Both the position numbers and the translations under genes were made by a program. Under the pieces are notes generated by a model. That model was not told the DNA's origin. It saw only the letters and a program-made list of their open reading frames with translations, and ran no database searches. From Acidimicrobiia bacterium (GTDB lineage Bacteria > Actinomycetota > Acidimicrobiia > Acidimicrobiales > Poriferisodalaceae), in contig DUBN01000078.1 in the NCBI GenBank assembly GCA_012960315.1, forward strand, positions 167,491-202,626: a DNA stretch of 35,136 nt. The letters run 5' to 3'. Numbering within the stretch: the stretch's first letter is position 1; each line of letters starts with the position of its first letter. Of the stretch, positions 1 through 35,136 are shown in pieces.

Positions 1-291
1 ATGATCACCCATGGTTTTCTGGGTGACTTCTAAGGGCACCTGATTCCACCGAGCCCCGTGACTGACGACATAGCGACCGGTGTAATAGCTCATCCGAGAC
101 GACCCGCACACGGCACCGTTCACGAAAGCTCGGTCGAAGCGGACGCCTTTCCCGGCGAGACGGTCGATGTTGGGAGTTTCCAAGCAAGGGTGGTCAGAGC
201 ATCCCAGCGCGTCCCAACGCAATTGGTCACACATGATGAAAAGAACATTGCGCAACGCGGAGTCAGGAACGTTGCCCTCGGGATGGTTCAT
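1..291 (-). CDS. Sulfatase / alkaline-phosphatase superfamily hydrolase, N-terminal part (runs off window)
   Basis: The minus strand reads the first 97 residues of a type I sulfatase or phosphonate monoester hydrolase. A hydrophobic strand ends in FIMCDQLRWD (residues 18-27), the usual metal-ligand Asp region. ETPNIDRLAGKGVRF follows (from residue 38), then VCGSSRMSYYTGRY (from residue 61). Cys62 occupies the position that becomes formylglycine in active sulfatases. The motif is C-x-S-x-R here instead of the common C-x-P-x-R, so maturation is likely but unproven. The ATG at 291 shares its A with the TGA of the upstream dehydrogenase gene, so translation is probably coupled. The substrate (sulfate ester or phosphonate monoester) cannot be told from this part. 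The C-terminal three quarters lie outside the window. Confidence 0.85.
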   Translation of the reverse strand, partial: MNHPEGNVPDSALRNVLFIMCDQLRWDALGCSDHPCLETPNIDRLAGKGVRFDRAFVNGAVCGSSRMSYYTGRYVVSHGARWNQVPLEVTQKTMGDH

Positions 292-1541
292 CAATCACGA
301 ACCTCGATCAAGTCTCGATTGAGTTCCTTTATGGATCCAATGCCAGATAAGGCCATCGTGTGTTCGACACCCGCTTTTAAGAAATCCAGCACCCAATCTA
401 CGCCTTTCTCGCCTGCTGCTCCGAGAGCATAAAAGTACGCTCGCCCGATCATGCAGGCGTCAGCCCCCATGGCCAATGCTTTCACGATGTCACTTCCCCT
501 CCTCACTCCCCCATCACAAATGATCGATGTTCGGCCGCCAACTGCATCGGCGACTGGCGACACAAGATGGATCGGAGGAGGTGCGAAATCGAGCTGTCTA
601 CCCCCATGGTTAGAGAGAATCACTCCGTCTAAACCCATGTCAGCAGCTATTTCTGCGTCTTCTACTGTTTGCACCCCTTTGATCATCATCATCCCTGACC
701 AATTTTCTCGGAACCATTCGATGTCGTTCCAAGACAAAGCAGGGTCGAACTGGCTATTGATGTAATCCGCAAGTGTCACGGGTGTCGATCCATCGCCGAC
801 ATCGGCACTGCCTTTCACGTTTGCGAATTGGATCGGTTCGGCACGAAGAAAGTCCAATGTCCATCTAGGATGAAGTAGGCCGTCGATCAAGGTATCCAAA
901 CCCACTTTGGGAGGAAGACTAAAACCTCGACGAATGTCGCGCTCTCGACGTCCTAAGACTGCGGTATCGACGGTGATCATGATCCCCTCGAACCCTGAGA
1001 CGGCCGCTCGTTCCAACATCTCCTTCAGGAGAGGCTTGTCACGCCAGACGTACACCTGAAACCATTTTCGGCCATCGCTTACAGCAGCGATCTCTTCGAT
1101 AGATCGCGTACCCATTGTCGATAGGGAGTAGGGAATGCCTGCCCGTTCCGCTGCGCGGGCCACCGCTAACTCTCCTTGGCTATGCGCGATTCGGTCGAAT
1201 CCGGTAGGCGCGATCATGAGCGGCACCGGCACGTCGCTGCCGAACAAGGTGGTGGTGGTGTCGACCGACGTCACATCTCTTAAAACTCGAGGTCGGAAGT
1301 AGTAATCGCCATAGCCGGAAACGTTCGCGGCCGCTGTGACCTCATCTTGAGCAGCACCATCGATGTAATCGAAACAACCAGCGGGCATTCGCTTTTTTGC
1401 CATAGCTCTAAGATCCCCAACATCGGCGACCTTCGACAACCGCCGAAGCGTTCGATCACGTTCATATCTCCGTAAACGAACAACCGAACGCAACGTACTG
1501 ATCATCCCCACCAAGAGCCTCCGGTCTTCAACTGACTTCAT
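291..1541 (-). CDS. FMN-dependent alpha-hydroxyacid dehydrogenase (LldD / lactate-mandelate dehydrogenase family)
   Basis: A 416-residue flavoprotein of the TIM-barrel family that oxidises L-2-hydroxyacids (lactate, mandelate, glycolate) to 2-oxoacids. Visible family signatures are FDYIDGAAQDE near residue 57 (active-site Tyr59), APTGF near 111, the FMN lysine in MIKGV (Lys288), the catalytic SNHGGRQLD block (His312, Arg315) and CDGGVRRG near 342 for FMN phosphate. The open frame extends upstream to 1772, but that part runs antisense through the LigA gene and has no family match, so I start at the ATG at 1541; an ATG at 1505 is a shorter alternative. It overlaps the sulfatase by one base downstream. 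It diverges from ligA-like with only 20 nt between them, suggesting shared control. MftD of the mycofactocin pathway is a relative, but no other mycofactocin gene is present here. Confidence 0.88.
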   Translation of the reverse strand: MKSVEDRRLLVGMISTLRSVVRLRRYERDRTLRRLSKVADVGDLRAMAKKRMPAGCFDYIDGAAQDEVTAAANVSGYGDYYFRPRVLRDVTSVDTTTTLFGSDVPVPLMIAPTGFDRIAHSQGELAVARAAERAGIPYSLSTMGTRSIEEIAAVSDGRKWFQVYVWRDKPLLKEMLERAAVSGFEGIMITVDTAVLGRRERDIRRGFSLPPKVGLDTLIDGLLHPRWTLDFLRAEPIQFANVKGSADVGDGSTPVTLADYINSQFDPALSWNDIEWFRENWSGMMMIKGVQTVEDAEIAADMGLDGVILSNHGGRQLDFAPPPIHLVSPVADAVGGRTSIICDGGVRRGSDIVKALAMGADACMIGRAYFYALGAAGEKGVDWVLDFLKAGVEHTMALSGIGSIKELNRDLIEVRD

Positions 1542-1561
1542 CAACCCTAGAATCTGAGTCG

Positions 1562-1924
1562 GTGAGCCTGTACTACATGCAGAAGTTTCTGTTCGAACTA
1601 AACCGCGACGAGGAATTCCAAGCCCGGTACGCGGAGGATAGACGCGGCGCGCTCGTAAGTTTCGATCTGACAGCCGAAGAGCAACAGGCACTGATCGAAC
1701 CCGACATTGGATTACTTTTTCACCTCGGTGTAAACGGACAAATTTTGATGCACTTTGCTGCTCTGCACTCAATCGAATGGCAGGACTATTTACAACGCAT
1801 GCGCGACGGGCTGGCCGTTCATGGTCCAGTGAGAGAGGGTGTGTACGCAGTGACCGGATATGAGGGAGTCGACGCGCACTCTAGGCGCCTGGGCCAAACC
1901 AGCGACATCGAAGAGGGAGACTAA
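1562..1924 (+). CDS. LigA-like alpha subunit of class III extradiol ring-cleavage dioxygenase
   Basis: A 120-residue, mostly helical protein of the LigA family. This is the small subunit that caps the active site of protocatechuate 4,5-dioxygenase-type enzymes. The pattern YYMQKFLFELNRDEEFQARY followed by LTAEEQQAL and a GVNGQILMHFAAL stretch is typical. The start is GTG at 1562 with no clear ribosome binding site; an internal ATG at 1577 is an alternative. Only 20 nt separate it from the divergent dehydrogenase, so the mRNA may be leaderless. The large subunit follows after 2 nt, giving a two-subunit dioxygenase operon. The aromatic substrate (protocatechuate, gallate or a related catechol) is not readable from this chain. 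Confidence 0.85.
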   Translation: MSLYYMQKFLFELNRDEEFQARYAEDRRGALVSFDLTAEEQQALIEPDIGLLFHLGVNGQILMHFAALHSIEWQDYLQRMRDGLAVHGPVREGVYAVTGYEGVDAHSRRLGQTSDIEEGD

Positions 1925-1926
1925 AG

Positions 1927-2772
1927 ATGCCTTTGGTTTTTGCAGGGGTCTGCAGTCACGCACCAGGAATTGTGGGTCGAGCCGATCAAGCCGATGCATC
2001 GGCTAAGAACCGTTTGTACGAAGCTTTTGATGACATGCGCCAGCGCCTTGAAGCCAGCAAACCCGACGCGCTCATTGTTGTGGCCGCTGAGCACTTCGCA
2101 AACTTTTTTATGAACAACATGCCTAGCTTTGCCATGGGCATGGCGGACTACTACGAAGGTCCGATCGAGAATCCTGAATGGTTGGGGATATCTAAGACAC
2201 GGATTCCTGGCAACCGGTCACTATCGGAACGCTTGATTCAAAAAGTGATGGAAACAGCCGATGTCAGCTATGCCGAAGAATGGAAGTTCGACCACGGGAT
2301 CATGGTTCCTTTACATTTCTTGACCCCTAACTATGACCTTCCAGTTATTCCAACAAACATCAACTGCCAAGGCCCCCCTCTCGCTCCTTTGCATCGGGCT
2401 TGGGCTTTTGGACAGGCGTTACGAGAGGCCGCTGACTCAGTTCCAGAACGCGTTGCTCTAATCGGCACCGGCGGCATAAGCCATTGGCCAGCGACTCCTG
2501 ATAGCGGGAAAATCAACGAAAGCTGGGACCGGCAGTTCCTTGATGAATGGTCGCGTTGCGACAAAGCGGCAATGCTGTCTTACGCCGATACTCAGTCCTA
2601 TCTCGATGCCGGACAGGGGGCATTTGAAATTCGAACATTTATGACTGTGTCAGCAGCGACTGAGGGAGCTCAGGGAATTGTCCATTTCTACGAACCAATT
2701 CCGATTTTTGCTGTGGGTTGCACCATCGGGACGATAGATCTCGAAGCTCCTCAGCTACGGTCAACTATCTAA
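1927..2772 (+). CDS. LigB-like catalytic beta subunit of class III extradiol dioxygenase
   Basis: A 281-residue catalytic subunit of the LigB superfamily, which opens a catecholic ring next to the diol using non-haem Fe(II) and O2. Expected metal ligands are present: His11 in CSHAPG, His56 in AAEHFANFF and Glu234 in AFEIRTF. The likely catalytic base is His186 in GGISHWPA, and His123 sits in FDHGIMVPLHF. The start ATG at 1927 lies 2 nt after the LigA-like stop, with a GAGGGAG ribosome site overlapping the end of that gene, so the two subunits are co-translated. A class III aminotransferase follows 43 nt downstream on the same strand. Close homology to LigB is clear; the substrate is unknown. 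Confidence 0.9.
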   Translation: MPLVFAGVCSHAPGIVGRADQADASAKNRLYEAFDDMRQRLEASKPDALIVVAAEHFANFFMNNMPSFAMGMADYYEGPIENPEWLGISKTRIPGNRSLSERLIQKVMETADVSYAEEWKFDHGIMVPLHFLTPNYDLPVIPTNINCQGPPLAPLHRAWAFGQALREAADSVPERVALIGTGGISHWPATPDSGKINESWDRQFLDEWSRCDKAAMLSYADTQSYLDAGQGAFEIRTFMTVSAATEGAQGIVHFYEPIPIFAVGCTIGTIDLEAPQLRSTI

Positions 2773-2815
2773 ACCACTCACTCATCCCATCAAGACAGCC
2801 GAGAGACTGAGCATC

Positions 2816-4108
2816 ATGCCAACTACCCAGGAACTCCTAGAGCGTTACCGCGCGGTGATGCCTTCATTCGTCAATCCTCTTTACGAGACCCCCATCTCCA
2901 TAGACCATGGTCAAGGTGGGTATGTGTGGGATCTAGAGGGCAACAAATACTTAGATTTTTTCGGTGGCATATTGACGACCATGATTGGACACTCAGTTCC
3001 CGAGGTCGTGTCGGCAGTCCAAGAGCAGGCCCAAAAAGTCATGCACACCTCGACCCTTTATCTCAACGAGCAGGTCGTGTCTTTCGCTGAAGAAGTGGCT
3101 GCTGTTTCTGGCATTCCAGATGCGAGAGTGCTCTTCACGACTTCTGGTTCTGAGGCCAATGACACCGCCATCTTGATTGCTACGAACTATCGGCGATCAA
3201 ACCAAGTTCTGGCTATGCGGAACAGCTACCACGGGCGTTCCATGACAAGCCAAGCCGTCACCTCTCACCGCAGTTGGTTATCCAGCAGCTACAGCGGGCT
3301 GGACGTGCACTTTGTTCAAGGCCCCTATCGCTTCCGAAGTCCGTTCCGAGAACTTGATGATGAAGCTTTTACCCAGGCGTGTGTCTCTGACTTAGTTCAG
3401 CTTCTCGACATGACAGACGCTGGCGGGTTTGCGGCACTTATTGCTGAACCGATTCAGGGAGTTGGTGGATTCGCAACCCCTCCCGATGGGTTTTTTGGTG
3501 CTATGCACAAAGTGCTGTCCGCTAACGAGATTTTGTTCATTAGTGACGAAGTGCAGACCGGCTGGGGACGCACCGGCGACCATTTCTGGGGGTACGAGGC
3601 GCATGGAATAGTGCCCGACATACTGACCTTCGCCAAAGGTGTTGGTAATGGCATCACGCTTGCCGGCTGTGTTGCACGCGCCGAAGTTATGAACACTATC
3701 GATCGCACCCTATTCACAACCTTCGGCGGTAATCCGCTATCCGTAGCGGCAGGTCGGGCGACCCTTAGGTACGTGAAAGAAAACGACCTGCAGGCAAACG
3801 CTGCGCGGCGCGGTAAACAGATGGTCGAGCTACTCAGTGGTGAATGCGACGCCACAGACTGGGTTGGCGAGCTACGCGGAAAAGGTCTCATGCAAGCCAT
3901 CGAGTGTGTTCAGCCCGGTGGTGTGGAGCCCAACACGACAGCTGCTGCCCATTTAATTGAGGTCTGCAAAGATAACGGGCTACTAGTAGGGAAAGGTGGG
4001 CTGTACGGAAACGTGATCCGCCTCACCCCCATGCTGAACGTGACTGAAGCGGAAATGAAAGAAGGCTGCGGAATAATCGTGGCAGCGATCCGCTCGGTCA
4101 ATGGTTGA
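2816..4108 (+). CDS. Class III pyridoxal-phosphate aminotransferase (AGXT2-like)
   Basis: A 430-residue fold-type I aminotransferase of class III (alanine-glyoxylate aminotransferase 2 / omega-amino acid type). FTTSGSEAND (phosphate-binding turn) is at about 107-116, NSYHGRS near 136 stacks the cofactor ring, and ISDEVQTGWGRTG carries the PLP-pyridine Asp244. DILTFAKGVGNG carries the Schiff-base Lys274, and FTTFGGNP is the usual C-terminal loop. It probably moves an amino group from a terminal amine or beta-amino acid to pyruvate or glyoxylate in the cytosol. It lies 43 nt after the ring-cleavage subunit, so it may share that transcript. The last 11 nt overlap the convergent DenD-like gene. 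Confidence 0.9.
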   Translation: MPTTQELLERYRAVMPSFVNPLYETPISIDHGQGGYVWDLEGNKYLDFFGGILTTMIGHSVPEVVSAVQEQAQKVMHTSTLYLNEQVVSFAEEVAAVSGIPDARVLFTTSGSEANDTAILIATNYRRSNQVLAMRNSYHGRSMTSQAVTSHRSWLSSSYSGLDVHFVQGPYRFRSPFRELDDEAFTQACVSDLVQLLDMTDAGGFAALIAEPIQGVGGFATPPDGFFGAMHKVLSANEILFISDEVQTGWGRTGDHFWGYEAHGIVPDILTFAKGVGNGITLAGCVARAEVMNTIDRTLFTTFGGNPLSVAAGRATLRYVKENDLQANAARRGKQMVELLSGECDATDWVGELRGKGLMQAIECVQPGGVEPNTTAAAHLIEVCKDNGLLVGKGGLYGNVIRLTPMLNVTEAEMKEGCGIIVAAIRSVNG

Positions 4109-5030
4109 GGGTCTCTGCGTAAGCGCGAACCATCGATTCGAGGTCAGGATCGGCCGGCAGGCCTAAGTCGCGTCCTCTTCTGTCATCTAAGACCGCTGGC
4201 CAACTTCGCACTAGAGCATCAACATCAGGGTCGTATTCAAGTTCCACGAGTGACCGCGCTTCGGTGCCTCCTACTTTTTCTAACACCGCCAACATTTCCG
4301 AGACGGTCGCGCTTAATCCCGGAACCCCTACCGCTCGGTCGTCACCTAGATCATCACCGTGGACTTCAGCCAACATCTGGATACAAGTGGCTGTGTTTTG
4401 GGCCGATCCCAGCACCATCACAGTCTCCTCGCCTACGGGTACCACACTCGCTAGGCCAGCCAACGGCTCTCGGAACATCCCCGAGGCGAACCCTGAAGCC
4501 GCCGCGTTCGGGGCACCAGACCTGACAATAACTGTCGGCAGCCTTGCAGAACGACCATCAATGTGACCTTTTCGAGTCGCGTCATTGATCAGCAATTCGC
4601 CGATAGCTTTCGTCGTTCCGTAGGTACCTGACGGTGTCTGCTTCACAACATCGCCAACTTCGCTTCCTGCGGTGAAACCACCGAATACGGCCAAGGTGCT
4701 AGCGAAGACAACTTTGTGAAGATGACCGGAGTGTCGACACGCTTCAAGAAGTCGCAGCATGCCGCCGAGGTTTTGGTCAACCGCGTGTTCCCAATCCGCT
4801 TCAGCTCCCGCGCTCACGACTGACGCCAAGTGGAAGATGGTGCACGGTTCATCATTGAGCAGCGCAGGAAGGATGTCGTCGTGGGCGAGATCTCCCTGGA
4901 TGACCCGACATCCAGGGATGTCTACATCGGCGATCTCGACGACCACAATGTCGTCCGCTCCATCAGCCTGGAGACCCTCAATGAGCAGCCGTCCAAGAAA
5001 GCCAGCCCCTCCCGTCACAATTACTCGCAT
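4098..5030 (-). CDS. denD: NAD-dependent extended SDR, D-erythronate dehydrogenase (DenD)-like
   Basis: A 310-residue extended short-chain dehydrogenase. The dinucleotide site GGAGFLG is at residues 7-13, Asp48 in GDLAHDD binds the cofactor region, ASTLAVFGG carries the catalytic Ser111, and the YGTTK motif gives Tyr137/Lys141. As I recall DenD, the stretches FHLAS-VVS, YGTTKAIGELLIND, RLPTVIVRSG-PNAAAS-FASG and FREPLAG match it well. That enzyme oxidises D-erythronate to 2-keto-D-erythronate in tetronate use. The start ATG at 5030 has an AGGAAGG site. The alcohol dehydrogenase lies 74 nt upstream on the same strand. The usual DenD partners (a four-carbon acid sugar kinase and aldolase) are not in the window, so the substrate could differ. 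Confidence 0.8.
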   Translation of the reverse strand: MRVIVTGGAGFLGRLLIEGLQADGADDIVVVEIADVDIPGCRVIQGDLAHDDILPALLNDEPCTIFHLASVVSAGAEADWEHAVDQNLGGMLRLLEACRHSGHLHKVVFASTLAVFGGFTAGSEVGDVVKQTPSGTYGTTKAIGELLINDATRKGHIDGRSARLPTVIVRSGAPNAAASGFASGMFREPLAGLASVVPVGEETVMVLGSAQNTATCIQMLAEVHGDDLGDDRAVGVPGLSATVSEMLAVLEKVGGTEARSLVELEYDPDVDALVRSWPAVLDDRRGRDLGLPADPDLESMVRAYAETLNH

Positions 5031-5104
5031 ATCAAACCTTCCTGACCGGACCTCAGTCTCGGACTACCAATACGGTCTCGCCATTTCGTTCGCTGTGTTG
5101 CCGT

Positions 5105-6097
5105 TTATGAAAATTCAATCGACACTTTGAGCGCCTGGGCATCATGGGGCTCATGCGCTAGATGCATCGCTTCATCAATCTCTTCTATTGGAAAAACATG
5201 GCTGAGTAATGGTGATACATCGATGTCGCCAGTGGAAATCAGACGGAGCGCTTCTCGAAAAGAACTCGCTCCGTCTTCATCTTGCGCACCATAGGTACTC
5301 GCTGCATGAAGGCGTTTTCGGAAGAACTTATGGAACCGCATATCAATATCGGAGTCCACGCTCGGAAGCCCGAACCACATGATCCCGCCATCCATCCGCA
5401 CGTGATCTACGGACTCTCGAAAAGTCTCTGCTCGCCCAACCGCTTCGACCAGGTAGTCCACTCCATTTCCGCCGGTGACATCTCCAACGACGGTATGGAG
5501 GCTGTCGGCTTGCGCATTCACGCATACGTCAGCACCGTATTGACTTGACACTGACAACCGAGCGTCCGACAAGTCAGAGACAATAATTTGGGCCGCGCCT
5601 GCCCTCTTCAACAAATATGTCCAAAACAAACCAGCAGATCCCTGACCCATTACCGCAACGGTCTCACCCAAAATATCGCGTGGATGTTTTCGCATTGCAT
5701 AGATGACGGTGCCGAGTTGTTGAGCCATGAGTAGGTGCGCTCGTGGCAGGTCGGACTCAGGTAGCGGCACGCAGTAATTTTCGCCAACGCGCTGATATTC
5801 GTTAAAACATTCCCCCACAACCGGGTTGGGGAACGTCAAGACATGTTGGCCCTCTTCTAGTCCTGCAGCTTTAGATTCAACGATCTGCCCGATCCCTTCG
5901 TGCCCCGGGTATCCGTGCGGGCAAGGAAAGGCGTGGTTCAACCCCGCTCCCATCATCACAACATGCAAATCGCTACCGCAGATCGAAGCCATCTCACTCT
6001 TGATCAACACTTGACCATCGGCAAGAGGAGGAATCTCAATCTCCTCACACACCATCCGACCTACATCGATCATTCTTGTCGCCCGCATTTTCCCCAT
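5105..6097 (-). CDS. Zinc-binding medium-chain alcohol dehydrogenase, structural-zinc lobe missing
   Basis: A 330-residue MDR-superfamily dehydrogenase. Catalytic zinc ligands are visible as Cys40 (ICGSD) and His66-Glu67 (GHEGIG). The Rossmann glycines GQGSAG are at 151-156 and an Asp for NAD is in IIVSDLSDARL. The four-cysteine structural-zinc loop that normally follows the GHE motif is absent: the chain passes from LTFPNPVVGECFNEYQRV straight to the catalytic-domain end. It probably oxidises a secondary alcohol or polyol with NAD. The start ATG at 6097 was chosen; ATG at 6088 is possible. It is the likely first gene of a two-gene unit with the DenD-like gene and diverges from an MFS carrier across about 208 nt. 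Confidence 0.85.
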   Translation of the reverse strand: MGKMRATRMIDVGRMVCEEIEIPPLADGQVLIKSEMASICGSDLHVVMMGAGLNHAFPCPHGYPGHEGIGQIVESKAAGLEEGQHVLTFPNPVVGECFNEYQRVGENYCVPLPESDLPRAHLLMAQQLGTVIYAMRKHPRDILGETVAVMGQGSAGLFWTYLLKRAGAAQIIVSDLSDARLSVSSQYGADVCVNAQADSLHTVVGDVTGGNGVDYLVEAVGRAETFRESVDHVRMDGGIMWFGLPSVDSDIDMRFHKFFRKRLHAASTYGAQDEDGASSFREALRLISTGDIDVSPLLSHVFPIEEIDEAMHLAHEPHDAQALKVSIEFS

Positions 6098-6305
6098 GTC
6101 GTGACTTTAGATGCTCACCGTTGGAAGCGGCTCTGAAGTCATTTCGGCAGTGAGCAACACCTCATCAACCGATAGTCCTAGCTCATCGCAGAAAACCCGC
6201 CAGTGGCATATCCCGGCGGTTGTCAGCAAAGCGGGCCACAGCCACGTGGGCCTGGAAATAAGGAGAAATAACGTAACGATTGAGCATGAAGGCGCCCTAA
6301 CTGGC

Positions 6306-7754
6306 ATGGTGCGGGGAATGGAAGACAACAGTTCCCCTGGGATTTTTCGTGGTTGGGTAGTCCTAGCGGGCCTTTTCCTGACCATGGCCGTCACTTCAGG
6401 GCTGGGGTTTTACGCTCAGGGGGTTTTTCTAGACGCCCTTGTAGTTGAGCAGGGTTTCAGTGTTGGTGTCGCGGGGGCAGGCACGGGGATATTTTTCGCC
6501 ACCTCCGGGGTAGGTGGCTACTACGCCGGTCGACTACTAGCAATTTTCGACGCGCGGCTAGTAATGACAGTCGGGTCGCTCATCGGGGCCACTGGGTTGG
6601 CGCTCCTAGGTCAAGTTCGAAACGTACCCCAAATGGTCCTCGTGATGATCATCTTTGGCCTGGGTTTTGCGCTTACAAGTCTGGTTCCTAGCTCCGCAAT
6701 TGTTACTCGCTGGTTTGTGCGTAAACGATCAGTGGCTCTGTCCATCGCGTCTTCTGGTCTCTCACTCGGAGGAATAGCTCTCAGCCCAGTTGTCGCGACC
6801 ATCGTTGATGCTGACTCAATGATTTATTGGGCTCCCCGGCTAGCCATCGCATTCCTTGTTGGAATGCTGCCCGCGGTTCTGTTTTTGATTCGTGGTGCTC
6901 CGGAACCTATGGGACTCCGGCCCGACGGCGACCCACCGCTCGCTTCTGGAGAGCTTCCAAGTCCGCCCGATGGGGTTGACTTTAAGACCGCCGTGCGGTC
7001 TCGGTATTTCGCCCTCATCTCAATGACGTTCATCATCTGTATGGCAGCCCAGGTGGGGGCCATCCAACACACCTTCAAGATGACGAAAGATCGCATCGAT
7101 ATTGACACCGCTCGCGCTGTACTGATGGTTTTGAGCGCTACCAGTGTGATATCCAGAATTATCGGTGGGATTGCCGCCCTCAAGATGTCTCTCACCCGTC
7201 TCACTGTGGGCCTGCTGGTGGTGCAGTCGGCCGGCATCGGCATCTTGGCAATCGCTGATTCCAGGCAGATGATCATGGTCGGAGCGGTAGTGCTGGGTGC
7301 GGCGATGGGAAATCTACTCATGTTTCATCCCCTTCTACTAGCAGATGCTTTCGGTGTGAAGGATTACCCACGCATTTACGGAATGGGTTCGCTGATCATG
7401 GTTCTGGGGGTAGGTACTGGCCCCTTCTTAGTCGGATTGATTCACGACCTAGCGAGCTATCGAGTGGCATTTGGTGTCATCACGGGTTTCGCGCTGATCG
7501 CGATTATTTTTTTGCTTGCCGCGGGCACACCTCCAGTATTTGGGGGCGTTGACGTGGATTCCCGTGCACCTGCTGAGCCTCAAGTGAAGAGTCACGGACT
7601 CATGACATTGACTCCCCCAGATCAGATTCCATCTCCGCCTCCCCCACCTAAACGCAGGGTCGCAGTCGTCGATCGCGGTCTGGTAATGGGTGCAGAGGAT
7701 TTCCCAATTCCGAATCCGGCCAATAAAGAAATACTTCTAAAGGGCACAGAGTAA
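6306..7754 (+). CDS. MFS transporter, monocarboxylate/OFA-like, with proline-rich C-terminal tail
   Basis: A 12-TM major facilitator carrier of about 480 residues. The first helix starts at FRGWVVLAGLFLTMAV. A cytoplasmic MFS loop lies at YYAGRLLAIFDARL, with a long central loop around RPDGDPPLASGELPSPPDG. The topology and FRGWVV opening resemble the monocarboxylate/OFA group, so an organic acid from the neighbouring catabolic genes is the likely cargo. The open frame extends upstream to 6111, but that part has no membrane or family character. I use the ATG at 6306; ATG at 6318 is an alternative. A good AAGGAG at 6260-6265 has no canonical in-frame start at the right distance. The last ~60 residues are a soluble tail with a polyproline run (PSPPPPPKRR) and a basic patch. 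Confidence 0.85.
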   Translation: MVRGMEDNSSPGIFRGWVVLAGLFLTMAVTSGLGFYAQGVFLDALVVEQGFSVGVAGAGTGIFFATSGVGGYYAGRLLAIFDARLVMTVGSLIGATGLALLGQVRNVPQMVLVMIIFGLGFALTSLVPSSAIVTRWFVRKRSVALSIASSGLSLGGIALSPVVATIVDADSMIYWAPRLAIAFLVGMLPAVLFLIRGAPEPMGLRPDGDPPLASGELPSPPDGVDFKTAVRSRYFALISMTFIICMAAQVGAIQHTFKMTKDRIDIDTARAVLMVLSATSVISRIIGGIAALKMSLTRLTVGLLVVQSAGIGILAIADSRQMIMVGAVVLGAAMGNLLMFHPLLLADAFGVKDYPRIYGMGSLIMVLGVGTGPFLVGLIHDLASYRVAFGVITGFALIAIIFLLAAGTPPVFGGVDVDSRAPAEPQVKSHGLMTLTPPDQIPSPPPPPKRRVAVVDRGLVMGAEDFPIPNPANKEILLKGTE

Positions 7755-7883
7755 GAAGGCACAACAACCACCGGACGCGACTAGGAAGTCTGCTGGTGGT
7801 CTCACGCCGATTACCATTTTCTCTACCGGAGTGCCAACGAAACCTGTTCTACGGTGCAGGCCACACGGAGCTAGGAACCATTC

Positions 7884-9119
7884 ATGAGTATCGACTTCAG
7901 CCTCTCACCCGAACTTGAGGAGATGCGCCTACGAGTAAGAGATTTCATAGAGCGGGAAGTTAAACCGGTTGAAGAAGTAATTGAGCGAGAAAAGCTCGCC
8001 GAACAAGATCGAAACGGATACGTATCGAAGTTAGTTGAGATGCGTAAGAAGGCTCTGGCCGAGGGCCTTTGGTTACCGCACATGCCAGAGCAATGGGGGG
8101 GTATGGGTCTCGGACATGTCCAATTGGCGATGGTTCAGGCGGAGGCCGCCAAGTCTTACTACGGGCCGTGGGTTCTCAACTGCCAAGCCCCCGATGAAGG
8201 AAATATGCACACGCTGTTGCATTGGGGCACTGACGAGCAGCTAGAGAAATACTTGAAACCACTGTGTGAGGGGCGAGCGACGTCGTGTTTCGCCATGACT
8301 GAACCAGAAGTAGCCGGGTCCGACCCAACCTTGATTCAAACCAATGGTTACCAAGATGGAGACGAATGGGTAATCAACGGACATAAGTGGTTTATCTCAA
8401 ACGCTCATCGCGCAAGTTTCGCGATCTTGGTCGTACGAACCGAAGAAAACCCCGAAATTCCTCAGGCGGGTAATTCTGCATTCATCGTCGACCTCCCACA
8501 CGAGGGATGGAACGAAGTACGTGAAGTGGAAACAATGCATGGCGGCACCGGCCACAGCGAAATTCTCATTGAAGATCTTCGTGTTCATAGCAATCAGATG
8601 CTTGGGGGGCGCGGGCAAGGACATCTGCTTGGCCAGTATCGCCTAGGTCCGGCGCGTCTAGCGCATTGCATGCGATGGATAGCTCAGGCAGAAATTGCTC
8701 TGGATATGATGGTGGATCGCTCGTTGAATCGTTTTTCGCATGGATCGCTGCTAGCAGAAAAGCAAGGTATCCAGTGGATGATTGCGGACAGCACCATGGA
8801 GCTGTACCAAGCGAAACTCATGGTGTTGCACGCGGCTTACAAGATCGACCGGCAAGACGACTTTAAGGCTGAAGTGTCGATGGCAAAGCACTTCGTGGCC
8901 AACATGCTCGGTCGGGTGATCGATCGTTCGATACAAGTTCACGGCGCACTCGGATATTCGACTGATACCCCATTGGCTCATATGTATCAGCATGCTCGTT
9001 GGGCGCGATTCGCTGATGGTGCCGACGAGGTGCATCAGATGAGAATCGCACAGCGAACCATCGCTGCGTGGACCGATCAAGGATCGACGCGCGCCGCTAC
9101 AGGCGACCTGCCGATCTAG
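7884..9119 (+). CDS. Acyl-CoA dehydrogenase (ACAD10/11-like)
   Basis: A 411-residue flavoprotein that introduces the 2,3-double bond of acyl-CoA substrates. The N-terminal helical domain begins IDFSLSPELEEMRLRVRDF. The FAD/substrate motif is CFAMTEPEVAGSDPT, NGHKWFISNA is the middle beta-domain, and the C-terminal domain ends in QVHGALGYSTDTPLAHMYQHARWARFADGADEVH. That ending is typical of the bacterial ACAD10/11 group. The start ATG at 7884 has an AGGAA site 6 nt upstream. It follows the MFS gene after 129 nt and is convergent with the class V aminotransferase, with a 4-nt gap. A paralogue lies at 20296-21552. Confidence 0.92.
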   Translation: MSIDFSLSPELEEMRLRVRDFIEREVKPVEEVIEREKLAEQDRNGYVSKLVEMRKKALAEGLWLPHMPEQWGGMGLGHVQLAMVQAEAAKSYYGPWVLNCQAPDEGNMHTLLHWGTDEQLEKYLKPLCEGRATSCFAMTEPEVAGSDPTLIQTNGYQDGDEWVINGHKWFISNAHRASFAILVVRTEENPEIPQAGNSAFIVDLPHEGWNEVREVETMHGGTGHSEILIEDLRVHSNQMLGGRGQGHLLGQYRLGPARLAHCMRWIAQAEIALDMMVDRSLNRFSHGSLLAEKQGIQWMIADSTMELYQAKLMVLHAAYKIDRQDDFKAEVSMAKHFVANMLGRVIDRSIQVHGALGYSTDTPLAHMYQHARWARFADGADEVHQMRIAQRTIAAWTDQGSTRAATGDLPI

Positions 9120-9123
9120 GTCT

Positions 9124-10305
9124 TTATAGCGCCGAGCCGATGACGGCAGCCGCAGCTGCTGAACCGGACCCTCCCATCGGAGCGCCCATTTTGGTGAGGG
9201 CAGCTTCGATCGTACCAATTGTTCCAAGAATCATTGGTGGGTTGAGATGCCCCATGTGGCCGATGCGTATGGCTCGATCAGCGAACTCAGCGAGACCAAT
9301 ACCGAGGGTTACGCCAGCTTCTTGTTCAGCGATTCGACGAAGTTCGCTCGCATCGACATCACCTGTGAGGACGGTAGTAACGGAATTCGATCGGGATTCG
9401 GGTTCAGTGACGTTAAACGAAAAGCCATCTTCAGCTTTCCAGGCTTGGACGGCCGATCTGACCGCATCTGCAAGGATTCTGTGCCTATTCCACACACTTT
9501 CGAGTCCTTCTTCGAACAGCATGTCGAGAGCCTCGCGCATCCCCCATAAATGTTGGATCGGTGGGGTTCCGCAGTAGATTTTGTAATGCTCATCAGGGTT
9601 AGTTCTCGGACCCCAATCGAAATAGCCGGTGCGTAGATCAGCGCTTTTGTGCGCTGTGAGTGCTTTTTCACTTGGGAAGACAAACCCAAGTCCGGGTGGC
9701 ACCATCAATCCTTTTTGAGTAGCTGCAACTGTGATGTCCACTCCCCAGTCGTCATGTTCATATGGCTCACAGCCGAGGGACGCTATGCAGTCAACCATTA
9801 ACAGTGCAGGGTGTCCGGCCGCATCCATGGCCGCTCGGATAGCTGGGATATCGTTACGGACCGAGGTCGCGGTATCGACTTGGACAACCATGACTGCCGT
9901 TATCTCTCGCGAAAGGTCGGCCTTTAGGCGCTGTTCGACGGCCGCGGGATCGACCGGATCGGCGTCGATTCCAGGCAAAATCTCTGTCTTCACTCCCGAG
10001 GTTTCCGCCATCTCACCCCATCCAACCGCAAAGCGTCCAGACTCAAGGATGAGCACCTTGTCACCTCGAGACAAGGTGTTACTGATAGCCATCTCCCATG
10101 CGCCGTGGCCATTCGAAACGGTGATGTAGACCGGTTGTTCGGTCCGCGCTATTTTCCGCAGATCGTCCTGCACACTGTAGGAAATTTCGACTATTTCTCC
10201 TTCATAGATGTTCGGCATCGGGCGGTGCATCGCTGCAAGCACCCGATCCGGGATCACAGATGGACCCGGAATGGACACCATCGGTCGACCATAACTCAGT
10301 GACAT
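9124..10305 (-). CDS. Class V aminotransferase (alanine/serine-glyoxylate aminotransferase type)
   Basis: A 393-residue PLP enzyme of the SPT/AGT family. It shows the N-terminal PGPSVIPDRVLAAMHRPM block, SNGHGAWEMAISN near 64-76 for phosphate contacts, the PLP Asp172 in LLMVDCIASLG, and the Schiff-base Lys198 in VAATQKGLMVPPGLGF. Family members transfer the amino group of alanine or serine to glyoxylate; some act on related amino donors such as aminoethylphosphonate. The start ATG at 10305 has a GGGG site in the divergent spacer; another ATG at 10310 is out of frame and stops after four codons. It diverges from a class III aminotransferase, so the two may serve one amino-donor pathway. Confidence 0.9.
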   Translation of the reverse strand: MSLSYGRPMVSIPGPSVIPDRVLAAMHRPMPNIYEGEIVEISYSVQDDLRKIARTEQPVYITVSNGHGAWEMAISNTLSRGDKVLILESGRFAVGWGEMAETSGVKTEILPGIDADPVDPAAVEQRLKADLSREITAVMVVQVDTATSVRNDIPAIRAAMDAAGHPALLMVDCIASLGCEPYEHDDWGVDITVAATQKGLMVPPGLGFVFPSEKALTAHKSADLRTGYFDWGPRTNPDEHYKIYCGTPPIQHLWGMREALDMLFEEGLESVWNRHRILADAVRSAVQAWKAEDGFSFNVTEPESRSNSVTTVLTGDVDASELRRIAEQEAGVTLGIGLAEFADRAIRIGHMGHLNPPMILGTIGTIEAALTKMGAPMGGSGSAAAAAVIGSAL

Positions 10306-10383
10306 TTCATTACCCCAACTACGAAGTGATCGTTCAGTGCGTTCTGGAAGGGTACCTCCGCATTAGGCGCGTCTATCAAGATC

Positions 10384-10396
10384 CGTTGCGGCAACG
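10384..10396. repeat. Perfect 13-nt palindrome in divergent aminotransferase promoter
   Basis: CGTTGC-G-GCAACG is a perfect inverted repeat with one central base. It sits in the spacer between the divergent class V (start 10305) and class III (start about 10462) aminotransferase genes. Its size and place fit a dimeric-regulator operator. No regulator gene is adjacent. Confidence 0.4.
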
Positions 10397-10461
10397 TGGA
10401 CGTGGGCCGCGTCGTAGGCTGTGAGAGTTCCATGGGGGAACGGGTACCGAAGGGGACGCAC

Positions 10462-11685
10462 GTGACTGATGCACTGATTCACGCTTTCAGCCTGTCTAGC
10501 AAGTCGGAGGCTGATTTCATCAACATCGTCAGCGCTAAAGATTGCACTTTGGTAGATGACAAAGGGAAGCAATACCTTGATGGGATGGCGAGCCTGTGGC
10601 TATGTCAGATCGGCCATGGCAACGCCAAGGTGGTTAACGCGATCAAGCATCAGCTTGATCAGTTACAGACCTACAACACTTTTGATCCGTTCACCAATGA
10701 GCCCGCCGTGCAAGCAGCCGAGGCCATACGGCGTGTATCTCCACATCCCGAGGGAAAAGTTTTTTTGGGATGTTCCGGTTCTGAAGCTGTGGACACCGCC
10801 CTGAAGCTTGCGCGAATGTTCCACCAACGTCGAGGTGACGCTGACCGTCAAATCATCGTTCGGAGGACCAGCGGTTACCACGGTGTCAATGTCGGAGGAA
10901 CCAGCGTTCAGGGAATCGAATCAAATCGCGTCGGCTGGGGCGATCTTCTTCCACATGTAATCGAGATCCCCAATGACGATATAGAAGAGGCAGCGTCGCT
11001 GTTTGCCCAACATGGGTCAAGAATTGCCGCTGTCATTTGTGAGCCGGTACAAGGCGCAGGTGGGGTGATTATGCCGCCAGACGGCTATCTCGAGGGGCTT
11101 CGTCGTTTGTGCGATCAGCACGGTGCCCTGTTGATATTTGATGAGGTGATTTGCGGATTCGGCAGGACGGGGCAGTGGTTCGCTAGCCAAACATTTGGTG
11201 TGACGCCCGATATGTTGACCTTCGCTAAAGGAGTCACATCCGGTTACTTACCTTTGTCAGGCGTGATTATTTCGCAGGCACTTGCCGACGAGTTAGTCAG
11301 TGATGAAACCGCGAAACTCATGCACGGATATACCTATTCAGGTCATCCCACCGCCGCTGCCGCTGCTGTTGCCAACATCCAAGTAATTGAAGATGAGGGG
11401 CTAGTGAACGCAGCGCAACGGATCGGGCAAAGAATGAGCGAAGGCTTCACGGCGTTACTCGGTGACGGGATGATTCAAAGCTTTCGGGGAATCGGTGGAA
11501 TCTGGGCCTGTGAGATCGGGGGCGACGCTATTCCCGCTAGGGATGCGATGATTAATAGCGGCGTGGTATGTAGAGGAATTGGCGAAGCAATCGCGTTTTG
11601 TCCCCCGCTAATAATTACAGACGATGAGATCGGCACGATTTTCGACACATTGAGCGACGTTCTCAAGCAGCGGTCCGACACGTAG
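10462..11685 (+). CDS. Class III aminotransferase (omega-amino acid / taurine-pyruvate type)
   Basis: A 407-residue class III PLP aminotransferase. LDGMASLWLCQIGHGN is the substrate-side N-terminal block and GCSGSEAVDTALKLAR the phosphate-binding turn. SGYHG stacks the cofactor, IFDEVICGFGRTG carries the PLP Asp, and DMLTFAKGVTSGYLPL carries the Schiff-base Lys256. The WLCQIGHG block and YTYSGHPTA resemble omega-amino acid:pyruvate and taurine:pyruvate enzymes, so a terminal amine is the likely donor. I chose GTG at 10462 because AAGGGG lies 6 nt upstream and VTDALIHAF matches the usual family N-terminus; ATG at 10432 is an alternative. It is not close to the other class III enzyme at 2816. 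Confidence 0.88.
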   Translation: MTDALIHAFSLSSKSEADFINIVSAKDCTLVDDKGKQYLDGMASLWLCQIGHGNAKVVNAIKHQLDQLQTYNTFDPFTNEPAVQAAEAIRRVSPHPEGKVFLGCSGSEAVDTALKLARMFHQRRGDADRQIIVRRTSGYHGVNVGGTSVQGIESNRVGWGDLLPHVIEIPNDDIEEAASLFAQHGSRIAAVICEPVQGAGGVIMPPDGYLEGLRRLCDQHGALLIFDEVICGFGRTGQWFASQTFGVTPDMLTFAKGVTSGYLPLSGVIISQALADELVSDETAKLMHGYTYSGHPTAAAAAVANIQVIEDEGLVNAAQRIGQRMSEGFTALLGDGMIQSFRGIGGIWACEIGGDAIPARDAMINSGVVCRGIGEAIAFCPPLIITDDEIGTIFDTLSDVLKQRSDT

Positions 11686-11706
11686 CCAAACTGCCCTAAC
11701 TACGAA

Positions 11707-11994
11707 TTACTGCGGTCCGTCTGCAATTCGTTCATGATGATGAATCACTTCGTCGATCACGAATCGCAAGAATTTTTCTGAGAATTCTGGGTCTAGCCCT
11801 GCTTCTTCAGCGAGTTTTCGTAACCGCTTGATTTGTTCTTGTTCGCGCTCCGGGTCCGCTGGAGGCATCGCCGATTCAGCTTTGTACTGGCCAACGGCTT
11901 GGGTAATACGAAAACGTTCCGCGAGCATGTGGATGAGGGCAGCGTCAATGTTGTCGATGCTGCGTCGAAACTGGGACAGTTGGTTGTTGCTCAT
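11707..11994 (-). CDS. Chorismate mutase, AroQ type
   Basis: A 95-residue all-helical chorismate mutase that rearranges chorismate to prephenate for Phe/Tyr synthesis. Aligned with the E. coli P-protein mutase domain, the active-site residues appear one position earlier: Arg10, Arg27 (LAERFRI), Lys38 (GQYKAES), Asp47, Arg50 and Glu51 (ADPEREQEQI). It is a stand-alone domain without a dehydratase or dehydrogenase fusion. The start ATG at 11994 has only a weak purine-rich site. It is convergent with the class III aminotransferase and diverges from the GNAT gene over 93 nt. It is the one plainly biosynthetic gene in a catabolic neighbourhood. Confidence 0.88.
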   Translation of the reverse strand: MSNNQLSQFRRSIDNIDAALIHMLAERFRITQAVGQYKAESAMPPADPEREQEQIKRLRKLAEEAGLDPEFSEKFLRFVIDEVIHHHERIADGPQ

Positions 11995-12008
11995 CGGTAA
12001 CTTTTCTA

Positions 12009-12022
12009 GTCGCTGCAGCGAC
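12009..12022. repeat. Perfect 14-nt palindrome between chorismate mutase and GNAT genes
   Basis: GTCGCTGCAGCGAC is its own reverse complement. It lies 15 nt before the chorismate mutase start and 65 nt before the GNAT start, where a repressor could block the minus-strand promoter. Assignment as an operator is inference. Confidence 0.4.
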
Positions 12023-12073
12023 GTTGGGCATTCGTTTAATCGATATCAAGCGTTAAGTGGCTAAACCCGTCAA

Positions 12074-12085
12074 CCTAGTGCTAGG
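12074..12085. repeat. Short inverted repeat immediately before the GNAT start
   Basis: CCTAG-TG-CTAGG ends two bases before the ATG at 12088, where a ribosome binding site would be expected but is not seen. It could be an operator or a small hairpin over the start region. The evidence is its symmetry only. Confidence 0.25.
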
Positions 12086-12087
12086 CC

Positions 12088-12591
12088 ATGACCGTGATCG
12101 AAACCACTATTCGGTTCGCTACTGCGGACGACGCCCACACCATTTGCGACTTGATTCAAGGCTTAGCCGAATACGAGCGAGAGCCCGGCGCGGTGCAGGC
12201 GACTCCAGAAAGCATCGGTGCACAGCTGCGCTTAAACCAGCCGCCGTTCGAGTGTCTTCTAGCTGAAGTAGCGGGCGAAGTTCGAGGCTTTGCTCTGTTC
12301 TTTCACAACTATTCCACTTGGCGGGGTAGACCAGGAATTCACCTTGAAGACCTCTTTGTTCCGGAGCAGCACCGTGGTGTCGGCATCGGGAAACTGTTAC
12401 TCGCGACGCTGGCACGAATTGCGGAGGAGCGCGACTGTCCCAGGCTGGAGTGGCAAGTACTCGATTGGAACCAAACAGCAATCGACTTCTACCAAATCCT
12501 TGGGGCAGAGATCATGAATAGCTGGCTGCCTTGTCGACTCCAGGGACCCGAACTCAGCACGTTGGCAACAAGAGGAGCTACCGTCACTTAA
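12088..12591 (+). CDS. GNAT-family N-acetyltransferase (diamine/thialysine acetyltransferase-like)
   Basis: A 167-residue acetyltransferase. The N-terminus TIRFATADDAHTICDLIQGLAEYE, LEDLFVPEQHRGVGIGKLLL (acetyl-CoA pyrophosphate loop, motif A) and RLEWQVLDWNQTAIDFYQILGA near the C-terminus match the spermidine/spermine and thialysine acetyltransferase branch of GNAT enzymes. It probably acetylates a diamine or lysine-like amine with acetyl-CoA. Its stop lies 2 nt before the thiolase-like ATG, so it is the first gene of a three-gene unit with the Ltp2-like protein and DUF35 protein. The Shine-Dalgarno site is weak. Confidence 0.85.
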   Translation: MTVIETTIRFATADDAHTICDLIQGLAEYEREPGAVQATPESIGAQLRLNQPPFECLLAEVAGEVRGFALFFHNYSTWRGRPGIHLEDLFVPEQHRGVGIGKLLLATLARIAEERDCPRLEWQVLDWNQTAIDFYQILGAEIMNSWLPCRLQGPELSTLATRGATVT

Positions 12592-12593
12592 TT

Positions 12594-13781
12594 ATGAGTG
12601 ACGATTACAACCTCAGAGGAAAGACCGCGGTCGTTGGGGTCGGCGAAACGACCTATTACAAACACGGCCAATCTTCCGATCCTGAGTTCGTTTTAGTGTT
12701 GAAGGCAATTCTCGCCGCGTGTGAGGATGCCGGGATCAACCCCAAGGAAATCGATGGGTTTTGCTCCTATTCCAACGATAGGAATGACCCGCCGCGACTA
12801 GCAAACGCTCTAGGGCTTCCAGAACTTCGTTACTCGAACATGCAGTGGACGAGCGGAGGAGGAGGCGCAGCGGCAGCAGTGCAAAATGCTGCTGGTGCAA
12901 TTACGGCTGGATCAGCCAATGTTGTCGTCGCCTATCGCGGTCTGGCTCAAGGTCAGTTCGGAAGATTCGGACGTAGTGGAGGCTCCCGCCCAGTTAGCGG
13001 AGGCGCTGCCTACACCTTGCCTTACGGCATGATGAGCGCAGCTCAGATGTACGCGATGCGCACAACTCGCTTCATGCATGAACACGGCGTCGGAAGAAAC
13101 GCCATGCGCTCAATTGCTATGGCTTGTTATCACCACGCCCAGAACAACCCTCGCGCGGTGATGAATGGACGCACTCTCGACGCGGAAACCTACGACGCAT
13201 CGCGGTGGATTACCGAGCCCTACCGATTGTTTGATTGTTGTCTCGAAAACGATGGGGCCGCCGCCATGATCATTACCAGAAGCGACCGAGCAATGGACCT
13301 ACCAAAGGTGCCGGCACTGGTGCTGGGTGCTCAACAAAGTGGCGGTCATCGATCTGGAGCAACGGCAGAGAATGCTACGGATTACGTCACATCAAGTTTC
13401 AAGCCCGCAGCAAAATATCTGTATGAACAGGCCGGAGTGACACCACAAGATATTGATGTCGTCCAGAGTTACGAGAACTTCACCGGTGGGGTGGTGATGA
13501 GTTTGATCGAACACGGACTCTGTACCTACGAAAACGCCGACGAGGTACTCACTTTTGAAAACTTACGTGCAGACGGCGGCAATCTTCCCCTCAATACCAG
13601 TGGAGGAAACCTCGCGGAGTGCTACATGCACGGCCTCGGGCTTCAGGTTGAGGCGGTCCGACAAGTGCGCGGTGAGTCTTGCAATCAAGTTCCAAACGTC
13701 AAAGTGGCTTTAGCTAATGCTGGTCCGATGGTTGCCGTGGCTTCGACAGCAATTTATGGAACTCAGGAGGCGTTGGGATGA
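12594..13781 (+). CDS. Thiolase-like protein lacking the nucleophilic cysteine (Ltp2/SCP-x type)
   Basis: A 395-residue thiolase-fold protein. The N-terminus GKTAVVGVGETTYYKHG is typical of SCP-x/lipid-transfer-like thiolases. The region that carries the acyl-accepting Cys in true thiolases reads QWTSGGGGAAAAV (from residue 84) and has no Cys, so ordinary acyl transfer is unlikely. In steroid side-chain degradation, such cysteine-free Ltp2 proteins pair with a DUF35 partner and act as aldolases on beta-hydroxyacyl-CoA. A DUF35 gene indeed follows with a 4-nt overlap (ATGA). The open frame extends upstream into the GNAT gene, but the ATG at 12594, just after its stop, gives the family N-terminus. 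The exact substrate is unknown. Confidence 0.85.
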   Translation: MSDDYNLRGKTAVVGVGETTYYKHGQSSDPEFVLVLKAILAACEDAGINPKEIDGFCSYSNDRNDPPRLANALGLPELRYSNMQWTSGGGGAAAAVQNAAGAITAGSANVVVAYRGLAQGQFGRFGRSGGSRPVSGGAAYTLPYGMMSAAQMYAMRTTRFMHEHGVGRNAMRSIAMACYHHAQNNPRAVMNGRTLDAETYDASRWITEPYRLFDCCLENDGAAAMIITRSDRAMDLPKVPALVLGAQQSGGHRSGATAENATDYVTSSFKPAAKYLYEQAGVTPQDIDVVQSYENFTGGVVMSLIEHGLCTYENADEVLTFENLRADGGNLPLNTSGGNLAECYMHGLGLQVEAVRQVRGESCNQVPNVKVALANAGPMVAVASTAIYGTQEALG

Positions 13782-14236
13782 ACAAGTCCACTTCAGATGC
13801 GCATCTGCCGGGTCTCAGGCAGCCAGCTCCTGCGACCGACGGTCTTGACGTCCCATTTTGGGAAGGTACGCGAGCTCATGAGCTACGTGTTCAACGCTGC
13901 AGTAACTGCAAAGTTCACCAGTGGGGTCCCGAGTGGATGTGTCACGCGTGTAACTCGATGGAACTTGACTGGGTAAATATCGATCCGGTCGGCCGAATTT
14001 ATAGTTGGCAGCGTCCTCACCACCCGGTCCACAGAGCTCTCACCGATCGAGGCCCGTACATCATCGTTTTGGTCGAATTACCTCAAGCGGACAACATTCG
14101 AATGGTGGGAAATTTGCTAGGTGATCCCCTGCAGGAAATTGAGATTGGGGCACCTGTCTCAGTTATTTTCGAAGACCACGATGACGGAGACCCCGAATTC
14201 ACTCTCGTTCAATGGGAAGTGACTTCGGGGAGTTGA
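13778..14236 (+). CDS. DUF35 OB-fold / zinc-ribbon acyl-CoA-binding partner
   Basis: A 152-residue DUF35 protein. DVPFWEGTRAHELRVQRC leads into a rubredoxin-like zinc ribbon with Cys41-x2-Cys44 and Cys55-x2-Cys58. An OB fold follows, beginning near IDPVGRIYSWQRPHHPVH and ending before the C-terminal FTLVQWEV. DUF35 proteins bind the CoA thioester and stabilise their thiolase-like partner. The start ATG overlaps the stop of the thiolase-like gene by four bases, which supports a stoichiometric complex. A hairpin terminator follows 12 nt after the stop. Confidence 0.9.
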   Translation: MNKSTSDAHLPGLRQPAPATDGLDVPFWEGTRAHELRVQRCSNCKVHQWGPEWMCHACNSMELDWVNIDPVGRIYSWQRPHHPVHRALTDRGPYIIVLVELPQADNIRMVGNLLGDPLQEIEIGAPVSVIFEDHDDGDPEFTLVQWEVTSGS

Positions 14237-14248
14237 CCATGAACGCGT

Positions 14249-14296
14249 TGTGGCGGCTGGCTCAATCACCAACCGCCACATAGTTCGCTATTTTTT
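14249..14296 (+). terminator. Hairpin terminator after the DUF35 gene
   Basis: An inverted repeat spans 14249-14280: TGTGGCGG, one mismatch, TGG, an 8-nt loop, CCA, one mismatch, CCGCCACA. A run of six T lies at 14291-14296. It sits between the convergent DUF35 and DyP genes, so it can end the plus-strand unit and may also work in reverse. The 10-nt gap before the T-run makes it a less than perfect intrinsic terminator. Confidence 0.6.
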
Positions 14297-14311
14297 AGGT
14301 ACCGCCGGGCT

Positions 14312-15241
14312 CTAGCCAGTTATGGCATCAAGTGTTTCTTCACTTGGCGCGAAATAGAAGGACCCTGACGCTGGGTTCGAATAATCGGTCATAGCGTCGC
14401 GAACACCATTGGCGTCATCCAAGCCGTACATCCTGCGCATCCGCTCTCGCAGCGGAGCTTGATCTTTGCAAAATGCCATGAAATACAGCCCGACCGTTCC
14501 ATCGTGGAACGCATACGGAGTCGACCGCCGTGCTATTTCGTTTCGTTTAGCAGAGCCTTCGTTGCCGTGATTTCCGTCTTCACGCAGTTCGACATGGCTG
14601 AGATGGCTGTACGGCTCTTGGGTTTCGGTCTTTTCGATACCTGGGAATTTCTTTCGACCGAAGTTCTTTTCTTGTTGGTCGTCAGACAGGGCATTCCAAT
14701 CGTCGAGTTCGTGCACCCAACGTTGAGCGATGATGTGGCTTCCGCCTGCGCCAGCGTCTCCATCAGCGACGATCGCAGCTGCCGGCTGGTCCTCGTCGGC
14801 TGGGTTGCCAGTGCCGTCCTTAAACCCAGTCATATCGAGAGAGTCGCCGTAGATGAACGTGGGCGTTTCACGGGCAACAGCCATGTGGCCTGCGAGCGCC
14901 GTACGCGCGTCGTATTGGGCTTTCCAAATTTTGTCTTTGTCATCGTGGTTGAGCCACAAAAGAAGTTCTTCTTGGGTGCCTTTGGCTTGCCGGCCCGAAC
15001 CATCGTCGGACTCAATCGTGACGTACGGTTGGAAGTCGTCGGGAACATCGTCGGTCAGGTCAGGCAAAAGCCCGGGCCCAATGCCGAGTGTGAGGTTGAT
15101 GTCCTCAGCAGCGCATGCGGCTCGAAGATCTCCTAATACTGACTTGATAACACCTAGGTCCGCCCCTTCGGTGCGGCTGAGGTGCACATACCACTGGTTT
15201 TGACCCATTCCATTAAATATGGCCCTTTGAGGTGTCGCCAT
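14312..15241 (-). CDS. DyP-type haem peroxidase, YfeX-like
   Basis: A 309-residue dye-decolorising peroxidase using haem and H2O2. The hallmark GFKDG is at residues 139-143 with the distal Asp142. The proximal His is most likely His213 in YSHLSHV, and the distal Arg lies in IARRSTPY (Arg238/239). The closing block RDAMTDYSNPASGSFYFAPS matches the YfeX group. No signal peptide is seen, so it should be cytoplasmic. The frame extends upstream to 15358, but ATG at 15241 has an excellent AAGGAG site and gives the family N-terminus. It diverges from the AhpD-like selenoprotein over 115 nt; both are expected to act on peroxides or reactive oxidants, so common control is plausible. Confidence 0.92.
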   Translation of the reverse strand: MATPQRAIFNGMGQNQWYVHLSRTEGADLGVIKSVLGDLRAACAAEDINLTLGIGPGLLPDLTDDVPDDFQPYVTIESDDGSGRQAKGTQEELLLWLNHDDKDKIWKAQYDARTALAGHMAVARETPTFIYGDSLDMTGFKDGTGNPADEDQPAAAIVADGDAGAGGSHIIAQRWVHELDDWNALSDDQQEKNFGRKKFPGIEKTETQEPYSHLSHVELREDGNHGNEGSAKRNEIARRSTPYAFHDGTVGLYFMAFCKDQAPLRERMRRMYGLDDANGVRDAMTDYSNPASGSFYFAPSEETLDAITG

Positions 15242-15321
15242 GTTCACTCCTTCGTGCTGGTGAGTGTGCTTCTCGGATCGTAGGCTACTTTGAACACTTT
15301 CGTCAGACCCAAAAAACTTTC

Positions 15322-15340
15322 GCGGAGCTTTTTGTTCCGC
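15322..15340. repeat. Inverted repeat in the DyP / selenoprotein divergent spacer
   Basis: GCGGA and TCCGC flank a T-rich 9-nt loop, 17 nt before the selenoprotein start and about 80 nt before the DyP start. It could be an operator for a redox-responsive regulator. Only the symmetry supports this. Confidence 0.25.
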
Positions 15341-15356
15341 TGTGCAAAGATTAGAC

Positions 15357-16412
15357 ATGGCTGCTTACACAACTGAACTACCTGTTCGCGTCGATCTAGA
15401 TGTGAGCCATGTTGAGGTCGCTAGTCGCTGGGCGACAACTGGCAGTTGGTGGTCAGGCGTTGAACGCGTGGCGATAGTCGAAGAAGTTCGGCGAGCGCGA
15501 GATGGTGATGACTCAGCGCCGTGGGAAGCTCCAAGCCAAATCGACGGCCTCGTCGCTAAAGATCATTTATTACCAACTGCTGCCATAGACGCAATTTGGC
15601 GCATTACCAATCATCCGGGCACCTTGACGGCTGAGTGGCACGCGTCGATCCTGGGTCAAGGCATTAACCCCCAGGCATATGTGGAGCTTGTGGGCGTGGT
15701 GGCCCAAGCGAATGCAGTAGACCGCTTTGCAGACGCGTTGAACGTGACCCGAGTCGATTTGCCCAAAGCATCGCCAGATCAGCCTCTTCGATTTAATGAC
15801 AATTCGGCAGAAGTGACTTCACACTGGGTTCCTACTGCGCAAGTTAAAGGTCCCAATGTGGTGAAGGCGCTAAGCGCTGTCCCGTTCGAAGTTGATTCGA
15901 TGAGCATTCTCTCGGCAACTCAATATGTGCCGATGGGCACGTTGTTGTCGGATCTTGTCTCAGATCAGAACTCGCTCACTCGCATGCAGATTGAACTGAT
16001 AGCGGCGAGGACGTCGAAGCTCAATGAGTGTTTTTACTGAACCACTAGCCATGCTGTCCTGCTCGGTCTGAGCGGAATGAATCAAGATTCACAAGTCAGT
16101 TTTGAGGCGATTGACAGTTCCCAAGCTGGCGATGGCGGTGTCGAACATGGGGCGTTGCTGTCACGCCTGTGTGAAGCAATGTTCTCCCAAGACCCCGATG
16201 AAATCGCTTCGGTTCGAGATGATGTAATCGAAGTCGCTGGAGCTGATGTATTAGTGGACGCGATTGCCGTATCGGCGAACTTTTACATGATGACTCGCAT
16301 CGCCGATGCGACAGGTACTCCCCTGGATGTTGGGACAATCGAGCCATCGGCCGAGATTCGCGAGATTGTGGGAGTCAACGATTTCATGTCTCGCCGGGAG
16401 GCGAGCCACTAA
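15357..16412 (+). CDS. AhpD-like (carboxymuconolactone decarboxylase fold) selenoprotein, UGA at codon 228 read as selenocysteine
   Basis: Read through an in-frame TGA at 16038-16040, this gives 351 residues. The protein shows a degenerate AhpD-like half (VELVGVVAQANAVDRFADAL, 109-128) and a second half with the full AhpD active site: Glu213, Cys225-Phe-Tyr-Sec228, and His232. The spacings equal those of AhpD (Glu118, Cys130, Cys133, His137). The part after the TGA continues in the same frame with the family C-terminus (VLVDAIAVSANFYMMTRIADATG). Cysteine homologues, as I recall, read CFYCTTSH here. A bacterial SECIS hairpin follows the TGA. Ordinary calling would stop at 16040 and create a false second gene at 16077. 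It is likely a thiol/selenol peroxidase or disulfide reductase in the cytosol. The start ATG at 15357 was chosen. The 3' end overlaps the convergent MFS gene by 29 nt. Confidence 0.88.
16038..16079 (+). promoter_or_regulatory. Bacterial SECIS element of the AhpD-like selenoprotein gene
   Basis: Twenty-four nt after the UGA, six pairs form between CTGCTC (16059-16064) and GAGCGG (16070-16075), closing a GGUCU loop at 16065-16069. Weaker pairs extend the stem outward (57-77, 56-78, 55-79). The loop bases match the GGUCU in the E. coli fdhF SECIS loop as I remember it, and a G is in the first loop position as SelB binding requires. The distance fits the known 16-37 nt range. Confidence 0.82.
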
Positions 16413-17799
16413 GTCGATTTTCAAAGGTCACACCGATAGTCAGAAGTACTCCAACCAACGCGAGTAGACCTGACAATCCCACAACCTCGGCGAACGTAGG
16501 TACGAAGACTTCTGGCCTGGAAACATCGTCAATACCCAGGGAGCTAGCTCGACGGTCACGGAGACCCACAAACGCTGTGTTCCAAATCGCAAGTCCAGCG
16601 ACCAATCCAGATGTGCGAACCATTTGTGTCATGCCACCGGCAACTCCTTGCTGAGACCGAGGGATAGAACTCATTACAAAGCTCATGTTGGGAACCTGGA
16701 AGCTACCGAGACCAATCCCAACCATGCTCAACGCCACAATCAACACCACCAGGTGAGTGTTGGCGTCGGCCCTGCTGAAAGCAATCAGACCGATTCCTTG
16801 GCATGCCAACCCAAATCGCGTCAGGACCCGAAGGCCAAGTCGATTCGTCAAACGGCCAGCAACCCAAGCGGCGGCGGCCGTGGTGGTCGGGGCTATTCCA
16901 AGAATTAGCCCTCCTGAGATCGGACTGTGCCCTCGGATATCTACGAGTAGGTAGGGGCCAAGGAACCACAAACTAAACATTGAGGCGTTGGCCAGCGCAT
17001 TCAGGAGGTTGGCTTGGCCAAAGCCCGGTCGGCGAAACAGCCCTAGCTGAACTAAAGGGAGCGCCGCACGGGTTTCGACGAAATAAAAGAGCCCTAAAAT
17101 TAGAAGCGCGAGGCATCCGAGGATCAATGTACGTGGCGTCAACCAACCCCAAGTCAGTCCTCGGCTGGCTACGAAAAGGGTCAAACCGAGACCGCCTGCC
17201 AGGGTGGCTGCGCCAAGAAGGTCCAACGGTTGATGGGTGATCTTTGATGGTCGACGATGTAGACCTGAAGCCAAGGCGATTACAAGCAACATAGCCATAT
17301 AGGGAACGCGGAAAAAATAGACCGATGGCCAGTCCCAGATTTGGAGCAACAATCCGCCTGCGGGTGCTCCCAGAGCAAACCCCAACGCGCTGACCATCGA
17401 GTAGACGCCTAGCGCTTGGGGCTGCCGTTCCTCACTTACCGACAGGGTCACAAGAGCTGGGGCGGCGCCTAGGATGAGAGCCATAGCAGCGCCTTGGCTG
17501 ACTCTTGCCAGTAAGAAGAGCGAAAACGAAGGAGCCAGCGCACAGCATGTGAAAGCGATGCCTTGCGCCGCGATTCCGATGACCGTGACTCGGCCATGGC
17601 CGATTCTGTCCGCCAATCGACCTGCGGGGAGGAGAAGGGCTGAGTAGGTGAGCACGAAGCTGACGACAACCCACTGGATTTGCGACACGTCAATGTCAAA
17701 TGCGGCAGTGATCGCGGGAAAAGCGATGTTCACTGAGGTATCGAGGCCGCTAAGTAGCCCGCCTAAACATGCGACGATGAAGGGGCCGCGACGCTCCAT
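16384..17799 (-). CDS. MFS drug exporter of the DHA2 (EmrB/QacA, 14-TM) family
   Basis: A 471-residue 14-helix proton-driven exporter. The chain opens with PFIVACLGGLLSGLDTSVNIAFPAI, the DHA2 helix 1 motif in which an acidic residue sits in the membrane. SALLLPAGRLADRIGHGRV is motif A, and GAPAGGLLLQIWDWPSVYFF resembles motif C/antiporter and the loop after helix 5. It probably exports hydrophobic compounds or metabolic intermediates. The start ATG at 17799 has GAGGG overlapping the stop of the SRPBCC gene 3 nt upstream, so the two are translationally coupled. Its 3' end overlaps the last 29 nt of the selenoprotein gene on the other strand. Confidence 0.9.
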   Translation of the reverse strand: MERRGPFIVACLGGLLSGLDTSVNIAFPAITAAFDIDVSQIQWVVVSFVLTYSALLLPAGRLADRIGHGRVTVIGIAAQGIAFTCCALAPSFSLFLLARVSQGAAMALILGAAPALVTLSVSEERQPQALGVYSMVSALGFALGAPAGGLLLQIWDWPSVYFFRVPYMAMLLVIALASGLHRRPSKITHQPLDLLGAATLAGGLGLTLFVASRGLTWGWLTPRTLILGCLALLILGLFYFVETRAALPLVQLGLFRRPGFGQANLLNALANASMFSLWFLGPYLLVDIRGHSPISGGLILGIAPTTTAAAAWVAGRLTNRLGLRVLTRFGLACQGIGLIAFSRADANTHLVVLIVALSMVGIGLGSFQVPNMSFVMSSIPRSQQGVAGGMTQMVRTSGLVAGLAIWNTAFVGLRDRRASSLGIDDVSRPEVFVPTFAEVVGLSGLLALVGVLLTIGVTFENRLSGSPPGET

Positions 17800-17802
17800 G
17801 GT

Positions 17803-18279
17803 TTAACCCTCAGCCGCTGCCTTCATACCTTGAAGTGTCGCTGTAATGCTTTCCCGAGCGTTGGCGGCCCGTGACTGAACCTCATTTTCTCCGTGTTCGA
17901 TCATTAACGGAGACAGGTTCATTAGCGCCCACGACTCGGTGAGTGTTGTACTTTCACCGTTGGCTTCAAGGTCATACCGCCAGTGCACCAGGTTCATAGC
18001 AGTGCCACCAGTTACGAAGGCGAAGCTTTGATTCTCTTCGCGTTCGATGATCTCCACAAGTGCTTTCCATTCGTCTTCGCCACGTCGATTAATACCAACG
18101 AATTCGTCACCGACCGCGCCCGTTCCCGGCACGCCTTCTTCGTTCTTACGCCAATAGCCGCCGGTGTTCTCCGAACTCCACTCGCCATAGCGTTCCATGT
18201 CGGTAATCAGGGACCACACGGTCTCGGTTGAAGCATCAATTTCGATTGACTCATTGTGGCTCATGATTGGTTCGCTCAT
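17803..18279 (-). CDS. SRPBCC (polyketide cyclase/START-like) protein
   Basis: A 158-residue START-like helix-grip protein. SIEIDASTETVWSLITDMERYGEWS is the classic N-terminal beta-strand/helix of the polyketide cyclase family. FAFVTGGTAMNLVHWRYDLEANGESTTLTESW supplies the middle sheet and the C-terminal long helix ends AANARESITATLQGMKAAAEG. Such proteins bind hydrophobic ligands; a catalytic role cannot be claimed. The frame extends to 18456 into the hydrolase gene, but ATG at 18279 gives the family start; ATG at 18264 is an alternative. It lies between an epoxide hydrolase and an exporter on the same strand, consistent with handling of lipophilic compounds. Confidence 0.85.
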   Translation of the reverse strand: MSEPIMSHNESIEIDASTETVWSLITDMERYGEWSSENTGGYWRKNEEGVPGTGAVGDEFVGINRRGEDEWKALVEIIEREENQSFAFVTGGTAMNLVHWRYDLEANGESTTLTESWALMNLSPLMIEHGENEVQSRAANARESITATLQGMKAAAEG

Positions 18280-18313
18280 AGTGGAGAGTCTGACAGGCTG
18301 CTGCTGCGTCGTG

Positions 18314-19270
18314 TCACCCCGATACGAATTCCGAGAGAAAGTCGAGAACAATTGTGTTGGTCTCTTCGCGCGCCTCCAGTTGTACCCAGTGCCCGGGGCC
18401 GTCAATGACGTGTACAGATCGCAAGTCTTCAAAATGTTCTCGGCCCGTGTTTCCACCAGTCATTTTTCGAACAGGGTCTTCTGAGCCTGTGATGAAAATG
18501 CTCGGTTGAATGATCTTGTGACCCTCTAATTCGTTTGTGTCTTTCAAAAAAGTCGGAATGTTGCGGTACCAATTGAGTCCGCCACGAAATCCCGAGTTGC
18601 TGTAGGCGGCGACGTAATAGTCGAGATCTTCAGGCGTCATCCAAGACGGCAACTCAGAGGGTGGGGGTGGGCTGGCCTCCAACATGGTGGTTTTACCAAC
18701 TTGGCTGACCGGTGGCCCGGCATCGCCCGAGGCTGAAAGATGCACCGTTAACAGTGAAGTTTTGATGTTGGCTTCGAAATGAGCTTCCGCGCCGCCCACA
18801 TTTTCACAGAAGAATGCCCAATAAAAGAAATTGTCGCCCCAGAATTGTTGCGTGCACCAAGCGGGATCGAGATTGCGCCCGTAGGGAACCGACATACCCA
18901 CCACAGCACGCACTCTGTGCGGATAGAGCAACGCGACGTTCCAGCCGACTAGCGCACCCCAGTCGTGAATCATCAGTGCGTACTCGTCGTAGCCCAGCGC
19001 TGTTGCTAAGCCATCAACGTCGGCGGCCAATTCGCGAACTCCGTAGTCGTCAATCTCGGGGGGGCATTCGCTGAAGCCATAGCCGCGTTGATCCGGCACG
19101 CAAACTTTCCAACCTTGATCGAGTAATGGGTCAATCTGATGCCGCCAGAGGTACCAGCATTGAGGCCAACCGTGAAGCAGGATTATGAGAGGCCCTTCAC
19201 CTTCGACGACGCAGCGCAGTTTCACGCCATTTGTCTCGATCGTTTCGAAGTGTCGGTCAGCTAAAGCCAC
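18314..19270 (-). CDS. Alpha/beta hydrolase, soluble epoxide hydrolase-like
   Basis: A 318-residue alpha/beta hydrolase. The oxyanion HGWP is at residues 33-36, VPDQRGYGFSE at 58-68 is the usual sheet loop, the nucleophile Asp103 lies in MIHDWGALVGW, and the catalytic His294 lies in GPGHWVQLE. The Asp nucleophile plus HGWP favours an epoxide hydrolase (or haloalkane dehalogenase) over a serine esterase. A long cap domain with proline-rich SPPPPSELPSWM is visible. I start at GTG 19270, which has an AAAAAGGA site 5 nt upstream; the frame reaches 19306. It is probably the first gene of a unit with the SRPBCC protein and the exporter, and diverges from an enoyl-CoA hydratase by 51 nt. Confidence 0.88.
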   Translation of the reverse strand: MALADRHFETIETNGVKLRCVVEGEGPLIILLHGWPQCWYLWRHQIDPLLDQGWKVCVPDQRGYGFSECPPEIDDYGVRELAADVDGLATALGYDEYALMIHDWGALVGWNVALLYPHRVRAVVGMSVPYGRNLDPAWCTQQFWGDNFFYWAFFCENVGGAEAHFEANIKTSLLTVHLSASGDAGPPVSQVGKTTMLEASPPPPSELPSWMTPEDLDYYVAAYSNSGFRGGLNWYRNIPTFLKDTNELEGHKIIQPSIFITGSEDPVRKMTGGNTGREHFEDLRSVHVIDGPGHWVQLEAREETNTIVLDFLSEFVSG

Positions 19271-19321
19271 CAGAGTCCTTTTTCTCGCCAAAGGCAAGCC
19301 TGTCACAACTACTCTGCGGCG

Positions 19322-20134
19322 ATGACCTACGACTCAATCGTCTACGAAGTTGACCAAGGCGTTGCTCTCATCACCTTGAACCGTCCAGAGCGCCTGAATG
19401 CTTGGAATACGAAAATGGCTGCTGAATTAGGTTCGGCGTTAGCGGACGCGCAGGCAGAGGACGCCATCAGGGCGGTCGTAATCACCGGGGCAGGTCGAGC
19501 GTTTTGCGCCGGCCAGGATCTTTCAGCCGGAGGAGACACCTTCGCCGATAGCCCTGATGCGAACCCTCATGAACAAGGAACTCCGAGCACCATGCCTTGG
19601 GATGTTTCTAAACCCGTTGTCGCTGCTATCAATGGCCACGCTGTGGGCGTCGGACTGACGTTTCCCCTGACATGCGACGTCCGATTCGTAGCAGAGGACG
19701 CGAAACTGCAATTTGCGTTTGTGCGCCGCGGTATCGCCCCTGAATTGGGTTCAACGAAACTCTTAAGTCGAATGGTGGGCTTACAGGTCGCAAGCGACCT
19801 TTTGATGTCGGGAAGGTTCTTCTCAGGCACCGAAGCAGTCGAAATCGGACTCGCAGCGCGCTCTTTACCGGCTGACGCGGTGCTCGCCGCTGCGTTGGAT
19901 TGGGCGCGAGACGTAGCGCTCAACACTGCACCGGTGTCAGTGGCGGTGACGAAGAAGCTGATGTGGGAAAATTTGCGTGCTGAGATCGACGAAACCTTCC
20001 AACGAGAACTGCGTTTGATCCCCTGGCTGGGCAGTCAACCCGATGCAACCGAGGGAGTCATGCACTTCATGGAGAAGCGAGCGCCTTGTTGGTCGGGAAG
20101 CGTGGCGAACGATATGCCCGACATGGACCTCTAA
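19322..20134 (+). CDS. Enoyl-CoA hydratase/isomerase (crotonase family)
   Basis: A 270-residue crotonase. ITLNRPERLNAWN at 17-29 and RAFCAGQDLSAGG at 59-71 form the CoA site and oxyanion hole. AAINGHAVGVGLTFPLTCD at 101-119 is the second oxyanion strand, and RRGIAPELGSTKLL carries Glu141 at the usual position of one catalytic glutamate. The other hydratase glutamate position in GVGLTFPL is not acidic, so the reaction could be isomerisation or another crotonase chemistry rather than plain hydration. The start ATG at 19322 has no strong ribosome site. It is followed after 161 nt by an acyl-CoA dehydrogenase. A paralogue lies at 26373. Confidence 0.9.
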   Translation: MTYDSIVYEVDQGVALITLNRPERLNAWNTKMAAELGSALADAQAEDAIRAVVITGAGRAFCAGQDLSAGGDTFADSPDANPHEQGTPSTMPWDVSKPVVAAINGHAVGVGLTFPLTCDVRFVAEDAKLQFAFVRRGIAPELGSTKLLSRMVGLQVASDLLMSGRFFSGTEAVEIGLAARSLPADAVLAAALDWARDVALNTAPVSVAVTKKLMWENLRAEIDETFQRELRLIPWLGSQPDATEGVMHFMEKRAPCWSGSVANDMPDMDL

Positions 20135-20295
20135 TTTACGGCAGGACAATTATCGGTCGCAGCTAAATCAGTACGAGCGTAGTGACGATCACTATGGCGA
20201 CGGCCGCAAGCGCACCGGGTCCATTCGTCAAACACGCATCCCCCTCGTTATGTAATCATGCGGGTCGGTCGTCTATGCCAGGGAGGTATTTGGAA

Positions 20296-21552
20296 GTGGA
20301 CTTCGAATACAACGAGAAAACACTCGAGTACAAAGAAAAGCTCGAAGGCTTCATGGAAGAAAATGTGTATCCCGCAGATCGCGAACGCCACGCATTTGTG
20401 GAAGATCCTGCGAATCTGTGGCAGCAGCCTCCGATCGTTGAAGAGCTAAAAACTAAAGCTCAGGCAGCAGGGATTTGGAACTGGTTTCTACCCGCGGAGT
20501 ATGCGGAATGGAGTCCGGGCTTCACCAACCTCGAATATGCGCCTCTCGCCGAGGTAATGGGTCGAGTTCCCTGGTCATTCGAGGTGTTCAATTGCTCAGC
20601 ACCAGATCGAGGGAACATGGAGGTACTCGCCAAATATGGGTCCTCAGAGCAACAAGATCAGTGGCTCCGGCCCTTGATGGAAGGTCGAATTCGTTCCACA
20701 TACGGCATGACCGAGCCGCAAGTAGCGTCCTCAGATGCGACAAATATGGAATTGCAAATAGAACGTGACGGCGATCACTACGTACTCAATGGTCGTAAGT
20801 GGTGGAGCAGCAACATTTACCATCCGCTGTGTGAGTTTGTGATCACGATGGGTGTATCAAATCCTGATAATCCCAGACATCAACGTCACTCCATGGTCAT
20901 TGTTCCCAAGGAGACGCCCGGTTTAGAAATAGTTCGAGCTCTCTCGGTTTTTGGCAACGTTCACTCCCCGCAAGGTCATGGAGAGCTCGCATATCACGAT
21001 GTTCGGGTTCCTATTGACAACATCATTCTCGGTGAAGGTCGCGGTTTCGAGATTGCCCAAGGGCGATTGGGTCCAGGACGTTTCCAATATGCGATGACCA
21101 ACGTTGGAATGGCTCAACGAATGCTTGACCTTGTGTGCGCTCGCGTTGAGCAACGCGAGGCGTTTGGCAGCAAACTCCGCGACTTCTCTTCGGTCCGGCA
21201 AGATATTGCTCGCGCTCGGTGTTCTATCGAACAAACGCGCCTTCTCGTGCTCAAAGCGGCAGCCGAAATGGATAAATCTGGGGCTAAAGGAGCACGTGAT
21301 TACATCTCAATGGTGAAGATTGTTGGCCCCAAACTGGCTCATGACGTGGCGGAGCGCGCTATGCAGATATTTGGAGGCAAAGGCGTGAGCGGAGATACGC
21401 CAATCGCGGAAATGTATGTAATGGGCCGACTCATGCGTATAGCCGACGGCCCTGATGAAGTTCATATGAATCAGCTCGCCAAACTCACCATGGCGCAGGC
21501 AGAAATTTCCCGCCTAGAAGGCAAAGGCGGAGTTGAATGGTTTGGCGACTGA
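20296..21552 (+). CDS. Acyl-CoA dehydrogenase (second copy)
   Basis: A 418-residue acyl-CoA dehydrogenase. It begins VDFEYNEKTLEYKEKLEGF and contains TYGMTEPQVASSDATN (FAD/substrate motif) and LNGRKWWSSNIYHP. GQGRLGPGR-like EIAQGRLGPGRFQ starts the C-terminal helical domain, and the end reads QIFGGKGVSGDTPIAEMYVMGRLMRIADGPDEVH. Same ACAD10/11-like branch as the protein at 7884 but clearly divergent. I chose GTG at 20296 because GGGAGG lies 9 nt upstream; ATG at 20275 is an alternative, and the frame reaches back to 20182 without family support. The LLM oxidoreductase follows after 15 nt, so the two are one transcript. Confidence 0.9.
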   Translation: MDFEYNEKTLEYKEKLEGFMEENVYPADRERHAFVEDPANLWQQPPIVEELKTKAQAAGIWNWFLPAEYAEWSPGFTNLEYAPLAEVMGRVPWSFEVFNCSAPDRGNMEVLAKYGSSEQQDQWLRPLMEGRIRSTYGMTEPQVASSDATNMELQIERDGDHYVLNGRKWWSSNIYHPLCEFVITMGVSNPDNPRHQRHSMVIVPKETPGLEIVRALSVFGNVHSPQGHGELAYHDVRVPIDNIILGEGRGFEIAQGRLGPGRFQYAMTNVGMAQRMLDLVCARVEQREAFGSKLRDFSSVRQDIARARCSIEQTRLLVLKAAAEMDKSGAKGARDYISMVKIVGPKLAHDVAERAMQIFGGKGVSGDTPIAEMYVMGRLMRIADGPDEVHMNQLAKLTMAQAEISRLEGKGGVEWFGD

Positions 21553-21567
21553 TCGGGAGGCAACACT

Positions 21568-22587
21568 GTGACTGAATTCCTAATCGACGGAGCTACTACA
21601 GCTTCTACCATTGATGGATGCGCGGCCGAAGCTGCTGATTTCGAAGCAATGCAGTTGAACGCTGCATGGACGTTCGAGGCTTCTCACGACCCATTTCTCC
21701 CGTTGGCGTTAGCTGCAAAACAAACGAGTTCGATTGAGTTGGGTACAGCCATCGCTGTGGCGTTTGCTCGTAACCCTATGACGTGCGCAGTTAGTGCCTG
21801 GGATTTACAACGCTTATCGAACGGGCGATTCATCTTGGGGTTGGGAACCCAAATAAAACCCCACATCACTAAGCGATACAGCGAACCATGGTCTCAACCC
21901 GCTGCTCGTATGCGGGAATACATCGCTGCGCTCCACGCGATTTGGGACAATTTCCAGACAGGCGAGAAACTCGACTTTCGAGGGGAGTTTTATACCCACA
22001 CGCTGATGACGCCATTCTTCAGCCCAGGGGCCCTAGAGGTGGACCGTCCAAAGATCTATGTCGCCGGAGTCGGACCGAAGATGGTCGAGACCATTGGTCA
22101 CTCTGCTGATGGGTTCTTTGTTCATCCATTTCACACACCAGATCACATGGAGGCCGAGACACTTCCTGTGTTGTTGGCCGCAGCACATTCGGCAGGTCGC
22201 GTTGCCAAAGATGTCACCATCGCTTGCCTAACGATCGTCGCAATGGGTCGCGACGATGCAGAAATTGCGGACGCGCGTCGAAAAGCCGCAGCACAGTTAG
22301 CGTTTTACGGTTCAACACCTGCATATTCGGGTGTGCTTGATTATCACGGCTACGAGCACTTGCAACCCGAATTAAATCAGCTTTCTAAGCAAGGTGATTG
22401 GAGGTCCATGACAGAGAAGATCAACGACGACCTCGTTGATCTTCTTTGTGTTTCGGGGACGCCCTCAGAAGTTGGGGCCAAACTCAAGGAACGTAACGGC
22501 TTTGCTGATCGGTCAACGATGATGTTCTACGGCGCGCCTCCAGATCCGGACGCCATCGCCGATACTGTCAACGCCGCTCGCGCTTAG
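21568..22587 (+). CDS. LLM-class F420-dependent oxidoreductase
   Basis: A 339-residue luciferase-like TIM-barrel oxidoreductase. SSIELGTAIAVAFARNPMTCAVSAWDLQRLSNGRFILGLGTQ is the hallmark block: barrel strand, then the DLQRLSNGRF helix. KIYVAGVGPKMVETIGHSADGFFVHPF forms the C-terminal flavin-facing region. In actinobacteria this branch commonly uses deazaflavin F420 rather than FMN; the sequence alone does not fix the cofactor. The start GTG at 21568 has GGGAGG 7 nt upstream and lies 15 nt after the acyl-CoA dehydrogenase, so they are co-expressed. It probably reduces or oxidises an acyl-CoA-pathway intermediate. Confidence 0.88.
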   Translation: MTEFLIDGATTASTIDGCAAEAADFEAMQLNAAWTFEASHDPFLPLALAAKQTSSIELGTAIAVAFARNPMTCAVSAWDLQRLSNGRFILGLGTQIKPHITKRYSEPWSQPAARMREYIAALHAIWDNFQTGEKLDFRGEFYTHTLMTPFFSPGALEVDRPKIYVAGVGPKMVETIGHSADGFFVHPFHTPDHMEAETLPVLLAAAHSAGRVAKDVTIACLTIVAMGRDDAEIADARRKAAAQLAFYGSTPAYSGVLDYHGYEHLQPELNQLSKQGDWRSMTEKINDDLVDLLCVSGTPSEVGAKLKERNGFADRSTMMFYGAPPDPDAIADTVNAARA

Positions 22588-22603
22588 CACCCAACACAAT
22601 CAA

Positions 22604-23140
22604 CTAGTTCTGCTCGTACACCGGGGTCACAGTCGCGCGGCCAATAGTGGTCCCGAACATGTTGAAACCACAGATAGCGGGAGTTACATCCTCGGTGACT
22701 GGTAGCGACGCGACATTGAGGGCGTGTACCGCGAACATGTAGCGGTGGGCTCCATGGCCCGCTGGAGGAGCTGAGCCTAAATAACCAAATAACCCAGCGT
22801 CATTCTTTAGCTGCTTGGCGCCTGCTGGGAGTGCCGAACCGTCCTGGGACCCAGCCCCGGTTACTAACTCACTGACATTTGCGGAAATGTCATAGACAAC
22901 CCAATGCCAGAAGCCGCTACCGGTTGGGGCGTCGGGATCGAAACAGGTCACTGAGTAACTTTTGGTCTCCTTGGGCGCGCCGGCCCATCTCAGATGAGGA
23001 GATATATCTTCTCCGCCTGCGCCAAATATGCCCGAAACTTGAGGCATGGCGAGTGTCTTCCCTTCGCCAACGTCGTCGCTCGTGACTTCGAAGCCCGGAA
23101 CTTGCGGAAGGAAATCGTAGGGATTGGGAGGGTTGTTCAT
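22604..23140 (-). CDS. YbhB/YbcL-type phosphatidylethanolamine-binding (PEBP, Raf-kinase-inhibitor-like) protein
   Basis: A 178-residue PEBP fold protein. SPHLRWAGAPKETKSYSVTCFDPDAPTGSGFWHWVVYDI holds the conserved DPDAPTG..HW anion-binding pocket, and PPAGHGAHRYMFAVHALN the second conserved segment. Bacterial members bind small anionic ligands; no enzymatic function is established. There is no signal peptide, so it is cytoplasmic. The start ATG at 23140 lacks a strong ribosome site. It lies 39 nt downstream of the second LLM gene on the same strand and is convergent with the first LLM gene. Confidence 0.9.
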   Translation of the reverse strand: MNNPPNPYDFLPQVPGFEVTSDDVGEGKTLAMPQVSGIFGAGGEDISPHLRWAGAPKETKSYSVTCFDPDAPTGSGFWHWVVYDISANVSELVTGAGSQDGSALPAGAKQLKNDAGLFGYLGSAPPAGHGAHRYMFAVHALNVASLPVTEDVTPAICGFNMFGTTIGRATVTPVYEQN

Positions 23141-23179
23141 TTCGTCTGCCCAACTTTGTTCAGTAGATGTTGTGTACGT

Positions 23180-24163
23180 CTACCTTAGGTTCGCGGCTTG
23201 GGCGAACGCTCGAATCTCTCGTTCGATGTCTCCCATGGGTTGATACGCGATCTCTGTTACGCCTTGATTCTCCATGTCCTCTATACGTTCTCGGACATCG
23301 GGTGCGTGAAGAGTAAACGGGGAAAGGAACATCGAGTCTCCAACGACTACTTCACGGTCAATAGCGTTCAGATTTGTTAGATGTCCCGAGTGAACGTGCA
23401 GATGGCGCTCGTCTTCTGGAACTTGCTCCACTAATTTCACAAATTGGTCGGAGTTGGGCAGCGTCTCGAGCCGGCTATCTTTCTGCTCTAAAAATGCGTG
23501 ATAGGCGACGCTGACCCACGGTCCAGCAGTTTCGATAACGCGTTCAGAGTCAACAGTCTCTTCTGGTTCCATCACCGTGCCGCTAGTCAGCAACACCACG
23601 TCTGTCAGGCCTCCGTAATCAGCATCGGGCCTTGGCCGAGAAGTGAACACTCCACAACTCATTTCGCCAGCAGCGGCAAGACCTCGTGGTCCGTTGATTC
23701 CGAGAATCCACGGCACCTTGATAGGGCGTTGGGGGGCTTGGCTATCCCAGTGCAACATGGATATTGGTTGCCCATCGAACACGACGGTTTCGCCCTTGAG
23801 TAATGCTTGGATTTGGTCAATCATTCCCGGGAACTCAGACCATTTCAGAGGCTTTTGGCCCATTGCTCGGCGACCAGTAAATCCCGTTCCAGCGCCTATG
23901 ACCACGCGTTCCTCACCAACTAAGTCGACAAGAGTCGCTATCGCGGAGGCAGTAACCATTGGGTGACGCAAGGACGGGATGAGCACACCAGGTCCAAGCT
24001 TGATGCGTTCCGTACGCACGGCGGCTAACGCCAAAACCATCCACACATCCAGTTGAAGAGCAGGTGTGTCATATACCCAAGCCGTTTCATATCCCAGCTT
24101 TTCGGCTAGGGCGATGTGATCAGGGGTTTCAGGGGTGGGTGGAAAAGCAACGGAGATCCTCAT
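23180..24163 (-). CDS. LLM-class flavin/F420-dependent oxidoreductase (second copy)
   Basis: A 327-residue luciferase-like protein. It starts MRISVAFPPTPETPDHIALAEKLGYETAWVYDTPAL, then RTERIKLGPGVLIPSLRHPMVTASAIATLVDLVGEERVVIGAGTGFTGRRAMG. That is the strand and glycine-rich loop of the 5,10-methylene-tetrahydromethanopterin reductase-like branch. It probably binds F420 and acts on a small carbonyl or heterocycle. The start ATG at 24163 has GGA 8 nt upstream. It shares only fold-level similarity with the LLM protein at 21568. A 241-nt spacer separates it from the next gene; I see no recognisable gene in that spacer. Confidence 0.87.
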   Translation of the reverse strand: MRISVAFPPTPETPDHIALAEKLGYETAWVYDTPALQLDVWMVLALAAVRTERIKLGPGVLIPSLRHPMVTASAIATLVDLVGEERVVIGAGTGFTGRRAMGQKPLKWSEFPGMIDQIQALLKGETVVFDGQPISMLHWDSQAPQRPIKVPWILGINGPRGLAAAGEMSCGVFTSRPRPDADYGGLTDVVLLTSGTVMEPEETVDSERVIETAGPWVSVAYHAFLEQKDSRLETLPNSDQFVKLVEQVPEDERHLHVHSGHLTNLNAIDREVVVGDSMFLSPFTLHAPDVRERIEDMENQGVTEIAYQPMGDIEREIRAFAQAANLR

Positions 24164-24404
24164 CCCTGTATTCCATCACGGAACCGAGATGAGGGTCTCC
24201 TGGGGCTCAGTTGGCATATTGGAGGATCCGGCAATCGGAGTCAGGATGTTGTTTTGCGCTGGTCCAGTCATCATCGTTGTCATCGGAAGAATCATTCCCA
24301 TCGAGTCCTCGCAGCCAGCGGCCTCGACAGCGGTGCCAAATGCGGGCGCTTTGTGAACGAGTAAACCCAGCATCAAGCTGAACGGTGGGCCATGATGTCT
24401 AGCC

Positions 24405-25619
24405 GTGCAGGGGATATTCAACGGAATTCGGGTACTCGACTTTTCCCAGGTGCTGGCTGGCCCCACGGCGACCCGGCTCCTGGTCGAGTTGGGCGCCGAG
24501 GTGATCAAGATCGAATTCGCCGAGGCGGGCGACCCCGGTCGTACCCTGCCCCGCTTGCGTGGATCGCGCTCGGGTTATCACGTGCAGCAGAACAGAGGGA
24601 AGCGATCTTTGTGCCTCGATCTGCGCGACCCGAGGGCAACCGAGCTCGTCCTTGACCTCGTCCCTCATGCCGACGTCATTCTTCAGAACTTCGCGTTCGG
24701 CGTCATCGAGCGACTCGGTCTCGGGTACGACGTTGTGTCGGCGATCAATCCCCGCATCGTGATGTGCAACCTGTCGGCGTTTGGTCGTCAAGGCCCGCTC
24801 GCGCCCAAACCCGGATATGACCCCATTGCCCAGGCGTGGGCCGGGGTGCTGCACATGCTGGGCTATGAGGATCGGGCACCCATTCTCGCCGGGATCTCAC
24901 CGGGTGATGTGCTCACCGGGGTCCATGCTTTTGGCGGAGTGGCCGCGGCGCTGTTCCATCGCGAGCGGACAGGGCGGGGCCAAGAGGTGTCTGTGTCACT
25001 GCTCGACGCCTACTCCACCGCTCACGAGGTCAACTGGCAGGAGTGGTCGGTGTCCGGTGGTGAGAGCGAGCCCATCCGGCGGGGCAACGTCCATCCAGTC
25101 GTTGGCGGCGTTGGGGTGTTCGAGACCGGCGACGGTTACGTCACGGTTGCAGCCGTCAACAACGGCCAGTGGCAACGTTTGGCTGAGGCCATGGGACGAC
25201 CCGAACTGTCCGATGATCCTCGATTCGCATCTAACCCCGACCGCGTCGCCAATCGGGACGAGGTGAACACGTTCATCGCAACGTGGCTAGCAACACAACC
25301 TCACCGAGACGACGTTGTGAACCTCCTCGACGACTGCCGGGTGCCCTCGGCGCCTGTGTTGACACTGGCTGAAGCCGCCCAGCATCCGTACCTTCACGAG
25401 GCTGGCGCAGTGCGCTGGGTTGACGACGACGTGCTCGGAAAAGTGCTAGTGCCCGGTATGCCCATCAAGTTCTCCGAGGTCCCTGGCGACGCACCATTGA
25501 TGACGCGGCGGCTCGGTGAGGACAACGAATATGTGACGTGTGAGCTGGCCGGTCGCAGCCACGACGAGTACAGCGCCCTGGTGGACGAGGGAGTGCTCTT
25601 CCACAATCCCGACAGCTGA
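24405..25619 (+). CDS. CaiB/BaiF family III CoA-transferase (GC-rich copy)
   Basis: A 404-residue family III CoA-transferase, moving CoA between carboxylic acids. It opens IRVLDFSQVLAGPTATRLLVELGAEVIKIE, and the nucleophile Asp168 lies in SPGDVLTGVHAFGGVAAAL. ERTGRGQEVSVSLLDA, and GDGYVTVAAVNNGQWQRLAEAMGRPEL in the small domain, are all typical. The start is GTG at 24405 without an evident ribosome site. The codons are strongly G/C at third positions: two sampled 60-nt lines hold 40 and 41 G+C, clearly above neighbouring genes. This suggests a different recent history. The stop is 5 nt from the convergent SelW unit. A compositionally normal paralogue lies at 27166. Confidence 0.9.
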   Translation: MQGIFNGIRVLDFSQVLAGPTATRLLVELGAEVIKIEFAEAGDPGRTLPRLRGSRSGYHVQQNRGKRSLCLDLRDPRATELVLDLVPHADVILQNFAFGVIERLGLGYDVVSAINPRIVMCNLSAFGRQGPLAPKPGYDPIAQAWAGVLHMLGYEDRAPILAGISPGDVLTGVHAFGGVAAALFHRERTGRGQEVSVSLLDAYSTAHEVNWQEWSVSGGESEPIRRGNVHPVVGGVGVFETGDGYVTVAAVNNGQWQRLAEAMGRPELSDDPRFASNPDRVANRDEVNTFIATWLATQPHRDDVVNLLDDCRVPSAPVLTLAEAAQHPYLHEAGAVRWVDDDVLGKVLVPGMPIKFSEVPGDAPLMTRRLGEDNEYVTCELAGRSHDEYSALVDEGVLFHNPDS

Positions 25620-25624
25620 AGCGA

Positions 25625-25750
25625 TCAGTCCTCCTGCTCCCACAGGCGATGCGACAGCACGCCGTTGCGGTCCTCGATGGCCTCCAGCGCATCAGAAACG
25701 GGGTCAGCAGGAGTGAGTATGTCTCCGTTGAGGGGCCGAGTCTCAGGCAT
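25625..25750 (-). CDS. Small 41-residue protein coupled to the SelW-like gene
   Basis: The ATG at 25750 lies inside the last codons of the SelW-like gene (8-nt overlap with its TGA), and the frame stays open for 41 residues. The product is acidic (MPETRPLNGDILTPAD, then DALEAIEDRNGVLSHRLWEQED). Codon use looks coding and the overlap is typical of translational coupling. It has no membrane segment and no cysteine, and I do not recognise a family. It could be a partner or accessory of the SelW-like redox protein. It is below most gene callers' length limits. Homologues next to SelW genes elsewhere would be the test of reality. Confidence 0.5.
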   Translation of the reverse strand: MPETRPLNGDILTPADPVSDALEAIEDRNGVLSHRLWEQED

Positions 25751-25991
25751 CGAGGATGCCCCTCACGAGGTCCACCATTTCACCGGGTTCGCCATGCCGA
25801 CCCGTTTCGTCCTTGGAGTAAATCAGATCCCCATCTACCCGCACGTCGAAAACACCCTTGTTGCCCGTCACCAGGTGCAAGGCCGTTATCTGGTGTTGGT
25901 AGTTAGAGAGCAACTCGCCCGCCACGCTCACGGCGTGGGCTGAATAATCTCACTCGACGCAATACGTGATCTCGATGTAGTGATTTCCCAT
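25743..25991 (-). CDS. SelW/Rdx-family selenoprotein, UGA at codon 14 read as selenocysteine
   Basis: From ATG 25991 the minus strand reads MGNHYIEITYCVE, then an in-frame TGA (25952-25950), then DYSAHAVSVAGELLSNYQ and the rest of a complete 82-residue Rdx/SelW fold (GVFDVRVDGDLIYSKDETG, RHGEPGEMVDLVRGILDA). The redox motif is Cys11-x-x-Sec14 at the end of the first strand, exactly where SelW proteins hold CxxU or CxxC. AGGAAGG lies 9 nt before the ATG, and a SECIS-like hairpin follows the UGA. Automatic calling would give only a 62-residue fragment from GTG 25931 without the active site. It is likely a cytosolic thioredoxin-like redox protein. It lies 39 nt after the Zn-ribbon gene on the same strand. 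Confidence 0.88.
25922..25952 (-). promoter_or_regulatory. Bacterial SECIS-like hairpin of the SelW-like gene
   Basis: Seventeen nt after the UGA on the minus strand, CCACGC (25938-25933) pairs perfectly with GCGTGG (25927-25922) around a CGUGA loop. The six pairs, the 17-nt distance and the G in the second loop position fit the bacterial SECIS model. The loop is not the GGUCU type seen in the other selenoprotein gene. Confidence 0.72.
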
Positions 25992-26030
25992 GGAGAGGAA
26001 CCTTCCTGGTGGCCGAATTGTTCATGTTGA

Positions 26031-26246
26031 TTAGTTAGCCAAGACGTCGAGGACGTTTCGCCAACCACCCCCGCCCGCAGAGCGGAAGAAGTCGGTGTAT
26101 CCGCACTGGGCGCAACTGACGTAATCAAACTTTTGGTTCTGCATATTGAGGTACCGAGATGCGCCATCTCCGGTAGTTCGGATGGTTCCGGTTTCAGCTT
26201 CTTGACTGTCGCACTTGCCGCACGACCACTGTTGTTTTTCCGACAC
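26031..26246 (-). CDS. Zn-ribbon nucleic-acid-binding-like protein (DUF2082/COG3478 type)
   Basis: A 71-residue protein with two zinc knuckles, Cys9-x2-Cys12 and Cys45-x2-Cys48. They are separated by ETGTIRTTGDGASRYLNMQNQKFDYV, which matches the small Zn-ribbon family annotated as predicted nucleic-acid-binding (DUF2082), as I recall it. Function is unknown; a nucleic-acid role is only a prediction. The start is GTG at 26246 with a weak AGG site. It is the first gene of the unit that continues with the SelW-like selenoprotein and the 41-aa protein, and diverges from an enoyl-CoA hydratase across an AT-rich spacer. Confidence 0.8.
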   Translation of the reverse strand: MSEKQQWSCGKCDSQEAETGTIRTTGDGASRYLNMQNQKFDYVSCAQCGYTDFFRSAGGGGWRNVLDVLAN

Positions 26247-26372
26247 GTCTTTACCTACAATATTTTATTTGTATCTTGATGATATCAAAGCAGTATTTAT
26301 CTGATATTGACCCACTCGATCGAAACGCAAGAACCCGAAGCAAGTCGAGGTAGATCGTGTCAAGATGCGTTT
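26247..26372. promoter_or_regulatory. AT-rich divergent promoter region (Zn-ribbon/SelW unit and enoyl-CoA hydratase)
   Basis: This spacer is the most AT-rich part of the window. On the minus strand TTGATA (26288-26283) and TAAAAT (26267-26262) could be -35 and -10 boxes, although their 15-nt spacing is short. TTGAT-gat-ATCAA at 26276-26288 is an inverted repeat overlapping the putative -35 box and could be an operator. No plus-strand promoter is obvious. Inference from sequence only. Confidence 0.35.
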
Positions 26373-27161
26373 ATGAGTAGTTCAGTTATCGTCCGCGAGG
26401 ACATCGGCCGCGTCAGGGTCATCACCATTAGCCGACCGCAGGCGCTCAACTCTATGAATAACGCCGTGTTCGGCGGAATCCGCGACGCTCTAGCTGAAGC
26501 CGAGACCGACGACGGAATTGCAGTTGCGATAATCACCGGAGAGGGTCGAGCATTTTCAGCGGGACAAGACCTTCAAGAAATGCAAGATGGGCTCTCAGGC
26601 GAGGCGGGCGGGGAGCATCTTTTCCCCTCCATGCTTAAACAACTCACGGAGTTCAAGAAACCACTGATCGCTGCGGTCAATGGGCTCGGTGTCGGAATAG
26701 GCATGACATTCCTCGCTCATTGCGATTTGGTGTTCATGTCAAAAACCGCTCGGCTTCGAACGCCTTTCCCTCAATTGGGGCTGGCCCCTGAGGCGGGAAG
26801 CAGTTATACCTTCGCAACGCGGATGGGTTGGCAAAATGCTGCCTATGTGCTCATGTCTGGGCGCTGGTTCAGTGCAGAGGAATGTCTGCAGATGGGACTT
26901 GTTTGGAGAGTGACCACTCCCGAGGAATTGATGCCTGAGGCATTGGAGGTAGCTCAGGAACTGGCAGCGAACCCTATTCCCTCACTCGTGGCAACAAAGA
27001 AATTGCTGATGGGAGCAGGTCGACCCGAGGATGCGTGGTCCGCACACAAACGCGAAATCGGCGCGTACGCGGAACTGTTAGGTGCGCCGGCCAACGCTGA
27101 AGCTGTCACCGCTTTCGTCGAGAAACGCGACGCCGACTTTTCGTCAATACCGGGAATCTAG
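26373..27161 (+). CDS. Enoyl-CoA hydratase/isomerase (second copy)
   Basis: A 262-residue crotonase. ITISRPQALNSMNNAVFGGIRDAL is the CoA-binding N-terminus, GRAFSAGQDLQEM the first oxyanion-hole strand and AAVNGLGVGIGMTFLAHCDL the second. FPQLGLAPEAGSSYTFATRMG has a Glu at the usual catalytic position. The other hydratase glutamate position is not acidic, as in the copy at 19322. The frame reaches back to 26307, but ATG at 26373 gives the family start SSSVIVREDIGRVRVI. It is convergent with a CoA-transferase (4-nt gap). Confidence 0.9.
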   Translation: MSSSVIVREDIGRVRVITISRPQALNSMNNAVFGGIRDALAEAETDDGIAVAIITGEGRAFSAGQDLQEMQDGLSGEAGGEHLFPSMLKQLTEFKKPLIAAVNGLGVGIGMTFLAHCDLVFMSKTARLRTPFPQLGLAPEAGSSYTFATRMGWQNAAYVLMSGRWFSAEECLQMGLVWRVTTPEELMPEALEVAQELAANPIPSLVATKKLLMGAGRPEDAWSAHKREIGAYAELLGAPANAEAVTAFVEKRDADFSSIPGI

Positions 27162-27165
27162 GCAG

Positions 27166-28389
27166 CTACTCGGACTCTCGAAGCCATCGTGGGGGACGGC
27201 TACTGATGACCGATTCAGCCTCGAGGGCATCCAGTTCAGACGCGCTCAACCCTAATAAGTCGGTAAGAACCTCTCTGTTGTGCTGACCGCGATATCCCAC
27301 GAAAGCTGCCACTCCTGCGTCTACATCTTGAAATCGCCACGGTGACTGAGGGACGGTGATCATTTCACCTCGACCCGTGTCTATATCCACGAAGGCACCT
27401 CGTTCAGCAGCCCAGTCGGTCGCCGCTAACTCAGGAACAGTTCGCATTTCGGCCGCAAGCACGCCTCTGGGACCAATGGCTGCCTCAACTGCTGCCGCGT
27501 CGTCGAACGTCGCTATGAAGTCGGCAAGAATCTCTGTGAGCGCGTCGCGGTTCACGACTCGGTCCTCAATGATGGCGAAACGCGGATCTTCGGCTAGCTC
27601 AGGCCGGTTCATTGCTTCCACTATGTAGCGAAACCCGTCATTCGTCGTGATGTCGATCGTGATGCTGACGTAACGACCGTTGGCCATTCGAAGCACGGGA
27701 GACCAGTTTTGGCCGCCTTTAAAACCGGCAGAAGGATCTTGTCCAGTCATTTCAATAGCAGCAAGATCGTTAACCATCAAGGTGCTTTCCGCCATGGACA
27801 CCTCAACTTTTTGGGCCTCCCCTGTTCGGTTTCGTAGATGCAGAGCCGCCAGAACCGCTCCGAGAGCATGTAAGCCGGTGTAGGTATCAGCGTGGGACAT
27901 TGGGTCGTTTCGGGGCTCTTCTCCTCTTCGTCGAGCCACCATCTCGGTCACACCAGCTTCAGCATGAATCGCAGAAGCAAATGCTCCTTGGCCTGAGCGA
28001 GCGTTGTTGTGACCCCATCCACTCACTGATGCCAAGATGATCTCAGGATTCACCTCTGTCAGGCGGCTGTAACCAATGCCTAAGCGATCCATTACCCCAG
28101 GTCGATAGTTCTCGAGCACGATGTCAGCATGGGGAACAAGTTGGAGAAACAACTCGCGACCAACCGAGCCGTCGAGATCGATTGATACACATTCTTTACC
28201 TGCGTTGTATTGCACGTAGTAGGCGGATTGTCCATCCACCCGTGGAATCAGGAGCCGGGTTAAATCACCATCCGGAGGCTCCACCTTGATAACTCGAGCT
28301 CCCAGATCGCTGAGAAGTCGACCACAAATTGGGCCAGCCAGCGCTCGAGTCAAATCAAGCACCGTCACATCGGAGAGCGGCTTTTCCAT
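27166..28389 (-). CDS. CaiB/BaiF family III CoA-transferase (second copy)
   Basis: A 407-residue family III CoA-transferase. It opens VTVLDLTRALAGPICGRLLSDLGARVIKVEPPDGD; YYVQYNAGKECVSIDL is the CoA loop, and the nucleophile Asp168 lies in HADTYTGLHALGAVLAAL. NGRYVSITIDITTNDGFRYIVEAMNRPELAEDPRF forms the small domain. Base composition matches the surrounding genes, unlike the copy at 24405. The start is ATG at 28389 with GAAGG about 15 nt upstream. It lies 43 nt after the conserved unknown gene on the same strand, so it may end a three-gene unit with that gene and the amidohydrolase. Confidence 0.92.
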   Translation of the reverse strand: MEKPLSDVTVLDLTRALAGPICGRLLSDLGARVIKVEPPDGDLTRLLIPRVDGQSAYYVQYNAGKECVSIDLDGSVGRELFLQLVPHADIVLENYRPGVMDRLGIGYSRLTEVNPEIILASVSGWGHNNARSGQGAFASAIHAEAGVTEMVARRRGEEPRNDPMSHADTYTGLHALGAVLAALHLRNRTGEAQKVEVSMAESTLMVNDLAAIEMTGQDPSAGFKGGQNWSPVLRMANGRYVSITIDITTNDGFRYIVEAMNRPELAEDPRFAIIEDRVVNRDALTEILADFIATFDDAAAVEAAIGPRGVLAAEMRTVPELAATDWAAERGAFVDIDTGRGEMITVPQSPWRFQDVDAGVAAFVGYRGQHNREVLTDLLGLSASELDALEAESVISSRPPRWLRESE

Positions 28390-28432
28390 AGGAGCGAAAA
28401 ACTACCTTCTACAGCGACCGGTGTGTAGAGAG

Positions 28433-28990
28433 TCATCCATGAACGAACCGGTGACCTGTTCGATCAACCGGATCAGGGGCAAGGTCGAGAAATTTCGATC
28501 GTAAATGATCCCACAATTCGAGCCGATCCCAGTTTGGTTCACATGGTCTGTCGTTTTCATCGAGAAAAGGATTGGGCAACAACACTGTCATCAGTTGTTC
28601 TTCCGCTCCATTAAATAGACGAAGACCCCAGGACACCGGTGCTCCGTCCGCAAGGAGTCGGTAAAACTCAGCGCGCTGGCATGGCCTGATCGCCGCGACA
28701 TGCGGCTCCGTCGGGTTGGAAGCATCACCAACTGTGGCCCCGATGCAGACATGCATATGCCAGTCTCCAAAATCGAGCGTCGCATAGCCATCTAGCGTGG
28801 TGATTCGTGGCGCGCGGGGAGCCTTTATTTCGTACGCGGCCCCTTGAACAATGGGTCCAAATTGCACCACTTGCCAATGAGCAAATACTTCCTCCAGCAG
28901 GTGCAGCAATGTCGCTTCGTCCGTGGGGAGACTAAATATTTCTAGAAGCCCGTTACCAGGCTCGTCCTTCAACCATCCCACCGAACTCAC
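28433..28990 (-). CDS. Conserved protein of unknown function paired with an amidohydrolase
   Basis: A 185-residue soluble protein I cannot place with certainty. Visible blocks are LLEIFSLPTDEATLLHLLEEVFAHW, FGPIVQGAAYEIKAPRAPRI, a strand with LDFGDWHMHVCIG, then PCQRAEFYRLL and VSWGLRLFNGAEEQLMTVLLPNPFLDEND. The His-rich WHMHVCIG segment could bind a metal or flavin, but this is a guess. The start GTG at 28990 lies 7 nt after the amidohydrolase stop and uses a GAGGTG site inside the end of that gene. The longer frame to 29140 is antisense-free but overlaps the hydrolase and has no family look. The tight link suggests a shared pathway. Confidence 0.75.
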   Translation of the reverse strand: MSSVGWLKDEPGNGLLEIFSLPTDEATLLHLLEEVFAHWQVVQFGPIVQGAAYEIKAPRAPRITTLDGYATLDFGDWHMHVCIGATVGDASNPTEPHVAAIRPCQRAEFYRLLADGAPVSWGLRLFNGAEEQLMTVLLPNPFLDENDRPCEPNWDRLELWDHLRSKFLDLAPDPVDRTGHRFVHG

Positions 28991-28997
28991 CGACGAA

Positions 28998-30179
28998 TTA
29001 CACCTCGATCCCGTACAACTCGGCTGCGTTGTCTTGGAGAATTTTTTTCTGAACCACCGGCGACAGTTGCTCGATAGCGTCTCGCACCCTCTCAACGCTG
29101 TGGGGGTACAGACATGTGGGGTGCGGAATATCGGTTTCAAACATGATGCGATCAGCTCCCAAGTGTTCTATCGCCGGGCCTAGGGTTTTGGATTCAAACC
29201 AGAAACAACCATAGAACTGGCGCCGGAAATATTCAGACGGCTTCATTGAAAGGTGCGCTAAGTGATCGGGGGCGGTCTCACCGCACTGGTAGTCCAGGGC
29301 GTCAAGCAGAAATGGGATCCAACCCACTCCCGACTCAACAGAAACGAAGTTGAGGCCCGGATAGCGCTCAGGCACATCACTTACGAGCAAGTTGACCATC
29401 CAACGCAACTGCCCCAAGAAAATCGCAGCACCTCCAAGACTGATTTTCACATCTCCAGACCACGTGTCATATGGCACCGATCCCGACCAGTTGATATCTC
29501 CTTCCGATGCACCGATGTGGAAGTTGATTGGCATCTTCAAGGATTCGCAGATCTCCCAGAACGGCCGCCATTCGGGCTGAGCAAAATTCGGCATCCCTGA
29601 GTCGTGAGGATTGGAGCACATGACGATGCCCTTTGCCCCGTTACGTTGCATCCGATCAACCTCAGCGACACAAGCATCGATATCCCACCAAGGAACCAAC
29701 GCCATCGGGAGGATCCGATCTCCTGAACGCGCTTGCAGGTCGGTCATCCAGTCGTTGTAGATTTCAACGCACGCGATGCGCAGCGCTTTATCCTCAACAC
29801 GGAGAAAGTTTTGGTTCCCAAAACCTCCGACATTCGGGTACACGATGCCGTGACTGATTCCCATCTGGTCCATTAGATCCAACCGGGCGTCGCAGTCATA
29901 ACTGGCTGCGTGAACCATCTCAATATCCGCCTTCAAGAAACGAAGCCCGAGCATTTTTTCGCCATCCGGCAAAATCGCACTCACCGCAGAATCCCCAGCT
30001 ATCGGTATATCGCCATCAACGACCCACTTTCGTCGGCCGTTGTGTTCCTTGATCTGAGGCACTAAGTCTTTGTATTTGGCTGGGGCCAAACTGGTCCAAA
30101 GATCAGGTGGTTCAGACCAATGGGTGTCAGAGTCAATAATGCTGATTCCTGGAAAGATCTCACTAACTGCCGACATCAC
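28998..30179 (-). CDS. Amidohydrolase-2 (ACMSD-like) metal-dependent hydrolase/decarboxylase
   Basis: A 393-residue TIM-barrel enzyme of the amidohydrolase-2 family. The metal motif D-x-H is at Asp18/His20 (IDSDTHW). INFHIGASEG carries the next His ligand, SVESGVGWIPFLLDAL is the conserved strand 6 block, and MFETDIPHPTCLYPHS carries the late Asp ligand. Family members decarboxylate or hydrolyse cyclic and aromatic acids (ACMSD, gamma-resorcylate decarboxylase). The start ATG at 30179 (or 30176) has AGGGGG upstream. It is the first gene of a unit with the conserved unknown and probably the CoA-transferase. The reaction cannot be assigned more exactly. Confidence 0.88.
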   Translation of the reverse strand: MMSAVSEIFPGISIIDSDTHWSEPPDLWTSLAPAKYKDLVPQIKEHNGRRKWVVDGDIPIAGDSAVSAILPDGEKMLGLRFLKADIEMVHAASYDCDARLDLMDQMGISHGIVYPNVGGFGNQNFLRVEDKALRIACVEIYNDWMTDLQARSGDRILPMALVPWWDIDACVAEVDRMQRNGAKGIVMCSNPHDSGMPNFAQPEWRPFWEICESLKMPINFHIGASEGDINWSGSVPYDTWSGDVKISLGGAAIFLGQLRWMVNLLVSDVPERYPGLNFVSVESGVGWIPFLLDALDYQCGETAPDHLAHLSMKPSEYFRRQFYGCFWFESKTLGPAIEHLGADRIMFETDIPHPTCLYPHSVERVRDAIEQLSPVVQKKILQDNAAELYGIEV

Positions 30180-30241
30180 GTCGGACCCCCTTCGCTGCGA
30201 ATCTCTGTCCGCTAGGAGGAACTCTAGTTCTAGCGAGCTAA

Positions 30242-31543
30242 TCAGACCGGTTCGAGGTCAAACACGGTGGGGCGAAGACCAGCAGCTTCTTTCTTATTAG
30301 GTTCGTCGGCTGGTTTCGTGACAAGCCCCAGGTTTGCCGGTGGTGATTGAGCTGTCCCAAAATCAACGGGTTTAGTTGGGATCGTGAAGAGGACAATGGC
30401 GCCAAGCAGCGCCATTACGAAGACCGCGCTGAGAGGAATCAGTCGAATAGTTGAAAGGTCGGCAAGGAACCCCACGATCGGTGGACCTACCAAGCTTCCG
30501 ACACCGGAACACAAAAAGAGCATGCCTGTAACAGCACCAATTCCTGCTAGTCCGAAGTAGAAGGCGACAACGTCGCCTGCTAACGCCACGAAACCTCCGT
30601 ATGTAAGGCCAAGTAGCGCCGCGAAAATTGCTAACAGGTAGTATCGGCCATTCGCGATCACCCAGAAGAAGTAGGCAAGCGGCTGAGCAGCGAGCGCGAT
30701 TTGTAGCAAACGAACCGATCCGAGCCTGCCGGCGAATGCTGTAAGTAGGAGTCGGCCGAGAATGCTTGACGCTCCGACGATACTCATCAACAACGCCGCT
30801 CGGGATGGACTAACTCCATCGTCTTCGGCAAATTTGATGATGAACGCGAACGCTCCAAGCAGGGCCATCGACATAAGCCCGAAGGCAGTGGAGATAGTTT
30901 TGAACTCGCGGGTTCGCATCACCCGTCGAACGTGGCCGTCAGCTCCTCCGGGAGCTTGTGACGGTGACCGACGCACCAGCATCAACCCAACGATGAACCC
31001 GACTGCGGAGATGACGGCGAGAATTCGGTAGCTATTGCGCCACCCCTCAGTTTCGATCATCGCCTTAGAAAACGGAACGAGCACGAGTGTTCCAAGCCCT
31101 GACCCGGTCGCCGCTACGCCTTGAGCCAACGCCCTGTACTTGACAAAAAACGTGGCGACCGTTGAGAACAACGGAGAACAGAAAACTCCGCCACCTGCGC
31201 CACAACCAAGTCCGTAGACGATGTAGCCCTGCCAAATAGCGGTCACGAAAGAGGTCGCGATCAGACCGCCACAGAAAAGGGCTCCGCCGATGATCAATAG
31301 CGGTCGAGGTCCATATCGGTCAGCCCATCTGCCCGAAATTGCTCCAGTCCCGAAAAAGAGAAACATCGACAGGCCAAAGACGATTGAGGTTGGTCCAAGG
31401 CTGGCATTGAACTCTTCAGCCATCGGGATAACGAATGCGCCGAACGTGTAGAGAACACCGAACGCGACACCATTAGCGATAGACGCACCGACAGCGACCG
31501 CCCAAGCTCGCGGTGTGTCGAAGTGGTCGATGGCTTCGTTCAT
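30242..31543 (-). CDS. MFS transporter, monocarboxylate/OFA-like, with PTVFDL C-terminal tail
   Basis: A 433-residue 12-TM carrier. RAWAVAVGASIANGVAFGVLYTFGAFVIPMAEEF is the monocarboxylate/OFA helix 1-2 pattern, and FFGTGAISGRWADRYGPRPLLI is MFS motif A. GLGCGAGGGVFCSPLFSTVATFF fits helix 4-5. It probably imports an organic acid. After the last helix there is a polar tail of about 45 residues ending GLRPTVFDLEPV. A nearly identical ending occurs in the unrelated MFS protein at 32329. The start ATG at 31543 diverges from a small esterase gene; it lies 62 nt downstream of, and on the same strand as, no partner: the amidohydrolase gene follows on the minus strand after its stop. Confidence 0.88.
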   Translation of the reverse strand: MNEAIDHFDTPRAWAVAVGASIANGVAFGVLYTFGAFVIPMAEEFNASLGPTSIVFGLSMFLFFGTGAISGRWADRYGPRPLLIIGGALFCGGLIATSFVTAIWQGYIVYGLGCGAGGGVFCSPLFSTVATFFVKYRALAQGVAATGSGLGTLVLVPFSKAMIETEGWRNSYRILAVISAVGFIVGLMLVRRSPSQAPGGADGHVRRVMRTREFKTISTAFGLMSMALLGAFAFIIKFAEDDGVSPSRAALLMSIVGASSILGRLLLTAFAGRLGSVRLLQIALAAQPLAYFFWVIANGRYYLLAIFAALLGLTYGGFVALAGDVVAFYFGLAGIGAVTGMLFLCSGVGSLVGPPIVGFLADLSTIRLIPLSAVFVMALLGAIVLFTIPTKPVDFGTAQSPPANLGLVTKPADEPNKKEAAGLRPTVFDLEPV

Positions 31544-31685
31544 CCTTCAAGACATCGTAAAGGTGTCGTCTCTAATTTGCCCGTCCAAAGCGAGTGACCC
31601 GGGCTTAAGTGTCGAAGCCATCACTGCTAACCACCTGTTCCGCGGTGTCGGTTCTGCCATGATGCCTTCGACGTTAGGAGGCTCT

Positions 31686-32327
31686 GTGGATCAAAACTTA
31701 GGCTTGCTGAGGGTAAACCCCGTTGACTCATTAGGGACCGGGGGTCGCCTTTTGGTCCTGTTGCATGGTTTTGGCGCCGACGAAAACGATTTAGCCCCGA
31801 TTGTGCAACACATTGACCCTGACGGGCGTTTCGCTTCTGTGTGCTTTAGAGCTCCTATAGATCTCATGCCCTTTGGAGCTGCTTGGTACGAGCGAAACAG
31901 CGAAGGAGTCATCGACGCTCAAACGTTTAAGAGTTCTGTTATAGCGATCGGTGCGACTATCGATGACGTTTGTGAACGGGGCGGATTTGATCGTGCGGAA
32001 ATGGTTCTCCTTGGTTTTTCCCAAGGATGTGCAATGGCTCTTGCAGCCGGGTTGTCGAAGGAAACCGCAGTCCGTCCAGCGGCTCTCGCTTGCTTGTCTG
32101 GCATGCTGCAGGAAATCCCGGATTTCGAATACGACTTCGCGACCCTTCCGGCGACCTTTGTTCAGCACGGGACTCAGGATCCGATGGTTGACGTAGAACG
32201 CGGGCGTCACATTCGAGACGTCTTAGTCGCGTCCGGACATTCCCCCGATTACTCGGAATACCCAATGGGTCACGAGATCTCTGCGGCGTCATTATTTGAT
32301 TTGCGGGACTGGTTAGCGGCTATATAG
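31686..32327 (+). CDS. Carboxylesterase/phospholipase (alpha/beta hydrolase, Abhydrolase_2)
   Basis: A 213-residue esterase of the acyl-protein thioesterase/carboxylesterase type. LLVLLHGFGADENDL at 22-36 carries the oxyanion hole, LLGFSQGCAMAL carries Ser112, HGTQDPMVDVERG carries Asp165, and YPMGHEIS carries His196. The frame reaches back to 31515 inside the divergent MFS gene. GTG at 31686 has a near-perfect AGGAGG 4 nt upstream and gives the usual family length; ATG 31659/31662 are alternatives. It is convergent with the MFS gene downstream, with a one-base gap. It cleaves short esters; the substrate is unknown. Confidence 0.88.
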   Translation: MDQNLGLLRVNPVDSLGTGGRLLVLLHGFGADENDLAPIVQHIDPDGRFASVCFRAPIDLMPFGAAWYERNSEGVIDAQTFKSSVIAIGATIDDVCERGGFDRAEMVLLGFSQGCAMALAAGLSKETAVRPAALACLSGMLQEIPDFEYDFATLPATFVQHGTQDPMVDVERGRHIRDVLVASGHSPDYSEYPMGHEISAASLFDLRDWLAAI

Positions 32328-32328
32328 A

Positions 32329-33615
32329 TCAAACCGGCTTCAGGTCGAATACGGTCGGCGGGAGCCCCCGTGAACCCGGCGGATGCTCTGTTGTGGAGGC
32401 CTCTACTTTGTCGCTGTTTTGACGCAAATGTAGGGTTTCTGGTCGGATCCGCAGGAATATCGTCATCAGAACAGCGCCCGTAATCACCGAGATTGTTATC
32501 GCGAGCGACGTCCCCATCAATTCAGCCATCTCACCCAATACGAGCATTCCTATTGGGAGGACGCCTATAGCGCTGCTCAACAGTCCTAAGGCGCGACCGC
32601 GTCGTTCCTCAGACACCGAATCCATTACCAGCACGGCTTGAGTCGATGCGAACAGTCCCATACCTGACGCCGCGACCGCCAAGCACACGGCCGAAGCGAT
32701 GTACCACGGCGCCAGGGCAAATCCGATCATAAACATGAAGGCCAGGTATGAACCACCCACATACAGCAGTCCGCGCCGTTCGGGTTGGTATCGGGCCACC
32801 GCTAAGCACCCTCCGAACATGCCAATGCCCAGCATCGCTGCTAAGAGTCCAAGTAAGGCAGGCCCAACGTCGAATTTGCCGCCTACGACCTGTAACAGGG
32901 GGCTCGATGAAAAGAAGAAAAAGTTGACACAAGCCGTGACGCCGAGAATTGATACCAGGCTCTTTTCGGTCCGGAGCATTCGCACTCCGTCAAGTAACGT
33001 CGAAACCCCTGCGGTGGCAACCTGCTGCATTCGCTCAATGGCCGGTACCGCTACGAAAGTACTAAATGAAACGATTTGTAAGGCCCCCATGACAATGAGT
33101 GCCCAACCAATACCGACAGTTTGAATAAGAGCACCACCACCAAGGGCACCTAACGCCAACGCGATTGCTCCGCCGCTCGCTTCTAGCGCCAAGGCATTGT
33201 CGATATTTGCTGACCCTACGAGGTCATAGACAATCACTCGACGGCCGACCATGTCGAACACCCAACCGATACCCGTTACGAAGAGCACCGGATAAACCAT
33301 CCAAAGCTGTAGTTCGCCGGCGAGCTCAATCCATCCAAGGAGCATGAGTCCCGGGATAGTGACAAAAAATTGACAAATCACTACGCGGCGTCGGTCGAAT
33401 CGATCTGCTATCCACCCCCCGATCACGCCCCCAAATAGCAATGGAGACCACAGAGCAACACCTGCTAGTTGGACCATTCGCGCTGATCCGGTGAGATCGT
33501 TCGCGATGAACGGGCCTACGAACGAAACTCCCCAGCGAGAAAGATTCCAGGTCCAGCCCGAGACAAGGATCAGCGGAAAATAACGAATTTTGAGCGCATC
33601 GAAGGTGGTAGTCAC
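32329..33615 (-). CDS. MFS transporter (MFS_3 / EntS-like) with PTVFDL C-terminal tail
   Basis: A 428-residue 12-TM exporter-like carrier. TWNLSRWGVSFVGPFIANDLTGSARMVQLAGVALWSPLLFGGVIGGWIADRFDRRRVVI gives helices 1-3 with motif A, typical of the MFS_3 group that includes enterobactin exporters. SEERRGRALGLLSSAIGVLPIGMLVLGEMAELMG is the second-half equivalent. The C-terminus ends GLPPTVFDLKPV, shared with the MFS protein at 30242. The start GTG at 33615 directly abuts the TAG of the SDR gene, so translation is probably coupled and no separate ribosome site is seen. Cargo unknown. Confidence 0.88.
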   Translation of the reverse strand: MTTTFDALKIRYFPLILVSGWTWNLSRWGVSFVGPFIANDLTGSARMVQLAGVALWSPLLFGGVIGGWIADRFDRRRVVICQFFVTIPGLMLLGWIELAGELQLWMVYPVLFVTGIGWVFDMVGRRVIVYDLVGSANIDNALALEASGGAIALALGALGGGALIQTVGIGWALIVMGALQIVSFSTFVAVPAIERMQQVATAGVSTLLDGVRMLRTEKSLVSILGVTACVNFFFFSSSPLLQVVGGKFDVGPALLGLLAAMLGIGMFGGCLAVARYQPERRGLLYVGGSYLAFMFMIGFALAPWYIASAVCLAVAASGMGLFASTQAVLVMDSVSEERRGRALGLLSSAIGVLPIGMLVLGEMAELMGTSLAITISVITGAVLMTIFLRIRPETLHLRQNSDKVEASTTEHPPGSRGLPPTVFDLKPV

Positions 33616-34335
33616 CTAGCGATGCATGCCGCCATCAACCGTGAACTCTTGACCAGAGCAATAACTGGCATCGTCAGAAACAAGAAAGAGAGCAACTGCT
33701 GCCACTTCAGATGGCTCAGCCTCGCGGCCTAGGGGTATTGCACGCACCATTCGGTCTTTATCGAATTCCGAAGTCATATCGGTATTGATTAAACCAGGAT
33801 GAATAGAGTTCACTCGAATGTTGTGCCGTCCCAATTCGAGTGCAGCAATTTTGGTCATGCCGCGAACAGCCCATTTAGTTGCTCCATAGGCCATGGATGC
33901 GAACGTGGCTTCGAGTCCCGCGACGGAACTGATGTTGACGATCGATCCTGATCCTTGTTCGATCATTATGGGAGCAACGGCACGCATTCCATAAAAAACA
34001 CCGGTCTGGTTTATCGCGACAGTTTGATCCCAAACGTCATCGCTGGTGTTGACAAGTCGAGCGCCTCGCAAGATTCCTGCGTTGTTAACTAGCGCGTCAA
34101 TCCGACCATGGTGGGACACTACGTCCGTAACTACAGCCTCCCAAGCTGATGCCGATGAGACATCGTGATGCAGAAATTCGATGCCGAGGGCAGCGGCAGT
34201 GCGACCACCTTCGTCGTCGAGCACATCAGTGATAACCACTTCCGCGCCTTCATCGCGAAACATTTCTGCTTCGGCAGCACCCTGGCCCCGAGCGCCTCCC
34301 GTAATCACTGCTACTTTGCCGTCTAGCCGTCCCAT
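33616..34335 (-). CDS. Short-chain dehydrogenase/reductase (classical SDR, FabG/hydroxysteroid type)
   Basis: A 239-residue classical SDR. The cofactor loop GGARGQG is at 13-19, Asp37 (VITDVLD) indicates NAD preference, and LVNNAGI is at 82-88. Catalytic Ser137 (NISSVAG), Tyr150 and Lys154 (YGATK) are all present. RVNSIHPGLINTDM and FTVDGGMHR close the fold. The GARGQG variant is common in 3-alpha/20-beta-hydroxysteroid and cyclohexanol dehydrogenase-like SDRs. It precedes the MFS gene with no gap and diverges from the flavoprotein at 34442 over 106 nt containing a perfect palindrome. Confidence 0.9.
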   Translation of the reverse strand: MGRLDGKVAVITGGARGQGAAEAEMFRDEGAEVVITDVLDDEGGRTAAALGIEFLHHDVSSASAWEAVVTDVVSHHGRIDALVNNAGILRGARLVNTSDDVWDQTVAINQTGVFYGMRAVAPIMIEQGSGSIVNISSVAGLEATFASMAYGATKWAVRGMTKIAALELGRHNIRVNSIHPGLINTDMTSEFDKDRMVRAIPLGREAEPSEVAAVALFLVSDDASYCSGQEFTVDGGMHR

Positions 34336-34402
34336 GACACCCCTATTCCAAGCTCTTGCGTCGCAACACTAGCGACGAGAAGCGGCGGAGATGTGAGTCG
34401 TT

Positions 34403-34417
34403 GTTGGCTGAGCCAAC
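34403..34417. repeat. Perfect 15-nt palindrome, likely operator, between SDR and flavoprotein genes
   Basis: GTTGGCT-G-AGCCAAC is a perfect inverted repeat with one central base. It lies 68 nt before the SDR start and 25 nt before the GTG at 34442, in the middle of a divergent spacer. Size and place fit a TetR- or GntR-type operator controlling both directions. No regulator gene is in the window next to it. Confidence 0.5.
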
Positions 34418-34441
34418 CCCAAGCTCTCTAGGGTATGTGTC

Positions 34442-35136
34442 GTGAACCTTGAAGAAGTAGTGGCGGGACTGCACTCAGTCGGTCCCTCGTGGGAAAAAAA
34501 AGCGTCCGCCGCTGATGAGGCGGGTCATATCGATGCAGAGAACGCTAACGATATACGGGCAATGGGTGCGGCTCGTCTTCTTCAGCCGACCGACTTTGGA
34601 GGGGCTCAATCATCGATCGAAGACCACATGCGCGCAGCCGCAGTTGCGGGCGAATATTGCATGGCGACTTCGTGGTGTCTCAGTGTGTGGAGCGCTCATG
34701 GGTGGATGCTTTCGCACATGCCAACCGAAGGACGACAGGAGATCTGGGACGATCCTACGACTCTTGTCAGCGCATCAATCGTTCCGAAAACGAGGTTCCG
34801 TGAAAAGGGTGGCGATGTAGTCGTATCAGGCCGCTTTGGGTTTGCCTCAGGATGTGACCATGCGCCATGGCTAAGCGTGGGCGGTTTACTGCCTGGGGAT
34901 CAGCCAAGTCCGGTGATCTGCGCATTACCCGCCGAAGATGTTGTCATTGATCACAAGTCTTGGGATGTAATTGGTCTACGCGGCACCGGTAGCAAGGATC
35001 TCGTGATTGCCGAAGAGGTCGTAGTTCCACGTCACCGGGTGTTGCGAGTAGCTGAAAGTGCGGCACGTCGATCTCCAGGTCAGGTCCACTACGGCGGTCC
35101 GCTGTACACCTGCCCGTGGCGTACGACGGCGATAAT
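34442..35136 (+). CDS. Acyl-CoA dehydrogenase-fold flavoprotein, HpaB/HsaA-like monooxygenase type (partial)
   Basis: The first 231 residues read in frame to the window edge. RAMGAARLLQPTDFGGAQ, AGEYCMATSWCLSVWSAHGWMLSHMP, VSGRFGFASGCDHAPWLSVGG, and WDVIGLRGTGSKDLVIAEEVVVPRHRV match the acyl-CoA dehydrogenase type 2 group that includes FMN-dependent hydroxylases such as HsaA and related ring-hydroxylating oxygenases. It more likely oxygenates an aromatic or heterocyclic compound with a separate flavin reductase than dehydrogenates acyl-CoA. The start GTG at 34442 was chosen; the upstream ATG at 34435 is out of frame. The C-terminal half is outside the window. Confidence 0.85.
   Translation, partial: MNLEEVVAGLHSVGPSWEKKASAADEAGHIDAENANDIRAMGAARLLQPTDFGGAQSSIEDHMRAAAVAGEYCMATSWCLSVWSAHGWMLSHMPTEGRQEIWDDPTTLVSASIVPKTRFREKGGDVVVSGRFGFASGCDHAPWLSVGGLLPGDQPSPVICALPAEDVVIDHKSWDVIGLRGTGSKDLVIAEEVVVPRHRVLRVAESAARRSPGQVHYGGPLYTCPWRTTAI

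Follow-up and report, generated by a model that had tools for sequence, protein, structure and literature searches.

The window, a 35,136-nt stretch of an Acidimicrobiia contig (DUBN01000078.1), contains two open frames at 15357–16040 and 16077–16412 that lie in the same phase, with the TGA at codon 228 (16038–16040) as their sole separator. Standard gene calling splits the gene at this codon, as the original prediction said, while reading through the TGA yields a single long AhpD-related protein (Table 1). The start codon at 15357 is consistent with the starts of the relatives of this gene. The longest-frame calls of the gene and of a divergently transcribed DyP-type peroxidase gene overlap each other's start at 15342–15358, and the real starts are likely ATG 15357 (+) for the selenoprotein gene and ATG 15241 (−) for the peroxidase gene. 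The other frames of the window were listed by the motifs C..U, U..C or GU[GA], and inspection by eye matched none of them to a protein family.

Table 1. Features of the selenoprotein locus, in window coordinates.
Feature	Position	Strand	Evidence or remark
CDS, AhpD-related selenoprotein (NCBIfam NF041238)	15357–16412	+	351 aa with the single UGA read as Sec
N-terminal AhpD-fold lobe, residues 1–139, without CxxC/CxxU motif	15357–15773	+	alignment and structure model
Glu110 codon, N-terminal lobe	15684–15686	+	invariant (49-homologue alignment)
C-terminal catalytic AhpD-fold lobe, residues 153–333, motif C225-F-Y-U228	15813–16355	+	fold and sequence matches
Glu213 codon, AhpD Glu118 position	15993–15995	+	invariant (49-homologue alignment)
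Cys225 codon, AhpD Cys130 position	16029–16031	+	invariant (49-homologue alignment)
In-frame TGA, Sec228 (codon 228), AhpD Cys133 position	16038–16040	+	TGA in 48 of 49 distinct homologues
His232 codon, AhpD His137 position	16050–16052	+	invariant (49-homologue alignment)
bSECIS hairpin	16059–16075	+	stem 16059–16064/16070–16075; loop 16065–16069 GGUCU; invariant G 16066
DyP-type peroxidase gene, divergently transcribed	14312–15241	−	conserved neighbour in the close clade; sequence match and neighbourhood comparison

The window gene is a further member of a known and already catalogued selenoprotein family, NCBIfam NF041238 (AhpD_rel_CFYUT). The read-through protein matched the family profile at 341.4 bits (cut-off 175) over profile positions 1–356 of 357, and the CFYUT motif that the family requires, with either Sec or Cys, is present as C225-F-Y-U228-T. 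All 49 homologues match the same profile, and the window gene shares with family members the full-length match, the motif and a downstream bSECIS, with no substantive difference. The closest named relatives are marine and environmental acidimicrobial MAGs, and the genome of the window gene carries four NF041238 paralogues (the window gene and three more), all with TGA. According to a 2026 review, NF041238 is the family listed in 2005 as "hypothetical protein 1" in the Sargasso Sea selenoproteome, with the motif CxxU (PMC13188914, citing PMC1088965), and it is distinct from the "AhpD-like" selenoprotein (COG2128, TIGR01926) of the same papers (PMC1088965, PMC13188914). The statement in the original prediction that AhpD-like selenoproteins had been reported from marine metagenomes was therefore close, but the Sargasso "AhpD-like" protein belongs to a different family (TIGR01926). 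Its proposal that this long subfamily uses Sec was borne out but is not new, the family being already curated as a selenoprotein (NF041238, PMC13188914). The TIGR01926 peroxidase-related enzymes (6k40, 2oyo, 2prr and 3c1l; COG2128) are homologous to the catalytic C-lobe in both sequence and fold; they consist of one lobe of ∼190 residues, whereas the window protein is two-lobed and 351 aa long. With 44.1 bits against a TIGR01926 cut-off of 81.8, the window protein is homologous to these enzymes yet falls outside their family.

The original prediction had made its case depend on finding selA, selB, selC and selD in the same genome, and all four are present in this 2.8 Mb, 97% complete assembly. 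selA and selB are adjacent (contig C58), and a tRNA-Sec with anticodon TCA (UCA) scored over threshold. The selD gene (L010, C4:3866–4801, minus strand) also encodes a Sec form: its frame contains a TGA at GAGUACK, the usual catalytic position. We surveyed 198 genomes of the order, 33 of which have an NF041238 match over the cut-off. selA was found in 32 of these 33 genomes as compared to 85 of the 165 others (Fisher P = 1e-7), and the sole family-bearing genome with no selA match (G170) is 83% complete.

The original prediction had left it to homologues to show which residue occupies position 228. We found TGA at this codon in 48 of the 49 distinct homologues and TGC (Cys) in one. Glu213, Cys225, residue 228 and His232, together with E110, F226 and L236, are invariant positions of the 49-homologue alignment. 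Relative to the nearest locus, dN is 0.170 upstream of the TGA and 0.145 downstream, with synonymous sites near saturation; by this comparison purifying selection is of similar strength on either side of the TGA, and the part after the TGA is conserved just as well as the part before it, in place of the decay that the original prediction had named as evidence against recoding. We also scanned one genome per species for DNA that combines the motif, the TGA and the hairpin. This combination occurs in at least 117 contig stretches, and all 117 listed encode NF041238 family members. The lineages among the matches listed are Acidimicrobiia, Gamma-, Alpha- and Deltaproteobacteria, Myxococcota, Chloroflexi, Acidobacteria, Verrucomicrobia and Binatia. 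A Chloroflexi MAG contig (L132) carries a tandem pair of family members, both with TGA and hairpin, at 6188 and 7318 (∼1.1 kb apart).

The split by standard gene calling would also be expected if UGA 228 were a true stop that ends a 227-residue protein, the downstream frame being decayed or a separate remnant, and TGA is the normal stop of 12 of the 31 selected window genes. This reading is very improbable given the similar purifying selection on the downstream half, the invariant catalytic His232 located 3′ of the TGA, the conservation of TGA and hairpin across phyla, and the full Sec machinery of the genome. Because TGA also serves this genome as a normal stop, the in-frame TGA points to recoding and not to reassignment. 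A reassigned TGA, to Trp for example, would leave the frame open just as well, but we count the genes that end in TGA as already refuting such a code, the homologue without TGA has Cys at the aligned position, and a tRNA-Sec(UCA) is present; the probability of reassignment is close to nil. Taken with the hairpin described below, sequence comparison indicates that the window gene, from an uncultured acidimicrobial actinobacterium, is almost certainly a true selenoprotein gene and a member of NF041238, which agrees with the original prediction of an AhpD-type CxxU selenoprotein. The analysis confirms a selenoprotein family of environmental actinobacteria in which nearly every member is a Sec form and whose genes are split by ordinary gene calling.

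The homologue with TGC (L039, G094:C434) still has the hairpin-like sequence CTGCTCCGGGCGAG downstream, and its genome holds other, TGA-containing copies. The TGC in this homologue looks like a recent Sec-to-Cys change.

The hairpin with a GGUCU loop that had been predicted at the proper distance from the TGA is present and fits the published bSECIS model. This model specifies a spacing of 16–37 nt, a stem of 4–16 bp, a loop of 3–9 nt with a G within its first two positions, and a minimum free energy of −7.5 kcal/mol or lower. In the window gene a 6-bp stem carries a 5-nt loop that begins 25 nt past the TGA (24-nt spacing) and opens with GG. The bare 17-mer hairpin folds at −7.2 kcal/mol; with short flanks added it reaches −8.7 kcal/mol, which is within the energy limit. 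The folding energy is unexceptional (z = −0.7 for a 45-nt window and −2.4 for the hairpin itself), and hairpin energy alone is weak evidence once the folded segment is at least 37 nt long; we therefore used comparative evidence instead. An Rfam scan of the window returned no family over threshold and is uninformative on bSECIS elements.

Among the 48 Sec-type homologues, 90% of cells across the six stem pairs are standard pairs, as compared to 30–55% for slid pairings, and the loop G at +26 is invariant. This conservation of stem and loop G stands against a TGA lacking a conserved hairpin, which the original prediction had also listed as contrary to it. The three inner stem pairs are nearly invariable, so the pairing evidence consists mostly of G-C/G-U exchange and not of double change. 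Synonymous codons in the same region are frozen: Leu(+8) is CTC in 48/48 (34% CTC use elsewhere in the same genes), Ser(+11) is AGC or AGT in 45/45 (29% elsewhere), and Arg(+9) is CGT in 30/32 (11% elsewhere), counts that are inflated by shared ancestry, although the spread across families is wide. These frozen codons are stronger evidence than the stem pairing.

The AlphaFold model of the window protein is confident (pLDDT 95, pTM 0.94). Its C-lobe (residues 153–333) matches AhpD-like structures with Z ∼13, and the N-lobe, when modelled separately, matches such structures with Z 8–9, the next unrelated row scoring 2.6. As modelled, the protein is a pseudo-dimer within one chain, built from two AhpD folds of which the C-terminal one alone retains the motif. 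The description "two-lobed" in the original prediction holds in a stronger sense than stated, as each lobe matches AhpD folds. A sequence comparison of the two lobes aligned 39 columns (E = 2e-4) that pair the last helix of each lobe; Glu110 is therefore not the counterpart of Glu213. With only these 39 columns aligning, we rejected a description of the lobes as a sequence repeat, and the two-lobe case rests on structure.

Glu213, Cys225, residue 228 and His232 have the spacing of AhpD Glu118, Cys130, Cys133 and His137, exactly as the original prediction proposed. They match the AhpD relay pattern Glu-x11-Cys-x2-Cys/Sec-x3-His, and the window protein has this relay spacing and the AhpD fold in common with M. 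tuberculosis AhpD. It differs from that enzyme in having Sec for the second Cys and two fused lobes in 351 aa, and the AhpD sequence (1gu9) matches the family profile solely at the active site (E = 0.054). In M. tuberculosis AhpD, Cys133 is said, after work by Koshkin et al. in 2003, to be deprotonated via Glu118/His137 and to be the attacking residue, with Cys130 resolving. Since Sec228 occupies the Cys133 position, this would make Sec228 the attacking selenolate and Cys225 the resolving residue. The claim that the TGA replaces the resolving Cys thus placed the TGA correctly, at the Cys133 position, but the word "resolving" is probably wrong. The AhpD relay is also supported by a paper that leaves the attacking residue unnamed (PMC3141380).

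We propose the following mechanism. The hairpin would guide SelB, together with Sec-tRNA(UCA), to decode UGA 228 as Sec, a step for which the comparison gives strong support. The alignment and the confident model show that the C-terminal lobe carries the relay Glu213-Cys225-Tyr227-Sec228-His232 and that the N-terminal lobe is without the motif. The selenolate at 228, activated by Glu213/His232, would attack a hydroperoxide, probably an organic one, or a partner disulfide. Cys225 would then resolve the Sec228 intermediate as a selenenylsulfide, which a cellular dithiol of the lipoyl or thioredoxin type may re-reduce. Peroxide or disulfide chemistry of this kind is fairly probable for the window protein; Bmp8, a debrominase, is among the structural matches to the model, and some AhpD-fold proteins do other chemistry. 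The opposite assignment, with Cys225 attacking and Sec228 resolving as in the original prediction, conflicts with the reported deprotonation of Cys133, the equivalent of residue 228, and a nucleophilic Sec agrees with the usual reason for selenium use. An attacking Cys225 has a precedent in Sestrin2, where the first-position Cys125, the equivalent of Cys225, suffices for activity by itself and Leu128 occupies the second position (PMC4674687). On balance we find an attacking Cys225 doubtful, and Sec228 as the attacking residue is the assignment that we adopt.

Human Sestrin2 is the best full-length structural match of the model (Z 17.6, 242 residues, 3.6 Å, model residues 1–322, ∼8% identity), with the reservation that a middling Z is common among helical folds. 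Sestrin2 is a duplicated AhpD-like protein with its active site (Cys125, Tyr127 and His132) in the N-terminal lobe and a degenerate C-terminal lobe that serves partner binding (PMC4674687). Both proteins thus combine a catalytic and a degenerate AhpD-like lobe in a single chain, but the catalytic lobe is C-terminal in the window protein and N-terminal (Sesn-A) in Sestrin2, and the active site is CxxSec in the former and has only Cys in the latter. The window protein gave no match to the Sestrin profile (PF04636) at E up to 1, and one of 49 relatives matched at E = 0.005; membership of the Sestrin family by sequence is ruled out by this lack of a profile-level match. The Sestrin profile weakly matches single-lobe AhpD-like genes, mainly at the Sesn-A region. 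A limited literature search found no paper linking the NF041238 family with Sestrins.

For the Sestrin-like plan of the window protein, a parallel fusion of an AhpD-type dimer is the likeliest origin. We tentatively suggest that NF041238 proteins are bacterial Sestrin-like single-chain AhpD pseudo-dimers with exchanged lobes, which, whether fused in parallel or sharing a remote ancestor, might offer a precedent for the Sestrin combination of one peroxidase lobe and one binding or sensing lobe, with Glu110 marking a site in the degenerate lobe. If the arrangement is not a coincidence, the family would provide a simple bacterial model for a fused AhpD pair dividing into catalytic and non-catalytic lobes. 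The Sestrin-like architecture and a pairing with the DyP-type peroxidase gene are what this analysis adds to the known family.

The DyP-type peroxidase gene begins 115 bp from the selenoprotein start codon. Within the close clade, 13 more locus entries (a few of them one contig entered twice) show the divergent pair, at distances of ∼115–260 bp. The peroxidase is the better conserved of the pair: in this clade the DyP proteins are 86–94% identical and the selenoproteins 57–76% identical in their upstream part. No DyP gene was found within the 9 kb around the paralogue L050. A shared oxidative-stress role of the two neighbours is plausible. In other bacteria AhpC and OsmC receive electrons from AhpD (PMC8945050), and with a peroxidase as conserved divergent neighbour, the window protein could instead chiefly reduce disulfides or act as adaptor for a peroxidase partner such as a peroxiredoxin or OsmC, and not be a peroxidase itself. 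No peroxiredoxin was recognised beside the selenoprotein gene in the comparisons made here. DyP enzymes are haem peroxidases that need no thiol partner, which also argues against this role, and we consider an adaptor function possible though not probable. The confident structure model and the conserved neighbour make the redox role of the family testable.

Elsewhere in the same genome, a single-lobe AhpD-like frame (L049, C78 ∼210217–210405, minus strand) has a TGA within its reading frame, at the U of NRCHYUIRHH, and a hairpin with a GGTCT loop after it. This frame, which adjoins and is divergent from the NF041238 paralogue at C78:210617–211666 (plus strand), likely encodes another selenoprotein.
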